The position numbers were made by a program, and so were the translations under genes. A stretch of DNA of 64,000 bases from IMG/VR virus record IMGVR_UViG_3300024502_000011, positions 60,015 through 124,014 of that record; one strand, written 5' to 3'. Position 1 is the first letter of the stretch. Each line of letters starts with the position of its first letter. Of this stretch, positions 1-64,000 are shown piece by piece. The notes under the pieces were generated by a model. It was not told the origin of the DNA, did not search any database, and worked only from the letters and a program-made list of their open reading frames with translations. This DNA comes from a virus.

Positions 1-1100
1 ATTTAGTTTTCGAAAATGATTATGAAATAATTAATCTTTCACCAAAAACTACACTAGATGGTGGTTATAATAAAAATTCTATTTTGGAAACTTTAAAATT
101 TTTATCAAATAATGTTGAAGAATACACCGGACAAGGATTAATTTTAACTGATAACTTTCTTGTTAAGAAAAAAGGAACTGAGCTTACAGATAACAAATAT
201 TTACGCTGTAAGTTAAAAATCAAATTACCTAAAGGAACTATCTTTTTTGCTAAAAATAAAAAATTAAGAAAGTCAATGAGTTATGCAAAAGAAGAAATAT
301 TTAATTTCTTAATTAACAGATTTCCATCAAGTATTATTTCAAACAAAATTAAAAATACTTTAATTTCTTACGTTGAGGATGAAATGATAAATTTAGTTGA
401 GATACATATTTCAACTACCGGAAATATACAAAAAATTAAAAATGAAGAAAATAATATTAATAAACTTTTAAAAAAATCAGATTTAGTGGTGAATTTTAAG
501 ACAAATAAAGGTTATAAATTAACAAGTATGAATTTGAGTGAGGAAGCACCATCTTATAAATTAAATCAATTATTTAATATTTTATCAAAAGATTCATTGT
601 TAGATGAAATTGAAGTTTCTTTAAAACTAACTTCCAGTTCTTCTTTGAATAAGAGAATACACAATACAAATAAAAAACAATTATATAAAGATTTTGGTTA
701 TAGTAACAATTTATCTAAATCTTTTGATGAAATATTAAATGAAACTAGATCATTGTGGCTATCAAAATTGCAATATTTTTTATTTGGTATTTCTATAGAC
801 AACATAATATATAATTCATTAAAAATAAATATAGTTAAAAAAAATATTAATCTAGATAAAAATCAGAAAAATTATATTAAAGAATTTTCATTTAATAGTT
901 TTATAGATTATATGAAAAAACTAAATGACATCAATAAACTTTCTTACACAAAAAAAGAAAATTCTTATAACATAAATTATAATTCAAATTTACTTTATCA
1001 AATAAAATTTATCGGTAATGATGTTAAAATTGAAATAAGTTCTTTTCTGATAAAAGAACTAACTAATAATATGAAAAAAATTATTGATAGTCATAACTAA
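1..1100 (+). CDS. Unrecognised phage protein, 5' end cut by the window edge
   Basis: The frame is open from base 3 through to the TAA at 1098-1100, so the gene starts before the window; the first in-frame TTG (84) is not a convincing start. About 365 residues are visible. They are Lys/Asn/Ile-rich, with no transmembrane segment and no motif I recognise. The local composition is even more A+T-rich than the neighbours. It reads toward a small gene whose ATG follows the stop by one base, suggesting a shared transcript. I assign no function. Confidence 0.7.
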   Translation, partial: LVFENDYEIINLSPKTTLDGGYNKNSILETLKFLSNNVEEYTGQGLILTDNFLVKKKGTELTDNKYLRCKLKIKLPKGTIFFAKNKKLRKSMSYAKEEIFNFLINRFPSSIISNKIKNTLISYVEDEMINLVEIHISTTGNIQKIKNEENNINKLLKKSDLVVNFKTNKGYKLTSMNLSEEAPSYKLNQLFNILSKDSLLDEIEVSLKLTSSSSLNKRIHNTNKKQLYKDFGYSNNLSKSFDEILNETRSLWLSKLQYFLFGISIDNIIYNSLKINIVKKNINLDKNQKNYIKEFSFNSFIDYMKKLNDINKLSYTKKENSYNINYNSNLLYQIKFIGNDVKIEISSFLIKELTNNMKKIIDSHN

Positions 1101-1101
1101 T

Positions 1102-1308
1102 ATGACAATACAACTAAATCCACCCATTCCATTAATCACACCAAAAGGAAAAGGTTGGGCATATTTCCTAATTGATCGTTCCCAAGAACATGATTTGGAA
1201 TGGGTGGTTTTTATTGATAGTTCAGGTGAATGTTGGACTTTTAGAAATCAAGAAATTAGAATTCAAAACAACATCACAATGGGAAGAACTAATTTACATC
1301 AAAATTAA
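1102..1308 (+). CDS. Small conserved phage protein of unknown function
   Basis: A 68-residue protein. I chose ATG 1102 over an upstream TTG (1084) because the ATG lies one base after the stop of the preceding gene, a typical coupled arrangement. It is rich in Pro at the start (NPPIPLITPKGKGWA) and then has aromatic and acidic residues (LEWVVFIDSSGECWTF), giving the look of a small beta-rich domain. I have the impression that similar short proteins recur in marine T4-like phages, but no function is known to me. Its 3' end overlaps the convergent gene ending at 1289 by 20 bp. Confidence 0.7.
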   Translation: MTIQLNPPIPLITPKGKGWAYFLIDRSQEHDLEWVVFIDSSGECWTFRNQEIRIQNNITMGRTNLHQN

Positions 1309-1591
1309 TCTTTTTCATTTCTCTTAAAACTTCAATTTCATAATCTACAGTTTCAACCTCTACACTGAAGTATGAAATAAATACGCCAATTAAACAAATT
1401 ATATTAACAATTAAACATCCAATTAATAATGCAGAATTTTCTTTTAGAATAATTACCATTAAAATAGCTGTTGTTAAAGCTGACATTAAACAATGCTTAA
1501 AAAGCATTCCAATAAATTTGGTTAATGCTTTTGTTCTAATATCTTCTAAATCTTGTTCTGTTAACTTCTTAACATCATTCAAGTTCATCAT
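1289..1591 (-). CDS. Small membrane protein, two predicted transmembrane helices
   Basis: A 100-residue protein with a charged N-terminus and two hydrophobic segments at about residues 30-50 and 54-76 separated by a short KENS turn, followed by a charged C-terminal tail. This hairpin topology puts both ends on the same side of the inner membrane. It overlaps the 3' end of the SprT-like gene by 17 bp and so is probably translated from the same mRNA. ATG 1588 is an alternative start one codon downstream. The topology alone would permit a holin-like or anti-host role, but nothing else supports one. Confidence 0.65.
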   Translation of the reverse strand: MMNLNDVKKLTEQDLEDIRTKALTKFIGMLFKHCLMSALTTAILMVIILKENSALLIGCLIVNIICLIGVFISYFSVEVETVDYEIEVLREMKKINFDVN

Positions 1592-1979
1592 AATCTTTTA
1601 TCTCCAATCCATATTCTAAAAATACATCATTCCATCTTTCAAAACTTTCTGAGTGACTCATTTTACCTATTGTCATATACTGATAGGCATGAATCATTTC
1701 ATGAGCTAAAATACTGATGAAAAAACAAAAACTGGGAAATGATTTGGACAATTCCAAATTTAATATTTTTTCTTTCTTACATTCACCTTTACACAATCCC
1801 CAATGATACTTATCTGACTTAATGTTTATTTTATTAAATTCAGGTAAAGTATCATTGAAGAATAATGTGTTCAGTTTTTTAAACCACTTTTTTATTTTTC
1901 TTTCTGTTGGGTGGTACAACCTTGGTTTCGACTTCAACTGCTTTTTCAGTTGGTATTTGTACAGATTCTTCCTTTCCAT
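1575..1979 (-). CDS. SprT-like zinc metalloprotease-type protein
   Basis: 134 residues. The HExxH zinc motif is HEMIH at residues 93-97, followed by a third candidate ligand, His109, in SHSESF, as in the SprT/Spartan family (H-x-x-x-F-x-x-W). An upstream region with ERKIKKWFKKLN and a WGxC-like segment matches the family N-terminus. Spartan relatives cleave DNA-protein crosslinks; a DNA-associated role in a phage replication cluster is therefore reasonable but inferred. The start at 1979 is supported by an AAAGGA Shine-Dalgarno five bases upstream, which makes the 101-bp overlap with the preceding gene real. Confidence 0.75.
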   Translation of the reverse strand: MERKNLYKYQLKKQLKSKPRLYHPTERKIKKWFKKLNTLFFNDTLPEFNKINIKSDKYHWGLCKGECKKEKILNLELSKSFPSFCFFISILAHEMIHAYQYMTIGKMSHSESFERWNDVFLEYGLEIKDYDELE

Positions 1980-2409
1980 TTTGTTCCTTTAATGGCACAG
2001 GAAGCATTAGTTCAGGAAAAACAGAATTTAAAAATACATTATCAACATCTTTCAAAGAAAATTTCTTAGTCAAAACACTTTCCAAAAGCTTTGCTTCCGA
2101 TGGGCTAATTGACTCTAGAATTTGTGCTAGAATCATTTTCTTTCTGTTGATATTAACGTTTCTATAAATTCTTGTGAAAATATATAAACGTCTATATTCT
2201 TTTTGAAGAGAACCATAACTTAAACCAATAGGACTAGAATCTGGTTTGTATGTTGGAATTTCTGTATCAAACTGAATTCTATTATCTAAACCATAACGTA
2301 AAATGGTTAATAGGGCAGGAGTTTTATTTTGGAGTAGAATTTTCTTTTTATCATCTAATGATGCAGCCTTATTAACTGCATCAAATACTTCTGATAACAT
2401 CAATGTCAT
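1879..2409 (-). CDS. DUF6433-type phage protein
   Basis: 176 residues with AAGGA ahead of the ATG. The N-terminal part (SEVFDAVNKAASLDDKKKILLQ followed by a TPALLTILRYGLD segment) and the proline-rich region near residues 50-65 look like the DUF6433 family, which I associate with marine T4-like phages; the assignment is from memory of the family pattern. The C-terminal 30 residues are Lys/Glu/Val-rich and low in complexity, and their coding sequence is shared with the start of the SprT-like gene. No activity is known. Confidence 0.6.
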   Translation of the reverse strand: MTLMLSEVFDAVNKAASLDDKKKILLQNKTPALLTILRYGLDNRIQFDTEIPTYKPDSSPIGLSYGSLQKEYRRLYIFTRIYRNVNINRKKMILAQILESISPSEAKLLESVLTKKFSLKDVDNVFLNSVFPELMLPVPLKEQNGKEESVQIPTEKAVEVETKVVPPNRKKNKKVV

Positions 2410-2456
2410 AATTATCCTTGAGGTGGGAATTAAGTGAATTTAATCACTATTTATTT

Positions 2457-3314
2457 TTAAAAATCCTGAATGTTTTCCATTAGATTTTTTAACTTAGCAC
2501 TAACAAAGTAATTAAACATTTTATTCTTATCTTTCACAAATTCTCTGTTATAGCTTTCTAAAACATTTTTCTTGATTAAATCTGGAATGTAATCAAAATC
2601 AATTAACTTGCGGTTTCTAATGAAACCAGCAATCATCTTTTCATCACAATAATCTTCAGGCTTTTGTTTTAGCCAAGCCTGAAGTTTGTTTGATGAAATT
2701 GGTTTTTGTCGTTTTGATGTAACAAATGTGTCATCATCTGACAGGAAGTTAGGAATACCATCACCAGAATCTCCACGAATAATATGTTCATAAAGAAATT
2801 CTTCTGGATCATCAATATTGATTAGTTTTTTTGCGATTGGATTTAATTGCTTTACATTCTTATATTTCTGCAATTGACTTAAATCTTTATCAGCAGAGAC
2901 AATTAAAATCTTTTCATTCTCATGAAGTTGCTTTACAAGAACTGCAATTACATCATCTGCTTCGGCACCATAAACATCAATCACCTTATAAGGCATGAAC
3001 TCCATGATTTCTGCCTTAATTTTGTTTAAAGAAACAAAGAAACTTTCCCAATCCAGTCCGGAGTTATCTCTATCCTTTTTTCTGTTTGCCTTGTAATGTG
3101 GATAAAATTCCTTGCGCCAATAAACTTTGTTGTCACAACAAATAACTAGCTCACCATATTCTGCTTTGTTGTACTGAACAATGCCTCTAATGGTATTTAA
3201 AATCATATGACGCAACAAGTCCTCCTCTACCTTAATAGTAGAAGAAGACTTGTTGATATTCAAATTCTGAAATAAATTTGAAATTGCCACCTGATTGAAA
3301 TCTAATAAAATCAT
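2457..3314 (-). CDS. rnh: RNase H / 5'-3' flap exonuclease (T4 Rnh family)
   Basis: 285 residues (T4 RNase H has 305). It is a FEN-1/PIN-domain nuclease that removes RNA primers and flaps from Okazaki fragments. Acidic metal-binding residues are in place: Asp5, Asp61, GAEADD at 116-121, SADKD at 140-144 and GDSGDGIPN at 181-189 (helix-hairpin-helix start). The basic bridge motif YKANRKK is at 74-80. An AGGAAG Shine-Dalgarno precedes the ATG, and the gene overlaps the upstream gene by 4 bp. It is part of a minus-strand early operon read from the promoter at 4994-5022. Confidence 0.92.
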   Translation of the reverse strand: MILLDFNQVAISNLFQNLNINKSSSTIKVEEDLLRHMILNTIRGIVQYNKAEYGELVICCDNKVYWRKEFYPHYKANRKKDRDNSGLDWESFFVSLNKIKAEIMEFMPYKVIDVYGAEADDVIAVLVKQLHENEKILIVSADKDLSQLQKYKNVKQLNPIAKKLINIDDPEEFLYEHIIRGDSGDGIPNFLSDDDTFVTSKRQKPISSNKLQAWLKQKPEDYCDEKMIAGFIRNRKLIDFDYIPDLIKKNVLESYNREFVKDKNKMFNYFVSAKLKNLMENIQDF

Positions 3315-3616
3315 TCTGTTCTTCCTAAATTACGAAGTGCATAACTTTCCAGGTCTTTAATATGACGTTTAATTGTTTTGTCTGGATCTTTTGGAGCTTT
3401 TTCTAAGTCTAGTCTTGTATAGACTTTAGTTTCATCAAACTTAGAAATATCATAAATACTTTCTACTTTGTAGCCTTCTCTTAGTTCATTTGTAGAAATA
3501 ATTTCTGTAATGACACCAAGACATAGTTGTTCTGTTAATGGTTTTGACCAATCAAAACGATAAACAGCATCATCAATTTCTAAACGCTCAACACCAAGTT
3601 CTTCACTAGTAAACAT
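3311..3616 (-). CDS. Unknown 101-residue early protein
   Basis: The gene is preceded by GAGGA at good spacing and followed by rnh with an ATGA-type overlap. The protein is acidic in its first half and has a Lys/Arg-rich stretch near residues 75-92, with no transmembrane segment. The position directly ahead of rnh suggests a replication-associated accessory protein, but no family is recognised. Confidence 0.65.
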   Translation of the reverse strand: MFTSEELGVERLEIDDAVYRFDWSKPLTEQLCLGVITEIISTNELREGYKVESIYDISKFDETKVYTRLDLEKAPKDPDKTIKRHIKDLESYALRNLGRTE

Positions 3617-3856
3617 TTAATCCTCGAAATCATAATCTCTGGCATAATCGCCGTAGTAAACATAGTTTGTATATCCATCTGGATCTGACTGTCGTTCGAT
3701 ATCTAAAGCCTCAGATAGTGTATACCATGTCTTTTCATCAATGTTCCCATCTTGCTTGTAAATTGGGATCTTGCAAATTTCGCCGTTCTTACGATGTGGG
3801 TTAATTTCCCATCCATTCATAATAAGAAATTCTTGTTCCTTAGTTAAGTGACTCAT
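3617..3856 (-). CDS. Unknown 79-residue acidic early protein
   Basis: A small soluble protein with GWEINPHRKNGEICKIPI near the N-terminus and an aspartate/tyrosine-rich tail (YYGDYARDYDFED). It ends immediately before the start of the next gene (no gap), which supports operon expression. I see no recognised domain; the acidic, aromatic tail could bind a basic partner, but that is speculation. Confidence 0.65.
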   Translation of the reverse strand: MSHLTKEQEFLIMNGWEINPHRKNGEICKIPIYKQDGNIDEKTWYTLSEALDIERQSDPDGYTNYVYYGDYARDYDFED

Positions 3857-3859
3857 ACT

Positions 3860-4987
3860 TTAAAATGCCTTTAAAAGAATGCAGTGTTCGTTTATCCTTC
3901 CGGTTGTTTTAATTGGTTTGGTTTTTAGACCTTCAAAAGTCTTTCTGAATACAATCTTACCACCATTGAGGATTGTTGTCAATACCTCTTCTGGTTTTCT
4001 GAGACGTTTTCCCACAGAAAGATTTTCATCAAAATTTAAAAGAGTTGTGCCTTTGATTTCAAAAGATTTATCTTTCTCAGCAACATAATTAAATAAAATT
4101 TTGTACTGAGTGTTGTAAACCCATAGATTTGTTGCACCAATAATTTTTTCAGGATTAATACTTTTTAGATTTAATTCCTGGAAATTATCCATATATTTTA
4201 GTTTTTTAATTTGCTTTGCAGCGGATTTTGGTTTCTTTGTTCGTGTTCTTTTAACAGGAACTTCTTCAACCTGTTCAGTTACAGCTAGACTTTCAAGAAA
4301 TGAAATTAACTCTAACTTCTTTTTGTATGGAATATGGCTATATGCCTCAATACAATCAGGCTCAGTTGATGTTAATTCATCTTTTACCTGATTCCATCTC
4401 TCTATAATATGTAGGTGAACTTTTTTTGGTACGTTATTTTTTGCTACCCAATCATTATAATTAAAATTAAACTTGTATGATTTATCTATAATGAAAGAAT
4501 GAACTTTTTCTTCAAACTCACTAATTAAATTAGAAGTGTGTTCATGTTCTTTTTCAATTTTATAAAGCTGCTTAATTTTGTTCTGCTTTACTTTTTCTTC
4601 ATGGATTAAAGAATGTTCTTCAATTAAATCTTTAATATGAATATTAATCTTTGATAAAGAAGATTTCTGAATAGGACCATTGTTCATGAAAATTCTTAAT
4701 GTTGGTCCATAAGGAATAAATCTCTTTTCATTAACTGATTCTAGAATATCAGTATCATCCTGTGTGAAACCAGGATTATTCTTACAGTATTCCAAAACCC
4801 ATTTCTTATGTTGCATAGGTGTAGCATTATAGCTATACCAATTATATGCAGAGCCAAGAATTGATAGTCTTGCTTTATTATGAAGTACAGTTACATCAAT
4901 GTCATTCCACTTTGGTTCCTTTGTACCAAAAGGATTGATGATGTCCTGTACACGTTCTCGTTTTTCTAGGATGTCTTCTTCAACCAT
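3860..4987 (-). CDS. Conserved T4-like phage protein of unknown function, leaderless
   Basis: 375 residues, first gene of the minus-strand early operon. The N-terminal half is mostly helical with charged stretches (about residues 120-170), followed by a basic linker (KRTRTKKPKSAAKQIKK, about 246-262) and a compact C-terminal domain beginning MDNFQELNLKSINPEKIIGA. The C-terminal part resembles a protein I associate with marine T4-like phages, but no function is established. The ATG lies exactly six bases after a perfect -10 box, so the mRNA is predicted to begin at the start codon, with no room for a Shine-Dalgarno. Confidence 0.75.
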   Translation of the reverse strand: MVEEDILEKRERVQDIINPFGTKEPKWNDIDVTVLHNKARLSILGSAYNWYSYNATPMQHKKWVLEYCKNNPGFTQDDTDILESVNEKRFIPYGPTLRIFMNNGPIQKSSLSKINIHIKDLIEEHSLIHEEKVKQNKIKQLYKIEKEHEHTSNLISEFEEKVHSFIIDKSYKFNFNYNDWVAKNNVPKKVHLHIIERWNQVKDELTSTEPDCIEAYSHIPYKKKLELISFLESLAVTEQVEEVPVKRTRTKKPKSAAKQIKKLKYMDNFQELNLKSINPEKIIGATNLWVYNTQYKILFNYVAEKDKSFEIKGTTLLNFDENLSVGKRLRKPEEVLTTILNGGKIVFRKTFEGLKTKPIKTTGRINEHCILLKAF

Positions 4988-4993
4988 AAGCTC

Positions 4994-5022
4994 ATTATAG
5001 CAAAGACTATTTAGGTTGTCAA
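4994..5022 (-). promoter_or_regulatory. Consensus sigma70-type promoter of the minus-strand early operon
   Basis: Reading the minus strand: TTGACA (5022-5017), 17-bp spacer, TGC then TATAAT (4999-4994). This is a perfect consensus with an extended -10. The six bases GAGCTT separate the -10 from the ATG at 4987. Confidence 0.85.
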
Positions 5023-5055
5023 GAAAAATATTTTTAAACTTTTTTGACTAAACAC

Positions 5056-5084
5056 TTGACAACTTACATTTTCTGTGCTATAAT
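5056..5084 (+). promoter_or_regulatory. Consensus sigma70-type promoter, plus strand (upstream of two)
   Basis: TTGACA (5056-5061), 17-bp spacer, TATAAT (5079-5084) preceded by TGC (extended -10). It is divergent from the promoter at 4994-5022 and lies about 100 bp upstream of a second plus-strand promoter. The transcript would run through the second promoter into the HTH gene with a leader of about 150 nt. Confidence 0.85.
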
Positions 5085-5157
5085 AAGAGTGTCGTTGACA
5101 GAGATAATATATTTAATATTAGTAGCAAAAAAATATATAAAAAATATAAAAAAGTTC

Positions 5158-5186
5158 TTGACAAACTCGTATTCTGATGCTATACT
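5158..5186 (+). promoter_or_regulatory. Sigma70-type promoter directly ahead of the HTH gene
   Basis: TTGACA (5158-5163), 17-bp spacer, TATACT (5181-5186) preceded by TGC. The predicted start near 5193 gives a leader of about 50 nt before the ATG at 5243. With 5056-5084 it forms a tandem pair about 100 bp apart. Confidence 0.85.
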
Positions 5187-5242
5187 GGTATCATAGTGGT
5201 TGAACACCACAATTAAACTTATAACAAAGGAAAAACAAAAAA

Positions 5243-5476
5243 ATGAATACAACTGCAACAACTACAACTCCCTTCCGTAAGGGTTCACAGAACTCACGTC
5301 TTCTAAACGCTCTAACAAGAGGTCAGAAGATTTCTGCTTCTCAGGCACGTTCACGTTTTGGTATTACCAACGTTTCTGCCCGTGTTCGTGAGATGCGTAG
5401 TAAGGGTGTTAACATTGTTACAAATTACAAGACCTATAATGATGGTACTCGTAAGGCATTTTATACTCTAGGCTAA
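5243..5476 (+). CDS. Small helix-turn-helix protein, probably highly expressed
   Basis: 77 residues. After a Thr-rich N-terminus comes a winged-helix-like pattern: SRLLNALTRGQKISASQA, then RFGITNVSARVREMRSKG as recognition helix, then a beta-wing (VNIVTNYKTYNDGTRKAFY). It is probably a DNA-binding protein, perhaps a regulator or architectural factor; the target is unknown. It has two strong promoters, an AAAGG Shine-Dalgarno and its own intrinsic terminator, so it is a monocistronic unit. Codon use is richer in C- and G-ending codons than in neighbouring genes, consistent with high expression. Confidence 0.75.
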   Translation: MNTTATTTTPFRKGSQNSRLLNALTRGQKISASQARSRFGITNVSARVREMRSKGVNIVTNYKTYNDGTRKAFYTLG

Positions 5477-5482
5477 ATAACA

Positions 5483-5508
5483 GGGGGGTGTAAAAGCCCC
5501 CCTTTTTT
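5483..5508 (+). terminator. Intrinsic terminator after the HTH gene
   Basis: GGGGGG (5483-5488), 8-nt loop, CCCCCC (5497-5502), followed directly by TTTTTT (5503-5508). It is a strong Rho-independent terminator placed seven bases after the stop codon. Confidence 0.9.
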
Positions 5509-5510
5509 AT

Positions 5511-5996
5511 ATGATAGAAACAATTGAATGGGATAATTATTTTTTAAATTTATTACCCCATATTTCAAAAAAATCAAAAGACACAACGAAAACCTCTGCT
5601 ATCATTGTAGGTCCAGATCACGCAATAAGATCAACTGGATATAATGGTATGCCAAGAGGTTTTAATGATTTAGATTTAAATAAATGGGAAAAACCAGAGA
5701 AATATTATTGGGTGGAACATGCTGAAAGAAATGCGATCTATAATGCATCAAGAATGGGTACTAGTACTTATGGCTGTACTATGTATGCTTCTCATTTCCC
5801 GTGTGTGGACTGTGCTAGAGGAATTGTACAGTCTGGTATTTTAAGAGTTGTTTTAATGAAGGAAAATCTTCATCATTTTAGACATCAGACTTCAAAATAT
5901 TTTGAACATGAAAATAAAACTATTGAAATTTTCAATTCATGTGGTGTGATGTTTGATATTTTACCTTTAAATGTTGACAATGAATGGGCAGTATAG
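5511..5996 (+). CDS. dCMP deaminase (cytidine/deoxycytidylate deaminase family)
   Basis: 161 residues. Zinc-binding and catalytic motifs are present: HAE at 70-72 (His ligand and catalytic Glu) and PCVDC at 97-101 (two Cys ligands). YNGMPRGFND near 44-53 matches dCMP deaminases that convert dCMP to dUMP for dTMP synthesis. The ATG is only two bases after the terminator T-tract, so there is no room for a normal ribosome-binding site. The start is nevertheless needed because conserved residues begin at once. Expression probably depends on read-through or a processed RNA. Confidence 0.9.
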   Translation: MIETIEWDNYFLNLLPHISKKSKDTTKTSAIIVGPDHAIRSTGYNGMPRGFNDLDLNKWEKPEKYYWVEHAERNAIYNASRMGTSTYGCTMYASHFPCVDCARGIVQSGILRVVLMKENLHHFRHQTSKYFEHENKTIEIFNSCGVMFDILPLNVDNEWAV

Positions 5997-6002
5997 TATA
6001 CT
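5974..6002 (+). promoter_or_regulatory. Sigma70-type promoter inside the end of the deaminase gene
   Basis: TTGACA (5974-5979), 17-bp spacer, TATACT (5997-6002). Six bases (TGGATT) follow before ATG 6009, so the predicted +1 is the A of the start codon. Confidence 0.75.
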
Positions 6003-6008
6003 TGGATT

Positions 6009-6227
6009 ATGGAAATGACAACTGGAATTATTCTATCACTAACTATTGTACATCTTCTTTTTGTTTTTGTGACTGGTTATTCAACATTTTTTTGGCTTTC
6101 AAAGCTAATGTTGGTACTGGAAGCATTTCAAAAGGGAATTTTTAATTCAATCCCATTTTGGATTGAGACATCAAAGAAAAAGTATAAGGAAGAAATTAAG
6201 GAACTTAAAGGAACTATTCGTGTATGA
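6009..6227 (+). CDS. Small single-span membrane protein, predicted leaderless
   Basis: 72 residues: a hydrophobic segment at about 5-25 (IILSLTIVHLLFVFVTGY), a second moderately hydrophobic amphipathic stretch to about 50, and a very basic C-terminus (KKKYKEEIKELK). It is probably an inner-membrane protein with a cytoplasmic tail. No Shine-Dalgarno is present; the ATG coincides with the predicted transcription start of the promoter at 5974-6002. ATGA overlap couples it to the next gene. Function unknown. Confidence 0.65.
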   Translation: MEMTTGIILSLTIVHLLFVFVTGYSTFFWLSKLMLVLEAFQKGIFNSIPFWIETSKKKYKEEIKELKGTIRV

Positions 6228-6538
6228 AATATGAAGAAAAAGAAATTCTAGCAGAAGTTGAAGGTTATATTGAAAGTACATATAATGAACATTATGTTCG
6301 TGGAAATGATATTCAAGTAAATGATTTAATCATGGCTATTGGACATGGTGAAGGTTCATACATTTCAAATGCTATTGAATATCTCGCACGTTATGGAAAG
6401 AAAGATGGAAAGAATGTAAAAGATCTTTACAAGGCTATCCATAATATTATTTTATTGATTCATTTAAATCATGGTGAAAAAAATGTTGAATCTACAAAAA
6501 TTCCTAATCGAAAACAACGGAAATCTAGTTCTTCTTAA
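6224..6538 (+). CDS. DUF3310-like (SaV-type) nucleotide-metabolism-associated protein
   Basis: 104 residues. The core GEGSYISNAIEYLARYGKK followed by KNVKDLYKAIHNIILL has the layout of the DUF3310/SaV-like family (conserved N-x-x-x-Y-x-x-R-x-x-x-K-x-G, then D-L-x-K-A). These short helical proteins are common in phages and often sit near nucleotide-metabolism genes, as here next to dCMP deaminase. The start overlaps the previous stop as ATGA. The C-terminal tail is basic and Ser-rich, and its coding region overlaps the RNA ligase start. Confidence 0.6.
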   Translation: MKYEEKEILAEVEGYIESTYNEHYVRGNDIQVNDLIMAIGHGEGSYISNAIEYLARYGKKDGKNVKDLYKAIHNIILLIHLNHGEKNVESTKIPNRKQRKSSSS

Positions 6539-7607
6539 AGAACAGTTTGGTATTGATACAAACGTTCATAAAAAATATAATAATTTAATTCAATTCACAT
6601 ACAATCAAATTGATTCTTATAAGGTAAAAGCACATCCTATTGTTAGGGAATCCCGTGGTATTATTTTAGATTCTGCTGACAATTGGAAAGTTGTTGCACG
6701 TCCATTTGATAGATTTTTTAATTATGGCGAAAATGTAGATGAAGATAAATTTGATTGGACTTCATTTGTAGCACAAGAAAAAGTTGATGGTTCTTTGATG
6801 ATTGTTTATCATTATCGAAATGAATGGCATGTTGCAACAAAAGGAATGGCTTCAGCACATGGTCCTGTTGGTAATATGGATTTTTCTTTTGCAGAATTAT
6901 TTTGGAAAACTTTTAATAATCAGATGTATTTTATTTCTGACTTGAATCCTAGAAGTACATATTTGTTTGAGTTGACTTCTAAGTATAACAGAGTTGTTAC
7001 ATCTCAAAGTAACAATGATGGAAAATTAACTTTAATTGGTGTTCGTGATAATGAAAATGGACGTGAAATTCTATCCGTTATATATCGTGAGTATTTTGAT
7101 GTTGTTCGTTCTTTTTCAATGTCTACAATTGAAGAAATTCTTTCTTCTGCTAAGGAGTTAGATCCTTCTAAACAGGAAGGTTTCGTCTTAGTTGATAAAA
7201 ATTTCAATCGTGTTAAAGTTAAATCTGAAAAATATGTTTTAATTCATCATTTGAAAGATTCACTGAATGATGATAAAATTATTGATTTGATTAAATCTGG
7301 CGAAGATTCTGAAGTAATGGCTTATTTTCCAGATTTAAAGAAAAAATTTGACAAATTTAAATCATATTATTATGAATTACAAGGACATTTAGAAATTTTT
7401 TGGGAATTTTTTCCACTTGATATTAAAACAGTATCAAGAAAAGAATTTGCTTTACATGTAACTCATTCATATATTCATGAGATTCAAGGGTTCTTTTTTG
7501 CTATGTTAGATGGTAAAGTAAAAAATTCTAAAGAATGGTTATTAAATTTAAACAATAAAACTATATTAAGTATATTTAAATCGTGGAACAACACAAAAGA
7601 ACAATAG
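6483..7607 (+). CDS. RNA ligase, T4 Rnl1 family
   Basis: 374 residues from ATG 6483 (an in-frame ATG at 6471 is possible; GGTGA lies ahead of 6483). T4 Rnl1 also has 374 residues. The nucleotidyl-transfer motif I is EKVDGSL at 99-105, making Lys100 the adenylylated residue (Lys99 in T4 Rnl1). Upstream ESRGI and VARPFDRFFN, and downstream TYLFELTS, EGFVLV and VKVKSEKY, match the conserved motifs. The family seals broken tRNA after host anticodon-nuclease attack. No polynucleotide kinase partner is seen in the window. The gene overlaps its neighbours at both ends. Confidence 0.9.
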   Translation: MLNLQKFLIENNGNLVLLKEQFGIDTNVHKKYNNLIQFTYNQIDSYKVKAHPIVRESRGIILDSADNWKVVARPFDRFFNYGENVDEDKFDWTSFVAQEKVDGSLMIVYHYRNEWHVATKGMASAHGPVGNMDFSFAELFWKTFNNQMYFISDLNPRSTYLFELTSKYNRVVTSQSNNDGKLTLIGVRDNENGREILSVIYREYFDVVRSFSMSTIEEILSSAKELDPSKQEGFVLVDKNFNRVKVKSEKYVLIHHLKDSLNDDKIIDLIKSGEDSEVMAYFPDLKKKFDKFKSYYYELQGHLEIFWEFFPLDIKTVSRKEFALHVTHSYIHEIQGFFFAMLDGKVKNSKEWLLNLNNKTILSIFKSWNNTKEQ

Positions 7608-7765
7608 CAAGATCAGCAAGTTGGAGAATAACAGCAACAATAGTCACGGCTATGTGGACGGGAATAGAATCAGCTATTCTTATGAACATAGCCATGACTT
7701 TTGTTCATTATATTCATGAAAGAATTTGGTTAAAAGTTGATTGGGGTAAACTTGACAAATCCTAA
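7583..7765 (+). CDS. DUF2061-type small membrane protein
   Basis: 60 residues from a GTG start overlapping the RNA ligase end by 25 bp. R-S-A-S-W-R-I-T-A-T near the N-terminus and F-V-H-Y-I-H-E-R-I-W near the C-terminus are the signature ends of DUF2061, a predicted two-helix membrane protein family found in bacteria and phages. A hydrophobic core lies in between (IVTAMWTGIESAILMNIAM). Function is not established. The next promoter's -35 box lies in its final codons. Confidence 0.7.
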   Translation: MEQHKRTIARSASWRITATIVTAMWTGIESAILMNIAMTFVHYIHERIWLKVDWGKLDKS

Positions 7766-7780
7766 ACAATAGGTTATACT
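7752..7780 (+). promoter_or_regulatory. Sigma70-type promoter for the 7821-9228 gene group
   Basis: TTGACA (7752-7757), 17-bp spacer, TATACT (7775-7780). The predicted start near 7787 gives a leader of about 34 nt that contains a nine-codon reading frame (7804-7833) overlapping the next gene's start in another frame. Confidence 0.8.
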
Positions 7781-7820
7781 ATAATTGTGAGTGGAAACTA
7801 CATAATGCAAATGGTGAGAA

Positions 7821-8234
7821 ATGACAACAACTGAAATTTTAATGAAAATTTATCCAGCATTAAATGAAGATGGACATTGGTTGTATGATTATCAACCTAT
7901 GATTGATTCTTTTGGAGAAGTCCTTAACCAAGTGGAACTTGGGTCCTATCAAGGAGACACGACTGCTCTCTTACAAAAGGATAATCTCTATGGTCTACTT
8001 GAATTTGGATGGGGGTCTTGTTCTGGATGTGATGCTCTTCAAGGATGTAATAACATTAATGAATTAGTTGAATTATACGAAAGTCTTCGTAATTCAATTA
8101 GATGGATTTCTAGAGAAGAAATGTTGAAGTTCTTCAAGGAACATGATTGGGAAGGTGGACATTCCTGGTATGAACAAGAAGGAACTGAATTATCGGATTT
8201 CGTAAAAGAGTGTATTGTATATCTGGAGACATAA
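7821..8234 (+). CDS. Conserved phage protein with Cys-rich GWGSCSGCDAL motif
   Basis: 137 residues. The central segment LLEFGWGSCSGCDALQGC (about residues 59-76) with three close cysteines is characteristic of a small family that I have seen in phages of several hosts, always without known function; the cysteines could bind a metal. GSYQGDTTALL precedes it. The start at ATG 7821 has a weak GGTGAG upstream. The stop overlaps the next gene as TAATG. Confidence 0.65.
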   Translation: MTTTEILMKIYPALNEDGHWLYDYQPMIDSFGEVLNQVELGSYQGDTTALLQKDNLYGLLEFGWGSCSGCDALQGCNNINELVELYESLRNSIRWISREEMLKFFKEHDWEGGHSWYEQEGTELSDFVKECIVYLET

Positions 8235-8365
8235 TGGAAAATCTATTACAAATCTCTTGGCCGCAAGCTGTAGTTCTTTGTGTTGCTGCTTTGTCTGCTG
8301 CTGCAACAGCTATTACTTTTATCGGTCTTGTTATTACTGAACGATATCCTTGGGATAGGGATTAA
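8234..8365 (+). CDS. 43-residue single-span membrane protein
   Basis: The ATG (8234) overlaps the previous stop as TAATG, the GGAGA at 8225-8229 is a good Shine-Dalgarno, and the next gene begins one base after its TAA. The peptide has a polar N-terminus, a long Ala/Val/Leu/Ile-rich hydrophobic segment (about residues 11-35) and an ERYPWDRD tail. Coupling on both sides and a clean membrane segment make a real gene likely. Function unknown. Confidence 0.7.
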   Translation: MENLLQISWPQAVVLCVAALSAAATAITFIGLVITERYPWDRD

Positions 8366-8366
8366 T

Positions 8367-8762
8367 ATGGCAAAACCTTGGATTCATGCAGTTTCTTCTG
8401 CTAGAAAGTTTGGTGGTGTTCCAGAAGATTATTTGGATATCCATCAATTAATGGATTCTTCAAAGGGTGCGATGTCTGATAATCGTCATCGTGCTTTGAC
8501 TCATAACTCTTGGTTTCTTTCAAATATCTTAGAAAAGGTGTTTGGTGTGAATATCAAGAATTCTGATGGACGTGATGTATCAGTTAGGGATGTTGGTGAA
8601 CAACATATTCTTGAAGATTTTGGTAATCGCTATATCCCTAATGCTTCTGATTATTTGGAAGAAATGGAATATAAGTCTTGGATGAATGCTGGTAAAGACA
8701 CTATCCCTTCTTCTCACAAGAAAATTGCAAAAACTTTTAATACAAAAATGAGGATTGATTAA
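8367..8762 (+). CDS. DUF6915-like protein
   Basis: 131 residues from ATG 8367; a much longer in-frame extension exists upstream but is only a shadow of the preceding small gene. KPWIHAVSSARKFGGVPEDY, RHRALTHNSW, NSDGRDVSVRDVGEQHI and the following ED-F-G-x-x-Y-I-P pattern match a family I recall as DUF6915, found in phages and bacteria with no known activity. Conserved His residues (HA, HRALTH, EQH) could be metal ligands, which is inference only. Confidence 0.6.
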   Translation: MAKPWIHAVSSARKFGGVPEDYLDIHQLMDSSKGAMSDNRHRALTHNSWFLSNILEKVFGVNIKNSDGRDVSVRDVGEQHILEDFGNRYIPNASDYLEEMEYKSWMNAGKDTIPSSHKKIAKTFNTKMRID

Positions 8763-8763
8763 T

Positions 8764-9228
8764 ATGGATAAGAATGTTTTTCTAGATAAGATTCGTGAGT
8801 TCAAGCGTGTTATGGAAGAACACAAGATTATGATGAAGGAGAATGCAAAGAACGTCTTTACTGAAATCTCAAAAGATATCTTTACAAATAACCCTCAACT
8901 TAACTCGTTTTCTTGGAACCAATATACACCTTATTTCAATGATGGTGAAACTTGTTATTTTTCAGTGAATCGAGATTATTACAAGATTAATAACTCTGAT
9001 GATACGATAGATTCTTGGACTTTAAACCACGAGGTATACAGACAAGATCTAGATTTAGAAGAACTGGGTTTTGATTCACTTGAATCACTTAAGAAAGCAT
9101 ATAACGACATTGACGAACTAATGAATATCTTTGATGATTCGGATCTAGAAGAGATGTTTGGTGATCATGCTGAAGTTACAGTATCACGAAATGATGGTGT
9201 AACAGTAGATGGATATGATCATGATTAA
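8764..9228 (+). CDS. Unknown acidic protein, last gene before the tmRNA
   Basis: 154 residues from ATG 8764, one base after the preceding stop. The N-terminal third is helical and charged; the rest is strongly acidic (DLDLEELGFDSLESL, DDSDLEEMFGDHAE). It has no membrane segment and no recognised domain. The acidic character is typical of small phage host-interaction or DNA-mimic proteins, but no evidence goes beyond composition. Confidence 0.65.
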   Translation: MDKNVFLDKIREFKRVMEEHKIMMKENAKNVFTEISKDIFTNNPQLNSFSWNQYTPYFNDGETCYFSVNRDYYKINNSDDTIDSWTLNHEVYRQDLDLEELGFDSLESLKKAYNDIDELMNIFDDSDLEEMFGDHAEVTVSRNDGVTVDGYDHD

Positions 9229-9239
9229 TGATTAAACCA

Positions 9240-9247
9240 TATAAATA
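9240..9247 (+). promoter_or_regulatory. T4-type late promoter ahead of the tmRNA
   Basis: Exact TATAAATA on the plus strand, 12 bases after the preceding stop codon. The predicted start is about 9253-9254, just before the first conserved part of the tmRNA acceptor piece. The same octamer precedes the late genes on the other strand. Confidence 0.6.
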
Positions 9248-9316
9248 TTAAATGATAGGTGTTGATCTGGATTGAATGCATTTCGGACCTGGGTTCGACT
9301 CCCAGCGTCTCCACCA

Positions 9317-9415
9317 AAAGCACATTGTGAGGAGCTAGTTGCATGGCAAATTCGAACAAAGTGCAACCCAAGATATAATAGTGTACATAAAAATCTTGAG
9401 CAGTGTGCTTTTGGG
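9317..9415 (+). other. Intervening segment of the permuted tmRNA precursor
   Basis: 99 nt between the mature CCA end and the mature 5' end. Its ends are complementary: AAAGCACA (9317-9324) with TGTGCTTT (9404-9411), so the precursor forms a closed hairpin extending the acceptor stem. RNases P and Z (or equivalents) would excise it, as in known two-piece tmRNAs. An internal GTTGCA/TGCAAC pair gives a further stem. Confidence 0.8.
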
Positions 9416-9499
9416 GGGGACGAAATGGTTTCGACGGGATGAGCTAGAGAAGGGGAATCTATCCAGTAGCCGACTACTGTAAAATCGGGAACTATAAAC

Positions 9500-9538
9500 G
9501 CAAATACTAACGTATTAGCAATGTCTGCTGCTGCCTAA
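9500..9538 (+). CDS. tmRNA proteolysis-tag reading frame (ANTNVLAMSAAA)
   Basis: The resume codon is GCA at 9500, following ATAAAC as in other tmRNAs. Twelve codons end at TAA 9536-9538 and give ANTNVLAMSAAA, with the charged alanine added in front. The A-N start and small hydrophobic AAA end are the expected format for recognition by Clp-type unfoldases. No other frame here gives a plausible tag. Confidence 0.85.
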   Translation, partial: ANTNVLAMSAAA

Positions 9539-9593
9539 ACAGTTTCAGACGGGGTTGGCAACTTTCCTTGCAACAGAAAAGTTGCAATTTAAC

Positions 9594-9622
9594 TTGACAA
9601 TAAATTTAAATTATGTTACAAT
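9594..9622 (+). promoter_or_regulatory. Sigma70-type promoter immediately after the tmRNA
   Basis: TTGACA (9594-9599), 17-bp spacer, TACAAT (9617-9622) preceded by TGT (extended -10 type). The predicted start near 9629 leaves only about 58 nt before the terminator at 9664-9686. Confidence 0.75.
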
Positions 9623-9628
9623 TGTATT

Positions 9629-9686
9629 GTATAGTTAGATAAAAATTTAAGGAGAATCTAATCGGCGCAGATTCTGCGCCTTTTTT
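9629..9686 (+). promoter_or_regulatory. Short leader with mutually exclusive hairpins (attenuator or small RNA)
   Basis: AGAATCT (9653-9659) can pair with AGATTCT (9669-9675), enclosing a 9-nt loop. The second strand overlaps the terminator stem GGCGCAG/CTGCGCC (9664-9670 with 9674-9680), so the two structures exclude each other. An AAGGAG Shine-Dalgarno-like sequence (9649-9654) precedes with no start codon at proper distance. This may be an attenuated leader of the hydrolase gene at 9700 or a small RNA of about 58 nt. Confidence 0.5.
9664..9686 (+). terminator. Intrinsic terminator
   Basis: GGCGCAG (9664-9670), loop ATT, CTGCGCC (9674-9680), then TTTTTT (9681-9686). It ends transcripts from the 9594 promoter and probably also those of the tmRNA. 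Confidence 0.88.
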
Positions 9687-9699
9687 ATTTTAAAAAACA

Positions 9700-10134
9700 A
9701 TGCTAGTAAGAATTATAGTAACAGCAATGTTATGTGTGTTCCCAATGGCAGCGCAAAAAATTGACAAAGAAACTATGTGTTTAGCTAAAAATATCTTTTT
9801 TGAAGCTGGTAATCAAGCTCTTGAAGGAAAAATGGCGGTTGCCTGGGTCACCTATAATAGAAAACTTCATCCCAAATACCCAAAAACATATTGTGCTGTA
9901 GTATATCAAAAAAATCAGTTTTCATGGACAAGAAATAAAAAACTAAAATTAGTTAATGATTGGAGATGGCACGATAGTGTTTTCGTTGCTAGACACTTCA
10001 AAATGACAAAAGATCCAACAAAAGGATCAATATATTTCCATGAAATTTCAATCAAACCACCTTGGACGAAAAAAGTGAAGAAAATTGTGAGAATTCAAAA
10101 TCATGTGTTTTATGCCTCTTCTAAATATCAATAG
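9700..10134 (+). CDS. Secreted cell-wall hydrolase, SleB/CwlJ (Hydrolase_2) type; candidate endolysin
   Basis: 144 residues. The N-terminal 18 residues (MLVRIIVTAMLCVFPMAA) look like a signal peptide, so Sec export to the periplasm is expected. The domain starts with ETMCLAKNIFFEAGNQALEG, where Glu35 is the likely catalytic acid, followed by AVAWVTYNR (46-54) and QFSW (73-76), the conserved blocks of the family. These enzymes cleave peptidoglycan. As the only peptidoglycan hydrolase seen in the window it is the best endolysin candidate. The ATG lies 14 bases after a terminator and has no clear Shine-Dalgarno. Confidence 0.82.
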   Translation: MLVRIIVTAMLCVFPMAAQKIDKETMCLAKNIFFEAGNQALEGKMAVAWVTYNRKLHPKYPKTYCAVVYQKNQFSWTRNKKLKLVNDWRWHDSVFVARHFKMTKDPTKGSIYFHEISIKPPWTKKVKKIVRIQNHVFYASSKYQ

Positions 10135-10139
10135 GGATT

Positions 10140-11156
10140 ATGAAACTATTAGATCAGAACATCAAGGGTGATTTCACCCAGGAATTAAGAACTAAGTTGT
10201 ATAATAAGATTATTGGTCAAACGGAGCCAATAGAAATTATTTGTGAATATTACCAATTATATAAAACTAAATTAATTCCAACTAATCGCCCGATTGCCAA
10301 TCTTTTAATGATTGGTCCTACAGGCACTGGTAAAACAAGAGTAGTTGAAGCTTTTGCAGAAAGTGTTTTTGGTTCTGATAAAGCGTTTATTAAGATAGAT
10401 TGTGGGGAATTTCAACATAGTCATGAAATTTCTAAACTTGTTGGTTCTCCACCTGGATATCTTGGACATAGAGAAACACATCCAATTTTTTCTGAAGAAA
10501 AGATAAAGCAACATCAAACAGAACAAAATAAATTTACAATTGTTTTGTTTGATGAAATTGAAAAATCTTCTGATGCACTATGGAATTTATTGCTTGGTAT
10601 TCTTGATAAAGGTACATTAACATTAGGTGATAATAAACAGGTAGATATGTCTTCTTGTTTTATTATTATGACAAGTAATATTGGTGCTCAGAAATTAGCA
10701 CAATTGAAGAAAAAAAGAGATCTAGGATTTACACAAACTGATAAATTAAATTCTGTCTCTGACATGAGAAATTTTTCTATTTCTGAAGTAAAGAAAAAGT
10801 TTACACCAGAATTCATTAATCGTCTCGATAGAATGATTTATTTTAGAGAATTAAATCATGATGATTATATTAAAATTCTTAATATTGAATTAGCATTATT
10901 ACAAGATCTAATAATGTATAAAACTAAGCAAAATATCTTTATTGAGTTTACAGATAAGTCAAAAGAGTATATCTTGGCAAAAGGTATTAGTAAAGAATAT
11001 GGTGCAAGAGATTTAAAGAGAATTATAGATAGAAGTGTAAAGATTAGTTTAAGTAATCTAATAGCTAGTAAACAAATTGAACAATATGATATTGTAAAAG
11101 TAGATTATGATGATGATTTTAAATTTTATAAGATTGAACCAGAGGATTTATTATAA
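10140..11156 (+). CDS. Single-ring Clp-type AAA+ unfoldase with LGF ClpP-docking-like loop
   Basis: 338 residues, matching the second ATPase domain of ClpA/ClpB plus the C-terminal small domain. Visible parts: Walker A GPTGTGKT (59-66), pore loop SPPGYLGH (103-110), Walker B VLFDEIE (135-141), sensor-1 MTSN (177-180), FTPEFINRLD with arginine finger about Arg228, and sensor-2 GAR (288-290). The tripeptide LGF (195-197) lies exactly where ClpA has IGL and ClpX has IGF, the ClpP-binding loop, which ClpB lacks. The N-terminal substrate domain and first ring are absent. It begins five bases after the hydrolase stop. Role inferred: unfolding proteins, possibly for host ClpP. Confidence 0.85.
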   Translation: MKLLDQNIKGDFTQELRTKLYNKIIGQTEPIEIICEYYQLYKTKLIPTNRPIANLLMIGPTGTGKTRVVEAFAESVFGSDKAFIKIDCGEFQHSHEISKLVGSPPGYLGHRETHPIFSEEKIKQHQTEQNKFTIVLFDEIEKSSDALWNLLLGILDKGTLTLGDNKQVDMSSCFIIMTSNIGAQKLAQLKKKRDLGFTQTDKLNSVSDMRNFSISEVKKKFTPEFINRLDRMIYFRELNHDDYIKILNIELALLQDLIMYKTKQNIFIEFTDKSKEYILAKGISKEYGARDLKRIIDRSVKISLSNLIASKQIEQYDIVKVDYDDDFKFYKIEPEDLL

Positions 11157-11413
11157 TGCCTTTTTATGATTTTAAATGTAGTTCAACAGAAGAAGTTTTT
11201 GAAAAAAGAGTTAATTATGATGATTTAGAAGCTTATGTACAATCAGACTGTCCAATTTGTGGACAGAAAGATATTGAAAGGGTAGCACATTCTATCAGAA
11301 TTGCAGATCCAGTTAGAATTGGTGTCAGAAAGGTTCCACAAGCCTTCAAAGAAGGTGTTTTAGATAGAATTAAACATAGTGTACCCAAAAATACGCTAAA
11401 AAATAAATATTAG
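11156..11413 (+). CDS. FmdB-like zinc-ribbon protein
   Basis: 85 residues overlapping the ATPase stop as TAATG. MPFYDFKCSSTEEVFEKRV followed by CPICG (37-41) and later IRIADPVR has the layout of FmdB-type zinc ribbons (MPxYxYxC..., then CPxCG). The usual first CxxC is reduced to a single Cys8, so zinc binding may use only three cysteines. In other marine phages similar small proteins occur without assigned role; coupling to the Clp-like ATPase makes an adaptor or substrate-recognition role conceivable, as inference only. Confidence 0.65.
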   Translation: MPFYDFKCSSTEEVFEKRVNYDDLEAYVQSDCPICGQKDIERVAHSIRIADPVRIGVRKVPQAFKEGVLDRIKHSVPKNTLKNKY

Positions 11414-11448
11414 TGATGAGTATTTTCTCTAACATCATTAATCCTTCC

Positions 11449-11477
11449 AAAAGCACAGTGTAAAACTGTGCTTTTTA
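11449..11477 (+). terminator. Intrinsic terminator after the Clp-like/FmdB-like pair
   Basis: AAAAGCACAG (11449-11458), 7-nt loop, CTGTGCTTTT (11466-11475), continuing into T-rich sequence. A 10-bp stem that is A/T at its base can work in both directions. Confidence 0.8.
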
Positions 11478-11503
11478 TTTTTAGCCCTAACATTAGGAGA
11501 TCT

Positions 11504-12238
11504 ATGTCACAGAATAAGAAAAGAAGAAATAACGCAGAACCTGTTGAAAAATCTACATCATTACAAGGTTTAAGAATTCAAAACATCACTCCAAAAACAC
11601 AAGCTCAACAAGATGTATTTGATGCGTTTAATGAAGGTTATCATCTGTTTTTACATGGTGTAGCAGGTACAGGTAAAACCTTTATTTCTTTATATCTAGC
11701 CTTAAAAACAATTCTTACTTCAAAAGAATATAAAAAGATTGTTATTATTCGTTCAGCAGTTCCATCCAGAGATATTGGATTCTTACCTGGAACAGCAAAA
11801 GAAAAAATGATGATGTATGAAATGCCTTATCAAGTTATTTGCAATACCTTATTCCAACGTGGTGATGCTTATGATATTCTAAAAGGAAAAGGTACAATTG
11901 AATTTGTTTCTACCTCATTTTTAAGAGGCATCACCTTAAATGATGCAATTGTTATTGCAGATGAAGCCCAAAATTATACATTTGCTGAAGCTGATACACT
12001 AATCAGCAGAGTTGGTCCAAATTGTAAGATTATTTTCTGTGGTGATATTGACCAAACAGATTTAATTAAGAGTAGAAATGATTTAACTGGACTTCCAAAA
12101 TTCATGAACATCATTGACAATATGGAAATTTTTGACTTCATTGAATTCCAAACTGATGATATTGTTAGAAGCTCTTTAGTTAAAGACTATATAATACAGA
12201 AGAAGAAATTAGGATACGGTTCAGCTTTTGAAGGATAA
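11504..12238 (+). CDS. phoH: PhoH-like ATPase
   Basis: 244 residues from ATG 11504, chosen because TTAGGAGA lies seven bases upstream; a longer frame to 11468 runs back into the terminator. Walker A is GVAGTGKT (52-59), preceded by a Q-x-x-x-F-D-A-F motif (TPKTQAQQDVFDAF); Walker B is IVIADEAQN, and CGDIDQTDL follows. PhoH proteins are P-loop ATPases with helicase-like folds, very common in marine phages; their role in infection is unsettled (RNA processing has been proposed). Confidence 0.9.
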   Translation: MSQNKKRRNNAEPVEKSTSLQGLRIQNITPKTQAQQDVFDAFNEGYHLFLHGVAGTGKTFISLYLALKTILTSKEYKKIVIIRSAVPSRDIGFLPGTAKEKMMMYEMPYQVICNTLFQRGDAYDILKGKGTIEFVSTSFLRGITLNDAIVIADEAQNYTFAEADTLISRVGPNCKIIFCGDIDQTDLIKSRNDLTGLPKFMNIIDNMEIFDFIEFQTDDIVRSSLVKDYIIQKKKLGYGSAFEG

Positions 12239-12241
12239 AAT

Positions 12242-12260
12242 GGGGGGAGAAATCCCCCCT
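12242..12260 (+). terminator. GC-rich hairpin between phoH and the exonuclease gene
   Basis: GGGGGG (12242-12247), loop AGAAAT, CCCCCC (12254-12259), followed by TTAAAATT. The stem is strong but the T-tract poor, so it may be a weak terminator or an mRNA-stabilising 3' hairpin. The next ATG follows at 12268. Confidence 0.55.
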
Positions 12261-12267
12261 TAAAATT

Positions 12268-12924
12268 ATGAAAACACAAAAAACATTTACCCATAAATTT
12301 ATATCATTACCACAAATTGAAGAAACAACAATAAACGAAAAAAGACATTATAAAACACCAGAAGGTAAATTTTACCCATCTGTCACAACAGTATTGTCTT
12401 CAGTTGAAAAAAGTGGAATTGAAGAATGGAAAAAACGTGTAGGTGAAGAGGAAGCAGCTAGAGTTTTAAAAAGAGCTAATGAACGTGGTACCTTGATTCA
12501 TGGTATGGCTGAACAATACCTCTTAAATCGCCCTATAAGCCCCAACATGACGTTTTTACAGCTTAAACCATATCTGGATATGGTAAACAACGTTTATGGC
12601 CTAGAAGTGCCATTATATAGCGATTATTTGCAGATTGCTGGACGTACAGACTGTATTGCAGATTATAGTGGAAAACCTTCTATTATCGACTTCAAGACTA
12701 GTAGAAGAATAAAGGAAAAAGATGATATTATGAATTATTTCCTTCAGGCATCATGCTACAGCTATATGTTTGAAGAAAGAACAGGAATTAAGATTCCTCA
12801 GATTGTTATTTTAATTGCAGATGATTATGGTGGAACAATACCATACATAGAAAAAAGGAGCAACTATCGTGAGAAGTTGCTCCAGGTTATTCTTAATTTT
12901 AGACAATCTGTGAAAAGTTCTTAA
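12268..12924 (+). CDS. PD-(D/E)XK (RecB/Cas4-type) exonuclease
   Basis: 218 residues. Motifs of the superfamily are in order: GTLIHGMAEQY with His79, AGRTDCIA with Asp128, SIIDFKTS with Asp141 and Lys143, and QASCYSYMFEE with Gln160/Tyr164. It probably acts as an exonuclease in phage recombination or DNA degradation; homologues occur in T4-like marine phages. It has no Shine-Dalgarno because the hairpin at 12242-12260 fills that space. Its end overlaps the end of convergent gp46 by 26 bp. Confidence 0.82.
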   Translation: MKTQKTFTHKFISLPQIEETTINEKRHYKTPEGKFYPSVTTVLSSVEKSGIEEWKKRVGEEEAARVLKRANERGTLIHGMAEQYLLNRPISPNMTFLQLKPYLDMVNNVYGLEVPLYSDYLQIAGRTDCIADYSGKPSIIDFKTSRRIKEKDDIMNYFLQASCYSYMFEERTGIKIPQIVILIADDYGGTIPYIEKRSNYREKLLQVILNFRQSVKSS

Positions 12925-14605
12925 CTTTTTGGAATCTAATTGAATTATTAAACTTATCTACAACTTGATCTTTATGTGATATGATGTAGATAGTCATTCC
13001 TTTTATACTCTTATTCAAGATTTTAAGGAAGTTTTCTGTTCCTTCAACATCAAGTGAACCATCAAGAATTTCATCAAATATCAATAAATTGGTATTGGTG
13101 GAATTCTTTTTCTTTGCTATTTCTCTAAAAGCAAACAGAATTGCAAGATCAATCTTATTCTTTTCACCTTCAGAGAATGATTCATAACTAAAATCATCTC
13201 TACCTCTTGATTTCATTTTTTCTTTGAAGTTCTCATCAAACTCAAACGAAATAAAGAAATCAAGCATATCCAAATATTGGTTAATTAGCTTGTTAATAAC
13301 TGGAATATAATTGTTGATAATTTTAGTTTTAATCCCGCTATCTTTCAGCATCTCACCAATCACATGGTAATAACTTTCATCTTCCCTTAACTTAATCAGT
13401 GTTTTTAAACAATCTTCAAGTTCAGTTTTAGTTTCTTCCAATTCTTCTTTTTTGAATGGTTGCTCTTTTTCTATTTTGATACTGTCCAAGTCAACTGTAA
13501 GTTTTGAGTTATATTCATTTAATGCTAAAATATAACTAGATTGTTCTCTTATGTCATCATTTAATTGTGTTAATACTTCTGCATATTCAGTTAATTCTTT
13601 TATCTTTAGTTCAATTTTATTGAATTCAGAAGTAGCTTCTTTGAATCCATCATACATTTCCTTCAACTTTTGATTTTTAGTTTCTTGTATTTCTTTTTTG
13701 AAATCTTCATCAATAACTTGAGAACAAGTTGGACAAGATGTATTCTTATCAAAGAATGATATATCGGACTTGATTTTTAGAATATTCTGTTCTAACTTAG
13801 CAATAATAGTTTGAAAATCTCTTGACTTTTTATCTAAAGACTTTAATGGATTCAATTTCTTTTTGTATTCTGTTATCTTTTCTTTTAATTTCAGAATATT
13901 TTCTTCATGTTCTGAAATTTTACTATTATTTTTATCTAAAGTATTTTTTAATTCTTGTAACTTCTTCTCACTGTTTTCTTCAAGTTCATTTATATGCTTT
14001 TGAACAATTCTAACTCTTTCTTTTAAGATTTCAGATTGTGTTAGATAAACATTTGTTTCGGAAACTAACTCAGACATCCTAGATTTTAAAGCAACATTCA
14101 TTGAAGAAAATATTTGAATATCAAGTAAGTCTTCAATAATAAATCTTCTATCAGCAGCAGATAATTGCATAAAAGGAACATAGTTTCCAGAACCAAGAAT
14201 AACTACTTGAATAAAAGATTTATAATTAACATTTAAAATTTGTTCTTCTAAGAAAGATTGATAATCTTTTGAATCAGCAGACTGTTCAATTAATCTATTT
14301 TTATCATAAATTTCAAAGATGTTTGGTTTTAAACCACGAACAACTTTATATTTGTTGTTGTTAACCACAAATTCAATTTCAACAACACAATCTTTCTGGT
14401 TGATGGAATTTACTAATTGTGGTTTGTTAATCTTTCTAAATGGCTTACCAAATAAACCAAAGGTAATAGCATCTAGGAGAGTTGATTTACCTGAACCATT
14501 AACACCAACAATCAACCATGTTTTCTTTGTGTTTAAATCAATTTCAGTAAAATTATTACCTGTAGATAAGAAGTTCTTCCATCTTACTGTTTCAAATTTT
14601 ATCAT
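12899..14605 (-). CDS. gp46: Recombination endonuclease subunit gp46 (Rad50/SbcC family)
   Basis: 568 residues (T4 gp46 has 560). Walker A GVNGSGKST at 34-42, a long coiled coil split by the zinc-hook CPTC (291-294), then a signature region SFSEGEKNKIDLAI and Walker B LLIFDEILDGSLD. With gp47 it forms the Mre11-Rad50-type nuclease that resects ends for recombination-dependent replication. The start overlaps the gp47 stop as ATGA. Confidence 0.96.
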   Translation of the reverse strand: MIKFETVRWKNFLSTGNNFTEIDLNTKKTWLIVGVNGSGKSTLLDAITFGLFGKPFRKINKPQLVNSINQKDCVVEIEFVVNNNKYKVVRGLKPNIFEIYDKNRLIEQSADSKDYQSFLEEQILNVNYKSFIQVVILGSGNYVPFMQLSAADRRFIIEDLLDIQIFSSMNVALKSRMSELVSETNVYLTQSEILKERVRIVQKHINELEENSEKKLQELKNTLDKNNSKISEHEENILKLKEKITEYKKKLNPLKSLDKKSRDFQTIIAKLEQNILKIKSDISFFDKNTSCPTCSQVIDEDFKKEIQETKNQKLKEMYDGFKEATSEFNKIELKIKELTEYAEVLTQLNDDIREQSSYILALNEYNSKLTVDLDSIKIEKEQPFKKEELEETKTELEDCLKTLIKLREDESYYHVIGEMLKDSGIKTKIINNYIPVINKLINQYLDMLDFFISFEFDENFKEKMKSRGRDDFSYESFSEGEKNKIDLAILFAFREIAKKKNSTNTNLLIFDEILDGSLDVEGTENFLKILNKSIKGMTIYIISHKDQVVDKFNNSIRFQKVKNFSQIV

Positions 14606-15663
14606 TCTTTTTCCTCAACTGTAGCATCAAGATATATTTCTTTTAGTAAATTTTTTAGTCTGTTTTTATCCATATCCAAAACTAAATCATCTACATAAGC
14701 ATTTAAAATGGTTAAAGTGTCTTCTGACATCTTAACTTCAACTGTATTATTTTCTAGTTCTATTTTCTTTTCTTCAACAACAGTAACATCTAATGGAGTA
14801 ACTGCATAAATTGAATCTAAGAATGTACTAAACTTCTTTGGATTAATTGCTTCACCGACAATAACCTTAACATAAGAAGAAGCAAACTTATTAAAGTATT
14901 CCTTACTGTATGTATTACCTTCAACATAAACTGCTCTATAGAACATTCTATGAGGATTTACAATATATTTTAATTCATTAGTTTGAACATCCAGTACATG
15001 AAAACCTTTTTCTTCACCACAATCAGCAAAAGTCATCTCATATGGAGTTCCAAGATATGATATATTTCCATGAGAATTTTTTGTGTGAAAGTGTCCAGTG
15101 TAAACCATTTCAAATTTTTTATAAACATCTTTATCTTCTCCATGTTCACAAATTGCACCTTTGTGCATTTCATAACCAGAAATTTCAAGATGTCCAAAAG
15201 CAATTTTACATTTGGTTTTATTTATAACTTCATATGATTGTTGACCATTATCAGAAGTTAACCAAGGAATAAAAAGAAAATCTTTTCCTTTAATGTTAAC
15301 TTCTGAAGCAACACCATCATAAATGTGAATGTTATCATATTCTTTTAATAATCCACTAACAGAATTGACTGTATTGGTATTTTTATAATAAACATCATGA
15401 TTACCAACACAAACAAACATCTCAATTCCATACTCTCTTAACTTATCAAAAAAGTGTTCTTTAAAGAAATTTAGTGTATGGAAATTGATATATTTACGCC
15501 TATCCCAAACATCCCCCATATGAATAAGTACATCAATATTGTTTTCTAGTAAATAAGGAAAGAAAATGTCCTCAAAGAACATTTTCATATTTTTCATGAA
15601 ATATATGTTGTCATTACGGACACCAAAGTGAGTGTCCGTAATGATTGCTATTTTTTTATTCAT
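14602..15663 (-). CDS. gp47: Recombination endonuclease subunit gp47 (Mre11/SbcD family)
   Basis: 353 residues (T4 gp47 has 339). Phosphoesterase motifs are in order: DTHFG (10-14), GDVWDRR (50-56), GNHD (87-90), a GHLE block near 172 and GHFHTK near 207. It is the nuclease subunit that works with gp46. The gene overlaps the upstream small gene by 8 bp and gp46 by 4 bp, so the three are one transcription unit. Confidence 0.96.
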   Translation of the reverse strand: MNKKIAIITDTHFGVRNDNIYFMKNMKMFFEDIFFPYLLENNIDVLIHMGDVWDRRKYINFHTLNFFKEHFFDKLREYGIEMFVCVGNHDVYYKNTNTVNSVSGLLKEYDNIHIYDGVASEVNIKGKDFLFIPWLTSDNGQQSYEVINKTKCKIAFGHLEISGYEMHKGAICEHGEDKDVYKKFEMVYTGHFHTKNSHGNISYLGTPYEMTFADCGEEKGFHVLDVQTNELKYIVNPHRMFYRAVYVEGNTYSKEYFNKFASSYVKVIVGEAINPKKFSTFLDSIYAVTPLDVTVVEEKKIELENNTVEVKMSEDTLTILNAYVDDLVLDMDKNRLKNLLKEIYLDATVEEKE

Positions 15664-16033
15664 TATAAAGTTCCCAATCTTTGTAAATAATTATTTTCCC
15701 TTTCCCCAACATTCTAAAATAATGTGCTGTTAAATTATATTTTTCAGCCATGTATATTGCATCAGCATTTAGTTCTATTATATTAGAAACTATGTTTATA
15801 AAATTATATTTTGGTGAATTTTTACGTCTATTTGTATTTGCTATCCTAGCACCCTTACCATAATCTGGATGATTTGGATTATTAACACTATTTGGATTAT
15901 TTGGATCTGCTGCTTTTTTTCTACCAACTAAAAATTTTGAATGGTTTGGATCATTTATTGTCATAATATTATTTCTAGACACCTCCTTCATTTTATTAAT
16001 ATATGAAAAATCACTTTTTCTTTTATTCTCCAT
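15656..16033 (-). CDS. Unknown protein with NUMOD/HTH-like C-terminus
   Basis: 125 residues. The centre carries Asn/Pro-rich repeats (DPNNPNSVNNPNHPDYGKG), then a basic NTNRRKNSPKYN. The C-terminal 45 residues (ADAIYMAEKYNLTAHYFRML followed by GKGKIIIYKDWELY) resemble the small helix-turn-helix modules that end phage homing endonucleases: 'A-x-K-Y-x-L-x-x-x-x-F-x-x-x-L-x-G-K ... K-x-W'. No HNH or GIY-YIG catalytic motif is seen. It may be a remnant or DNA-binding derivative of a homing endonuclease between gp47 and gp55. Confidence 0.55.
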   Translation of the reverse strand: MENKRKSDFSYINKMKEVSRNNIMTINDPNHSKFLVGRKKAADPNNPNSVNNPNHPDYGKGARIANTNRRKNSPKYNFINIVSNIIELNADAIYMAEKYNLTAHYFRMLGKGKIIIYKDWELYNE

Positions 16034-16063
16034 AGTAATTAAAGCTTTATTTTCGTCGCTCAG

Positions 16064-16606
16064 CTAATCGAAGATTGCTCCCAAATTAAGTTCTTTATGC
16101 TTAGTAGTTTTTTTCTTCTTGTTAGTTTCTTTTTGTTCAAAATTTTTGATAATATCACCGATATTTTCTTGCATATAACCAATATAATTATTAGTATATT
16201 CTTTATTGTCGTGATCTTGTCTATCTAAACCAATCACTTCCATTTTTTCTAATAACTTACATTTAATGTAAGATTGTTTGCTTTCTTTTTCTATTCTTCT
16301 TAGGAAAGCATAGTAAATTATTTGTGTTAAATATGCGAATGGATTTTTTGATTTGTCTGGATCGAAGTTATCAATATACATCAAACAATTTTCAATAGCA
16401 TCACCAACCATGTCATCTTTAAATGTATAATTAATAAAATTTGGTTTGTATGACAAATGTTCACTGATTAATAAAATACACTCACCAACATACTCTGGAA
16501 TTTTTGGTTTCTGTTCATTATTTTCCTGAGCTTTTAAAACTTGTTCTTTGTATTCAACAAGTGATTCTAAAAGTTTAGTATTGTCAACATAATGTTTTCT
16601 TTTCAT
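16064..16606 (-). CDS. gp55: Late-promoter sigma factor gp55
   Basis: 180 residues (T4 gp55 has 185). The core FKDDMVGDAIENCLMYIDNF then DPDKSKNPFAYLTQIIYYAFLRRI matches the region-2-like helices by which gp55 binds host core RNA polymerase and reads TATAAATA. Many copies of this octamer stand before late genes in the window. The C-terminus is Lys-rich. The gene overlaps the upstream stop by one base. Confidence 0.93.
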   Translation of the reverse strand: MKRKHYVDNTKLLESLVEYKEQVLKAQENNEQKPKIPEYVGECILLISEHLSYKPNFINYTFKDDMVGDAIENCLMYIDNFDPDKSKNPFAYLTQIIYYAFLRRIEKESKQSYIKCKLLEKMEVIGLDRQDHDNKEYTNNYIGYMQENIGDIIKNFEQKETNKKKKTTKHKELNLGAIFD

Positions 16607-16935
16607 TAGTGGATAACATCTCCTATTGTATCGTTTAATTCTTCAAATTCATCGTCCATTTCATTATTAATAGTCTTAGTATAAAAACTCATAATTTTAG
16701 ATGAAGGTATTGTATAAGCAACTATATGTTGTGTTGATAAAAATATTGCTTGATCTTCGTCTGTATATAAAAACCAAGGGGAGAACCCAATATTCATATC
16801 TCCTCTCTCATTAACCATCTGTAGAATCTTATATGCATTTTTTATCATATAAGCTACTTTATTTTCAGACAATTGAATTTCTTCTAAATCACATACAACA
16901 TCTTCGCCATTTGTTAATTTAATTTGTTTAATCAT
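16606..16935 (-). CDS. Small Sm/Lsm-like fold candidate between gp55 and uvsW
   Basis: 109 residues. The start MIKQIKLTNGEDVVCDLEEIQ has the strand-turn-strand pattern typical of Sm-like barrels (V-x-L-x-N-G-x-x-V-x-G), and the rest alternates beta-strands (ILQMVNE, FSPWFLYT, HIVAYTIP), ending with an acidic tail. Similar small proteins accompany uvsW/gp55 in marine T4-like phages, as far as I recall. The position and size are also close to those of the T4 late coactivator gp33 (112 residues), but I see no sequence support for that. Confidence 0.6.
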   Translation of the reverse strand: MIKQIKLTNGEDVVCDLEEIQLSENKVAYMIKNAYKILQMVNERGDMNIGFSPWFLYTDEDQAIFLSTQHIVAYTIPSSKIMSFYTKTINNEMDDEFEELNDTIGDVIH

Positions 16936-18407
16936 AATTTTATTTGATAAATCTTGTGTTTAAATTTCTCCTCATTATATATTTTAACACGTTCAATGAA
17001 GTGTTGTAAAGTAAAATTTTTATGTTTTTTTAATGAAAAATCATCTGCGATATCATATAAAACTGCTGTTGTTTTGTTATGATTTTTTCTTAATGCTCTA
17101 CCTATACTTTGTAGATTTCTAATTCTAGACTTACTAGGTGATGCGAATATAACATTATGTAGATTCTTGATAGAAACACCAGTTGAGAATGTTCCATAAG
17201 AAGCAACAATAATTACATTATTATTTTCTTCAGAAACTTTTCTAACTTTTTCTCTATCTTCAGCAGAAATTTCACCAGAAACAAAGAATATTTTTTTATT
17301 TTTTGCTTTCTGTTTAATCATTTCAAATAATACTTTTCCATGTTTTTCAACAAGATTGAAAAGTAATAATGTATTACCTTCACAAGATGTAGTTAAATTA
17401 ACGAGGAAATTATTTCTACCTTTATGTGCTACAATATAATCAATTTCTTCGGAATACTTCATCTTTTTTACAATCTTACGTTCTTCCTCACTATATTCGA
17501 TGATGCAACAGTTAATATTAATGTCAGATATTTTTTTCTTTTCTATTAATTCTTTAGTTGTAATAACTTTTTCGACCGGACCAAACAAACCAGTTAAAAC
17601 TAATTCGTGTGTCTTAGTTCCATTTAAAGTTCCTGTTGTTCCTACTCTAACACTTGCTTTTTCACATTTAAGTGTGATATCCTGAAGTGACTTGGCAGAA
17701 AATAAATGACACTCATCACCAATAAGAACATCAAAATCTTTAAACCAATTTTTGTTTAATTTATAAATACTCTGCCATGTAGAAATAACAATATTTGAGT
17801 TGTTAATTTTCTCATGACCAGAGTAAATTTTATGACAATTTTTATCAGACCATTTAGGTGTTTTTGTATAACTCTGGAAATCTCCAGCCATTTGTTCAAC
17901 AAGAGAAGTTGTTGGAACAATAATTAATATTTTTTTACCTAGCTGTTGATAATATCTTGTTATAAGATAAATGATTAATGATTTTCCACTAGAAGTTGGA
18001 GACAACAATACACCACGATTATTGTTAACACAATGAATAAATGCGTTTAACTGATAATCATGTGGTGTTATGTCTGGAATATCTAAAGAGGCAACAAAAT
18101 TTGTTGCCTCTTCTAGTGATATATTTTGTTTTGGTTTTAAATCTAAACTCTCTATTACTACTTTATAATCTCTTTTTTTGGCAAATTCTAAAACTTTTTT
18201 TAGAAGTCCTAAGTATATTTTCTTTTCATAAAGTGAAAATAATCTTATTTTACCATCCCATGTCTTCATTCTAAAAGCTGGCATAAATGTATGTCCAGGA
18301 ACAAGAAATGTAAAATGTTCATTTAATTCATACAAAATACCAGCTTCAGAATCTATTTTAATATAGTTTTCATTTAGTTTAGATATGTATAAAGTATTAT
18401 CTTGCAT
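16932..18407 (-). CDS. uvsW: UvsW helicase (SF2)
   Basis: 491 residues (T4 UvsW about 500). An N-terminal domain (HTFMPAFRMKTWDGKIRLF) precedes the helicase core. Motifs: Walker A SPTSSGKS (136-143), DEAH-type box GDECH near 230, TGTLNG (motif III-like), and motif VI QSIGRALRK. It unwinds R-loops and branched DNA, switching replication to the recombination-driven mode. The start overlaps the uvsY end by 11 bp. Confidence 0.95.
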   Translation of the reverse strand: MQDNTLYISKLNENYIKIDSEAGILYELNEHFTFLVPGHTFMPAFRMKTWDGKIRLFSLYEKKIYLGLLKKVLEFAKKRDYKVVIESLDLKPKQNISLEEATNFVASLDIPDITPHDYQLNAFIHCVNNNRGVLLSPTSSGKSLIIYLITRYYQQLGKKILIIVPTTSLVEQMAGDFQSYTKTPKWSDKNCHKIYSGHEKINNSNIVISTWQSIYKLNKNWFKDFDVLIGDECHLFSAKSLQDITLKCEKASVRVGTTGTLNGTKTHELVLTGLFGPVEKVITTKELIEKKKISDININCCIIEYSEEERKIVKKMKYSEEIDYIVAHKGRNNFLVNLTTSCEGNTLLLFNLVEKHGKVLFEMIKQKAKNKKIFFVSGEISAEDREKVRKVSEENNNVIIVASYGTFSTGVSIKNLHNVIFASPSKSRIRNLQSIGRALRKNHNKTTAVLYDIADDFSLKKHKNFTLQHFIERVKIYNEEKFKHKIYQIKL

Positions 18408-18822
18408 TTAAAAATTTTTCATAATCAAGCATAATTCCAATCGCCTTATCTCTCCATTTAAATCTATCAACAACAGTTTCAAGTAAATTAAGAATTTTTT
18501 CTACTTCTTTTATTTCTTGATTAAGTTTTAAATACTCATCATCTGCTTCAACATAAGATTGGATCTGTGGTTTTCTTAATTTTAAAGAGAATGGTTTTTG
18601 TTTGTAAACTTCATTTGAGGCTTGACCACTATAATATTCTGTTAAATCGTTTTTAAGTTTCTTTTGTTTATCAAATAAATTATTTAATTCATCTTTGTAT
18701 TTCAAATAAAGATCAATATATTTTATATGTCTCATAGCAGAATTATTTGGTTCATTTATCAAATCATCCATATAAATTTTATAATCTTTTTGAAAATTTT
18801 GTTTAATTTCTTCGTATGTCAT
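18397..18822 (-). CDS. uvsY: UvsY recombination mediator
   Basis: 141 residues (T4 UvsY has 137). It is helical and charged, with a coiled-coil-like second half ending in the conserved-looking VVDRFKWRDKAIGIMLDYEKF. It loads the UvsX recombinase on single-stranded DNA covered by gp32. The order uvsY-uvsW matches T4. It has its own sigma70-type promoter, unlike the adjacent virion genes with late promoters. Confidence 0.88.
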   Translation of the reverse strand: MTYEEIKQNFQKDYKIYMDDLINEPNNSAMRHIKYIDLYLKYKDELNNLFDKQKKLKNDLTEYYSGQASNEVYKQKPFSLKLRKPQIQSYVEADDEYLKLNQEIKEVEKILNLLETVVDRFKWRDKAIGIMLDYEKFLNAR

Positions 18823-18851
18823 TCACAATCCTTAATTTAATTTAATAACAT

Positions 18852-18880
18852 ATTATAACATAAAGTTATAAGTTTGTCAA
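18852..18880 (-). promoter_or_regulatory. Consensus sigma70-type promoter of uvsY-uvsW-gp55 operon
   Basis: Minus strand: TTGACA (18880-18875), 17-bp spacer, TATAAT (18857-18852) preceded by TGT. The predicted start near 18845 gives a leader of about 23 nt. It separates early/middle genes from the late block and lies right after the stop of the gp3-like gene. Confidence 0.85.
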
Positions 18881-19405
18881 CTAAATTTTAATAATTTCAT
18901 AGTAAGTGTATGCAAAAGTTGCTGATGCTGTTTTGTAAGAACTATCATCTGTTACTGTTGTAAAAACAATTGAAGAAAGTGATACTGGAAATATATTTTT
19001 GAAGTTTATTTTTAAGTTGGGATTAGATGCGTTTGTTGTTATATGTAATGTTGCATCAGAATATAAACCATTAGATTTTATATTAGCTAGATTATCATAC
19101 CAATCTTTGTCTAGGTAATCGCTCTGAGATATAATCCAATTCTGTAATTCTCTATAATTAGCTAAATCTTCATCAAGAATAAATTCAATAATTAATTCAT
19201 CAAAATTTATTTTTGTTCCTGTGAATGGAATATTTCTTTTTGGTGTTGGGTATTCAGCAGCAGGAATAGAAATTCCTGGAATATTTGCAGTCTGACAAAA
19301 ATAATCAACATAATTTAATTTTGAAATGTCTAATTTAAATTTTGATGCAGATAATAAACTTAAATTATCTGGTTGTTTATAGAGTGGACCTAGTGTACTT
19401 GGCAT
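18881..19405 (-). CDS. gp3: Tail-tube-fold protein, probably tail completion protein gp3
   Basis: 174 residues (T4 gp3 has 176). The pattern ANIPGISIPAAEYPTPKRNIPFTG, then FDELIIEFILDEDLANYRELQNWI is the tail-tube (gp19) fold signature, like that in the clear gp19 at 24824-25393. Two tube-fold genes are expected in T4-like phages in addition to gp54: gp19 and gp3, and the position next to gp23 and uvsY is where marine T4-like phages carry gp3. A gp54-type baseplate role is the alternative. Preceded by a late promoter. Confidence 0.68.
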   Translation of the reverse strand: MPSTLGPLYKQPDNLSLLSASKFKLDISKLNYVDYFCQTANIPGISIPAAEYPTPKRNIPFTGTKINFDELIIEFILDEDLANYRELQNWIISQSDYLDKDWYDNLANIKSNGLYSDATLHITTNASNPNLKINFKNIFPVSLSSIVFTTVTDDSSYKTASATFAYTYYEIIKI

Positions 19406-19420
19406 AATATACCTCGAACA

Positions 19421-19428
19421 TATTTATA
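19421..19428 (-). promoter_or_regulatory. T4-type late promoter for the gp3-like gene
   Basis: TATAAATA on the minus strand, about 15 bases ahead of the start codon, with AGGTA as ribosome-binding site between. It sits between the gp23 terminator and the gene. Confidence 0.8.
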
Positions 19429-19432
19429 AAAT

Positions 19433-19458
19433 AAAAAAAGGGGAGCTTTTGGCTCCCC
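19433..19458 (-). terminator. Intrinsic terminator after gp23
   Basis: Minus-strand reading: GGGGAGC (19458-19452), 5-nt loop, GCTCCCC (19446-19440), then TTTTTTT (19439-19433). T runs on both sides make it bidirectional. It closes the capsid operon after the most abundant mRNA. Confidence 0.9.
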
Positions 19459-19482
19459 TTTTTCTTTGGTTTGTTACTAAGG

Positions 19483-20841
19483 TTATAGTAGGTTGTTTAC
19501 CTTGACTAGTCTGTAGTAACCGTTTGACTGAGCAACAATTGCTGCGTTTGCAGAGAACTGTGCTGCGTTGTTTGCATAAGCTGCATTGAAGAATGGATTT
19601 GGTGCTAGACCATAACGTGTCTTGAATGCAATCTTTGGCTGGAAGCTGTTTGGATCGACTGCACGAACCATTTGTAGTGGAACATATGGGCAGTAGAAGA
19701 ATCCAGCGTCATAAGGTGAATTACCCTTATAACCAACCATCAATAGTTCTGATGTGGTTGCAGGAGTAATACCCTGTACACCACCAGCAGAAGTTGCTGG
19801 ACCAGAAATAAAGTATGGATCAACATAAACCTTGTAGCGACCATTTAGAACACCAGCGAAAGTATTACCAGTATCATCTACTGATAGATTTGCCTTCATT
19901 GCTGGAGCATAGTCTAGAACACCTGCCATAGCTAGGGCTGAAGCAACGTCTGATGAACAAACGATGAAGTTACCCTTTCCACGACGAGTATCCTTAGCAA
20001 TTGCATTAGCTTCACGTTCTACCTGGAATAGTAGACCCTTGAACTTTTCAACTGACCAACGACCATTTGAGTCAACGTCAAGATCGAATGTACCAGCAGT
20101 TGCTGTACCAGCTTGTGCGCCTGTACGAGCAATTGTGTATAGTGTACGAACGATTTCACGGTTGATTTCAGCTAGAATTTCGTTGCTTAGAATGTTTGAT
20201 AGTTCACCTTCTGCATCAAGACCATGAACTGCCTTTAGATCTTGTGCAATTTCCATTGTGTATTCTGCTTTTAGCGCACGGGTCTTTGCTGAAACTGTAA
20301 CCTTGTCAATGGTGAATGCCATTTCCTTAAAGGATGGAGCACCACCACCAGTTCCTAGATTTTCAGCTTCTGCTGTTGTTAGTGGACGACCAGTTGCAAA
20401 GCCTGAATCAAATGGTGAATAACCAGCATGGCTGGTTGCACCAGTGTGGCTTCCTGCTTGCTGACCAGAGAAATCTGAATCAGCTTCTTGGAATAGAGCT
20501 TCGTTTCCGGTTTGGCTATCGTAACGTGCCTTCATAGCAAAGATTAGTCCTGTTGGACCTGTCATTGGCTGAACACCGCAGACATCATATGCCATTAGGT
20601 TTGGTAGTGTACGACGAACTAAAGAAATAAGAATTGGATCAAATGCACCAATTGCACCACCACCATAATTGTTTGTAGGTGCTGTTTCATTTAGTGTTTG
20701 AGCTTCTTGCTTTAGTGCTGATTCCTGATTTTCTAGAACAAGTGCTGTAACGGCTCTACGATACTTATCTTCGATCTTTGGAAGATCTGGATGATCGAGA
20801 ACTGCTCCCCACTTTTTCTGTAAGTTTTCAGTTAAATACAT
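19483..20841 (-). CDS. gp23: Major capsid protein gp23
   Basis: 452 residues (T4 gp23 has 521). It aligns with T4 gp23 through LVRRTLPNLMAYDVCGVQPM, LKAEYTMEIAQDLKAVHGLDA, GKGNFIVCSSDV and FKTRYGLAPNPF. HK97-like fold, assembled as hexamers. The N-terminal delta-domain contains Leu-Asn-Glu at 50-52, a likely gp21 cleavage site (L-x-E). It lacks much of the insertion domain of T4. AAGGAG precedes the ATG, a late promoter lies upstream and a strong terminator downstream. Codon use is noticeably less A/T-biased, as expected for the most expressed gene. Confidence 0.97.
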   Translation of the reverse strand: MYLTENLQKKWGAVLDHPDLPKIEDKYRRAVTALVLENQESALKQEAQTLNETAPTNNYGGGAIGAFDPILISLVRRTLPNLMAYDVCGVQPMTGPTGLIFAMKARYDSQTGNEALFQEADSDFSGQQAGSHTGATSHAGYSPFDSGFATGRPLTTAEAENLGTGGGAPSFKEMAFTIDKVTVSAKTRALKAEYTMEIAQDLKAVHGLDAEGELSNILSNEILAEINREIVRTLYTIARTGAQAGTATAGTFDLDVDSNGRWSVEKFKGLLFQVEREANAIAKDTRRGKGNFIVCSSDVASALAMAGVLDYAPAMKANLSVDDTGNTFAGVLNGRYKVYVDPYFISGPATSAGGVQGITPATTSELLMVGYKGNSPYDAGFFYCPYVPLQMVRAVDPNSFQPKIAFKTRYGLAPNPFFNAAYANNAAQFSANAAIVAQSNGYYRLVKVNNLL

Positions 20842-20873
20842 TTAGTTTTTCTCCTTGAAATAGGGTTCTTTTA

Positions 20874-20881
20874 TATTTATA
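20874..20881 (-). promoter_or_regulatory. T4-type late promoter of gp23
   Basis: TATAAATA on the minus strand, 32 bases ahead of the gp23 start, giving a leader of about 25 nt that contains AAGGAG. Confidence 0.85.
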
Positions 20882-20893
20882 AAAATTTAAATT

Positions 20894-22258
20894 TTACTTA
20901 GAAGTTCTGGAAATAACGTCTAGATAACGCTTCATTGAAGAATCAATATTCTTTTCTTCTTCAATGGTAGGTTCAACAACATCTTCCATAACTAGTTTCT
21001 TAGTTTCTGTTGCATCTTTCTTATTGCAATGTGCTTCACGAAGAGTTTCTAGTTTCTTTCTAAATTCATCTTCGTTAGTAAATTCAACAGTTTCGCTTAG
21101 AGAAACTAATAGCTCGCTATCAACTAGTGTTAATCCAGCAACAGCTTCAGAAACAATCTTATTCTTTCTTAGTGCGTTGATTTCATTTACTAGCTTTGCA
21201 TTTTCAGACATTAGACTATCTAATTGTTCATTAGCTTCTTCTAATTCTGAAACTGCCTTTTCAGCAATATCAATCTTTTCTTCTGGAACGGAAATATTGT
21301 GAGTTTCGAATAGGGCTTTTAGACCGGATAGGAAGTCTTCAAATAATTCATTCTTTAGACCATTTGTAATTGCAACTTCATTTTCCTTGATCCAGTTTTC
21401 AACAACATATGAGATATACATATCTGTTGTTGATTCAACTTTTTCTTGGATAGCTTTTGTGGTTTCGGCTAACTTAGTATTATATTCTTCTTTAATTTCA
21501 GCAACTTTTTCTGCAACCTTAACATTAACTGCTGATTCGAAAATTGTTGCAGCCTTTGTCTTGAATTCTTCTGAAAGTTCTGTTTGTTCTGCGAATAGTT
21601 CAGTGAAGTTAACGTCAGCAATATCAAAATAAGTTTCTTCCTTCATGCTGATAACTGCTGAAGTACCTTTTAATGAAGGGCTTGTCTTCTTCATTTCATT
21701 AGCTTTACGCTTTGCTTCACCTTTATCAAGAGCAGTTACAACAGCAGTCTTAACTGTTGAAGTTCCCTTCTTGAATGTAATTGTGAAAGTTTGAGTTTCT
21801 TGAAGATTTTCTACATCTTCTTCAATAGCTTCTTCCTTCATTTCTTCTTCGTCTTCTTCTTCATCTTCATCATCTTCTTTTTCAGACTTAGAATAAGCTT
21901 CCTTCATGTCTTCTTCTTTTTCGTCTTCTTTTTCTTTCTTATCCATCATCTTCTTGATAAGCTTCTTATCTTCTTCTTCATCTTCATGCTTTTCTTCTTT
22001 AACAACTGCTGCAACAGCACCCTTCATTTCGATTGATTTTGCTGCTGAAGTGTTATTGTCACCTTCTTTTGAAGACTTAGTAGAACCAGTTTCTGCTGAT
22101 GCATCTGATGGCTTTGTTGTTGGAACAGGCATCTGTGTCATACCTTTTGAATAATCTGGTAATGCATCGGTTGGACTTACAACTGCTGGACCCAAATCGT
22201 GCTTTTCTTCAGTGATTGGATTTAACATATTTAAAATTTGTTGTTCAAGTGATGGCAT
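20894..22258 (-). CDS. gp22: Prohead core scaffold protein gp22
   Basis: 454 residues, much longer than T4 gp22 (269). Layout: Pro/Ser/Thr-rich N-terminus (1-80); highly charged Glu/Asp/Lys region (about 85-150); a small inserted-looking beta-rich domain (about 155-205, starting FTITFKKGTSTV); then a long helical scaffold part (about 215-420) with KIVSEAVAGLT. It forms the internal core around which gp23 assembles and is then degraded by gp21. Order and orientation gp21-gp22-gp23 confirm the call. Confidence 0.9.
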   Translation of the reverse strand: MPSLEQQILNMLNPITEEKHDLGPAVVSPTDALPDYSKGMTQMPVPTTKPSDASAETGSTKSSKEGDNNTSAAKSIEMKGAVAAVVKEEKHEDEEEDKKLIKKMMDKKEKEDEKEEDMKEAYSKSEKEDDEDEEEDEEEMKEEAIEEDVENLQETQTFTITFKKGTSTVKTAVVTALDKGEAKRKANEMKKTSPSLKGTSAVISMKEETYFDIADVNFTELFAEQTELSEEFKTKAATIFESAVNVKVAEKVAEIKEEYNTKLAETTKAIQEKVESTTDMYISYVVENWIKENEVAITNGLKNELFEDFLSGLKALFETHNISVPEEKIDIAEKAVSELEEANEQLDSLMSENAKLVNEINALRKNKIVSEAVAGLTLVDSELLVSLSETVEFTNEDEFRKKLETLREAHCNKKDATETKKLVMEDVVEPTIEEEKNIDSSMKRYLDVISRTSK

Positions 22259-22277
22259 TTAAAACTCCTTTTTTAAT

Positions 22278-22285
22278 TATTTATC
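22278..22285 (-). promoter_or_regulatory. Variant late promoter of gp22
   Basis: GATAAATA on the minus strand, 19 bases ahead of the gp22 start; AAGGAG lies between. It differs from the T4 consensus at the first base. Confidence 0.5.
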
Positions 22286-22289
22286 TGAA

Positions 22290-22955
22290 TTAAATTTTTG
22301 TTAATTTTTCCATGAACTTATTGAAAGCTTCTAGTCTTAATTGTTCAGATAATTCTGACTTTTTGACTGAATATGAATCTTCTACGATATCTTTAATTTC
22401 TGTTAATTCTGATTCCTTAAAGATACCATTATCATAGATCCATTCTTTACCTTCCATGATTCCACGAACAAATGCAGAAGTACAGCTAGGATCTGCAACA
22501 ATATCACCAGCAGTTGCTAAGTGATAATCGTCCTGAACAATAGCTGATTCTCTCATTTGTTTAATAGAACCAATACCTCTAGTAGACATTCCTAATTGTG
22601 CGCCTTCATCAATAAAGTTCTTGACAATTTTACCAAAAGGAGTATCTAAAATTTTAGCCTTACCAATAAATTGGTTGCCTTCTTGTCTTAGAGACTTAAT
22701 GATATGTGATACTCTATCTAAATTAATTTGAGGATTTTCTGGGTGACCTAATTCACCAAATGCACGATTTTTAGCAATACTTTCTTCGCTATAACGTGCA
22801 ACTTCTCTTTCTAGAATATGACGTGGATAAATTCTTTTATTTCTATTTTCTGTTTCAGCTTCTAGAAACACACCTTCAACATAATAATCTTTCTTGCCGT
22901 TAGATTCTTCTGTTAAGAATGATATGCTATTAATTTCTTCTACAATTAACTTCAT
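22290..22955 (-). CDS. gp21: Prohead protease gp21
   Basis: 221 residues (T4 gp21 has 212). Herpes-type serine protease: FGELGHPENPQI with His71 and GMSTRG with Ser124 correspond to the catalytic His and Ser of T4 gp21. It cleaves the scaffold and capsid N-termini at L/I-x-E sites during maturation. The start follows the preceding small core gene by one base. Confidence 0.94.
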   Translation of the reverse strand: MKLIVEEINSISFLTEESNGKKDYYVEGVFLEAETENRNKRIYPRHILEREVARYSEESIAKNRAFGELGHPENPQINLDRVSHIIKSLRQEGNQFIGKAKILDTPFGKIVKNFIDEGAQLGMSTRGIGSIKQMRESAIVQDDYHLATAGDIVADPSCTSAFVRGIMEGKEWIYDNGIFKESELTEIKDIVEDSYSVKKSELSEQLRLEAFNKFMEKLTKI

Positions 22956-22956
22956 T

Positions 22957-23112
22957 TTATTCCTTCTCTGGTTGTGCGAATAATGAAGAAGCTATTTCAG
23001 CTTTCTTTGTATCTAATGCTGCACTTAATTTGGTTTGTAAAGTGTTATATACCAAATCACGAAACATTGTAGCTTTTCCTGCTAGAGCTAATTGTGTAAA
23101 ATTATTTTCCAT
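22957..23112 (-). CDS. 51-residue prohead core protein (gp67/gp68 position)
   Basis: Short gene between gp20 and gp21, where T4 and marine relatives carry the small core proteins gp67 and gp68. The peptide starts MENNFTQLALAGKATMFRDLV, is helical, and contains a conserved-looking AALDTKKAEIASSLF segment that fits small core proteins as I recall them from marine phages. ATG at 23112 follows AAAGGT; the TAA (22957-22959) abuts the gp21 start. A late promoter lies just upstream. Confidence 0.75.
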   Translation of the reverse strand: MENNFTQLALAGKATMFRDLVYNTLQTKLSAALDTKKAEIASSLFAQPEKE

Positions 23113-23127
23113 AAAATAACCTTTAAT

Positions 23128-23135
23128 TATTTATA
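23128..23135 (-). promoter_or_regulatory. T4-type late promoter of the core protein-gp21 pair
   Basis: TATAAATA on the minus strand, just after the gp20 stop and 15 bases ahead of the core gene start. Confidence 0.8.
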
Positions 23136-23137
23136 AT

Positions 23138-24778
23138 TTAGTAACTTTTAATTCCTGAAGCACCACCAGGACCACTGGTTCTTACTATATCAGGAATGTC
23201 TAATGTTTTATCTGGATGAGATGAATCATCTTTCTTTTGCTTTGCTGGTGCTGTTTTAGTAGCTGGTTGCCCAGATGTACCATTAACAGCAGCTTCTTGT
23301 TCTGGTGTAACTAGTTCACCAGTTTCAATTTCTTGTTTGATTTGTTCATCCATCATTTCAATAGTTTTTTCATCTTGTTTAAAAATATGTGTTCTAACAT
23401 ATCTGTTAGAGAAATATTTTCCAACAAATGGTTCTAAGTCTTGTGCAATCTGAATTCTTTCTCTTAATACTTCAATATTTTTATTTTCAGTAAAATAAGA
23501 ATCTTTTGCAAATTCATATCTAATATTCTGACGAATCTTAGGCCAATCAGACTTAGAAATATAACCCTTTAATACTAACTGGGTATATAACAAATCATCA
23601 AATAACATTGTGAATCGTGAACGTAGATTCTCAATAAATTTGAAAAATTTCAATTCATCTCTTGAAATTTCTGATGCACGTCCAAGGTTAAATCCTTCAC
23701 CTTGCTGCATTCTTGAAATAGGTACATTTAGTGACTTAAAAAGTTTTTCTTGGAAATACTTTACGTCTTCAATATCAGAAAGATTTTTTCCACCTTCTAA
23801 TGTTGAAATTTCAGTTCCTCTTGCACCTTCTCTGCGTGGTAACCAATAATCTTCAAGCATTGAATAATGCTTTTTATCATCACGCATTTCGCCTGTTGCT
23901 GGATCGTAAATCAACTTATTTCTAAATTGACCCATGATATCTTTCATGTATTGTTCAGCTTTTAGTTTTGGTAATGTACCAACATCAATGTAGAAAATTC
24001 TACGTTCCGGTGCACGAACTAGTCTGTAAATAACCAGAGCGTCTTCCATCATTCTTAGTTGATTTAATGGTTTAATAGCCTTATGTAAATGACTTAGCAC
24101 CATATTTCTTGTATTATCTACAAGACCAGAATGTACATAACAGATACTATCTGTAGTAATTCTCATTCCATGATTACTTTGTGGTGCATTTGAAACAATA
24201 CCTTGATCATTATAGACGTAATATTCATCTTTAACATCTACTAATGGAACACCATATTGAGAAATTTTCTTTTCAATTTCTCTAACTTTTCTAATATTTC
24301 TTGGGTCGATGTATCTTAGTTCTTTTAAACCTTCTTCTGGTTTTGATACATCAATAATCTTGTGAAAATATAGTCTTCCATCTACATACCAACGACGAAA
24401 AATTTCTACAGAATTTTGAGTAAAATCAAGCATATTTAAAATGCTTTGGAATTCTGTTTGTATAATCTTCTTAGTTTTATTGTCGTATGGTAGATTGTCT
24501 GTTAAAACTTTAATTGGTGAATTATTATCTTCTACAACAATAGATTCATTAACAATATCATTAATTGCTTGTTCTGTTTCGGGATGGAACGACATTTCAC
24601 GATAACGATTGATAAGATCATTTTCGTTCTTGGCATTTCCATCTAAATCAATGTAACTACCAGTAATACCACCAGCAGAAACAGTCATAGCTCCATCTGT
24701 GTTCGTTGGAATGGCGAACGATGGAGTCTCTTCTTTTTTCTTACGTCCTATTTGGAAACCGAATAATTCAATTGGCAT
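23138..24778 (-). CDS. gp20: Portal vertex protein gp20
   Basis: 546 residues (T4 gp20 has 524). Conserved stretches include RYREMSFHPETEQAINDIVNE, RLYFHKIIDV, SHLHKAIKPLNQLRMMEDALV and the RAPERRIFYIDVG block, with LARQ-like GRASEISRDELKFFKFIENLR near 370. It forms the dodecameric DNA channel and nucleates prohead assembly. The C-terminus is Ala/Lys/Gly-rich and variable. Confidence 0.97.
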   Translation of the reverse strand: MPIELFGFQIGRKKKEETPSFAIPTNTDGAMTVSAGGITGSYIDLDGNAKNENDLINRYREMSFHPETEQAINDIVNESIVVEDNNSPIKVLTDNLPYDNKTKKIIQTEFQSILNMLDFTQNSVEIFRRWYVDGRLYFHKIIDVSKPEEGLKELRYIDPRNIRKVREIEKKISQYGVPLVDVKDEYYVYNDQGIVSNAPQSNHGMRITTDSICYVHSGLVDNTRNMVLSHLHKAIKPLNQLRMMEDALVIYRLVRAPERRIFYIDVGTLPKLKAEQYMKDIMGQFRNKLIYDPATGEMRDDKKHYSMLEDYWLPRREGARGTEISTLEGGKNLSDIEDVKYFQEKLFKSLNVPISRMQQGEGFNLGRASEISRDELKFFKFIENLRSRFTMLFDDLLYTQLVLKGYISKSDWPKIRQNIRYEFAKDSYFTENKNIEVLRERIQIAQDLEPFVGKYFSNRYVRTHIFKQDEKTIEMMDEQIKQEIETGELVTPEQEAAVNGTSGQPATKTAPAKQKKDDSSHPDKTLDIPDIVRTSGPGGASGIKSY

Positions 24779-24789
24779 AGTAATATATA

Positions 24790-24812
24790 GGGGAGGCTAA
24801 AATAGCCTCCCC
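24790..24812 (-). terminator. Strong hairpin between gp19 and gp20
   Basis: GGGGAGGCTA (24790-24799), loop AAA, TAGCCTCCCC (24803-24812), a perfect 10-bp stem. On the minus strand it is followed by TATATATTAC, not a T run, so it may act as a partial terminator or as an RNA-stabilising 3' end for the tail-tube message while allowing read-through to gp20. Confidence 0.6.
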
Positions 24813-24823
24813 AATTAGTTTAA

Positions 24824-25393
24824 TTAAAGAGCAAGTGAACCAGTTGTTCCATCAGTTGATGGAACTGATTCCCACCATTGATATTGGAATTCACATGTAT
24901 AAGTTTCAATTGAGTTGTTATTTTCCCAACTTAGATCAATTGCACTTACGTTTGTTGGAAATGCTCCTATGAAATTTACAACTTTTAATACATCTCCAGC
25001 TTTGCCATATTGCTTAACTAGTAAATTTACACCATAACCATTGTTAGCAATTGTTTGTGGAATGCGAGTATTTCCGGCGTGGCTGTTCAATGCATTCATC
25101 CAATTTTCAAGAGAATTTCTAATAGCAAAATCTTCATCATTTAGAATTGTTACTGTCCATGAGTCAAAAGTTCTGTCTCCAGGAACCTTAACTTTTCTTC
25201 CGAAATAACTTAGTTCAATATTACCAAGTGTGCTTGCTGGAAGATTTGCTGCCTGACACATGAAAGTTGCTTTTCTACCTGCATTTGCTCCATTCGCAAC
25301 AAATGTTGGAAAATTTAACGTTACTTCAAATAGGGTAGGACGTGCGCCCTGTCCAACCATTTGAGAGCGGAAATCAGTTAGATTGAAAGGCAT
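24824..25393 (-). CDS. gp19: Tail tube protein gp19
   Basis: 189 residues (T4 gp19 has 163). It opens NLTDFRSQMVGQGARPTLFE, followed by FMCQAANLPASTLGNIELSYFGRK and DEDFAIRNSLENWMNALN, the tail-tube fold. It polymerises inside the gp18 sheath. It has its own late promoter and a 3' hairpin, consistent with very high expression. Order gp17-gp18-gp19-gp20 is T4-like. Confidence 0.95.
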   Translation of the reverse strand: MPFNLTDFRSQMVGQGARPTLFEVTLNFPTFVANGANAGRKATFMCQAANLPASTLGNIELSYFGRKVKVPGDRTFDSWTVTILNDEDFAIRNSLENWMNALNSHAGNTRIPQTIANNGYGVNLLVKQYGKAGDVLKVVNFIGAFPTNVSAIDLSWENNNSIETYTCEFQYQWWESVPSTDGTTGSLAL

Positions 25394-25415
25394 TTAATAT
25401 ATTTCTCCTATTTCC

Positions 25416-25423
25416 TATTTATA
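25416..25423 (-). promoter_or_regulatory. T4-type late promoter of gp19
   Basis: TATAAATA on the minus strand, 22 bases ahead of the gp19 start; AGGAGAAA follows as ribosome-binding site. Confidence 0.82.
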
Positions 25424-27352
25424 TTAGAACTTACCAACAATTTCTTCAAATGCAACACCAGTGCGAACTGCAACGAAGTTTAGTTGGATAAAGTTGATTG
25501 AACGAGCAGGTTTGATATAGATATCACCAACAAATTCATTTCTGTCAATGACTTCTGGAGTATTATTTGTTGTGTCGCAAACAACTCTGAAATCATAGAT
25601 TCCTCTACGTCCTTGAATATCTCTTAGATATGGTTCAACTAAGTTAACGAATGATGCTCTTGTGAAATCATCGTTAAGTTCGAATAATGTATATTTAGAT
25701 GCTGTTGCAATTGCCTTTTCAAGAATAATGAAAAGTCTACGAACATTGATTCTATCAAAAGCTGATGGCTTCTTTAATAGAGTCTTATCACCGAAAAGAA
25801 CAATACCCTGTCCTGGGAATGTTGTTACTGGATTAATACCAACAACATATAGAGAATCACGTTGTGCTTCTGTTGGATTCCATGCAGACTTAATAGCATT
25901 CTTGACAATACCACGATTAAATCCTGCTGGTGAGAACCAAGCATCTCTTTCTAGATCTGTTCTTACACATAGTCCAGCAATATCAGCATTAAATGGAATC
26001 CAACGGAAAGTATCGTTGTACTTATCATACTGATATTTCCAACCAGAATCCATAATTGCATAAGATGAAGATTGTAGAACATTTCTATATGCAACAACAT
26101 TTGTTGTTGGATCTGATGCACTAACAACATCAACATAACGTGGAGAAACTACTGCAATTACATCTTTTCTTGATTCACAAATGTTGTTAATTACATAATT
26201 TGCTACTGCATATTCTGTTGCTGCAATAGAACCAACTGATGCTCCAACTACAGGAGGACAAATTGCAAATGAAATATCAACTTCATCAGCATTTGCAAAT
26301 AAATCCCAACCTGTCTGTAAATCACCATTTGTTGCAGTACCATCTAGACCACCAGCTAAACTGGTTGTAATACTTAAACCAGAGAAGTTAGTTACTGTGT
26401 TAAAATCAGATGTTGCTACTGAACCCCAAGCTGGTGAAGCTGAAACTGGATGATCCATCCAATAAACATAATTTGAACTTCTAGAAATTGCTGTTGCATA
26501 ATAAATTGAATTATTTGCACTGTCTTTTGCATCTGATGCGATTGATAAGAATGCAAATTTTTCTAGAACAGTACCTTTTGTTCCTGTCCAAACACCATCT
26601 TCGTCAACTACAACAACGTGGATTTCGTCATTTGAACCATCTCTTGCTGCAACATAATCAGATGTTCCAGGTGCCTGAGAAAATTCATCTGAATATTCCC
26701 AACGTGCTGAAGAAATTGAAGCATCATCAATTGCAGTTGATGAGAATGCTGCATTAACAGTTAATGATGTGTTGCTTGCAATTGCTGTAATTTTTCTTTC
26801 AATTCCACTAACTGTGATATATGAACCAACAGTTAATTCTGTTGTGAATGATGTTCCAGTACCTGTAACAGTTGTAGATGATGCTAAAACGTCTACTGTT
26901 CCTGTAATGCTTGTATCTGAAAATAAACTTCCAGCAGGACAAATAGAAACTTTTAAGCTATTACCTAAAATTCCTGGATATTTTGCTGCCCATGAACCAA
27001 CAGAACCTTGTCCTGTTGAATATCCTGCTTCATATGCAGCAAGATTTTTAATTAATAAACCAGCACCATCAGATGTTGCATTTCTAGCTGCTGAACCAAC
27101 AATTCTAGCAACTTTTAGATTATTGCTGTATGATAAGAAATTTGCGCCTTGAAAGAAGGTAGTTGCGTTTGTAGAATTTGGTTTGCCAAATTTGTTAACA
27201 AGAGTTTTTTCTGTATCAACTAGTGTAACAACTTCTACTGGACCCCATTGAAATTCTCCAACTAACGCACCACCAGTTGTTCCAACTGCTGGAATAATTG
27301 TAGTTAGATCAATTTCACTTACGCTAACTCCAGGGGAAATGCGAAAAGCCAT
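25424..27352 (-). CDS. gp18: Contractile tail sheath protein gp18
   Basis: 642 residues (T4 gp18 has 659). N-terminus RISPGVSVSEIDLTTIIPAVGTTGGALVGEF is typical of phage sheaths; the C-terminal half, with RDAWFSPAGFNRGIV and the LLKKPSAFDRINVRRLF segment, is the conserved domain that hooks subunits together. A surface-exposed middle part (about residues 160-330) is variable and Ser/Thr/Ala-rich. Strong Shine-Dalgarno AAGGAGAAA and a late promoter upstream. Confidence 0.97.
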   Translation of the reverse strand: MAFRISPGVSVSEIDLTTIIPAVGTTGGALVGEFQWGPVEVVTLVDTEKTLVNKFGKPNSTNATTFFQGANFLSYSNNLKVARIVGSAARNATSDGAGLLIKNLAAYEAGYSTGQGSVGSWAAKYPGILGNSLKVSICPAGSLFSDTSITGTVDVLASSTTVTGTGTSFTTELTVGSYITVSGIERKITAIASNTSLTVNAAFSSTAIDDASISSARWEYSDEFSQAPGTSDYVAARDGSNDEIHVVVVDEDGVWTGTKGTVLEKFAFLSIASDAKDSANNSIYYATAISRSSNYVYWMDHPVSASPAWGSVATSDFNTVTNFSGLSITTSLAGGLDGTATNGDLQTGWDLFANADEVDISFAICPPVVGASVGSIAATEYAVANYVINNICESRKDVIAVVSPRYVDVVSASDPTTNVVAYRNVLQSSSYAIMDSGWKYQYDKYNDTFRWIPFNADIAGLCVRTDLERDAWFSPAGFNRGIVKNAIKSAWNPTEAQRDSLYVVGINPVTTFPGQGIVLFGDKTLLKKPSAFDRINVRRLFIILEKAIATASKYTLFELNDDFTRASFVNLVEPYLRDIQGRRGIYDFRVVCDTTNNTPEVIDRNEFVGDIYIKPARSINFIQLNFVAVRTGVAFEEIVGKF

Positions 27353-27396
27353 ATTTTTTCTCCTTAAAATTTTAGTCTATTTAGACTTTCAATTTT

Positions 27397-27404
27397 TATT
27401 TATA
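27397..27404 (-). promoter_or_regulatory. T4-type late promoter of gp18
   Basis: TATAAATA on the minus strand, about 44 bases ahead of the gp18 start. The leader holds a small hairpin AGTCTA/TAGACT before AAGGAG. Confidence 0.82.
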
Positions 27405-27416
27405 ATTTTGAAGTTT

Positions 27417-29042
27417 TCAGAAATAGTTTCTTTCAGCAACAAGTTCCCAAAAATCATTATTTGAATCACCTTCTATGAAGTGAGAATCAAAATCATTTGC
27501 CCCAAAAAAACCTGTTGGGAGTAAATCCCTATCCATAACTTCTTCTGTTTCTTTAATTAATTCCAATCGAATACTATTGTCAGTATATTCGGAGAAATTT
27601 TTCTGTGCAGATAACCAACCAAATAAAACCAAACACATAGCCAAATCATCATTGTAACCTTCTTCCGCACCATACTTCCCATCTGGATGTAGAACGAAAG
27701 TGGAAAGCTCACTAATTAAATCAAAATCATTTAAAACAATTTTTCCACCTTCAACTAATGTTTTCATATTAGAACAACCTAATCTTTTTGTTGTTCTAGT
27801 TGTTCTAATACCTCTTCTAAATTTATCAGAAGAAAATCCTGTGGTTAAAATTTGATCGTTGGTATTATTTACAGATAAAATATTTTCATAATTTAAATCA
27901 TGAAATAAAATGTCAACAATTTGTCCACCAACGTCATTAATTTCAACTAATACCTGTGCTTCATTATATTTTTTTGCTGCTGTATTAATAATGGCTGGAT
28001 ATGCCATTGGTACAATATCATTTCTTTTAAATGTAGCAACAACTCTGTATGGAATTTGAGACACATTTAAAATAATGAATGCTGAATAATTTTTACCAAC
28101 ACCTCTAGCAACATCAACCATCATGAAATATTTTTGATTTTTTTGTGGTTCTTCAAATATTTTAAAGCCATCTTTTGTATGTAAAGCGTCAGTAAATCTT
28201 AATGACCTTAATGTTTCTGCTTTAATTAGTGTATCTGCTGAACCAAGAAACTCATTTCCATATTCTTGTCTGAATCCAGATTCGGTTAAAGTGGAAATCA
28301 TTTGTTCTTTCCACTTTTCATCTCTACCTGGAACATCTGACCAATGAACTTCTATTGGGAAGAATTCATTTCTTTTTTCTGTTGCGTCTTTGTAAATTCT
28401 ATAAAATAAATTAAGTCCTCTTGGTGTAGAAGAAATAATAACTTTTGAAGATGTACCAGAAGAAACTACAGGGAAAGTAGATGTGAAAAATTCATCAGCA
28501 CCTTCAACGAATGCAAATTCATCAAGATATAGAAGATTACACATGAATCCACGAATTGATGAAGATGAAGTAGAAGAAGCAATAATTCTAGAATTGTTTC
28601 CTAATTCAATTGAACCTTTATTAAATGTAGTAGCTCCAGGTTGTAAGAAAAATGGAATTGTTTTATATGCTGTAACAATTTTAGAAAGAATTTCTCTTGC
28701 AACAGCACCTTTGTTTGCTAGAATTGCTACTGTTTTATCAGCATTAAAGAATACATACCATAAAATATATGATGAAATAGTGATAGTTTTGCCAGATTGT
28801 CTACCTGACAAAATTACACTATGCCTATTGTTATGAACAGATTCTACAATATTTTTTTGATAAGTTCTTAAATTTAATGGAACAAGACCTTTATCAATTG
28901 TATTAACTTGAATATATTTCTCAATAAAATAAATTGGATCTTGAGAACAACGAATATATTCTTGAACCTGTTCTTGACTGTAATTTTCAACAATACCAGC
29001 AGCTTTAACTGCTGGATCTTTATAATATGGTGTATTATTCAT
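27417..29042 (-). CDS. gp17: Terminase large subunit gp17
   Basis: 541 residues (T4 gp17 has 610). Packaging ATPase: Walker A SGRQSGKT (79-86), Walker B LLYLDEFAF near 170, coupling motif SSTPRG. Nuclease domain acidic residues in MMVDVARG near 310, VEINDVGGQ and DDLAMCLVLF. It pumps DNA through gp20 and cuts concatemers. No small terminase gene (gp16) is recognisable in the window. Confidence 0.97.
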   Translation of the reverse strand: MNNTPYYKDPAVKAAGIVENYSQEQVQEYIRCSQDPIYFIEKYIQVNTIDKGLVPLNLRTYQKNIVESVHNNRHSVILSGRQSGKTITISSYILWYVFFNADKTVAILANKGAVAREILSKIVTAYKTIPFFLQPGATTFNKGSIELGNNSRIIASSTSSSSIRGFMCNLLYLDEFAFVEGADEFFTSTFPVVSSGTSSKVIISSTPRGLNLFYRIYKDATEKRNEFFPIEVHWSDVPGRDEKWKEQMISTLTESGFRQEYGNEFLGSADTLIKAETLRSLRFTDALHTKDGFKIFEEPQKNQKYFMMVDVARGVGKNYSAFIILNVSQIPYRVVATFKRNDIVPMAYPAIINTAAKKYNEAQVLVEINDVGGQIVDILFHDLNYENILSVNNTNDQILTTGFSSDKFRRGIRTTRTTKRLGCSNMKTLVEGGKIVLNDFDLISELSTFVLHPDGKYGAEEGYNDDLAMCLVLFGWLSAQKNFSEYTDNSIRLELIKETEEVMDRDLLPTGFFGANDFDSHFIEGDSNNDFWELVAERNYF

Positions 29043-29048
29043 TCAAAA

Positions 29049-29699
29049 TTAAATATAACGTCTAAAGACTAATGTAAATTCCTGAGCTGTTGATTGATTT
29101 AATGCTGTGCCGCCAGAATTAACTGAAACTAATTTTAAGAATCTAACACCAGATAATGCACCAAATGGTAAATTAACATAAGATGAAGCAGTTACTGGAT
29201 AAGATAATTTTGCATTAGCTTCATTATATACTGTATAATAATTATCTGCTTGTGCAGTGGAAGTTACAGTAATTGTTACTGCTGTATTATAATCACCAGT
29301 TGCGGTGTTTGATACAGAAATAGTTCCTGAAACCATTTCAACTAACATTCTACCAGTTCCATTTGATGTTGTTGCATTTAAAACATTTGCTACAGCACCA
29401 CTAGAAAATGTAATTTGTGATTGTTTTAATCCATATTGTGATGCAAAAATAATATCATTTGGATTTGATTGTGATGCAGTATATGTAAATTCAACAAGAT
29501 AAGTTGAAATATTTGCATCCACACCACCTTGAAAACCAATACCATAGTTAGTTCCATTTGTATTTGTTGACCATGTTGAAGGTACAATAATACCAACTAA
29601 ACTACCTAAAGCATCTGGTTCTACAGCACCAGAAACAGAACTTCCTGATGCAATTGTTACTTTTCTGGTTACTAGACCATCATAAACGTTTCTTGACAT
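29049..29699 (-). CDS. Unknown virion-type beta-rich protein
   Basis: 216 residues, Ser/Thr/Gly/Val-rich with alternating hydrophobic pattern, start MSRNVYDGLVTRKVTIASG and end FTLVFRRYI, and no cysteine. It is preceded by AGGAGATTTT and a variant late promoter and followed six bases later by gp17, so it is co-transcribed with terminase. Likely a structural, perhaps fibre-associated or head-decoration protein; no family is recognised. Confidence 0.6.
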   Translation of the reverse strand: MSRNVYDGLVTRKVTIASGSSVSGAVEPDALGSLVGIIVPSTWSTNTNGTNYGIGFQGGVDANISTYLVEFTYTASQSNPNDIIFASQYGLKQSQITFSSGAVANVLNATTSNGTGRMLVEMVSGTISVSNTATGDYNTAVTITVTSTAQADNYYTVYNEANAKLSYPVTASSYVNLPFGALSGVRFLKLVSVNSGGTALNQSTAQEFTLVFRRYI

Positions 29700-29719
29700 T
29701 AAAATCTCCTAATATATTA

Positions 29720-29727
29720 TATTTATT
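29720..29727 (-). promoter_or_regulatory. Variant late promoter ahead of 29699
   Basis: AATAAATA on the minus strand, 20 bases before the start; one mismatch to the consensus in an A+T-rich region, so only moderate support. Confidence 0.4.
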
Positions 29728-30055
29728 AAATATTCCAAGGTGCAGGTTTATATACTAATGGTGGATTTTTTAAATTTTCTATTTGTGCAGCTAGAGAAGC
29801 ATCATAATTATCTACAACTTCTTGTGTAAGTGAAGAAACTGTCCAAGAAATTAAATCTTGCTTTGTTAGATTGTTATATTCTTTAAAATCATTTGGATCT
29901 GGATCTGACAGATTGATTGAACCGTAGGAATCTACAAAATATTCACCATCTAATGCACCTCTTCTCCATTCATAAGAAACAACTACATCTGTCATACTAT
30001 CTTGAATTGGTTTAACTTTAATTCCATTAAATTGCCATGTATATTCTACTGCCAT
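29726..30055 (-). CDS. Small conserved phage protein adjacent to the fibre gene
   Basis: 109 residues: AVEYTWQFNGIKVKPIQDSMTDVVV, then YEWRRGALDGEYFVDSYGSINL, then a helical C-terminus ending in NPPLVYKPAPWNI. This pattern (strand-rich start, GxY...G-S-I, and a proline/tryptophan end) recurs in small proteins encoded next to tail fibres in marine T4-like phages, as far as I recall. It may be a fibre chaperone or tip component; function unproven. Has AAAGGAT Shine-Dalgarno. Confidence 0.6.
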   Translation of the reverse strand: MAVEYTWQFNGIKVKPIQDSMTDVVVSYEWRRGALDGEYFVDSYGSINLSDPDPNDFKEYNNLTKQDLISWTVSSLTQEVVDNYDASLAAQIENLKNPPLVYKPAPWNI

Positions 30056-30069
30056 ATTTATCCTTTAAT

Positions 30070-33000
30070 TTATTTATCAATTGCGAAGTCATGAACAAAA
30101 TCCAAACCAAAATGTTCATTTAGAAAACGCATCATTTTTTCCATATCTATCTTTAATCGTTTTCCAGTTCTTGTATCTACAGAATCATAAATCCATTCAT
30201 TAGTTTCTCTGTCGTGTGGTGAAATTAGTGTTGCGTTTCCAGAAGCATCCATAACATAACATTCACCACTAGAAGAGTATATTGAAATTCCATTTGATAA
30301 TGTTCCGGCAGGTGCAGTTCCATTAAATATATCTAGATGATTTGTTCCTGTTGTAGTTGCACGTTGATGGGTTCCGCCTATTTTAACATTTCCTGAATCA
30401 TCTATACGCATTCTTTCTGTTGCAGCAGTATATAATTCAACAGTTCCACCAGTACCTTGAAGTTGACCCATACGCAAAGAAGTGTTATTTCTTATGCTAA
30501 ATATTCTACCAACATCAGCAGTACTTACGTCTATATAAAGACCAACAGTTGCATCGTCTGGATTATTAAATACTATTTCTCCACCTTCACCACCAGTTGC
30601 CAATTGTGTGGTGACTCCTTTCACATTAAGAGTTGTTGCTAGGGTTGTTGTTCCAATACCGACATTCCCAGAAGAACTGATTCTCATTCTTTCAGTAAGA
30701 GTATTTGCTGTTGAACCAGTACTTCCTGCTGATGCTGTTTGGAAAATTAACACTCCACTTCCACCAGTACCAGTACCATTACCAGCAGCAATAGTTAAGT
30801 TAGAACCAGCAGCATCTGTTCCTGTTCTAGCTGGACCTCTTAAAGTAGCTGCTGTAGTTGTAGCACTAGCTTCGCCAGAACCAAGAATAATATCTCCTGT
30901 TGAATTAATACGCATTCTTTCGAAAGGAGAACTATTTGCTTTTGTATAAAACAATAATTCTCCACCAGAGAGTGTTCCAGTACTGTTTTGTATAGCAGTT
31001 ATTCCAGCAACATTGTAGTGTGCATCGTTTTGACCAAGACTTCTACTAAAAAATATTCCACCCAAAACTGCACCAGATGTATTTACGCCACTCACTAAAT
31101 TTAAGAAAGATTGTGTAGCATCATATATTTGTATTGTTTTTGCAGTAGTTAAAATACCTGTATAAGATGTTGTACCATTAATATAATTCGTTCCACCACC
31201 TAGATCTAAGATAGTTGCAGGAGCCGATGTTCCAATACCAACATTTCCAGCAGAACTAATGCGGAATCTTTCAGTAAGAGTATTTGCTGTTGAACCGCTA
31301 CTTCCGGCAGGTGCAGTTTGAAAAACAAGTGCGCCACTTCCACCAGTACCAGTACCATTACCAGCAGCAATAGTTAAGTTAGAACCAGTTAAATTGGTTC
31401 CTGTCATGTTTGGTCCTCGAACTAAGTTCGAACTTGCTGATCCGCCACCTTCACCAAAACCTAAAATAATATTACCATTTAGATCAATTCTCATTCTTTC
31501 AGTTAAAGAAGATCCGTTACTAGTATAAAATGATAATGTCCTTGTTATAGCAGGATTTCCTATAGCTGATCCAGATGCAGCAATAGTTCCAGATCCTGAA
31601 TTATTAAATCCTATTCCAGCCGATCCACTAGCTATCAAATCTCTAGAAGCTCTCCAGCGAGGATTGACTTCAGTTGAGAAATATTCTTCAATTTGTGCAC
31701 CAGAAACTAATTGTATTCTAGTATTATTAAAAGTTCCGGCAACAATAGTACCATTAACTTCTAATTTTACTCCTGGTGAAACTGTACCAATACCAACACG
31801 ATCATTTGTTTGATCTACATATAATGTATTTGTATCTACTGTTAAAGCAGCAGCAGTTAATCTAGTTCCATCAAATGTTAAATTTGCTGATCCAGCAGTT
31901 GTTCCGGATGAATTATATAGAACTTGTGTATTAGAACCACCAATTGGTCCGGTGGCACCTGTAAATCCTGTTGCACCTTGTAATCCAGTTGCTCCAATGA
32001 AACCTGTGGCACCTTGTAATCCAGAACCAGTTGCACCAATGAAACCTGTGGCACCAATGAAACCAGTTGCACCAATAAATCCGGTAGCTCCAGTGAATCC
32101 AGTTGCACCTTGTAATCCAGAACCAGTTGCACCAATGAAACCTGTGGCACCAATGAAACCAGTTGCACCTTGTAATCCAGAACCAGTTGCACCAATGAAA
32201 CCTGTGGCACCAATGAAACCAGTTGCACCAATGAAACCTGTGGCACCTTGTAATCCAGAACCAGTTGCACCAATAAATCCGGTAGCTCCAGTGAATCCAG
32301 TTGCACCAATGAATCCGGTAGCTCCAGTGAAACCTGTGGCACCTTGTAATCCAGAACCAGTTGCACCAATGAAACCTGTGGCACCAATGAATCCGGTAGC
32401 TCCAGTGAAACCTGTGGCACCAATGAATCCTGTGGCACCTGTGAATCCAGTAGCACCAATGAATCCTGTCGCACCTGTTAATCCAGTAACACCATGTAAT
32501 CCTGTGGCACCCGTAAAACCAGTAGCACCTGTGAATCCAGTAGCACCAATTATTGTTGAACTTGGTGTTCCCGCAGAATTAATATCAAATAATTTCCAAT
32601 TTCCACTATCAAAAATTAAAACAATAACATCATTATCTACAATATAAGTATTATCAATAATAATAAATGATGAACTTTCAACTAAATCTGAACCAGATGC
32701 TAATATTTTAAATCCAGTTCCTGTAGAATAATCAACAGCGATATATATCGCTGCACTAGTATACCCAGAAGGTAATGTGACTACAAGATTAGTTGGTGTA
32801 TTATTACCATAAACAATATATCTTTTATTATATTGTGCTGTAAATGAAGTTGTTTGTTTTACCCAGTTAAAATATTCAGAACCCAACGCTGCTGTTGTTT
32901 GTATTGTATTGTCTGAAAATTTAATTCCCTGAGATGAAGTAGTTATAAATCCGCCCGTACAAGTTAATCCTTGTTGAGCAGTTAATAATTTATGTGAAGT

Positions 33001-33147
33001 TAAACCACTAGAATTTGCAGTTGCGATATCTTCAGATGAAATTTCTTCTGTTTCAGCATTAACAATACTTCTAGTTGTTTCTGGTAAAACATCAGGTTCA
33101 ACTTCAGGTAAATTTTCTTCTGGATTTACAATATAAATTTCTGACAT
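30070..33147 (-). CDS. Collagen-like tail fibre protein I
   Basis: 1025 residues in three parts. The N-terminal 200 residues (virion-attachment region) include [20 protein letters not shown]. Residues about 204-404 are an almost perfect collagen-type Gly-X-Y repeat ([16 protein letters not shown] units) that should form a triple helix. The C-terminal part has repeated fibre blocks of the type [16 protein letters not shown] at least four times, ending with a conserved domain [20 protein letters not shown] and [14 protein letters not shown]. No peptidase S74 catalytic motif was seen. Probably a host-receptor or adsorption fibre; a glycosylation cassette follows upstream. Confidence 0.85.
30071..30078 (-). 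promoter_or_regulatory. Variant late promoter ahead of 30055
   Basis: GATAAATA on the minus strand, 15 bases before the start codon, overlapping the stop of the fibre gene. Same variant as before gp22. Confidence 0.5.
31936..32535 (-). repeat. Collagen-like coding repeat of fibre I
   Basis: Tandem 9-bp and 18-bp units, each encoding Gly-X-Thr-Gly type triplets, with a longer unit that includes GSGLQGATG repeated five times. High internal identity makes slippage and copy-number change likely, and it produces long open frames on the opposite strand that are not genes. Confidence 0.9.
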
Positions 33148-33154
33148 ATTTAAT

Positions 33155-33162
33155 TATTTATA
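33155..33162 (-). promoter_or_regulatory. T4-type late promoter of fibre I
   Basis: TATAAATA on the minus strand, 7 bases ahead of the fibre start codon. The very short distance leaves a leader of only one or two bases, so the start may be effectively leaderless. Confidence 0.55.
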
Positions 33163-34054
33163 ATAAAAAATCAACCCATTTATCAATATGAAATTTCCAA
33201 TCATAATTTTGTCTAGCATATTCTTGAATATCCAAACATTTATTTTTATATTCTTTCGGATTATCAGCATAATAATTCAATAAACTGACAGTTTCTGTTA
33301 TAAAATAATTTGGGTCAATACTAACAACATGACCACCACCAGCAGGACCATTTTTTTCAAAATAACCAACTGGTGTACTAATACATAATTTACCAGCAGC
33401 AGCGGCTTCTAACATAGGAAGTCCCGCACCTTCTTCTGTTGAAGCAGTTATAATACAATCAACGCTTTTATAAAAATTAGGCATTGAAAGATAGTGATAA
33501 AAATTATGTTTCTTAAAAGTTAGTCCAGTATATTTAACAGCTTGCTCAACAAGTGCGCCTCTTTTTATTTCTTGTCCAAAAAAGTTTTGTGTTGAATATG
33601 CTCCAGCCATAGCAACTGTGGATAATTTTTCGGAGGGTTTTGAATAAAATCTATCAAAATGAATTCCAAACGGAACAACATGTGATTTTACTGGAACACC
33701 AAATTCAATAGATTTCTTATCTAATATCTCAGATACAGTTCCATATTTTGCAATTTTATTAAAAATATCTAACCCCATTTGTTGTCTTGCTAATAAAATA
33801 TCCCATTGTCCATGAGCAACTGCAATAATTTTTTGTAATGGTATTTGATAATTTAATAAGAAACCAATACCAACTGGAGTTGTAACAAAATAATCAGTTG
33901 AATCAGAAATTTTTAACATTTCGTCAATTTGATATTGACGTTCCCAATCTAATACTTCAGCATTAATACCAAATCGGTACAATTCTTTACAAAGTGAATT
34001 GTGAATTGTACCAAATGCCCATTTATTTTCTGTAAAAAATATTATATTTCTCAT
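33158..34054 (-). CDS. Glycosyltransferase, GT4-like (GT-B fold)
   Basis: 298 residues. The C-terminal half carries the family E-x7-E motif TEEGAGLPMLEAAAAGKLCI and a following TPVGYFEKNGPAGGG, where retaining GT4 enzymes bind the sugar nucleotide. The N-terminal domain is short (GT4 enzymes usually 350-400 residues) and degenerate. It probably transfers a sugar to a phage or host surface acceptor. Last gene of the cassette read from 37924-37931. Confidence 0.8.
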   Translation of the reverse strand: MRNIIFFTENKWAFGTIHNSLCKELYRFGINAEVLDWERQYQIDEMLKISDSTDYFVTTPVGIGFLLNYQIPLQKIIAVAHGQWDILLARQQMGLDIFNKIAKYGTVSEILDKKSIEFGVPVKSHVVPFGIHFDRFYSKPSEKLSTVAMAGAYSTQNFFGQEIKRGALVEQAVKYTGLTFKKHNFYHYLSMPNFYKSVDCIITASTEEGAGLPMLEAAAAGKLCISTPVGYFEKNGPAGGGHVVSIDPNYFITETVSLLNYYADNPKEYKNKCLDIQEYARQNYDWKFHIDKWVDFLL

Positions 34055-34057
34055 AAT

Positions 34058-34804
34058 TTATTTTCCTAATTCATGAAGAAACTTAAACCCTTTTTGTCTT
34101 AAATAATCAGTGTATTCAAACATCTTAGGAACTCCACCTGTACATCCGATAGCAACTTCATCACAACCTAATTCCCAACCTTTTAAACTTCCCCACATTT
34201 CTTTATTACTTTTTGGATGTGGAGGAACATATGTTCCTAAGTCTGTATATTTTTGTAAAACATATGAAAAGTGCATATCTTCACCAACAATAAAATTGTG
34301 ATCTATTGGTGGTAATTCTCTACAAAAAACTGATAATAAATCCCTGTGGAAAAACCAATTATGTCCAACAATATCTACACGTTCTACTTGTTCATTATTA
34401 TTTCCATCCCAACCATAACGATCAGTCATTTGATATTCATAAGAACTATTTGGAAATTTAATTCCAATTGCTCCAAGCAAACCTGGATGTTTTTCGTATG
34501 TATTTAAACAATTTTCAATCCACTGTGTTCCTGGGATTGTATCATCATCTAATATACAAACATAATTTGTTCTAGCATTTAATGCATAATAAAATCTAGC
34601 CCAAACACCAAAATTAACTGATGCATATGATGATATGCAATAATTGGTTGATGTTTGCATATCATAATGAACATTTGGCATTGAATTTTGCCAATAAAAA
34701 ATATCTTTTACTTTAACTGTTTGTGTTAAAGCTGCATCTACTTGTTTTTTCAAATTTTGAGGTCTTTTATAACCATTCAAAATTACAGTAACATCATTAT
34801 TCAT
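34058..34804 (-). CDS. Glycosyltransferase with GT-A fold
   Basis: 248 residues. TVILNGYKRPQNLKKQVDAAL at the start and LDDDTIPGTQWIENCL with the metal-binding D-D-D motif in the middle show a GT-A nucleotide-sugar enzyme, similar in layout to GT2 or exostosin-type (GT64) families. GHNWFFHRDLL and GEDMHFSYVLQKY later supply acceptor-site and catalytic acidic residues. It lies three bases from the next gene, in the same operon. Confidence 0.78.
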   Translation of the reverse strand: MNNDVTVILNGYKRPQNLKKQVDAALTQTVKVKDIFYWQNSMPNVHYDMQTSTNYCISSYASVNFGVWARFYYALNARTNYVCILDDDTIPGTQWIENCLNTYEKHPGLLGAIGIKFPNSSYEYQMTDRYGWDGNNNEQVERVDIVGHNWFFHRDLLSVFCRELPPIDHNFIVGEDMHFSYVLQKYTDLGTYVPPHPKSNKEMWGSLKGWELGCDEVAIGCTGGVPKMFEYTDYLRQKGFKFLHELGK

Positions 34805-34805
34805 A

Positions 34806-35528
34806 TTATCCCCAATAACAAATCTTTTTATTATCTGAATGATCTAAAATATAGTAACCACGAATATTTAAATCTGATTGTAGCCAAGGATGTAAAGTTG
34901 AACCTATATCTAAATAAGTATTGTTTTTATTTACTTCCCATAATTGTTGTGCTAATATTTTACCCAAAGGACCACAAGCAAATAAATATAATTTATTTTC
35001 TGTTTTCCAATTTTTTAATTCATCAACTAAATTTATATTTTCAACCCAAGCATTATATTTAACCGGAATAAATGCTTCTCCAGAAAAAGGTAAATTATTT
35101 ACTTTAGATTTTTCATTAGCAACTAATATTATATTTCTTTTTTTGAATAGTTCAATGTAATTGTTTATGAAATATTGATAATTTGAATTCACAAATATAT
35201 TAGCATAGGTTAAATTTTCATCACTTTGATCTGATAATTTTTTCATATTATTAAAATTATTATATCCTTGACAACAAGGACAAACTATACCAACATAATA
35301 ATTAGGATCTTTATAGGTGAAAGATTTATGTAATAAATTTCTAGCTAAATCATATCTATCATCAAAACCATTTGTAGACCATTCACCATAACCAGAAGAA
35401 ATACATTCTCCTCTCATAGCAATCATTTCACCATCACCAAATCTAGCTAAAGAAAAATTTTTATTTGACTGTAACATCCATAAAAATTTTTGTATTTCTT
35501 CTTTAAAATTTTTCACAACATACTCCAT
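34806..35528 (-). CDS. DUF1792/GT-D type glycosyltransferase
   Basis: 240 residues. SLARFGDGEMIAM near residue 26 is the hallmark motif of DUF1792 (GT-D fold) enzymes, and FACGPLGKILAQQLW with YLDIGSTLHPWL near the C-terminus matches the second conserved block (GP-x-x-K-x-L ... D-I-G). Known members transfer glucose onto glycans of bacterial surface adhesins, including serine-rich proteins. Here it may glycosylate the fibres encoded on both sides. Confidence 0.75.
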   Translation of the reverse strand: MEYVVKNFKEEIQKFLWMLQSNKNFSLARFGDGEMIAMRGECISSGYGEWSTNGFDDRYDLARNLLHKSFTYKDPNYYVGIVCPCCQGYNNFNNMKKLSDQSDENLTYANIFVNSNYQYFINNYIELFKKRNIILVANEKSKVNNLPFSGEAFIPVKYNAWVENINLVDELKNWKTENKLYLFACGPLGKILAQQLWEVNKNNTYLDIGSTLHPWLQSDLNIRGYYILDHSDNKKICYWG

Positions 35529-35529
35529 A

Positions 35530-36096
35530 TTATTTTTTAATTATTAAAATACCAACATTTAATCCATCAAACCAAGGTGCACCTGAACCAATAATTCTAT
35601 TTTCATAATTTTTATATGATATTTTTTGTCTTAAATAATCTTCAATATTATTTAATTGTAGTCCAGGAATATCAAATGTTATAATAACATATCCATCTTT
35701 TTTAACTTGTTTTATCAGATTAGATAAATGATGTACATGATCACCGGGAATTTCCTCTAGTGCAGAAACATTTAAAATAACATCAAAAGATTCTTTGAAG
35801 TTATCATCTGGTTCTTTTGTTATATCATGTATACAAGTGTTATCTATTCTACTATAAAGAATGTCAGAATTAGTAACATATTCTCGACCAAACTTTTTTT
35901 CTAATTCATTCTTAAATCTCTGATGATGTTCTAAATCAAATCCCCAAGAAGAATTATGAATTTTTGGATTATTTGGTAATTCCAAATTGTTTAAAATATT
36001 TAATAATGTTGGATATTCATACTTTCTAGACCAATGTGGATAAGTATCATCAAAAACATCATTTTTATTTACATATCTAAAATCAATTATTTTCAT
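35530..36096 (-). CDS. SAM-dependent methyltransferase-like protein
   Basis: 188 residues. The second half has the class I methyltransferase layout: FDVILNVSALEEIPGDHVHHLSN (motif IV and following helix), then KKDGYVIITFDIPG (motif VI strand). The SAM-binding glycine loop is poorly preserved in the first half, with WGFDLEHHQRF in its place, so activity is uncertain. It overlaps the upstream methyltransferase by 14 bp, which suggests a paired function in sugar modification. Confidence 0.65.
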   Translation of the reverse strand: MKIIDFRYVNKNDVFDDTYPHWSRKYEYPTLLNILNNLELPNNPKIHNSSWGFDLEHHQRFKNELEKKFGREYVTNSDILYSRIDNTCIHDITKEPDDNFKESFDVILNVSALEEIPGDHVHHLSNLIKQVKKDGYVIITFDIPGLQLNNIEDYLRQKISYKNYENRIIGSGAPWFDGLNVGILIIKK

Positions 36097-36727
36097 ATAA
36101 ATTTATTTCTGGATAATGTGAACTAATTTTATTAGTTTCTGGTCCATCATAGTATTTTTCAATTGGTTTACCTAAAATACTAACAAACGGATCAGATTCA
36201 AGATATATTGGCCTATATGTTTCTTTAGGAAAATCTAAATCTATATTAACTACTTTTTCAGAAAAAGAAGTTATAAAACTATATTTTGATTTTTCTTTTG
36301 TTAAGGATACACTTTCTGTCGCATACTGTAAAGGAAGATGTTCTAGTGTATGTCTGATTATTATTAAATCAAATTTATAATCTATATTTTTTAAATATGT
36401 ATTCATATCAGAACATATAAATTTTATATTATCTTTAGAATAATTTTTATTATTGTAATCTATAGCTTCTTGTACGCAGTCTAATCCAATATAATTAGGA
36501 AGACTGTCTGAAATAGTTCTCATCCAATTCCAATCTCCACAAGAACAATCTAATATTGTATTGATATTTTTTTCTGAAATAAATTTTAAAAGTATACTTT
36601 TAAAATTGGAAGTCCATTCTAATGTACTACCTAATCCAGATCTAGATTCATTTTGTCCCATATACCAACTAAAATCTTTATATATAGTTGTGAAAGTTTC
36701 ATTTATATTATCAATAAGTTTTTCCAT
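36083..36727 (-). CDS. Class I SAM-dependent methyltransferase
   Basis: 214 residues. Motif I is ILDCSCGDWNWM (about 58-69), followed by YIGLDCVQEAIDYN (acidic end of strand 2), FICSDMNTYL and FDLIIIRHTLEHLPLQ (motif IV). Small-molecule or sugar O-/N-methylation is the likely reaction, given the surrounding glycosyltransferases. Start codon follows a short gap after the upstream glycosyltransferase. Confidence 0.8.
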   Translation of the reverse strand: MEKLIDNINETFTTIYKDFSWYMGQNESRSGLGSTLEWTSNFKSILLKFISEKNINTILDCSCGDWNWMRTISDSLPNYIGLDCVQEAIDYNNKNYSKDNIKFICSDMNTYLKNIDYKFDLIIIRHTLEHLPLQYATESVSLTKEKSKYSFITSFSEKVVNIDLDFPKETYRPIYLESDPFVSILGKPIEKYYDGPETNKISSHYPEINLYENN

Positions 36728-36733
36728 AAAAAA

Positions 36734-37888
36734 TTAATTAATCCCTTTTGGATAATATCTATTTAGCCATTCCAAATCAGTTCTTTCTGTATGTCTTTGA
36801 TACCATCCGTCATTAGTATAAACATCCCAAACCATTTGAAAATATTCTTCATACATTTTTCCAACTCTATCTAAGGTGAAATTATTCATAGCCCAATCAT
36901 AACAATTTTTAGGATTGATTTTATCAATATTTTCAGCAGCCCAACAGAAATGATCAAATGTACGACAACGATAACCAGTTACACCATGTAGATTATTTTC
37001 TGCATGTGAACCCCAATCAGTTGTTATAATCGGACAACCAGCAAATAATGCTTCAATTGAAGCACCACCAAAAGGTTCATTGTACATTGAAGGTAAAAAG
37101 AATCCTTTTGCTTTAGACAACATTTCTTTTCGTTGTTCTGAATTTAAATAACCAACTTTTTCTATTTGTCCAGGAATTTCTTTATAACCATATTCTTCTA
37201 AAGAACCTTGACCAGCAATTTTTAATTTAAGTCCCAATTTCTGACAAACTTGATATGCAATGTCAATTCCTTTTCCTGGATAAACTCTACCCATGAATAG
37301 GAAATAATCATCTTTTTCTTGTGAAAATGTAAATTCTTCGGGATCAAAATAATTAGGAATTACTGAATGATACCAATCTTCTTGACAATTGGTGACTGAA
37401 TTTGGTCCTCCAACCGCTGATCTTATTGCATAAGATTCAAAAATTCTATACTTAGCAAAATGACCAGTTCCATAACCAATTCCGGGTTCAACAACAATCA
37501 TATCGGGATGTGCATCACAAACTGGTTTATGTCCTAATCCCCAGAAGGGCAAAATAAAATCTAAAGGTTGTTTGCGTTTTTGAATTTCTCTGATAGTATT
37601 AGTATAAAATGTTCTGTAAGCGTGATCACCCATATCAAACTTAAAGAAGTTCTTACGCCAATCGTAATTACCGTAAGCAATTTCTAGATCTTTATTTGTT
37701 GTAACTGTGACATGTTCATCACAAATTAAATTAGAATCTTCATGACCATAATGAATAATATGATGGCCTCTAGCCTTCATCATTTTTCCAAATTTGAGAA
37801 CCTTCTGCGTATAAGCACAACCCGTGTATTCTGAATTAGTTACAGTATGAGGAAGCCCCAAAATGTGAAATCTGTATTTTTGACTCAT
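36734..37888 (-). CDS. Glycosyltransferase, GT4 family (GT-B fold)
   Basis: 384 residues from ATG 37888, chosen because GGAGA lies nine bases ahead; an upstream TTG frame adds six residues only. YFLFMGRVYPGKGIDIA (donor-site strand), LKIAGQGSLEEYGYKEIPGQIEKVGYL and NEPFGGASIEALFAGCPIITTDWG (E-x7-E motif) are canonical GT4 features. Full-length, so probably the main active enzyme of the cassette. First gene after a late promoter. Confidence 0.9.
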   Translation of the reverse strand: MSQKYRFHILGLPHTVTNSEYTGCAYTQKVLKFGKMMKARGHHIIHYGHEDSNLICDEHVTVTTNKDLEIAYGNYDWRKNFFKFDMGDHAYRTFYTNTIREIQKRKQPLDFILPFWGLGHKPVCDAHPDMIVVEPGIGYGTGHFAKYRIFESYAIRSAVGGPNSVTNCQEDWYHSVIPNYFDPEEFTFSQEKDDYFLFMGRVYPGKGIDIAYQVCQKLGLKLKIAGQGSLEEYGYKEIPGQIEKVGYLNSEQRKEMLSKAKGFFLPSMYNEPFGGASIEALFAGCPIITTDWGSHAENNLHGVTGYRCRTFDHFCWAAENIDKINPKNCYDWAMNNFTLDRVGKMYEEYFQMVWDVYTNDGWYQRHTERTDLEWLNRYYPKGIN

Positions 37889-37923
37889 TATATTTTCTCC
37901 ATTCAACTATTATAAGTTAAACA

Positions 37924-37931
37924 TATTTATA
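37924..37931 (-). promoter_or_regulatory. T4-type late promoter of the glycosylation cassette
   Basis: TATAAATA on the minus strand, directly after the stop of the virion protein gene and 35 bases ahead of the GT4 start. It places the cassette in the late class, together with virion assembly. Confidence 0.8.
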
Positions 37932-40208
37932 TTACAAATAAGAATAGTATGTTGGTCCGCCCCCGCCTCCACTAGCCAATGAAACATCAAAAGTATTTCC
38001 TGCAACTTGCTCAACAGATACTCCCTTATATGTAGAAGATTCATATGCAAAAACGAAGACTGGAATTGTATTATCATACCAAGTCATTGAATATGATCCA
38101 TTCCCTGTTCTTGAAGTAGATGCTATTTTTTCACCATTATCTGTTCTATAAGCTTCAATATTAACTGTACCACCATTTGATCCTGATATTGTTCCAGATA
38201 TAGTGTATGATATAGTATGATAAGTTAAATTCGTATTCATAAAATTACCAATATTTAATACAAATTTTTGATTATAATAGATTCTATTGTCTTGTCCTAA
38301 TGCAAATCTAGGTTGTCTTATATCTGTTGGGTATTGTTTCCAAAAGTTTGTAGTATTATACCATGAATATATAGTTCCCGCCTCAGCATCTGAGTTATAA
38401 TAATTTATATCTACCAAAGTTCTCAATGCAGTTGAATTTGTACCATCTTGTAAAAGACCAAGAGTAGTTATATAAAATGGAAATTGTGATACAGTAGATC
38501 CAGTAATTGTATATAAGTCTAAGCCACTATTAGTTAAAAAATAATTCGTTTCTGGTATATCTTCACGGACAGTACCAAGAGACGATCCAAATGGAGATAC
38601 TGGTGTAAATGTAGAACTTAAAGTACTGGTAGATATTGAGTTACTATAATCTATAGTAGTAAATTTTACTGTATGATTATGAGCACCATCACCATCAGAA
38701 TGTTTCCCGCTAGTGTAATTTAAAAATACTACACCAGTAACTGAGTCTGTACCAACTGACGGTTTAGCTTCAATTATTAATGTATTTAATCCTCTCGATA
38801 AAGTTATACCAGCAGTAGAACCTGTTTCACCAGAATCAATTCTTCTTCCTATAACAAAAGAACCGACTCTATTACCACCACCTGCATGTGTATAAGTTCT
38901 ATCTGCTTGTGAACCGACTGCCATAACTAATGATAAGGCTGCACCATCCATTGTTGACATTAATAAACCAGATTGAACTAATGAAATTGTTGTTGGTTCT
39001 TGAATAAAGAAATCAACTACAAAATTATTTCCAATAAGTCCAGATCGGCCAGATGTCGATTCTGAACTACCAAAAGGAATTTCTAAACTGTTAATTATAC
39101 TGGTACTCGATGAATGATCATACTCATATGTTACAACTAAAACACCACACATACAAGGCATAGTGATTGATGTCACGTTACTTACTCTGGCAGTAATAGA
39201 ACTAGTTGCATTTGTTGCTAATATAGATGTAATTTCATCTATTCTCTTAAAAGATCTATCTGTAGATAATGCCATATTATAAGCAAGACTTGCGGCATCA
39301 GTTCCACTAAATGTTAATGTACATGTTGCGTTGGTTGTGTTTCCTGTACCAGTATTGCCCATATGACTATATGATTCAAAAAATATGTTTCTAAAAGTTT
39401 TAGAAGCTTCTGGTAAAAATGTACTTAGATTTGGAACTTGATTTGCGGCACCAATATTTGATGCAGTAGTTGTTAAATTTCCAGTATTACCATCAATTGG
39501 TATTTTTACTGTTTTAATTCTGGTTGTTGTCGCAACACTATCTTCATATTCATAAGTTATAACAATTTTTGCACTAGTGTTATTTGTAGCTAATCCAGTT
39601 AAATTGATTCTAGCTGTACTAGCCATAGTTGTGGCGTTAGCTGTCCAATTTTGATTAAAATAATTTCTAAAATCACATATAAACGTCCAAGATTGGTGTT
39701 CTCCTGAATTAGTTAGTACACTTGTATTAGAAAAAGTACCAATTGCTATAGCACCCAATGTTAAACCTAAAGTAACATCAGTGACATTTGCGGCGGTGGC
39801 GGCATTATCTACTGAACTAACTTCAAGAAAAGCATTTTTAAATACTATATCATAAATTGTGCAGTTTATATCTGTCGTTGAATTTGTTAATGTAGAAGTC
39901 GCTCCATCAAAAGAAGCACTTACAGTAATAGTTGTAGTTGAAGGAACAGATTTAACCCAATATGTCGTTCCTGATGTTAATCCACCGCCAGTAGATGAAG
40001 GAACTAATCTATTGCCAATTCTCAAACCATGATCTGTCGTGAATGTTATTATATTACCTGTAGCTGATGTTGAATCAATTGTTTTTGACACACCTATATT
40101 TTCAGGAATATACAAATTTATTGACGTGAAATCTCTATTATTTCCTGAAGCGACGGAAGTGTTTGAAAATGGATATGCAAATTCTACTGTTTTTTGTCTT
40201 GTAGCCAT
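37932..40208 (-). CDS. Large beta-rich virion protein, possible fibre or tail spike
   Basis: 758 residues, Ser/Thr/Asn-rich, with no cysteine clusters or enzymatic motif. The N-terminus (RQKTVEFAYPFSNTSVASGN) may attach to the virion. Repeated strand pairs such as AKIVITYEYED and GVLVVTYEYDH point to duplicated beta-domains near residues 210 and 355. The C-terminus holds a carboxypeptidase-regulatory or Ig-like domain (TISGSNGGTVNIEAYRTDNG) and a glycine run (SGGGGGPTYY). Its place between the cassette and fibre II suggests an adsorption apparatus component. Confidence 0.65.
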   Translation of the reverse strand: MATRQKTVEFAYPFSNTSVASGNNRDFTSINLYIPENIGVSKTIDSTSATGNIITFTTDHGLRIGNRLVPSSTGGGLTSGTTYWVKSVPSTTTITVSASFDGATSTLTNSTTDINCTIYDIVFKNAFLEVSSVDNAATAANVTDVTLGLTLGAIAIGTFSNTSVLTNSGEHQSWTFICDFRNYFNQNWTANATTMASTARINLTGLATNNTSAKIVITYEYEDSVATTTRIKTVKIPIDGNTGNLTTTASNIGAANQVPNLSTFLPEASKTFRNIFFESYSHMGNTGTGNTTNATCTLTFSGTDAASLAYNMALSTDRSFKRIDEITSILATNATSSITARVSNVTSITMPCMCGVLVVTYEYDHSSSTSIINSLEIPFGSSESTSGRSGLIGNNFVVDFFIQEPTTISLVQSGLLMSTMDGAALSLVMAVGSQADRTYTHAGGGNRVGSFVIGRRIDSGETGSTAGITLSRGLNTLIIEAKPSVGTDSVTGVVFLNYTSGKHSDGDGAHNHTVKFTTIDYSNSISTSTLSSTFTPVSPFGSSLGTVREDIPETNYFLTNSGLDLYTITGSTVSQFPFYITTLGLLQDGTNSTALRTLVDINYYNSDAEAGTIYSWYNTTNFWKQYPTDIRQPRFALGQDNRIYYNQKFVLNIGNFMNTNLTYHTISYTISGTISGSNGGTVNIEAYRTDNGEKIASTSRTGNGSYSMTWYDNTIPVFVFAYESSTYKGVSVEQVAGNTFDVSLASGGGGGPTYYSYL

Positions 40209-40210
40209 AA

Positions 40211-40390
40211 TTAACTCGATATATCTCTTCTTTTAACTCTTATTTGAAATAATTCATTTGTTCCATTATAATCAACTATTATTTTCCATTCTTCATCATA
40301 TAAGAAACCTCTCCAAACACAATAACCAGTTCTATCTGCTACTGCCAAATCTATACATTCTGCTATTTTATTTGCTAATGGTGAACTCAT
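40211..40390 (-). CDS. 59-residue unknown protein between two fibre genes
   Basis: ATG at 40390, TAA at 40211-40213, between the stop of fibre II and the start of the next gene with almost no gap on either side. The peptide begins MSSPLANKIAECIDLAVADR, has three aromatic residues around YCVWRGFLYDEEWK, and a basic end (RVKRRDISS). The fit into the gap and the amino-acid pattern support a real gene. Possibly a fibre assembly factor; function unknown. Confidence 0.7.
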   Translation of the reverse strand: MSSPLANKIAECIDLAVADRTGYCVWRGFLYDEEWKIIVDYNGTNELFQIRVKRRDISS

Positions 40391-40393
40391 ATA

Positions 40394-43852
<3,459 letters not shown>

Positions 43853-43875
43853 TTAGAAATCTCTTACAGAAAAGA

Positions 43876-43883
43876 TATTTATA
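43876..43883 (-). promoter_or_regulatory. T4-type late promoter of fibre II
   Basis: TATAAATA on the minus strand, 23 bases ahead of the fibre II start codon, in the gap after the small membrane protein gene. Confidence 0.78.
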
Positions 43884-43892
43884 TATTATTTA

Positions 43893-44078
43893 TTACTTTT
43901 CTATATCAGATATTTTTTTACCAGTTACAAAAGTTGCTAATGCTGTAGAAAATGTTCTAAAAACGTCATTTCCCTCTGGGACTTTACAAAACATCATTAT
44001 AATACCTAGTAAAGTAAAAAATGAAAATATAAAAATAATTGAACCTGATAAAGATAAAGTTTCCAATCTTCTTCCCAT
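43893..44078 (-). CDS. 61-residue membrane protein, holin-like topology
   Basis: The ATG overlaps the gp15 stop as TAATG, in line with the operon. A short basic start (MGRRLETLSLSG) leads into a hydrophobic helix (about 12-31), then KVPEGNDVFRTF and a weaker hydrophobic segment (about 43-53), and a charged tail. The pattern helix, P-E-G-N-x-x, second helix occurs in small phage holin-type proteins. No other obvious holin is in the window, so it is a candidate; evidence is topological only. Confidence 0.55.
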   Translation of the reverse strand: MGRRLETLSLSGSIIFIFSFFTLLGIIMMFCKVPEGNDVFRTFSTALATFVTGKKISDIEK

Positions 44079-45061
44079 TAATAAGAACCCCCATCTATAA
44101 CTAAATTATTTAATTCATTTGAAGATATCCATTTTTGTGTTGATAAATTATAAATTAAAACTGATCCATCATATAAATTTACAGTATCAACATCAAACAA
44201 ATCATCTAATTTTAGATAAGTAACAACGCCTCCACCACCTCCACCCGAAGGACTAGTAGCACCACTTTCTGATGGTGGATTAGTTATAATTGTTGATGAA
44301 TTATAATCATCAACAATAAATGTTTCTATTAATGTGTAATTATCATTTACACCAGCATTTGAGGGATTAACCTCAACACTATAATATTGTTTACCACCAG
44401 CACCTTCAACTGTGGTATCTACAATTGTATTTACAATTGCTTTTTTAATAATCTTACTATCTTTTACTGGTGGATATAAATTTGATTCAACGGTAAATTT
44501 TAAATCCCAAATTAAAACTCTTCTATCCTCTACAGTTCCTTCATAATTATCTTGAGGATTTACGCTTTTTAATATAATAGGAATATCTTTTGAGATACCC
44601 ATTGTATTATCTTCAATAATAGATATTGTGAATTGTGGTGTAAAATAAGGAACAATTTGTTCTAATATCATTAAACCATCATCCATATTTTTTGACATGA
44701 TCCAAAGATCAAATGAAAAATCATATGGAACTGGATTATATTGAGATATTATATTATCTCTATTATCTGAACTTTTAAAGTTTTGATTTACAGTAGGTAA
44801 TTTTCTACCTGATGCATATTGTAAACCAGATAGTTCAAATCCCATTCTAGGAAGTGAAATTTCTGTTTGTCTGTTAGCTTCAGCATCTTGTTCTAATCTC
44901 GTTAACCATTTTTGTTTTGGTCCATAAGATAAAGGTACACGAATATCTTTAACTAAACTTCCAGAATTATCTTTTCTCTGGACGTGTAAGTTATTAAATA
45001 AAGTTCCAAAAACTGAAACTAAACGTTTAATGTGTTCGTTATACCAAGTTTGTCCTAACAT
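44078..45061 (-). CDS. gp15: Tail terminator / sheath completion protein gp15 with C-terminal extension
   Basis: 327 residues (T4 gp15 has 272). The first 200 residues follow T4 gp15: TWYNEHIKRLVSVFGTLFNN, DIRVPLSYGPKQKW, ISLPRMGFEL, QYNPVPYDFSFDLWI and ILEQIVPYFTPQFT. gp15 caps the finished tail and binds the neck. The last 110 residues are different: a linker ending in SPSGGGGGGVVTY, then LDDLFDVDTVNLYDGSVLIY followed by NLSTQKWIS, a motif of phage fibre domains. This may hold a neck appendage. Confidence 0.93.
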   Translation of the reverse strand: MLGQTWYNEHIKRLVSVFGTLFNNLHVQRKDNSGSLVKDIRVPLSYGPKQKWLTRLEQDAEANRQTEISLPRMGFELSGLQYASGRKLPTVNQNFKSSDNRDNIISQYNPVPYDFSFDLWIMSKNMDDGLMILEQIVPYFTPQFTISIIEDNTMGISKDIPIILKSVNPQDNYEGTVEDRRVLIWDLKFTVESNLYPPVKDSKIIKKAIVNTIVDTTVEGAGGKQYYSVEVNPSNAGVNDNYTLIETFIVDDYNSSTIITNPPSESGATSPSGGGGGGVVTYLKLDDLFDVDTVNLYDGSVLIYNLSTQKWISSNELNNLVIDGGSY

Positions 45062-45747
45062 TAGTTCTCTCTATTGAATTCACCAAATGGATTTTTTTCT
45101 GAGAAATCCAATATTGTAGTAGACTTTTCTTCTAACTTCTCATTATCTGAGAAGTTTGGTTGATCTATTTGCAGTTCTTTTTCCAACTTCTCATTAATAT
45201 TATCAATTTCAGGAATTCCAGTTTCAATCGTTTCGTCGGTAAATCTGTAAAGTTCGCAAGAAAGTTTCCAAACATACAAATCTCCCAATTGATATGTATT
45301 GCTGTATTCTTGATTTACATACATAACTTCCCAAAGTTTTCTAGTCAAATAAGGAATAAAAATTAAGTCGCCTTCTTCTGGACGCTTAAGTCTATCATCA
45401 AATTGAACTCTTCTTATTCCTGTTTGGAAGTTTCTGTTATATTCTTCATCAAAGCGTTTCTTGGAAACTAATAGTGTAAAAGTTTGTTTAATATCTAAAC
45501 CGAATTTAGAAATTAAGTTATCATTACTAGTAAAATCTTCTGTACTTTCCATGTACATTTCAATAGGAAACTTATTCTTATATTCAAGTAAAACATCTTC
45601 TCCAAAAATTTCATCTTTTTTAACAAAAGTTTTTGGGATATAATAACAATCAATACCATGCATTGCTATACATTCAGTTAGCAAATTGTCTAATAATTTC
45701 TGTTCACTTTTATTTCTAAATTCATTGAAATATCTATTTGTAGGCAT
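45061..45747 (-). CDS. gp14: Neck protein gp14
   Basis: 228 residues (T4 gp14 has 256). CIAMHGIDCYYIPKTFVKKDEIFGED corresponds to the T4 block with RGVECYYVPREYV; FGLDIKQTFTLLVSKKRF and EEGDLIFIPYLTRKLWEVMYV follow as in T4, and the end (EKNPFGEFN) resembles the T4 C-terminus. It forms the head-tail connector with gp13. TAATG overlap with gp15. Confidence 0.93.
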   Translation of the reverse strand: MPTNRYFNEFRNKSEQKLLDNLLTECIAMHGIDCYYIPKTFVKKDEIFGEDVLLEYKNKFPIEMYMESTEDFTSNDNLISKFGLDIKQTFTLLVSKKRFDEEYNRNFQTGIRRVQFDDRLKRPEEGDLIFIPYLTRKLWEVMYVNQEYSNTYQLGDLYVWKLSCELYRFTDETIETGIPEIDNINEKLEKELQIDQPNFSDNEKLEEKSTTILDFSEKNPFGEFNREN

Positions 45748-45750
45748 TTT

Positions 45751-46497
45751 TTATCCAATGAAGAAATTAATTGGTAATTGATATGTTGATTGACATTCTT
45801 GTTCTAACTTATCAACTTCACCTACAGCTTCATCATATATTTTTTGACCATTTAGTTTAACACCACCTGGAAGTGAAACACCATCATATTTTTTTAAGTT
45901 ATCACCCCATTGTTTTTTAAACAATGCAGTTGTATAATCTTTTAGCCATTTATCGTTATAAACTTTTGTAAATTGATCTGGATTAATAACTTTATATGTT
46001 TCAAAAATTAAATAGTCGCCAGCAGAAACATCTCTTTCCCAATCCAAATCAATATGAATTCTTTGCTGGTGTCTGTTAAATCTTAATAGTTTTTCTTGAT
46101 TGAATATAAATTCAATAAATGACAAGTAATCTCTTGTCATATGATAACCCTGCATAGACATGGTACTACCAAATGTATACAAGTCATTTAATGCATACTG
46201 ATATCTAAAGTCGAAGATATTACCTTTTGTAGCACCAAAACCACCTAAACGAATCATCTTTACAACTGAAATAATTGAATCATCAACAGTTACATATCTA
46301 TTTGTAATATCCTGTGATGTCATTTGATATTTAAAATAATATCTGTCAGTAGCATCCATATGAAACTGTGTATAGTAATACATAGCATCATCAATGCGAT
46401 CTTCTAATTGGTCTGGATCAACGTTTATTTCAATTACAGGAAATCCTAAACGACGAAGGCAATAATCCTTTAATTGTTCTCTTGATGCTGGTTGCAT
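45751..46497 (-). CDS. gp13: Neck protein gp13
   Basis: 248 residues (T4 gp13 has 309). SREQLKDYCLRRLGFPVIEINVDPDQLEDRIDDAMYYYTQFH at the N-terminus and the DYLSFIEFIFN, RFNRHQQRIHIDLDWERDV blocks are typical of gp13 of T4-like phages. It sits on the portal after DNA packaging. Overlaps the upstream gene by one base (TAATG). Confidence 0.92.
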   Translation of the reverse strand: MQPASREQLKDYCLRRLGFPVIEINVDPDQLEDRIDDAMYYYTQFHMDATDRYYFKYQMTSQDITNRYVTVDDSIISVVKMIRLGGFGATKGNIFDFRYQYALNDLYTFGSTMSMQGYHMTRDYLSFIEFIFNQEKLLRFNRHQQRIHIDLDWERDVSAGDYLIFETYKVINPDQFTKVYNDKWLKDYTTALFKKQWGDNLKKYDGVSLPGGVKLNGQKIYDEAVGEVDKLEQECQSTYQLPINFFIG

Positions 46498-47153
46498 TAG
46501 ATTTTAGTTACCTCTGCATTTACTCTAATTTCACCTTCGAATAAACGTTTTACTGTTGTATCCGCAAGAGTTGCTTCTACATCATATACATAACGTCCTG
46601 GTTTTAGTGCAGCAGTTTGTACTGCTGTTAGTGATAATGTTACTTCGGATGTTGTTGTATTTGTTGAAACTGTAAGCGTTACCGCTGATGAACTAGATGG
46701 TGAATATCTTAATTGTCCACGAACTGTTGCGCCAACTAAATTAATTAAAGCACCATTAATTCCAGCTTCTTTTTGAATTCTTGCTGTAGCTGTTGCTGTT
46801 GAACCTGAAGTTGGTGCTGAAATTGTTACTGATGGATTTGATGTATAACCATCACCTTTATTGACTATATAAATTTTTGTTACAGAACCACCAGAAATTT
46901 CTGCACCAGCAGTTGCAGCAGAACCACCACCCCCAGAAATTGTAATAGATGGAATAGAAGTATATCCATTACCCCCAGAAGTAATGGATATACTTTCTAC
47001 ATAACCTGTAATTGTACCTAGATCAAGTGGTAAAAAATCTGTATTTTCTGTTATTGATCCATTATCTAATGAATATGGATTTGTTTCATATGCTAATAAT
47101 TTAGTAGAAAATGTTGAACCTTGATCTATGTTTAAATTTATTAGTCTTGCCAT
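46497..47153 (-). CDS. Virion protein with GYTSxPxVTI repeats
   Basis: 218 residues. An N-terminal domain (INLNIDQGSTFSTKLLAYE) is followed by two copies of a beta-repeat (ISITSGGNGYTSIPSITISG and IYIVNKGDGYTSNPSVTIS) at about 55-115, then a small domain with LKPGRYVYDVEATLAD like those of head or tail accessory proteins. The repeat also occurs in four other virion proteins here. Position upstream of gp13 suggests a neck or head-associated part. Confidence 0.65.
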   Translation of the reverse strand: MARLINLNIDQGSTFSTKLLAYETNPYSLDNGSITENTDFLPLDLGTITGYVESISITSGGNGYTSIPSITISGGGGSAATAGAEISGGSVTKIYIVNKGDGYTSNPSVTISAPTSGSTATATARIQKEAGINGALINLVGATVRGQLRYSPSSSSAVTLTVSTNTTTSEVTLSLTAVQTAALKPGRYVYDVEATLADTTVKRLFEGEIRVNAEVTKI

Positions 47154-47154
47154 T

Positions 47155-47592
47155 TTACTTTAGTGTTGCTTTAAATGCTGTATATGCTAGATTGATTGCT
47201 GAATTTAACCAATTATCGGGAATATCTGTTACATCACCAATCTTTTGTCCACCAATTTGTAGTCCTGCACTACCAGCAGCTAAAATAGCTTTCTTTAATT
47301 CTCCCTGAATTAAAAGTCTGGCTGCACCATTTAGATATGCTTGCTTTTCATATGAATTTAATGGTTGATTTAAATCAACTTCAACAGGCATATTTAACTT
47401 CTTAATCATAGCAACAATTTCATCATCAGCTTTTGATGGAGTCATTTTTGCAACTAATTCAACTGCTGGTAGAGCATATTGAATTAGTTGTGATACAGCA
47501 ATCGCTGCACCTTCTACCTTTTTGAAAGAATCTCCAGAAAAGAAATTCTTTAATGCACTTACAATTTTATTAAAAAAACCAAGAATATTCAT
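47155..47592 (-). CDS. Unknown helical virion-operon protein
   Basis: 145 residues from ATG 47592, which has AAGGAG at eight bases; a longer frame to 47622 overlaps the preceding gene. It starts MNILGFFNKIVSALKNFFSG (amphipathic), followed by helical Ala/Val/Ile-rich stretches (AIAVSQLIQYALPAVELVAK, NLAYTAFKA). Lack of charged residues in parts suggests membrane or lipid contact; a lysis or structural role is possible. No family recognised. Confidence 0.6.
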   Translation of the reverse strand: MNILGFFNKIVSALKNFFSGDSFKKVEGAAIAVSQLIQYALPAVELVAKMTPSKADDEIVAMIKKLNMPVEVDLNQPLNSYEKQAYLNGAARLLIQGELKKAILAAGSAGLQIGGQKIGDVTDIPDNWLNSAINLAYTAFKATLK

Positions 47593-47602
47593 AATTATCT
47601 CC

Positions 47603-47932
47603 TTATGCCAAATCTTCTTCAAATCCCCAAACTGTTACATGTACAGTTGGTGATGCTGATGTTACATTTACATATAAGTATTTACCAGATTCTAAAACAA
47701 TTCCAGATCTAGTATAACTATCTTTTGGATAAACTACTGCATCATATTCAATATATTCACCATTAACAACTGAAGTTCCTGCTTGTAATGAAATTCTTAC
47801 TGTTGCATTATTGGTATCAGAATTTGTAATATTGATAGTAAATGATGAAATTTTTCCAGCAGGAACTTGATAAATTTGAGTATTTGTATTTTGAGTACTA
47901 ATATAAGTTGCTGCTAATCTACCTGAAGCCAT
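47603..47932 (-). CDS. Small beta-sandwich virion protein
   Basis: 109 residues with regular beta alternation: GRLAATYISTQNTNTQIYQVPAGKISSFTINI, then TVRISLQAG and LYVNVTSASPTVHVTVWGFEEDL. The layout (strand, PAGK turn, T-I-N-I-T-N, and final VTVWGFEE) is common in small head-decoration or fibre-tip proteins of marine phages. It lies in the virion operon, ten bases after the neighbouring gene. Confidence 0.62.
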   Translation of the reverse strand: MASGRLAATYISTQNTNTQIYQVPAGKISSFTINITNSDTNNATVRISLQAGTSVVNGEYIEYDAVVYPKDSYTRSGIVLESGKYLYVNVTSASPTVHVTVWGFEEDLA

Positions 47933-47942
47933 ATTTTATTCC

Positions 47943-49133
47943 TTAATAAAGTTGTGTGATGCTTGTAAAATAACCACGTTTAGCTCTATTCCATCTTGCT
48001 GATGCTTTTGTTGATGTATGTGTTACAAAAATTTCATCACTTAATGGTTTATCTACATATTTAGTTCCATCAAAAACTAAGAAAGAATTTGGTTTTGGAT
48101 CTAAAATAGGTTGCAAAATTGCTGGTGTTGTGGATGCTCCAGTTATAGTAATTGTTGGTGCAACTTCATATCGAGATCCAAAGTTTGTCATTGTAACGCC
48201 AGTAATAACACCAGATGTAACTGTTAATGTAGCTGTTGCTGTTGTTCCGGAACTATCTACTTGTGATAAGTTTACAAATTCAAAACCGTCAGCAACTGAT
48301 GTAGAAACAGAAGCTAAATTTGTTAAATTAAATGTTCCAACGATTGTATCTACAATAAATCTCTTATTTGCAGAATCATATGATGTAATTCTACCTGTTG
48401 CAGAACTCACTGAAGTCACAGAACTTAAAGTAACAGAAACATTTCCAGGAGAAGTTGTAGCTGAAGTATTAGTAAATGTTCCCTTTAAAACAGAAATTAA
48501 AATAGATGAGCCATTTTTCTGTATAATTCTTCCTTTAATAGTACCGGAAGATTGAGAAATTGTATCACCAACATAAACAGAACCTTCATTTGTAGTTGTT
48601 GCAGAAATAACAATTTGTTTAATTGTTCCTGTTAAATTAGTAACAACATTTCCAGTCAAAGTATTTGTCAAATTAACATCTAAGTAAACTGATGTTGATG
48701 GAGATGAAAATGCAATTGTTGGTGAAGTATAACCAGTACCACCATTAACAATCTGGACAGAAGTAACACTTCTACCAGCAGCAATCATGTTTCCTCTACG
48801 TTGTCCATTAATTGTTGCATCAACAATTCTATTAGTTTTAACTCTCCATTGATCAAATGAATTATATTGATCTACATAATCATTTGCAGAAATTACAGCT
48901 TCACCAGCAGCATTAGAACCATCACCAGTGATGGTAACAGCAGGAATAGAATTATATCCATATCCAGCATTAGTAATAACAATTTCCGTTATAATACCAC
49001 CAGCAACTGTAGCTACAGCAGTTGCCTGAACACCAGATGTTGGTGGAGCAATACTAACTGTTGCTGTAGTATAACCACTACCAGCATTAGTAATATTTAC
49101 ATTTAAAACGTTACCTGAACTTAGTATGTTCAT
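47943..49133 (-). CDS. Virion protein with GYTSxPxVTI repeats and neck/fibre-like C-terminus
   Basis: 396 residues. Two beta-repeats open the protein (VNITNAGSGYTTATVSIAPP and IVITNAGYGYNSIPAVTITG), and a third lies near 125 (QIVNGGTGYTSPTIAF), with TMTNFGSRYEVAPTITITG near 320. The middle region is Thr/Val-rich. The C-terminus VFDGTKYVDKPLSDEIFVTH and RWNRAKRGYFTSITQLY looks like a defined binding motif. Probably a structural component; function unknown. Confidence 0.62.
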   Translation of the reverse strand: MNILSSGNVLNVNITNAGSGYTTATVSIAPPTSGVQATAVATVAGGIITEIVITNAGYGYNSIPAVTITGDGSNAAGEAVISANDYVDQYNSFDQWRVKTNRIVDATINGQRRGNMIAAGRSVTSVQIVNGGTGYTSPTIAFSSPSTSVYLDVNLTNTLTGNVVTNLTGTIKQIVISATTTNEGSVYVGDTISQSSGTIKGRIIQKNGSSILISVLKGTFTNTSATTSPGNVSVTLSSVTSVSSATGRITSYDSANKRFIVDTIVGTFNLTNLASVSTSVADGFEFVNLSQVDSSGTTATATLTVTSGVITGVTMTNFGSRYEVAPTITITGASTTPAILQPILDPKPNSFLVFDGTKYVDKPLSDEIFVTHTSTKASARWNRAKRGYFTSITQLY

Positions 49134-49135
49134 TT

Positions 49136-49327
49136 TTATTTCTCGATTTTACTTAAAATTAATTCCAACATACTTTTTATTTCAACCATTTCTCTCTCTA
49201 ATTTATTTATTCTTTCTTTTTCTTGTTTCTGTTTATTAAATTTATCTAAAGCGGTTCTGTCTGTTGAAAGAACCGCTTTAGAGTTTATATCACGAATTAG
49301 AGTAGAATTTTCTATTTGTATATTCAT
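49136..49327 (-). CDS. Small coiled-coil protein
   Basis: 63 residues. STLIRDINSKAVLSTDRTALDKF at the start resembles small proteins I recall from other marine T4-like phages; the second half is a heptad-like coiled coil (KQKQEKERINKLEREMVEI). The ATG overlaps the stop of the giant upstream gene as TAATG, which shows coupled translation. It may be a trimerisation or assembly factor; function unknown. Confidence 0.65.
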   Translation of the reverse strand: MNIQIENSTLIRDINSKAVLSTDRTALDKFNKQKQEKERINKLEREMVEIKSMLELILSKIEK

Positions 49328-52300
49328 TAAGCTACTGCAATTGCTCTTAAATCTTTAATAATTGGAACAACTGTTTTATCTGTAGTTTTCATAACAATCT
49401 TAATCACAAATACTGTAAATGGATCTAATGCTGTACCAGATAATCCAGCGGAGAATTGGCGATCAATAAATTTTGATTGTGTATCTATATTAGCGTTTGT
49501 TGGAACAACATCTTCTGTCATTTTAACATATGGTTTTTCTGAGAATGTTAGACTGTCAGATGTTGTTAAAATTTTATAATATACTTCAATTGAAGATGGT
49601 GAAGGTGCAAAAGATGATAATAGAACTTTAATTCCAGTTGAATCAAAACCTTCAGCTAATGTAATTCTTCTTGTAATATATTTAGCATATGCACCACCAC
49701 CGGATTTATAAGTTTCATCTTTTGATAAATTATTAACACCAGTAGCACCTGTAACTGCTGTTGCACCAGTTCCCAAGTAACCTCTTGAAACAACGAAACC
49801 AGTTGCACCTGTTGGACCAGTTGCTCCACCACCACCAGTAATTAACATTTTTTCATTCCAAATTTGAATGACGTTGTTGTTATCGAAATTTTCACCATTA
49901 TCTACATATACTACTGATGAAGCACTTATAAATCCAGTTGCACCAACAGTAGAAGTTGTTACCGATGAAATATTATTAATTACATTTTCAACAGCAATAA
50001 CACTTAATCTTTCGGTATCAATAACAGGAGATACTTGGTTATTTGATGATGTTAATGTTGCTTGTAGAACTAGACTTCCTGCATTATTAACTCTCTTTTC
50101 TGTTGAAAGATATGTGTTATTATTGCTATAGTAGTCGGTATATGAAGATGCTATACCAGCAACTGTTCCATCACTAGATGGTTTGTATTGCCAAGAAACT
50201 TTATTATTTCCAAAATTAATTTCTTGAGAAGTTGTTTTAAATAAGTGATATGGTTTTGAAGAAGCCATTGCAGTATTCTTAAATACTGCTGTTCCTGATG
50301 TTTGATTAAACGAACAGCGATTAATTGTAAACATCAAATCTTCTTCTTGTACAGCAGTCCATGTTCTGGCATTCTGTGATTTAAAGAATGAGCCAGCATA
50401 TGGTTGTGTGCTGATAATTTGACCTTGATCTACACTTGTGATATTTAATTGACCAATTTCAGAAACATAAACATTATATTTGTCTGTGTTTGTAATTAGA
50501 ACAATTGCATATTCACCTGGAGGCAAATAAACAGGAGAACTAAACTTAAAGTTTGTTGCAACTTTTGCTGCTGTTGCTAAATCAGTTGTTTTTACATAAT
50601 CTGTAATTACAGCAGATACTGCACCATTAACTCCTGTTGTATCACCAACACCTCTTGTTACTGTAACAGAAGGATTTGATGTATAACCATATCCAGGATT
50701 TGTGATTGTAATTGCAGTAATTTGACCACCAGATATTGTTGCTGTTGCTGTTGCTTGAACTCCATTACTTAAATTTGGAGCAGAAAAAGTTATTGTTGGT
50801 GCTACTGTGTAACTTGCTCCAGGATTTGTAATAGAAACTGTTGATACTTTTCCATATGGTTGCATTGTAACTTCACTAAATGGAACAATATCATATGCAC
50901 TTGGATATCCATTAAGTGTTGGTCTAATTTGTAATGTTACTGGAACATTAACATCTTTTGTTTGGAAGAAGATATCAACACTTTCCATAAACATACCATT
51001 AGGATATGTATTTGATGGAACCAAGAAAGTTTGTGCTAATGGATCAACATAATCAGGAACACTAATTGGTTCTGAAATTGTAATAACATCTTCAACAGTT
51101 CTTGTTCTTGGAACCATTGTTCTTGTTGAAACAACAGTTTTTTCTCTTGTTATTAATGTTCCTTCAGCAAAATAATTTGTTTCAGCAGCAGTTGTTGTAG
51201 CTGCTAAATTATTTGTGCTGCTATCGGTTAATTTAAACTTTCTAGAACCAGTTTTGAATGTTCCGGCAGTAATTGTAAATGTTCCGGAAATTTCACCTTG
51301 TGCATTAGTTTGACCATTGTTAGGATTTCCACTAATTTGATATTGAGTATCAAATGTGCATGTAATTGCAACATCATCAAAGAATCCATAAACTCTAGTA
51401 TTTGGTTTTAGTGCCTTAGCAATAAATCTTACTGTTTTAGATCTAATGTAAGGAACAACACCAATATTTACAATTTTATCATCAACAACTTTTGTGATTG
51501 TTTCTGGAACATATTCAGTAACAGACCCAGTTCTTCTTCTTTCACCTGTTCTTACAGTTCTAGTAGTTGTGACTGCTGGACCTAATTGATAAATAGATCC
51601 GCCATTATTTTCCCAATCAAAAACAAATGCTCCACTTTGATAAGTTTCAGTTAATGTTTGTGTACCTGTCCAATTATCTTCCCAGTCATTCCATTGTGTT
51701 TGGAATGGTTGTGTATTTGAAACCCAAGCATCATTTTCGCCAACGTTATTAATAACAACGTCAGGTCTGTTTGTTGTATCATGCCATGTATCACTGTTTG
51801 GATCTAATGAAACATTTCCGATAAATGAAAAGAAGTTATATGGATTTACATTTACAGTTTTGCTTGCATAAGGTTGACGAGCAAATACTGTTTTGTCATA
51901 AGTTAGTGTAATTAATGTTCCAGTTTGTACAGTGTTTGTTAATGTATCCTTTGCAATTTCAACAGGAGTACTTGAGAAAGGTGCTCTTAGTTGTTTCTTA
52001 TTGAAATCCATTGAACACTTATAATCAGAATTTAATACATCACCAACTGCGTGACCACTAAAATTATCTACAACGAAACCGTTCTTAAATCTATCATTAC
52101 CACCAGAATCAGTTACATCGAAACTTTGTGTATCTTGTTCTAATAAGTTTAAGGCATTATAGAATTCAAGATTTTCAATTCTCTTTTCTAACTTACCAAT
52201 ATCACGCATTGTATAACGCTTATTTTCAATATATTTAACTTTAATGTCTTTTACATTATAAGTATAAGCAGGAACAGTCAATACATAAAGAGTCATTGCA

Positions 52301-54681
52301 TCTTGATTATCTGGAGGAACTGTTGGATTAATTGCTGATGTTCCCTTAATAACAAGAAAATCTTTGTCTTTTGTTACAACAAGTTTATCAATTCTATTTA
52401 AATAGTAAGCATAATCTGCCACCATTAAACTTCCAGGATTAGGTGTAACAATAGAAGTTGAATCTGTGATATATGGTCTAAAGTCAACACAATCTCTTAA
52501 ATTAAAAGTTTGCCCTGTGCTTGTTGATGTATATGTTGGAATAGTATCATAATTTGGATATGAATCAACAGTAAAGAATCCACCAGATGCTGTACTTGCA
52601 CTGTAGTAATTGTACATTACAAGAACATAACCAGTTGGTGTTGCTTGACCTTCTTTTAGTGTCAATACACCATAATCGTAAATATTATCACGTTGTCCGT
52701 TATCAATATTATAACGACTTGTAATATCTGTACCAGATGAATAATCTGCTTTTGTTGGATCTGAAGCAAACATTTTTACTTTAACTGTTCGACTTTCAAC
52801 AGTTAAATTTGTTGTATCTGAAGTATCAATATCAGGTAAAGGTAATGTAATAGTTTGGAATCCAGAAGAAATTTTGTATCTACCTCTAGCGTTAGAAGTA
52901 GTTATAGTATCACCAGAAGCTAGATCATCTAGGTTTGCAGTTTTATATTCTTTTGTTCTTTGATCGAATGTGTAGTTTGTTGCCGGATTACTACTAAAAT
53001 TCATTAGTGCAATAACAGCAATATTGTTAGAACCACCACCAGCAACTGTTACAGTAATAGAAGTTGAACTATTAAAAACAATAGTTGGCGAAGTTACAAA
53101 TGTATTTGATGTAGTATTAAATACTAAATACTTTGTTGAATCTTGTATAAATGTAATTCTAGCATCACCAGTTAAAATAGTAGCTGAGTTTGTACTTAAT
53201 GTGGCTGTAAATGTTGTATAAAATTGATAAGATAAATCAATTCCAGCAGGACTATTTGTATTCAAGAATGATTTTACAACATTTGATGAAACTGGGAATA
53301 AAAGATTAGAGAAACTTGATTCTTCTATGTAAGCACTTCCACTTGTTAGAACAACACCACAAATTTTGTTTGTGGTTGATGCAACAGCAAAACTTCTGAC
53401 TGATGAAAATACTTGACCAGAATTCATAGATACATTTGTAATATATGCTCTATAAACACCAGCAGAATCTTTTAAAATTACCTTTAATCTTGCTGTTCCA
53501 ATTTTTGTTCCAGATGCAGGAGTTGCATTATTATATAAATCAATAATTGGATTTGTTTTTGTATCAACAAAGTATGCTAAATTTTCAACCTTAACATATG
53601 AACCATAATTTAATTGAATTGGTGAATTGTTTACAGAAAACGTATCTCTTGCTTTATCAACAATTATACTTGTTGGTGCAATAGTTTCAAATTCAAAACC
53701 TTTTACATAAGCCTTACCTGGATCAAGAACAGCTTTAACAGTTGTTGAATTATTTTCCTTAATTGTAAGTGGGAAAGGTTTTACCGTATAATTACCAGAT
53801 TCATCAAATGTTCTTCTTGCTAAAGTTTTTTCTAATTCAGCATATGCTGGAAATTTAACTTGTTGAACAATATTACCATCTTCTAATCGTACTAATAATA
53901 TGAAATCTTTATTAGCTGAAGTTCCTGTTGCTGGATTTGCAGCAATCCCAAGTTGCAATTCAATTTTATATCTATCTGCACCTGGAGCTAAGTAATTGAA
54001 AGAACCAGTTGAATTATCTAATAGTGATGAATCATCATTTTCATCAATTAAACTCTCAACAACATTTAAACCAACTGAACATGTTGGTACAGCAGTATCT
54101 GTAGTTAAGTCTGATAATTTTGTAATGGCAACTTGTTGATCAACAATTACAAAGAATCCCTTAGTATAAAAAATACCAGATTGAATAGTTACAGCAGATG
54201 CATCACCTGTAAAACTTGATGAAACAATTTGTGCTTGAGAAGTTGCAACATTTGTTGCTTCATTAACAACACCAATAACTTCAGATGCTTGAAATGTACC
54301 AGAAATAACTTTGATATAAATTTTTGGATTTGCTGATGTACCAAACCCACTTGTTTTAATAACTCTTGCTTGTGCAGCAGATGTATTTCCACGAAGTAAC
54401 ACACCATCAAATGTTGATGATAAAAGTTGATTACCACCATAAACATTTTCTAATACAAGATATTTAACTTTAGAATCAAAAGATGTCTGACCACCCAAAA
54501 CCATACTACCATCTTGAAAAATATGATTTCCAAAACGCTGAATTTGATTTTGTAGAATAGTTTGAGCTTGTGTTAATTCTCTTGCCTGAACTGCACGTCC
54601 AGGTCTAAATAGCACTCTTAGAAATTTCTTTGCTTCAGAAAAATCATCAAAATATGGTGGTGCGTTAAAATTAATTGCCAT
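49327..54681 (-). CDS. Giant DUF4815-type virion protein
   Basis: 1784 residues, the largest protein of the window. The N-terminus (FNAPPYFDDFSEAKKFLRVL and FRPGRAVQARELTQAQTILQ then IQRFGNHIFQDGSMVL) is the DUF4815 signature seen in marine myoviruses. The middle contains many beta-domains, the shared GYTSNPSVTV repeat (about residues 1275-1345) and a small collagen-like insert (GATGPTGATG, about 1610). Location between gp8 and the neck genes makes a baseplate-wedge or short-fibre role (T4 gp10-like position) likely, though no direct similarity to gp10 is visible. Confidence 0.8.
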   Translation of the reverse strand: MAINFNAPPYFDDFSEAKKFLRVLFRPGRAVQARELTQAQTILQNQIQRFGNHIFQDGSMVLGGQTSFDSKVKYLVLENVYGGNQLLSSTFDGVLLRGNTSAAQARVIKTSGFGTSANPKIYIKVISGTFQASEVIGVVNEATNVATSQAQIVSSSFTGDASAVTIQSGIFYTKGFFVIVDQQVAITKLSDLTTDTAVPTCSVGLNVVESLIDENDDSSLLDNSTGSFNYLAPGADRYKIELQLGIAANPATGTSANKDFILLVRLEDGNIVQQVKFPAYAELEKTLARRTFDESGNYTVKPFPLTIKENNSTTVKAVLDPGKAYVKGFEFETIAPTSIIVDKARDTFSVNNSPIQLNYGSYVKVENLAYFVDTKTNPIIDLYNNATPASGTKIGTARLKVILKDSAGVYRAYITNVSMNSGQVFSSVRSFAVASTTNKICGVVLTSGSAYIEESSFSNLLFPVSSNVVKSFLNTNSPAGIDLSYQFYTTFTATLSTNSATILTGDARITFIQDSTKYLVFNTTSNTFVTSPTIVFNSSTSITVTVAGGGSNNIAVIALMNFSSNPATNYTFDQRTKEYKTANLDDLASGDTITTSNARGRYKISSGFQTITLPLPDIDTSDTTNLTVESRTVKVKMFASDPTKADYSSGTDITSRYNIDNGQRDNIYDYGVLTLKEGQATPTGYVLVMYNYYSASTASGGFFTVDSYPNYDTIPTYTSTSTGQTFNLRDCVDFRPYITDSTSIVTPNPGSLMVADYAYYLNRIDKLVVTKDKDFLVIKGTSAINPTVPPDNQDAMTLYVLTVPAYTYNVKDIKVKYIENKRYTMRDIGKLEKRIENLEFYNALNLLEQDTQSFDVTDSGGNDRFKNGFVVDNFSGHAVGDVLNSDYKCSMDFNKKQLRAPFSSTPVEIAKDTLTNTVQTGTLITLTYDKTVFARQPYASKTVNVNPYNFFSFIGNVSLDPNSDTWHDTTNRPDVVINNVGENDAWVSNTQPFQTQWNDWEDNWTGTQTLTETYQSGAFVFDWENNGGSIYQLGPAVTTTRTVRTGERRRTGSVTEYVPETITKVVDDKIVNIGVVPYIRSKTVRFIAKALKPNTRVYGFFDDVAITCTFDTQYQISGNPNNGQTNAQGEISGTFTITAGTFKTGSRKFKLTDSSTNNLAATTTAAETNYFAEGTLITREKTVVSTRTMVPRTRTVEDVITISEPISVPDYVDPLAQTFLVPSNTYPNGMFMESVDIFFQTKDVNVPVTLQIRPTLNGYPSAYDIVPFSEVTMQPYGKVSTVSITNPGASYTVAPTITFSAPNLSNGVQATATATISGGQITAITITNPGYGYTSNPSVTVTRGVGDTTGVNGAVSAVITDYVKTTDLATAAKVATNFKFSSPVYLPPGEYAIVLITNTDKYNVYVSEIGQLNITSVDQGQIISTQPYAGSFFKSQNARTWTAVQEEDLMFTINRCSFNQTSGTAVFKNTAMASSKPYHLFKTTSQEINFGNNKVSWQYKPSSDGTVAGIASSYTDYYSNNNTYLSTEKRVNNAGSLVLQATLTSSNNQVSPVIDTERLSVIAVENVINNISSVTTSTVGATGFISASSVVYVDNGENFDNNNVIQIWNEKMLITGGGGATGPTGATGFVVSRGYLGTGATAVTGATGVNNLSKDETYKSGGGAYAKYITRRITLAEGFDSTGIKVLLSSFAPSPSSIEVYYKILTTSDSLTFSEKPYVKMTEDVVPTNANIDTQSKFIDRQFSAGLSGTALDPFTVFVIKIVMKTTDKTVVPIIKDLRAIAVA

Positions 54682-54701
54682 AGTTATTTAATACCTAAGT
54701 A

Positions 54702-54709
54702 TATTTATT
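54702..54709 (-). promoter_or_regulatory. Variant late promoter of the DUF4815 gene
   Basis: AATAAATA on the minus strand, 20 bases ahead of the start; one mismatch, A+T-rich setting. Confidence 0.4.
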
Positions 54710-56381
54710 AGAATTCTAATACGATTCTTATTTCTTCTGTTTGATCTGATGCTCTATTAATTGGTCTTCTATTTTCAAGATAAATTACATCACCATAGTA
54801 TTCTTGTGAACCCAATTTTGTAGCGGTTGCAATTGTAGCTGAATTTGTTCCATCGCTAATACTATTGGATGCAGCAAATTGACCAACAACTTCATTTACT
54901 AGAACATATGCTGGATCTGGACTTGATGCTGGTGTATATTGAACAATTTTAGCTGATTTTCCGCCAGATGCGGTAATTGTTGAATCAATTGTAAACGATC
55001 CAGGAGTTGAGTTTGTTGTTAATTCAAATTTATAAAGATTATTTTCTGAAGTAGAATTAGTTAAAATTCCATATACAGATGACGTAGTTGGTCGTTGATC
55101 TGGTGAGATTGTCCAATCTCTATCAACCAAAAGTGTATTATTAGTTGTTGAATAACCAATAATTTTTCTTCTTTCACCTTTTGCTGGACCGGAAATTATA
55201 GTAATTTCTTTTCCTAATAATGTAGAAGTTGGTGTTGTTGCAATTCTAATATTATTGTTGGCTGTAATTGGATTTGTTGATGATGAAAATCCACTTAAAT
55301 ATGTTATTACTGGAAATGATGAAGAAACATATCCTGCTGATGTTCCTGTTGAATTTAGTTCAACTGGATCAACAATAATACCAATTCTTCTATAGTCATT
55401 TAATGTGATTAATTGACTACTTTCCGAACCAGAAAGTTCAACATAAATCATTACAGCAACACCACCTAATTCCGAAACTGCATCAAAACCATGTCCACCT
55501 TTTGGACTTAGTATTGCACGAACATTTAAGTTACCAGCAGAAACAGTGATTGTTGGTTCTTTATAATATCCAGTACCAACTGTGGATAATTTAATTGGTG
55601 TTACAACAGAACCACCAGAAATTGTAATTGTTTGTGAAACTGCTTGAGTTCCACCTTTATGTGGAGATGGAATAGTTATTGTTGGTGCTACCGAATAACC
55701 AGAACCAGCACTAATTACATCAATAACTTCAATTGCACCATCTCTTGCTGCGGATTGAACTGCCCACTGTCTGCTGCTATCATTATATTTAACTGTTTTA
55801 ACAGGAATCCAATCTGATGTGACAAACTTCAACATGTCAGCATCACTAACACTATACATAAATTTCCAAATGTATCCATCTGAACAATAAATTAATCCAT
55901 TGTTTCCAGAAGTATCACCTTCACCTGTTCCTGTATCAATTGTAGAAGGATCAATAGTTGATGCTGCACCAATATTATTATTTACACACTTATAAATTCT
56001 ATATTCGTCGTTTGTTGTAGTTACAACATAAAATGGTGTAACATCACTTGGACTTAATGCACCAGCACTTGTTCTATTAACAGTTGCAAACAAATCAATG
56101 TCATGTGAATACTCTCTGTAATAAACACCTGTTGTCCAATTATAACGTCTAATAGCATGAGTAATATTATTTGCTTGTAATTTCTTCATGAAAATAATAT
56201 CTTCATGAATATAATATTGCACATCTGGAGAATCAACTGGAACGGTTGGTGACAAATCATCATTCCATGTGGTTGATTTTCCAATAAACAAATAATAACT
56301 AGTTGGTGATGTTTCATCAAATGATTCAACAAATTGTTTAGCTGTTGAAAGACGAATTTTATTTGTAACAATAGCTGGCAT
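54708..56381 (-). CDS. gp8: Baseplate wedge subunit gp8
   Basis: 557 residues (T4 gp8 has 334). Both ends follow T4 gp8: ITHAIRRYNWTTGVYYREY and YCSDGYIWKFMYSVSDADM near the N-terminal third, and the C-terminus GDVIYLENRRPINRASDQTEEIRIVLEF against T4 'GEMIYMENRPPI...DQTEEINI'. The extra length is an insertion (about residues 215-500) that includes the shared SAGSGYSVAPTITI repeat and other beta-domains. It is a structural part of the hexagonal baseplate. Confidence 0.88.
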   Translation of the reverse strand: MPAIVTNKIRLSTAKQFVESFDETSPTSYYLFIGKSTTWNDDLSPTVPVDSPDVQYYIHEDIIFMKKLQANNITHAIRRYNWTTGVYYREYSHDIDLFATVNRTSAGALSPSDVTPFYVVTTTNDEYRIYKCVNNNIGAASTIDPSTIDTGTGEGDTSGNNGLIYCSDGYIWKFMYSVSDADMLKFVTSDWIPVKTVKYNDSSRQWAVQSAARDGAIEVIDVISAGSGYSVAPTITIPSPHKGGTQAVSQTITISGGSVVTPIKLSTVGTGYYKEPTITVSAGNLNVRAILSPKGGHGFDAVSELGGVAVMIYVELSGSESSQLITLNDYRRIGIIVDPVELNSTGTSAGYVSSSFPVITYLSGFSSSTNPITANNNIRIATTPTSTLLGKEITIISGPAKGERRKIIGYSTTNNTLLVDRDWTISPDQRPTTSSVYGILTNSTSENNLYKFELTTNSTPGSFTIDSTITASGGKSAKIVQYTPASSPDPAYVLVNEVVGQFAASNSISDGTNSATIATATKLGSQEYYGDVIYLENRRPINRASDQTEEIRIVLEF

Positions 56382-56402
56382 TTCTAATAAATCCTTTTTT
56401 AT

Positions 56403-56410
56403 TATTTATA
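56403..56410 (-). promoter_or_regulatory. T4-type late promoter of gp8
   Basis: TATAAATA on the minus strand, 21 bases ahead of the gp8 start, with AAAGGATT as ribosome-binding site. It overlaps the end of the gp7-like gene. Confidence 0.8.
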
Positions 56411-58550
56411 TCTGTTTAATAGTAATAAAAGCTTCACGATTTAAATTAGTTCGTTCAGCTAAACCATTTGGTTTAATAAAATCATTGATTAATTTATTCT
56501 CAACAATTTTCATTGGAGTGTTTGATAATGTATATAAATCATCAGCATAATAATTAGTATTATATGCAGTTTCTGTATATTGATTTGGATTGTAGTATGT
56601 TACAGGAGTAAAACTTTCAACTAATTGTAAGTTTTCCCAACCCTGATATCCAGGAATATTAAATCTATCAGTATTTATCCATTCTAAAGTATTACCATAA
56701 GCTTTTTGAACATTTTGTATTTTAATTTTTCTATATGAATTAGGTACATCTATAGTATTTAAAATAAAACTTTTAACATCAAAACTTAATACTTTAAATG
56801 GATAGAAAAATTCTGGATATTCTTGTGGTGAACCATATTTATTTAATGAAAACGAATTAAATAATGATATAATACCAAAAAACACCATTCCAGCAGGATT
56901 TAATAAATCTTTTACAATATCTCTATAATCAGAATAGTCTTCTTCTGATTTTAGCACATAAGAAAAATCTTGATAATAATCATCTTGAATGTACTTATTC
57001 CAAGAAACAAAACCATCTGTATTTGCAAATTGTCCAGGTTCAATTCCTAAAGTTTGTGGAGTAAATTGAATTTGTGCTAAATTTAAATATGCTGTTGCTA
57101 CAGCAGTTCTTTCTGCTGCAATTGTACTATTAAATGTTATTGTAGGTGTATTCTTGTATCCAGAACCATTATCAGTAATTGTTATTCCTGTAACAACTTT
57201 TTTACCTGTTGATGGATCTGTTGATGTTTGAACAGATACAGTTGCAGTTGTTCCAGATGGTGGTGCTGATACTGTAGCAGTAATAGTTGCACCTGATGGA
57301 TATAAACCACCATCGTTGATAACAATTTCTTGAACTTTTCTAGTTGTTCCAATTACTGAAGGTGGAATATATGCTTTAAATGTTCCAGATGATGAAAGTT
57401 GATTATAATTTAAAATTCCATGATCAATTATATCAAATGATTTTAATTTTCCTTCAGTATCCAATCCAGTAATTCTAACAATTATATTTGTTGCTGTTTT
57501 TAGAGCAGGAATATCAACATATGAATTATCAATCGTAATTTCGTCACCAACAGTATAAATTGCTGAACTAGATTGCAATTCACCTTTTCTTAATAAACTA
57601 GGTGATCCAGCAACAGTAACTACAACATCAGTAGTTTCTATTAAATCAAAATCATCAAAATATGATATTGTCTCACCATATACAAAATTTTCTGATAAAT
57701 CCTCAACAAACAATTCAAAGAATACTACAGGATTTCCATCAATAATATGTTCAGTTGCATTAACTCTTGAAATTACAGCAATAGCTTCTGATGTATTACC
57801 TTTAATTCTTTTATTTAAGTAATTAACATCACTATTTCTTTTAATAGTAATAAATTTATATTCAGTCCATTTACCATCAGAAACTCTTAACATATCCTTT
57901 TTAGGATAATAAAATTCTAGATCGCTATTATAAACGCTTCTGAAGAAATAACGAAAACTATCTTCTGTTCCTTTAGCTTTAACAAAATCAGCTAAACCTT
58001 TTATTGTTAAAGCTTTATTTGCTGTTAAAATTTTTGGATAATCTGGTGATATTTCACCAATCAATTTATCTAAATTTGGATTTTCTGTTAATAAACTTCC
58101 AGTATTTACATGTAATATTTCAGTTACAGTTGTATCTGTAAAATTTATTTGATTTCCAATTGCTGTAGTAAATATTCCACTAGTAACAACAATATTTACA
58201 TATGCGGTTATGTTTGTAATTTTTTCATACGATACAACATAACCTTTAGAAACCACAACACCATTCACATTACTTTGAACTATTTCATCTTTATAATCTG
58301 TATAATTTTGGGAAAATGATGCTTCATCTTCAATACTAGCAAAAGATAATTTTAGTTTTATAACTCCGGAATTATATTTCTGTGTAATATCACGAGATTT
58401 TTCTAATGATTGAGTTACTTGATATGGTCCATAGTTACTTTCAACATATTCAAAATATTTCTTAATAAAAGTTACATATTTTTCAAAATTTGTACGGACA
58501 TATCTTGATAATTGCTTGTCAATAAAAATTGATATTTTTTTATCTTGCAT
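56406..58550 (-). CDS. gp7: Baseplate wedge protein, gp7-like
   Basis: 714 residues (T4 gp7 has 1032). Similarity to T4 gp7 is in the latter's C-terminal third: KKYFEYVESNYGPYQVTQSL, FVKAKGTEDSFRYFFRSVYNSDLE (T4: 'STKGIEASYKFLFKVLYNEEVE') and YRDIVKDLLNPAGMVFFGIISLF. The large N-terminal beta-domains of T4 gp7 are missing and a GYKNTPTITF repeat block is present near 430-490. Position between gp6 and gp8 fits. Overlaps gp6 by 11 bp. Confidence 0.8.
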   Translation of the reverse strand: MQDKKISIFIDKQLSRYVRTNFEKYVTFIKKYFEYVESNYGPYQVTQSLEKSRDITQKYNSGVIKLKLSFASIEDEASFSQNYTDYKDEIVQSNVNGVVVSKGYVVSYEKITNITAYVNIVVTSGIFTTAIGNQINFTDTTVTEILHVNTGSLLTENPNLDKLIGEISPDYPKILTANKALTIKGLADFVKAKGTEDSFRYFFRSVYNSDLEFYYPKKDMLRVSDGKWTEYKFITIKRNSDVNYLNKRIKGNTSEAIAVISRVNATEHIIDGNPVVFFELFVEDLSENFVYGETISYFDDFDLIETTDVVVTVAGSPSLLRKGELQSSSAIYTVGDEITIDNSYVDIPALKTATNIIVRITGLDTEGKLKSFDIIDHGILNYNQLSSSGTFKAYIPPSVIGTTRKVQEIVINDGGLYPSGATITATVSAPPSGTTATVSVQTSTDPSTGKKVVTGITITDNGSGYKNTPTITFNSTIAAERTAVATAYLNLAQIQFTPQTLGIEPGQFANTDGFVSWNKYIQDDYYQDFSYVLKSEEDYSDYRDIVKDLLNPAGMVFFGIISLFNSFSLNKYGSPQEYPEFFYPFKVLSFDVKSFILNTIDVPNSYRKIKIQNVQKAYGNTLEWINTDRFNIPGYQGWENLQLVESFTPVTYYNPNQYTETAYNTNYYADDLYTLSNTPMKIVENKLINDFIKPNGLAERTNLNREAFITIKQI

Positions 58551-60276
58551 CTAAATCTTCCGCTGTAACTGTGAAGTTTTCTGGATTTAATAATATAATA
58601 TCTTCTCTTTTTGCCAAAATATCATTTTCATATGGTGTTGCTTCAATATTTAATGTAGTCTCAATCAAACTTGATGGTAAAATACTTTCAATAATAATTG
58701 AACCAGTTTCATAATTTACTGTTCCAACATTATTTTTCATTACAATTTTATTGCCACCTTGATAACGAATAATTCTAATAACACCTAAACCATCATCATC
58801 GAGGAAAAATACATCCCCGCTATTATAAGTAATAGTTGGATCTTGTGATACTACAAATCCATTTGAAATAATTGAACTAGTTTTAATTCTATTATTAAAT
58901 GATATTTCAATTTTATTAATTGTGTTTAATGTTACTTCATTTTTTCTAACAAGTGAGATATTTGTTATGTTACTAATGATTCCAACATCTACATTATCAA
59001 TTAAATATAAAAATTTAGAATATCTAAACGAAGTTTCAAAATTACTTAATTCTTTTTGGGCAAATAAATTAACTTGAAGTTTCAATTTAGAAACAACTTC
59101 ATTTTTAGTTAGTGTTGTTTTTCTTCTATCATATACTAATTTTGTGTTAATTTTTAAGTAAATATATTTTGGATCAACTAATTCTGGAATAACAGATACA
59201 ATATTTTTTGTATTTAATATTGTATTCTTAATAGAAGCTTTTTGTAAACTATTTAATGTTTCTTCACCAACAGGCTTAATAGCAATAAATACCTTTCCAT
59301 AAACAGGATGTGGTAATTGATCTTGTCCCCCCCAAACAGAAACTGCCTCAACATTAGGAACATCTCTTAAAATTAAAGTTCTATAATCAGTTGTAGTTAC
59401 CGCTCTATTTTGACCTTCAAAATTTCTAGGTGCTAGAAATTTAATTGAATCCGTTGATTCTCTACTTGAACCACCAAATGATGTCACGCTACTATTAATT
59501 GTAATATTTTGTGGTGGTGTAAAGGAAGTTGCTCCATTTGCGGCAGCACCAGCAGATACTTTATATTCGACTGTTATAACATTACCAGATTCTAATGCTT
59601 TACCTAAAATACCATCACCAAATAAAATTCTATAGTTATAATTAGAATCTTCTTCTAGGTAATAAATTTTAGAATCTGGTTCAACTGTAGTTAAATTTGT
59701 ATTCAATGTATAAACTTCAGAACCAGAAGTTGCGTTTTGTTGAACAGATACTTTTAAAGTTGAAGTATCTATTTCTGAATTTGGTATAACAAATTTTTGT
59801 GTTATATCTGTTAAATTAACAACAAATTTATTAGTTACAGTTCTTCCTTCATATACGACTATGCTTTGTGCAACATTAGCAGTTAAAGATATGTCTTCAA
59901 TCGGAGAAAAATAATAACCTACTCCATCCACATCAGTAGTAAAATATGAATTTCTAGAAACAGATTGATTAACTGAAGATGTAACATTTAGAATTGTTGA
60001 AGAAGATCTTGTTGATCTTGGAGTATACCCAAGTAATTTTGCATGTGAGATTACATTTTCTCTTTTAATTGCAGTGTCAAGAAATGATTCATTAGCTACC
60101 ATATTTGTATAATATGATAACATATATGTGTTATATGCAAGAATATCAATTAATGTTGAGAGAGCAGAACCTTCAAAATTATAATCAGTAAATTCAGTCT
60201 GATTTTTTAAGAAATTTTTAATATTAGCTTTGATACCATCAAAATCTAATTCTGTAAGTAATAGATTTGTTGCCAT
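58540..60276 (-). CDS. gp6: Baseplate wedge subunit gp6
   Basis: 578 residues (T4 gp6 has 660; gpJ family). FEGSALSTLIDILAYNTYMLSYYTNMVANESFLDTA and KLLGYTPRSTRSS are the typical N-terminal blocks; FLAPRNFEGQNRAVTTTDYRTLILRDVPNVEAVSVWGGQD and the GKVFIAIKPVGEE strand follow as in gp6/J proteins. It forms the inner ring of the baseplate with gp7 and gp53 (and gp25). Confidence 0.95.
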   Translation of the reverse strand: MATNLLLTELDFDGIKANIKNFLKNQTEFTDYNFEGSALSTLIDILAYNTYMLSYYTNMVANESFLDTAIKRENVISHAKLLGYTPRSTRSSSTILNVTSSVNQSVSRNSYFTTDVDGVGYYFSPIEDISLTANVAQSIVVYEGRTVTNKFVVNLTDITQKFVIPNSEIDTSTLKVSVQQNATSGSEVYTLNTNLTTVEPDSKIYYLEEDSNYNYRILFGDGILGKALESGNVITVEYKVSAGAAANGATSFTPPQNITINSSVTSFGGSSRESTDSIKFLAPRNFEGQNRAVTTTDYRTLILRDVPNVEAVSVWGGQDQLPHPVYGKVFIAIKPVGEETLNSLQKASIKNTILNTKNIVSVIPELVDPKYIYLKINTKLVYDRRKTTLTKNEVVSKLKLQVNLFAQKELSNFETSFRYSKFLYLIDNVDVGIISNITNISLVRKNEVTLNTINKIEISFNNRIKTSSIISNGFVVSQDPTITYNSGDVFFLDDDGLGVIRIIRYQGGNKIVMKNNVGTVNYETGSIIIESILPSSLIETTLNIEATPYENDILAKREDIILLNPENFTVTAEDLDAR

Positions 60277-60666
60277 TTATCGTACTCTCTCTAAAATAAA
60301 ATCAAACTTTTGAAGTTCTGTTAGACCAACTATGAAATATTCTAATGTTACATTTAATTCATTTTCATCAATATTGATATATACTATAACATCAACTAAT
60401 GAAACTCTTGGTTCATATGCAGCAATTATCTGACGTATTGCTCTGTCTATATTTATTTCCGTTAAAAAATCAAAATTTTCAAACAAATAATCTTCTAATC
60501 CGGCACCTAATGTTGAATTAAATTTTCTTTCATACACGTTAGTGAAAATTAAATTCATTAAAGATTGTTTTATAGCTTCTTCATTTTTTCTTACAACTAA
60601 ATTTTTTGTTGTTGGGAGAAAATCGAAGTTGAAATCTAAGTCTTTATATTTTACTTTTGTAGCCAT
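60277..60666 (-). CDS. gp25: Baseplate wedge subunit gp25
   Basis: 129 residues (T4 gp25 has 132). KNLVVRKNEEAIKQSLMNLIFTNVYERKFNSTLGAGLEDYLFENF is the classic gp25/GpW-type core, including the E-R-x-F/P-x-x-G-x-G motif, with NELNVTLEYFIVGL at the end. It starts sheath polymerisation on the baseplate. It abuts gp6 with no gap. Confidence 0.95.
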   Translation of the reverse strand: MATKVKYKDLDFNFDFLPTTKNLVVRKNEEAIKQSLMNLIFTNVYERKFNSTLGAGLEDYLFENFDFLTEINIDRAIRQIIAAYEPRVSLVDVIVYINIDENELNVTLEYFIVGLTELQKFDFILERVR

Positions 60667-60678
60667 ATTTATTATTTA

Positions 60679-61239
60679 TTAGAATGGTTGAATGATACCA
60701 AAAGGTAATTTAGGCATTTTTGGTATAGTAATTGTTAAACGTCTAGAATTAACCTTTGTGATATCAAAATTTTTCAATTCATCAGCTAATTGTTGTATTT
60801 CCTGCAATTGTTGTTGACTTACATTTTCTAAATTTTCTAATAGATTTAGTGTGTTATCAATTTCATTTGATATATTTTCTAAATCTTGATTTAAATTATC
60901 TACAGTTGATGTTGTAATATTACCTTGAGAATCAACAACACTCAATGATGTTGAGTTTTGTATATTTTCTGTTTGATTGACAATTGCACTTTGTGCTGTA
61001 GTTAAAATAGATTGTATTTCTGAAGAAGTTAAATTTGATAAAGATGCAATTGTGTTATTTTTAATAGAAAATGCTTTAGAAATAGGTTTTAGTAAACTAC
61101 CAACATCTGGAACTGATATATAAGCAGCATATTTTTGAGCTTTTAGTGCTGCTTTTTGTAATTCCAAATTTATTTTAGCAATAAAAGGAACCTGATCTAC
61201 GGTTGGTATTTTTGGTATTTTTGGTATTATAAACGCCAT
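60679..61239 (-). CDS. Unknown baseplate-operon protein with coiled coil
   Basis: 186 residues between gp25 and gp5. The ends mirror one another: IIPKIPKIPTVDQVPF at the N-terminus and ITIPKMPKLPFGIIQPF at the C-terminus; between them lies a helical region with a coiled coil (about residues 115-160). Symmetric proline-rich ends could bind a common partner in the hub. I recognise no T4 homologue; the position suggests a baseplate hub or tape-measure-like accessory. Confidence 0.6.
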   Translation of the reverse strand: MAFIIPKIPKIPTVDQVPFIAKINLELQKAALKAQKYAAYISVPDVGSLLKPISKAFSIKNNTIASLSNLTSSEIQSILTTAQSAIVNQTENIQNSTSLSVVDSQGNITTSTVDNLNQDLENISNEIDNTLNLLENLENVSQQQLQEIQQLADELKNFDITKVNSRRLTITIPKMPKLPFGIIQPF

Positions 61240-61240
61240 A

Positions 61241-62515
61241 TTAAGTAACTATTCCGGATAATTTGATAATAGGTGCTTTTACTTGTACTAATGCTTTAGA
61301 TGTTATATCAATTAAAGCATCAGCAGATATATTCAAAAAAGATTTTGAAGCTAAATTTAATATACCGGAAGAATGTAAATCTACAACACCAGTACCAACA
61401 ATTTCTAATTTAGCACTAGAATTTATCTTCATATCTGCTATAGATTGAATTGATAATGTTTGTGTCCCCGACAAAGAAACTTGAGGTGCCTGTATTGAAA
61501 CAGCTTTAGTTGATGTTACATTAACATTTTCAACACCAACTATATTTACTTTTGAATTAGCAGTTAATGATAAATCACCATCCGATGCAGATACATCAAT
61601 ATTTTTTGCAACAACACCAGCATATTGTGAATTAACCATAACTGGTCCAGTTTTTACTTGAGCTATTAATCCACCTTCACCATTAACTTCAACTTTCATA
61701 TCTCCATTACATACAAAACTACTATCACCTTGTACATATACAGCACAACTTCCTTGAATATATACTGTATCATTTTTTACAACAATTTCATGTTTGTCAC
61801 CAACAATTTTTGTTACTTCAGAACCATCTGGGTGTATTTCTAAAAATGTACCTTTTCTATGATACATGTGAATTCTTTCATAACCAACACTTTCCACATC
61901 ATTATCTTGATTATTTTTTGGTGTATCATCTATTTCAAATAGATGACCAGATTCAGATTCAAATACTTTATTATATGGATATGAAGCATTATATGGTACT
62001 TCAGGTTCACTCCAAGTTTTTGTATCATCTAGTGCATATATTTTTTTATCTTTTAATCTAGCGTCTTTTTTATTCTGTACAACTGTATTTTCTATTTGTT
62101 CATTTCTAGCTAATCTATTTGTATCTTGTTCTTTTAGGAACGCATTTTTTGGATAATTACCTTGTGGATCATTAAATCCTTTAGTTTTATCTGCATCTAG
62201 CTGTGGAACACCAGCAACAGTTCCCATAATAATAGGTTCTTGACAATTATCACCATCTCTAAAAAACCCAACAACCCACGTCCCTTCTACTGGTCCAATT
62301 GGTGTTTGTCCTATACCATTCATTGCTGCTGATGTTATAGGTTGCATTGGAAATGCCCAAGGCAAATCTTCAGTTTTAATTTGTGTTTTATCGTCTGTAT
62401 GAATACCCAGAACACGAACACGAACTCTCCCCAACTTCATAGGATCGTTTCTATCTTCAACGACACCCATGAACCAGAAGAAGCCATTCTTACCTAAGAA
62501 ATAATTATCAAACAT
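61241..62515 (-). CDS. gp5: Baseplate hub spike gp5 without lysozyme domain
   Basis: 424 residues (T4 gp5 has 575). The N-terminal OB-fold is clear (FMGVVEDRNDPMKLGRVRVRVLGIH ... VVGFFRDGDNCQEPIIMGTVAG, residues 1-105). The T4 lysozyme domain that should follow is absent; instead there is a linker and then a VgrG-like beta-helix with repeats of about eight residues from about residue 240 (VYIQGSCAVYVQGDSSFVCNGDMKV and following) to the end. It is the membrane-piercing spike, here non-enzymatic. Confidence 0.9.
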   Translation of the reverse strand: MFDNYFLGKNGFFWFMGVVEDRNDPMKLGRVRVRVLGIHTDDKTQIKTEDLPWAFPMQPITSAAMNGIGQTPIGPVEGTWVVGFFRDGDNCQEPIIMGTVAGVPQLDADKTKGFNDPQGNYPKNAFLKEQDTNRLARNEQIENTVVQNKKDARLKDKKIYALDDTKTWSEPEVPYNASYPYNKVFESESGHLFEIDDTPKNNQDNDVESVGYERIHMYHRKGTFLEIHPDGSEVTKIVGDKHEIVVKNDTVYIQGSCAVYVQGDSSFVCNGDMKVEVNGEGGLIAQVKTGPVMVNSQYAGVVAKNIDVSASDGDLSLTANSKVNIVGVENVNVTSTKAVSIQAPQVSLSGTQTLSIQSIADMKINSSAKLEIVGTGVVDLHSSGILNLASKSFLNISADALIDITSKALVQVKAPIIKLSGIVT

Positions 62516-63791
62516 TGGTTGAATCCTTTACACATGTAGCATATGTTGTTAATTTTTCCGTAGTCAAAACATGTTCTAATGTTGTAATTAAATATTTTCC
62601 AGAATATTTTTTATTAATAGGAAATAATTCTCCACTATCTGTTGGTTTATCTAATGCAATAGCTAAATCAACAACATCACCACAAATTAGTTCACAATTT
62701 CCTGGAATAGTAATATTACATACTATATTTTGTAATTGAGCATGTAGTCCATATCTTTTTTGTAACCAAAGATTGGATTGATTGTCATAATATTCTAATT
62801 TTGGTGGATTTTTAAAATTATCTGATTTTGCCACGTCTCTATGAAAATATTTATACATAGAATCAAAATCTGAGTAACTTTTGGGGTTATTTATCTTTGT
62901 TTTTTCTAAATGATTTGTTTTAGAAAAATATTCATCGTAATCATACTTAATAGTTTCTGTAGAATTAATAGCTTTTCCACCATATTGTTTCAATAAAATA
63001 TTATGTTGTAATAAATTACTTTTGTACATTCCACTTATTGTGTTATTTGAAATATCAATTTTTTTATTAAAATTTATTTCTTGAATAATGGAATTAGCTT
63101 GTTCTGGTTTTGTGATTAAAAATTTCTTTGAAACTGGTCCATAAACAAATGAAGTGACTGGTTTTTTAGATAATAAATCTGATAATGATCTGAAGCTAGT
63201 AGAAAAACTTGTCTCATAACAACAGAATGTTACAGATTCATCTTTATCAGAAATAGCATATGTTGACAACGTATTAATTAATTTGAATGGTGCTATATAT
63301 GGAGAGATATACAATAATGAATTTCTTGTTGGTTCAATGATTACATCAGTTATTTTTAAATAATCTTTTAATACATCTTGAACAATTAGTGAGATTTTTT
63401 TATTGAATGATTTACTAATTTTTATTTTATTGTTTAATATTTCTTCTGAAGTTACTAAATCCAAAATATAACTTTTAGATTTATTAGATTCTTTTTTTAT
63501 GTTTGTTATTTTATCAACAAAAAAAATTTTTCTAAAATATTTTTTATCGTTTTGTGCTTTAAATTTTACTTCAAGAACTTCTCCACCTTTAATTAAAAAA
63601 TCTCCATCTGTAGATAATCTGTCGTCAGAATCAAGAATTTTCATTTTAGCTGTCATAGTATTTTCAAAAATACTTTGAGTAACTTTAAGTTCAGTCATTA
63701 TACCACGAATATCTACACTTTTACCTTCTGTTATTAGTTTGATTGTTTCTATTTCAAATTTAAAAGGTAAAGGAAAATTTGTAGCTTCCAT
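62508..63791 (-). CDS. gp27: Baseplate hub protein, gp27-like
   Basis: 427 residues (T4 gp27 has 391). The sequence KFEIETIKLITEGKSVDIRGIMTEL and MTAKMKILDSDDRL at the start, GGEVLEVKFK strands, and a final block CNITIPGNCELICGDVVDLAIAL with KYSGKYLITTLEHVLT are the pattern of hub proteins (gp27/gpD/VgrG N-terminal part). It trimerises and carries the gp5 spike. The assignment rests on these motifs and on adjacency to gp5. Confidence 0.82.
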   Translation of the reverse strand: MEATNFPLPFKFEIETIKLITEGKSVDIRGIMTELKVTQSIFENTMTAKMKILDSDDRLSTDGDFLIKGGEVLEVKFKAQNDKKYFRKIFFVDKITNIKKESNKSKSYILDLVTSEEILNNKIKISKSFNKKISLIVQDVLKDYLKITDVIIEPTRNSLLYISPYIAPFKLINTLSTYAISDKDESVTFCCYETSFSTSFRSLSDLLSKKPVTSFVYGPVSKKFLITKPEQANSIIQEINFNKKIDISNNTISGMYKSNLLQHNILLKQYGGKAINSTETIKYDYDEYFSKTNHLEKTKINNPKSYSDFDSMYKYFHRDVAKSDNFKNPPKLEYYDNQSNLWLQKRYGLHAQLQNIVCNITIPGNCELICGDVVDLAIALDKPTDSGELFPINKKYSGKYLITTLEHVLTTEKLTTYATCVKDSTNV

Positions 63792-63792
63792 T

Positions 63793-64000
63793 TTATATTC
63801 CCATTAGTAACTTAAATTCTTGTTCTATTTGTGGTAAATAACGCTTATCAATAATTTTTATATTTCTTTTCTTTTCATTCTGCTCAATTTCATAATCTAA
63901 AAATGTTACACCTGTTGCTGATGGAGCATCTTTTGTTGTTATATGACCATCTAAATTAACATAGTGGTGATTATATGAAGACAAAAGATGCTCCATCAGC
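63793..64000 (-). CDS. gp53: Baseplate wedge subunit gp53, C-terminal part, cut by the window end
   Basis: The frame remains open to the window edge, so the visible 69 residues are only the C-terminal end (T4 gp53 has 196). IEQNEKKRNIKIIDKRYLPQ then IEQEFKLLM corresponds to T4 'LENEKLRQIKIIAKSDINSF' then 'MNDLIRIM'. gp53 joins neighbouring wedges in the baseplate. The apparent ATG at 63996 is internal. It is followed two bases later by the gp27-like gene. Confidence 0.82.
   Translation of the reverse strand, partial: LMEHLLSSYNHHYVNLDGHITTKDAPSATGVTFLDYEIEQNEKKRNIKIIDKRYLPQIEQEFKLLMGI

Follow-up and report, generated by a model that had tools for sequence, protein, structure and literature searches.

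Circularly permuted tmRNA genes have been published for Pelagibacter phage Mosig and Methylophilales phage Melnitz, and 53 of 133 unique phage tmRNA structures are permuted, 50 of these 53 coming from marine or aquatic samples (PMC9004378). The 2025 tmRNA database holds 79 phage sequences and 11,946 permuted sequences; LAGLIDADG genes are described in group I introns of the tmRNA T-loop, and a tRNA gene and a repetitive element in permuted spacers (PMC11915505).

Here, a permuted tmRNA was analyzed in a stretch of 64,000 nucleotides, positions 60015-124014 of a 124-kb IMG/VR virus record (the window). The gene content is that of a T4-like myovirus, including a major head protein, tail sheath, PhoH and an SbcC-like subunit, and the capsid protein shares 60-62% identity with its counterparts in the Pelagibacter phages Mosig and HTVC008M and in Melnitz, in line with the myovirus named in the original prediction. 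ARAGORN found 22 tRNA genes in the rest of the record (L008, 52-8842; L010, 9295-9455), two of them for tryptophan. A DNA search of isolate phages with the window tmRNA gave no match. Since permuted forms have been published in Melnitz, Mosig and about 50 other phages, this tmRNA is not new as a category; by itself it is ordinary for its class and extends the known phage permuted tmRNAs by one. From the sequence comparisons described below we consider it probable that it is a late-transcribed RNA which rescues ribosomes with its own tag and whose gene is also a homing site of HNH endonucleases.

Anatomy of the permuted tmRNA gene

Judged from its sequence, region 9254-9592 is a complete circularly permuted tmRNA gene of a T4-like myovirus. 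The Rfam covariance models, on which the original prediction had been made to stand or fall, clearly recognize it: RF04321 (tmRNA_permuted), a model of the tRNA-like domain only, matches 9254-9538 on the plus strand with 120.8 bits (E=4.8e-23), compared to a gathering cut-off of 47. Among the older clade models reported the best fit is that of beta_tmRNA (RF01850; 9207-9592, 99.8 bits) and not, as had been proposed, that of an alpha or cyano model. A permuted tmRNA at 9224-9629 with the tag ANTNVLAMSAAA and a stop was also called by ARAGORN. The features are as follows.

9240-9247, plus strand: TATAAATA, exact match, putative T4-type late promoter element
9254-9316, plus strand: acceptor piece (P2 5' strand, T-arm, acceptor 3' strand, discriminator A, CCA), from the RF04321 alignment with the pairs checked
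9254-9258 with 9459-9463, plus strand: P2a, 5/5 pairs
9279-9285 with 9435-9441, plus strand: P2b, 7/7 pairs
9289-9305, plus strand: T-arm, within the acceptor piece
9289-9293 with 9301-9305, plus strand: T-stem, 5/5 pairs, loop TTCGACT
9306-9312, plus strand: acceptor 3' strand, slightly corrected from its earlier placing
9416-9422 with 9306-9312, plus strand: acceptor stem, 7/7 pairs, G3-U70
9313 and 9314-9316, plus strand: discriminator A and encoded CCA, read on the sequence
9317-9415, plus strand: spacer (intervening sequence), predicted to be removed; closing stem 9317-9324 with 9404-9411, 8/8 pairs
9416-9592, plus strand: coding piece (acceptor 5' strand GGGGACG at 9416-9422, P2 3' strand, tag frame, 3' domain), from RF04321 to 9538 and RF01850 to 9592; the 3' end is approximate
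9500-9538, plus strand: tag reading frame ANTNVLAMSAAA plus stop, from ARAGORN and translation

The acceptor half preceding the half with GGGGACG, the seven-base acceptor pairing with G3-U70, the 8-bp spacer stem and the complete tag had all been read correctly in the original prediction. Together, the model score, the order of the two pieces, the acceptor stem, the CCA and the stop-ended tag place the RNA among the permuted tmRNAs. The precursor folds with -43.2 kcal/mol. The same RNA is present in two more contigs of the same phage (L002 and L003) and its spacer and tag also occur in contig L004, arguing against a chance resemblance.

The spacer contains a mini reading frame (9343-9378, MANSNKVQPKI followed by a stop) with GAGGAG ahead of it, which is kept in L004 and could be due to chance or be a remnant of a former gene. 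Downstream of the tmRNA, a promoter-like site at 9594-9622 (11/12 consensus bases, TG before the -10) is followed by a strong terminator-like hairpin at 9664-9680; this segment (9594-9680) lies before the endolysin gene and possibly gives rise to a short RNA or an attenuated leader.

Promoter, tag and neighbouring genes

The element TATAAATA stops 6 nt upstream of the acceptor piece, about the distance at which transcripts start from T4 late promoters. It occurs 13 times in the window, no more often than in shuffled sequences; on the minus strand, however, 8 of the 11 copies are found no more than 60 nt ahead of a gene start, a placing shared by only 4.9% of positions. In 15 of 19 other phage tmRNAs the element is found with at most one mismatch at a nearly equal distance upstream of the acceptor piece, its first base being 74-81 nt from the CCA end, as compared to 77 nt in the window. 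A late promoter predicts that such tmRNAs act late in infection and not early. This late role conflicts with the early promoter suggested for the Melnitz tmRNA (PMC9004378).

According to one alternative, which we regard as unlikely, the phage tmRNA would mainly put its own tag on stalled proteins, to be read by a phage ClpC-D2-like unfoldase together with host ClpP. An AAA+ protein encoded two genes downstream of the tmRNA (10140-11156) matches the ClpC D2 ring (E 1e-58). It contains no other Clp domains, and the alignment places LGF where ClpC has the VGF loop, the ClpP docking site. The AAA+ gene is a close neighbour of the tmRNA in the window, L014, L023 and L024, and the window tag ends in MSAAA as opposed to LAA in nearly all other phage tags seen, both of which would suit such a pathway. 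However, this neighbourhood is conserved in one phage lineage only, in the records of L005 and L006 the AAA+ gene is present but no tmRNA was detected, a long distance separates the two genes in the record of L007, and ClpP gave no match in the virus record. A few genes upstream of the tmRNA, the window also encodes a T4 RNA ligase 1-like protein (6471-7607; Pfam RNA_lig_T4_1).

A complete tag frame, kept in L014 with one amino-acid change and a silent change in the last alanine codon, speaks against an RNA that merely competes with host tmRNA or SmpB. The precedent for such an inhibitor or decoy is the tmRNA-like RNA of DS6A (PMC11915505), which is phage-borne like that of the window and inhibits host tmRNA, but is tag-less. 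SmpB gave no match in the virus record, so that host SmpB would be needed for the RNA to replace host tmRNA or change the tag during infection, as the original prediction suggested; a phage without SmpB would also be compatible with a decoy, a role to which we nevertheless assign a very small probability.

Allele states and endonuclease genes

L004 belongs to the same phage species as the window or a very near one, the 2.5 kb that follow (endolysin to PhoH) being 99.8% identical. The spacer is 94% identical, whereas identity drops to 46% in the acceptor piece and the start of the coding piece differs; the tag domain is kept. Two acceptor, two P2a and one spacer-stem pair are changed on both sides, and all pairs of these helices are retained, including G3-U70. 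Directly upstream of the L004 tmRNA lies a gene for a 219-aa HNH protein, the stop codon of which overlaps the acceptor piece. Because this gene precedes the tmRNA and a window-like spacer sits between the replaced flanks, L004 would require more than one exchange, or recombination together with selection for matching halves.

In L014, a truncated window-type acceptor piece (51/53 nt as in the window, ending just past the T-arm) is followed by an HNH gene 91% identical to that of L004 and by a complete permuted tmRNA sharing the P2a strands of L004. Decay was considered as the origin of its non-TTCGA T-loop and rejected; a loop of this kind (GGCgGUA) belongs to the alpha_tmRNA consensus, and the domain is thus of the alpha type. 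In L024 and L025 most of the HNH gene is gone, but the L004/L014-type domain is retained. On the basis of these sequences the window, L002 and L003 are read as endonuclease-free alleles, L004 and L014 as occupied ones, and L024 and L025 as cases of later loss. The tmRNA also adjoins an endonuclease gene in L173, L195 and L196. The L014-type arrangement recurs, as L173 shows the same order of acceptor remnant, HNH gene and complete tmRNA and L195, more doubtfully, has such a remnant as well. L158 and L159 contain a complete permuted tmRNA and a partial tmRNA match nearby; between the two, an HNH gene is encoded on the opposite strand. The sister phage L023 has the same gene order, and its tmRNA (4621-4815) has an alpha-type domain and a very short spacer; its tag was read by eye as ADTKVFAMAA.

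Each of the 23 acceptor stems compared pairs at 7/7 positions with G3-U70, and their 3' strands comprise 13 different sequences. When strands were swapped between loci, 65 of 506 combinations paired, a count to which loci contribute whose stems are the same or G-U-compatible; this also applies to a smaller control, in which 20 of 258 paired. Stems maintained through double changes, between strains and across the 23 phage tmRNAs, make it highly improbable that the gene is an unused relic of a host tmRNA gene captured by chance, even if capture of ssrA from the host has been proposed for Melnitz (PMC9004378).

With regard to the reading that we prefer, the tmRNA gene as a homing site, searches with the L004 and L014 HNH proteins identified at least 19 distinct phage tmRNA loci with an endonuclease of this family inside the spacer (34 contigs among the best 80 relatives). 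The spacer consists largely of this gene (464-642 nt where measured). The HNH proteins match the PHROG 655 homing endonuclease profile with E values of 7e-13 or better, and the L004, L014 and spacer-case genes combine this profile with the HNH motif; their Pfam HNH scores are 18.0-23.0 bits, most of them under the curated cut-off of 21.4. The spacer-case genes sit 3' of the CCA and not in self-splicing T-loop introns, and no intron family reached the Rfam gathering score in the window or the occupied loci scanned.

In 17 of the 19 spacer cases a leader is present between the CCA and the start codon. Sixteen of these leaders fold well below letter-shuffled controls (z -3.3 to -8.5) and have a likely ribosome site in or beside the leader stem; an exact TATAAATA lies between CCA and endonuclease start in 13/19. 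T4 I-TevI is under the control of a hairpin that covers the ribosome site and is not formed by transcripts from an internal late promoter (PMC2988022). By their sequence, the leaders of the spacer endonucleases are I-TevI-like in combining a hairpin with a putative late promoter.

The closest pair of empty and occupied loci is L208 and L210. In L208, L211 and L217 the spacer is short (80-85 nt) and the stem is CGCCTCC/GGGGGCG, whereas L210 carries an HNH gene in the spacer and the stem CCGGTCC/GGGCCGG. L208 and L210 are identical in the acceptor piece up to the stem (54/54) and nearly so in the about 200 nt past the 5' strand of the stem (197/201, 98%). Three acceptor-stem pairs differ in both of their bases, and they lie exactly at the junction of the RNA with the spacer. 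Further upstream identity falls to 44% over 90 nt, and the two are thus related phages and not one strain. L209 contains another HNH gene with a longer replaced tract on both sides. As both stem strands flank the spacer and would be copied together, pairing would be kept while the target is changed; co-conversion during homing appears to be the simplest reading of this difference. Presence and absence of the endonuclease gene at one site within near-identical flanks is thus seen in L208/L210 as well as in window/L004.

Among isolate phages no spacer-resident endonuclease was found, all invaded loci being on metagenome contigs. The related endonucleases examined in cyanophage isolates lie between structural, replication or hypothetical genes with no adjoining tmRNA, and a search of bacterial genome contigs for the family gave 240 pattern matches, none of which was confirmed. 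Among the titles and abstracts from full-text searches, with preprints and most subscription papers outside their reach, none reports an endonuclease within the spacer of a permuted tmRNA, and the association appears to be new. There is hardly any likelihood that it arose by hitch-hiking or faulty assembly and is uninformative on the tmRNA. All cases do come from metagenomic contigs, and window and L004 also differ in the gene that precedes the tmRNA (65%). Against this stand 19 distinct spacer cases, several of which recur on as many as five contigs; the ends of their endonuclease genes vary between 12 nt before the coding piece and 40 nt inside it, their acceptor strands pair across about 500 nt, and L208/L210 form a matched empty/occupied pair.

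Proposed homing site and comparison with known systems

The sequences display the gene anatomy, the paired double changes, the occupied and empty alleles, and the leaders with hairpin and late promoter element. From these we infer expression, processing into two pieces, charging, trans-translation, cleavage and homing. The tmRNA would be transcribed late in infection from TATAAATA at 9240, and host tRNA-processing enzymes would remove the spacer, leaving acceptor and coding pieces joined through the acceptor helix and those of P2. Charged with alanine via G3-U70 and bound by host SmpB, the RNA would then rescue stalled ribosomes and add the tag ANTNVLAMSAAA. Its gene would serve as homing site for the HNH endonuclease family, the window representing an endonuclease-free allele; elsewhere, the endonuclease gene is found within the spacer, or is flanked by a truncated old acceptor piece and a complete tmRNA. 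An endonuclease in the spacer need not harm the mature RNA, since the spacer is predicted to be discarded. Break-repair copying would carry both acceptor-stem strands together, so that pairing survives and the target sequence changes.

There is a good chance that the spacer is a splicing-free counterpart of a mobile intron, into which HNH endonucleases home and where each transfer swaps the whole stem, leaving the RNA functional and removing the cutting site. If so, mobile endonucleases can find shelter in a split, processed RNA gene with no need of self-splicing, and it would be clear why phage tmRNAs exchange the two halves of their tRNA-like domains together. The empty and occupied pairs allow direct tests of homing.

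Like the window phage, Melnitz and Mosig are T4-like, have a permuted tmRNA and are related by capsid protein. Melnitz has a glutamine riboswitch besides its proposed early promoter, whereas the window has a late-type promoter element before the gene, and neither in it nor in another 60,000 bases of the record did a riboswitch reach the Rfam gathering score. Bacterial permuted tmRNAs (RF04321, RF01849-RF01851) share the gene order, the G3-U70 acceptor stem, the spacer and the tag; unlike them, the window tmRNA is phage-borne, and beta-like or alpha-like domains vary among close phage relatives. As with the LAGLIDADG genes in tmRNA T-loop group I introns (PMC11915505), a homing endonuclease gene is lodged in a tmRNA gene, but here it is of the HNH family and located in the spacer of a permuted gene or ahead of the acceptor piece, with no intron found. 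T4 I-TevI, I-TevIII, mob and seg share the late promoter and the hairpin over the ribosome site ahead of the endonuclease gene, and I-TevIII and mob are of the HNH family as well, with flank co-conversion likewise (PMC2988022). In contrast to these T4 endonucleases, the target here would be a tmRNA gene, and a spacer takes the place of the intron.
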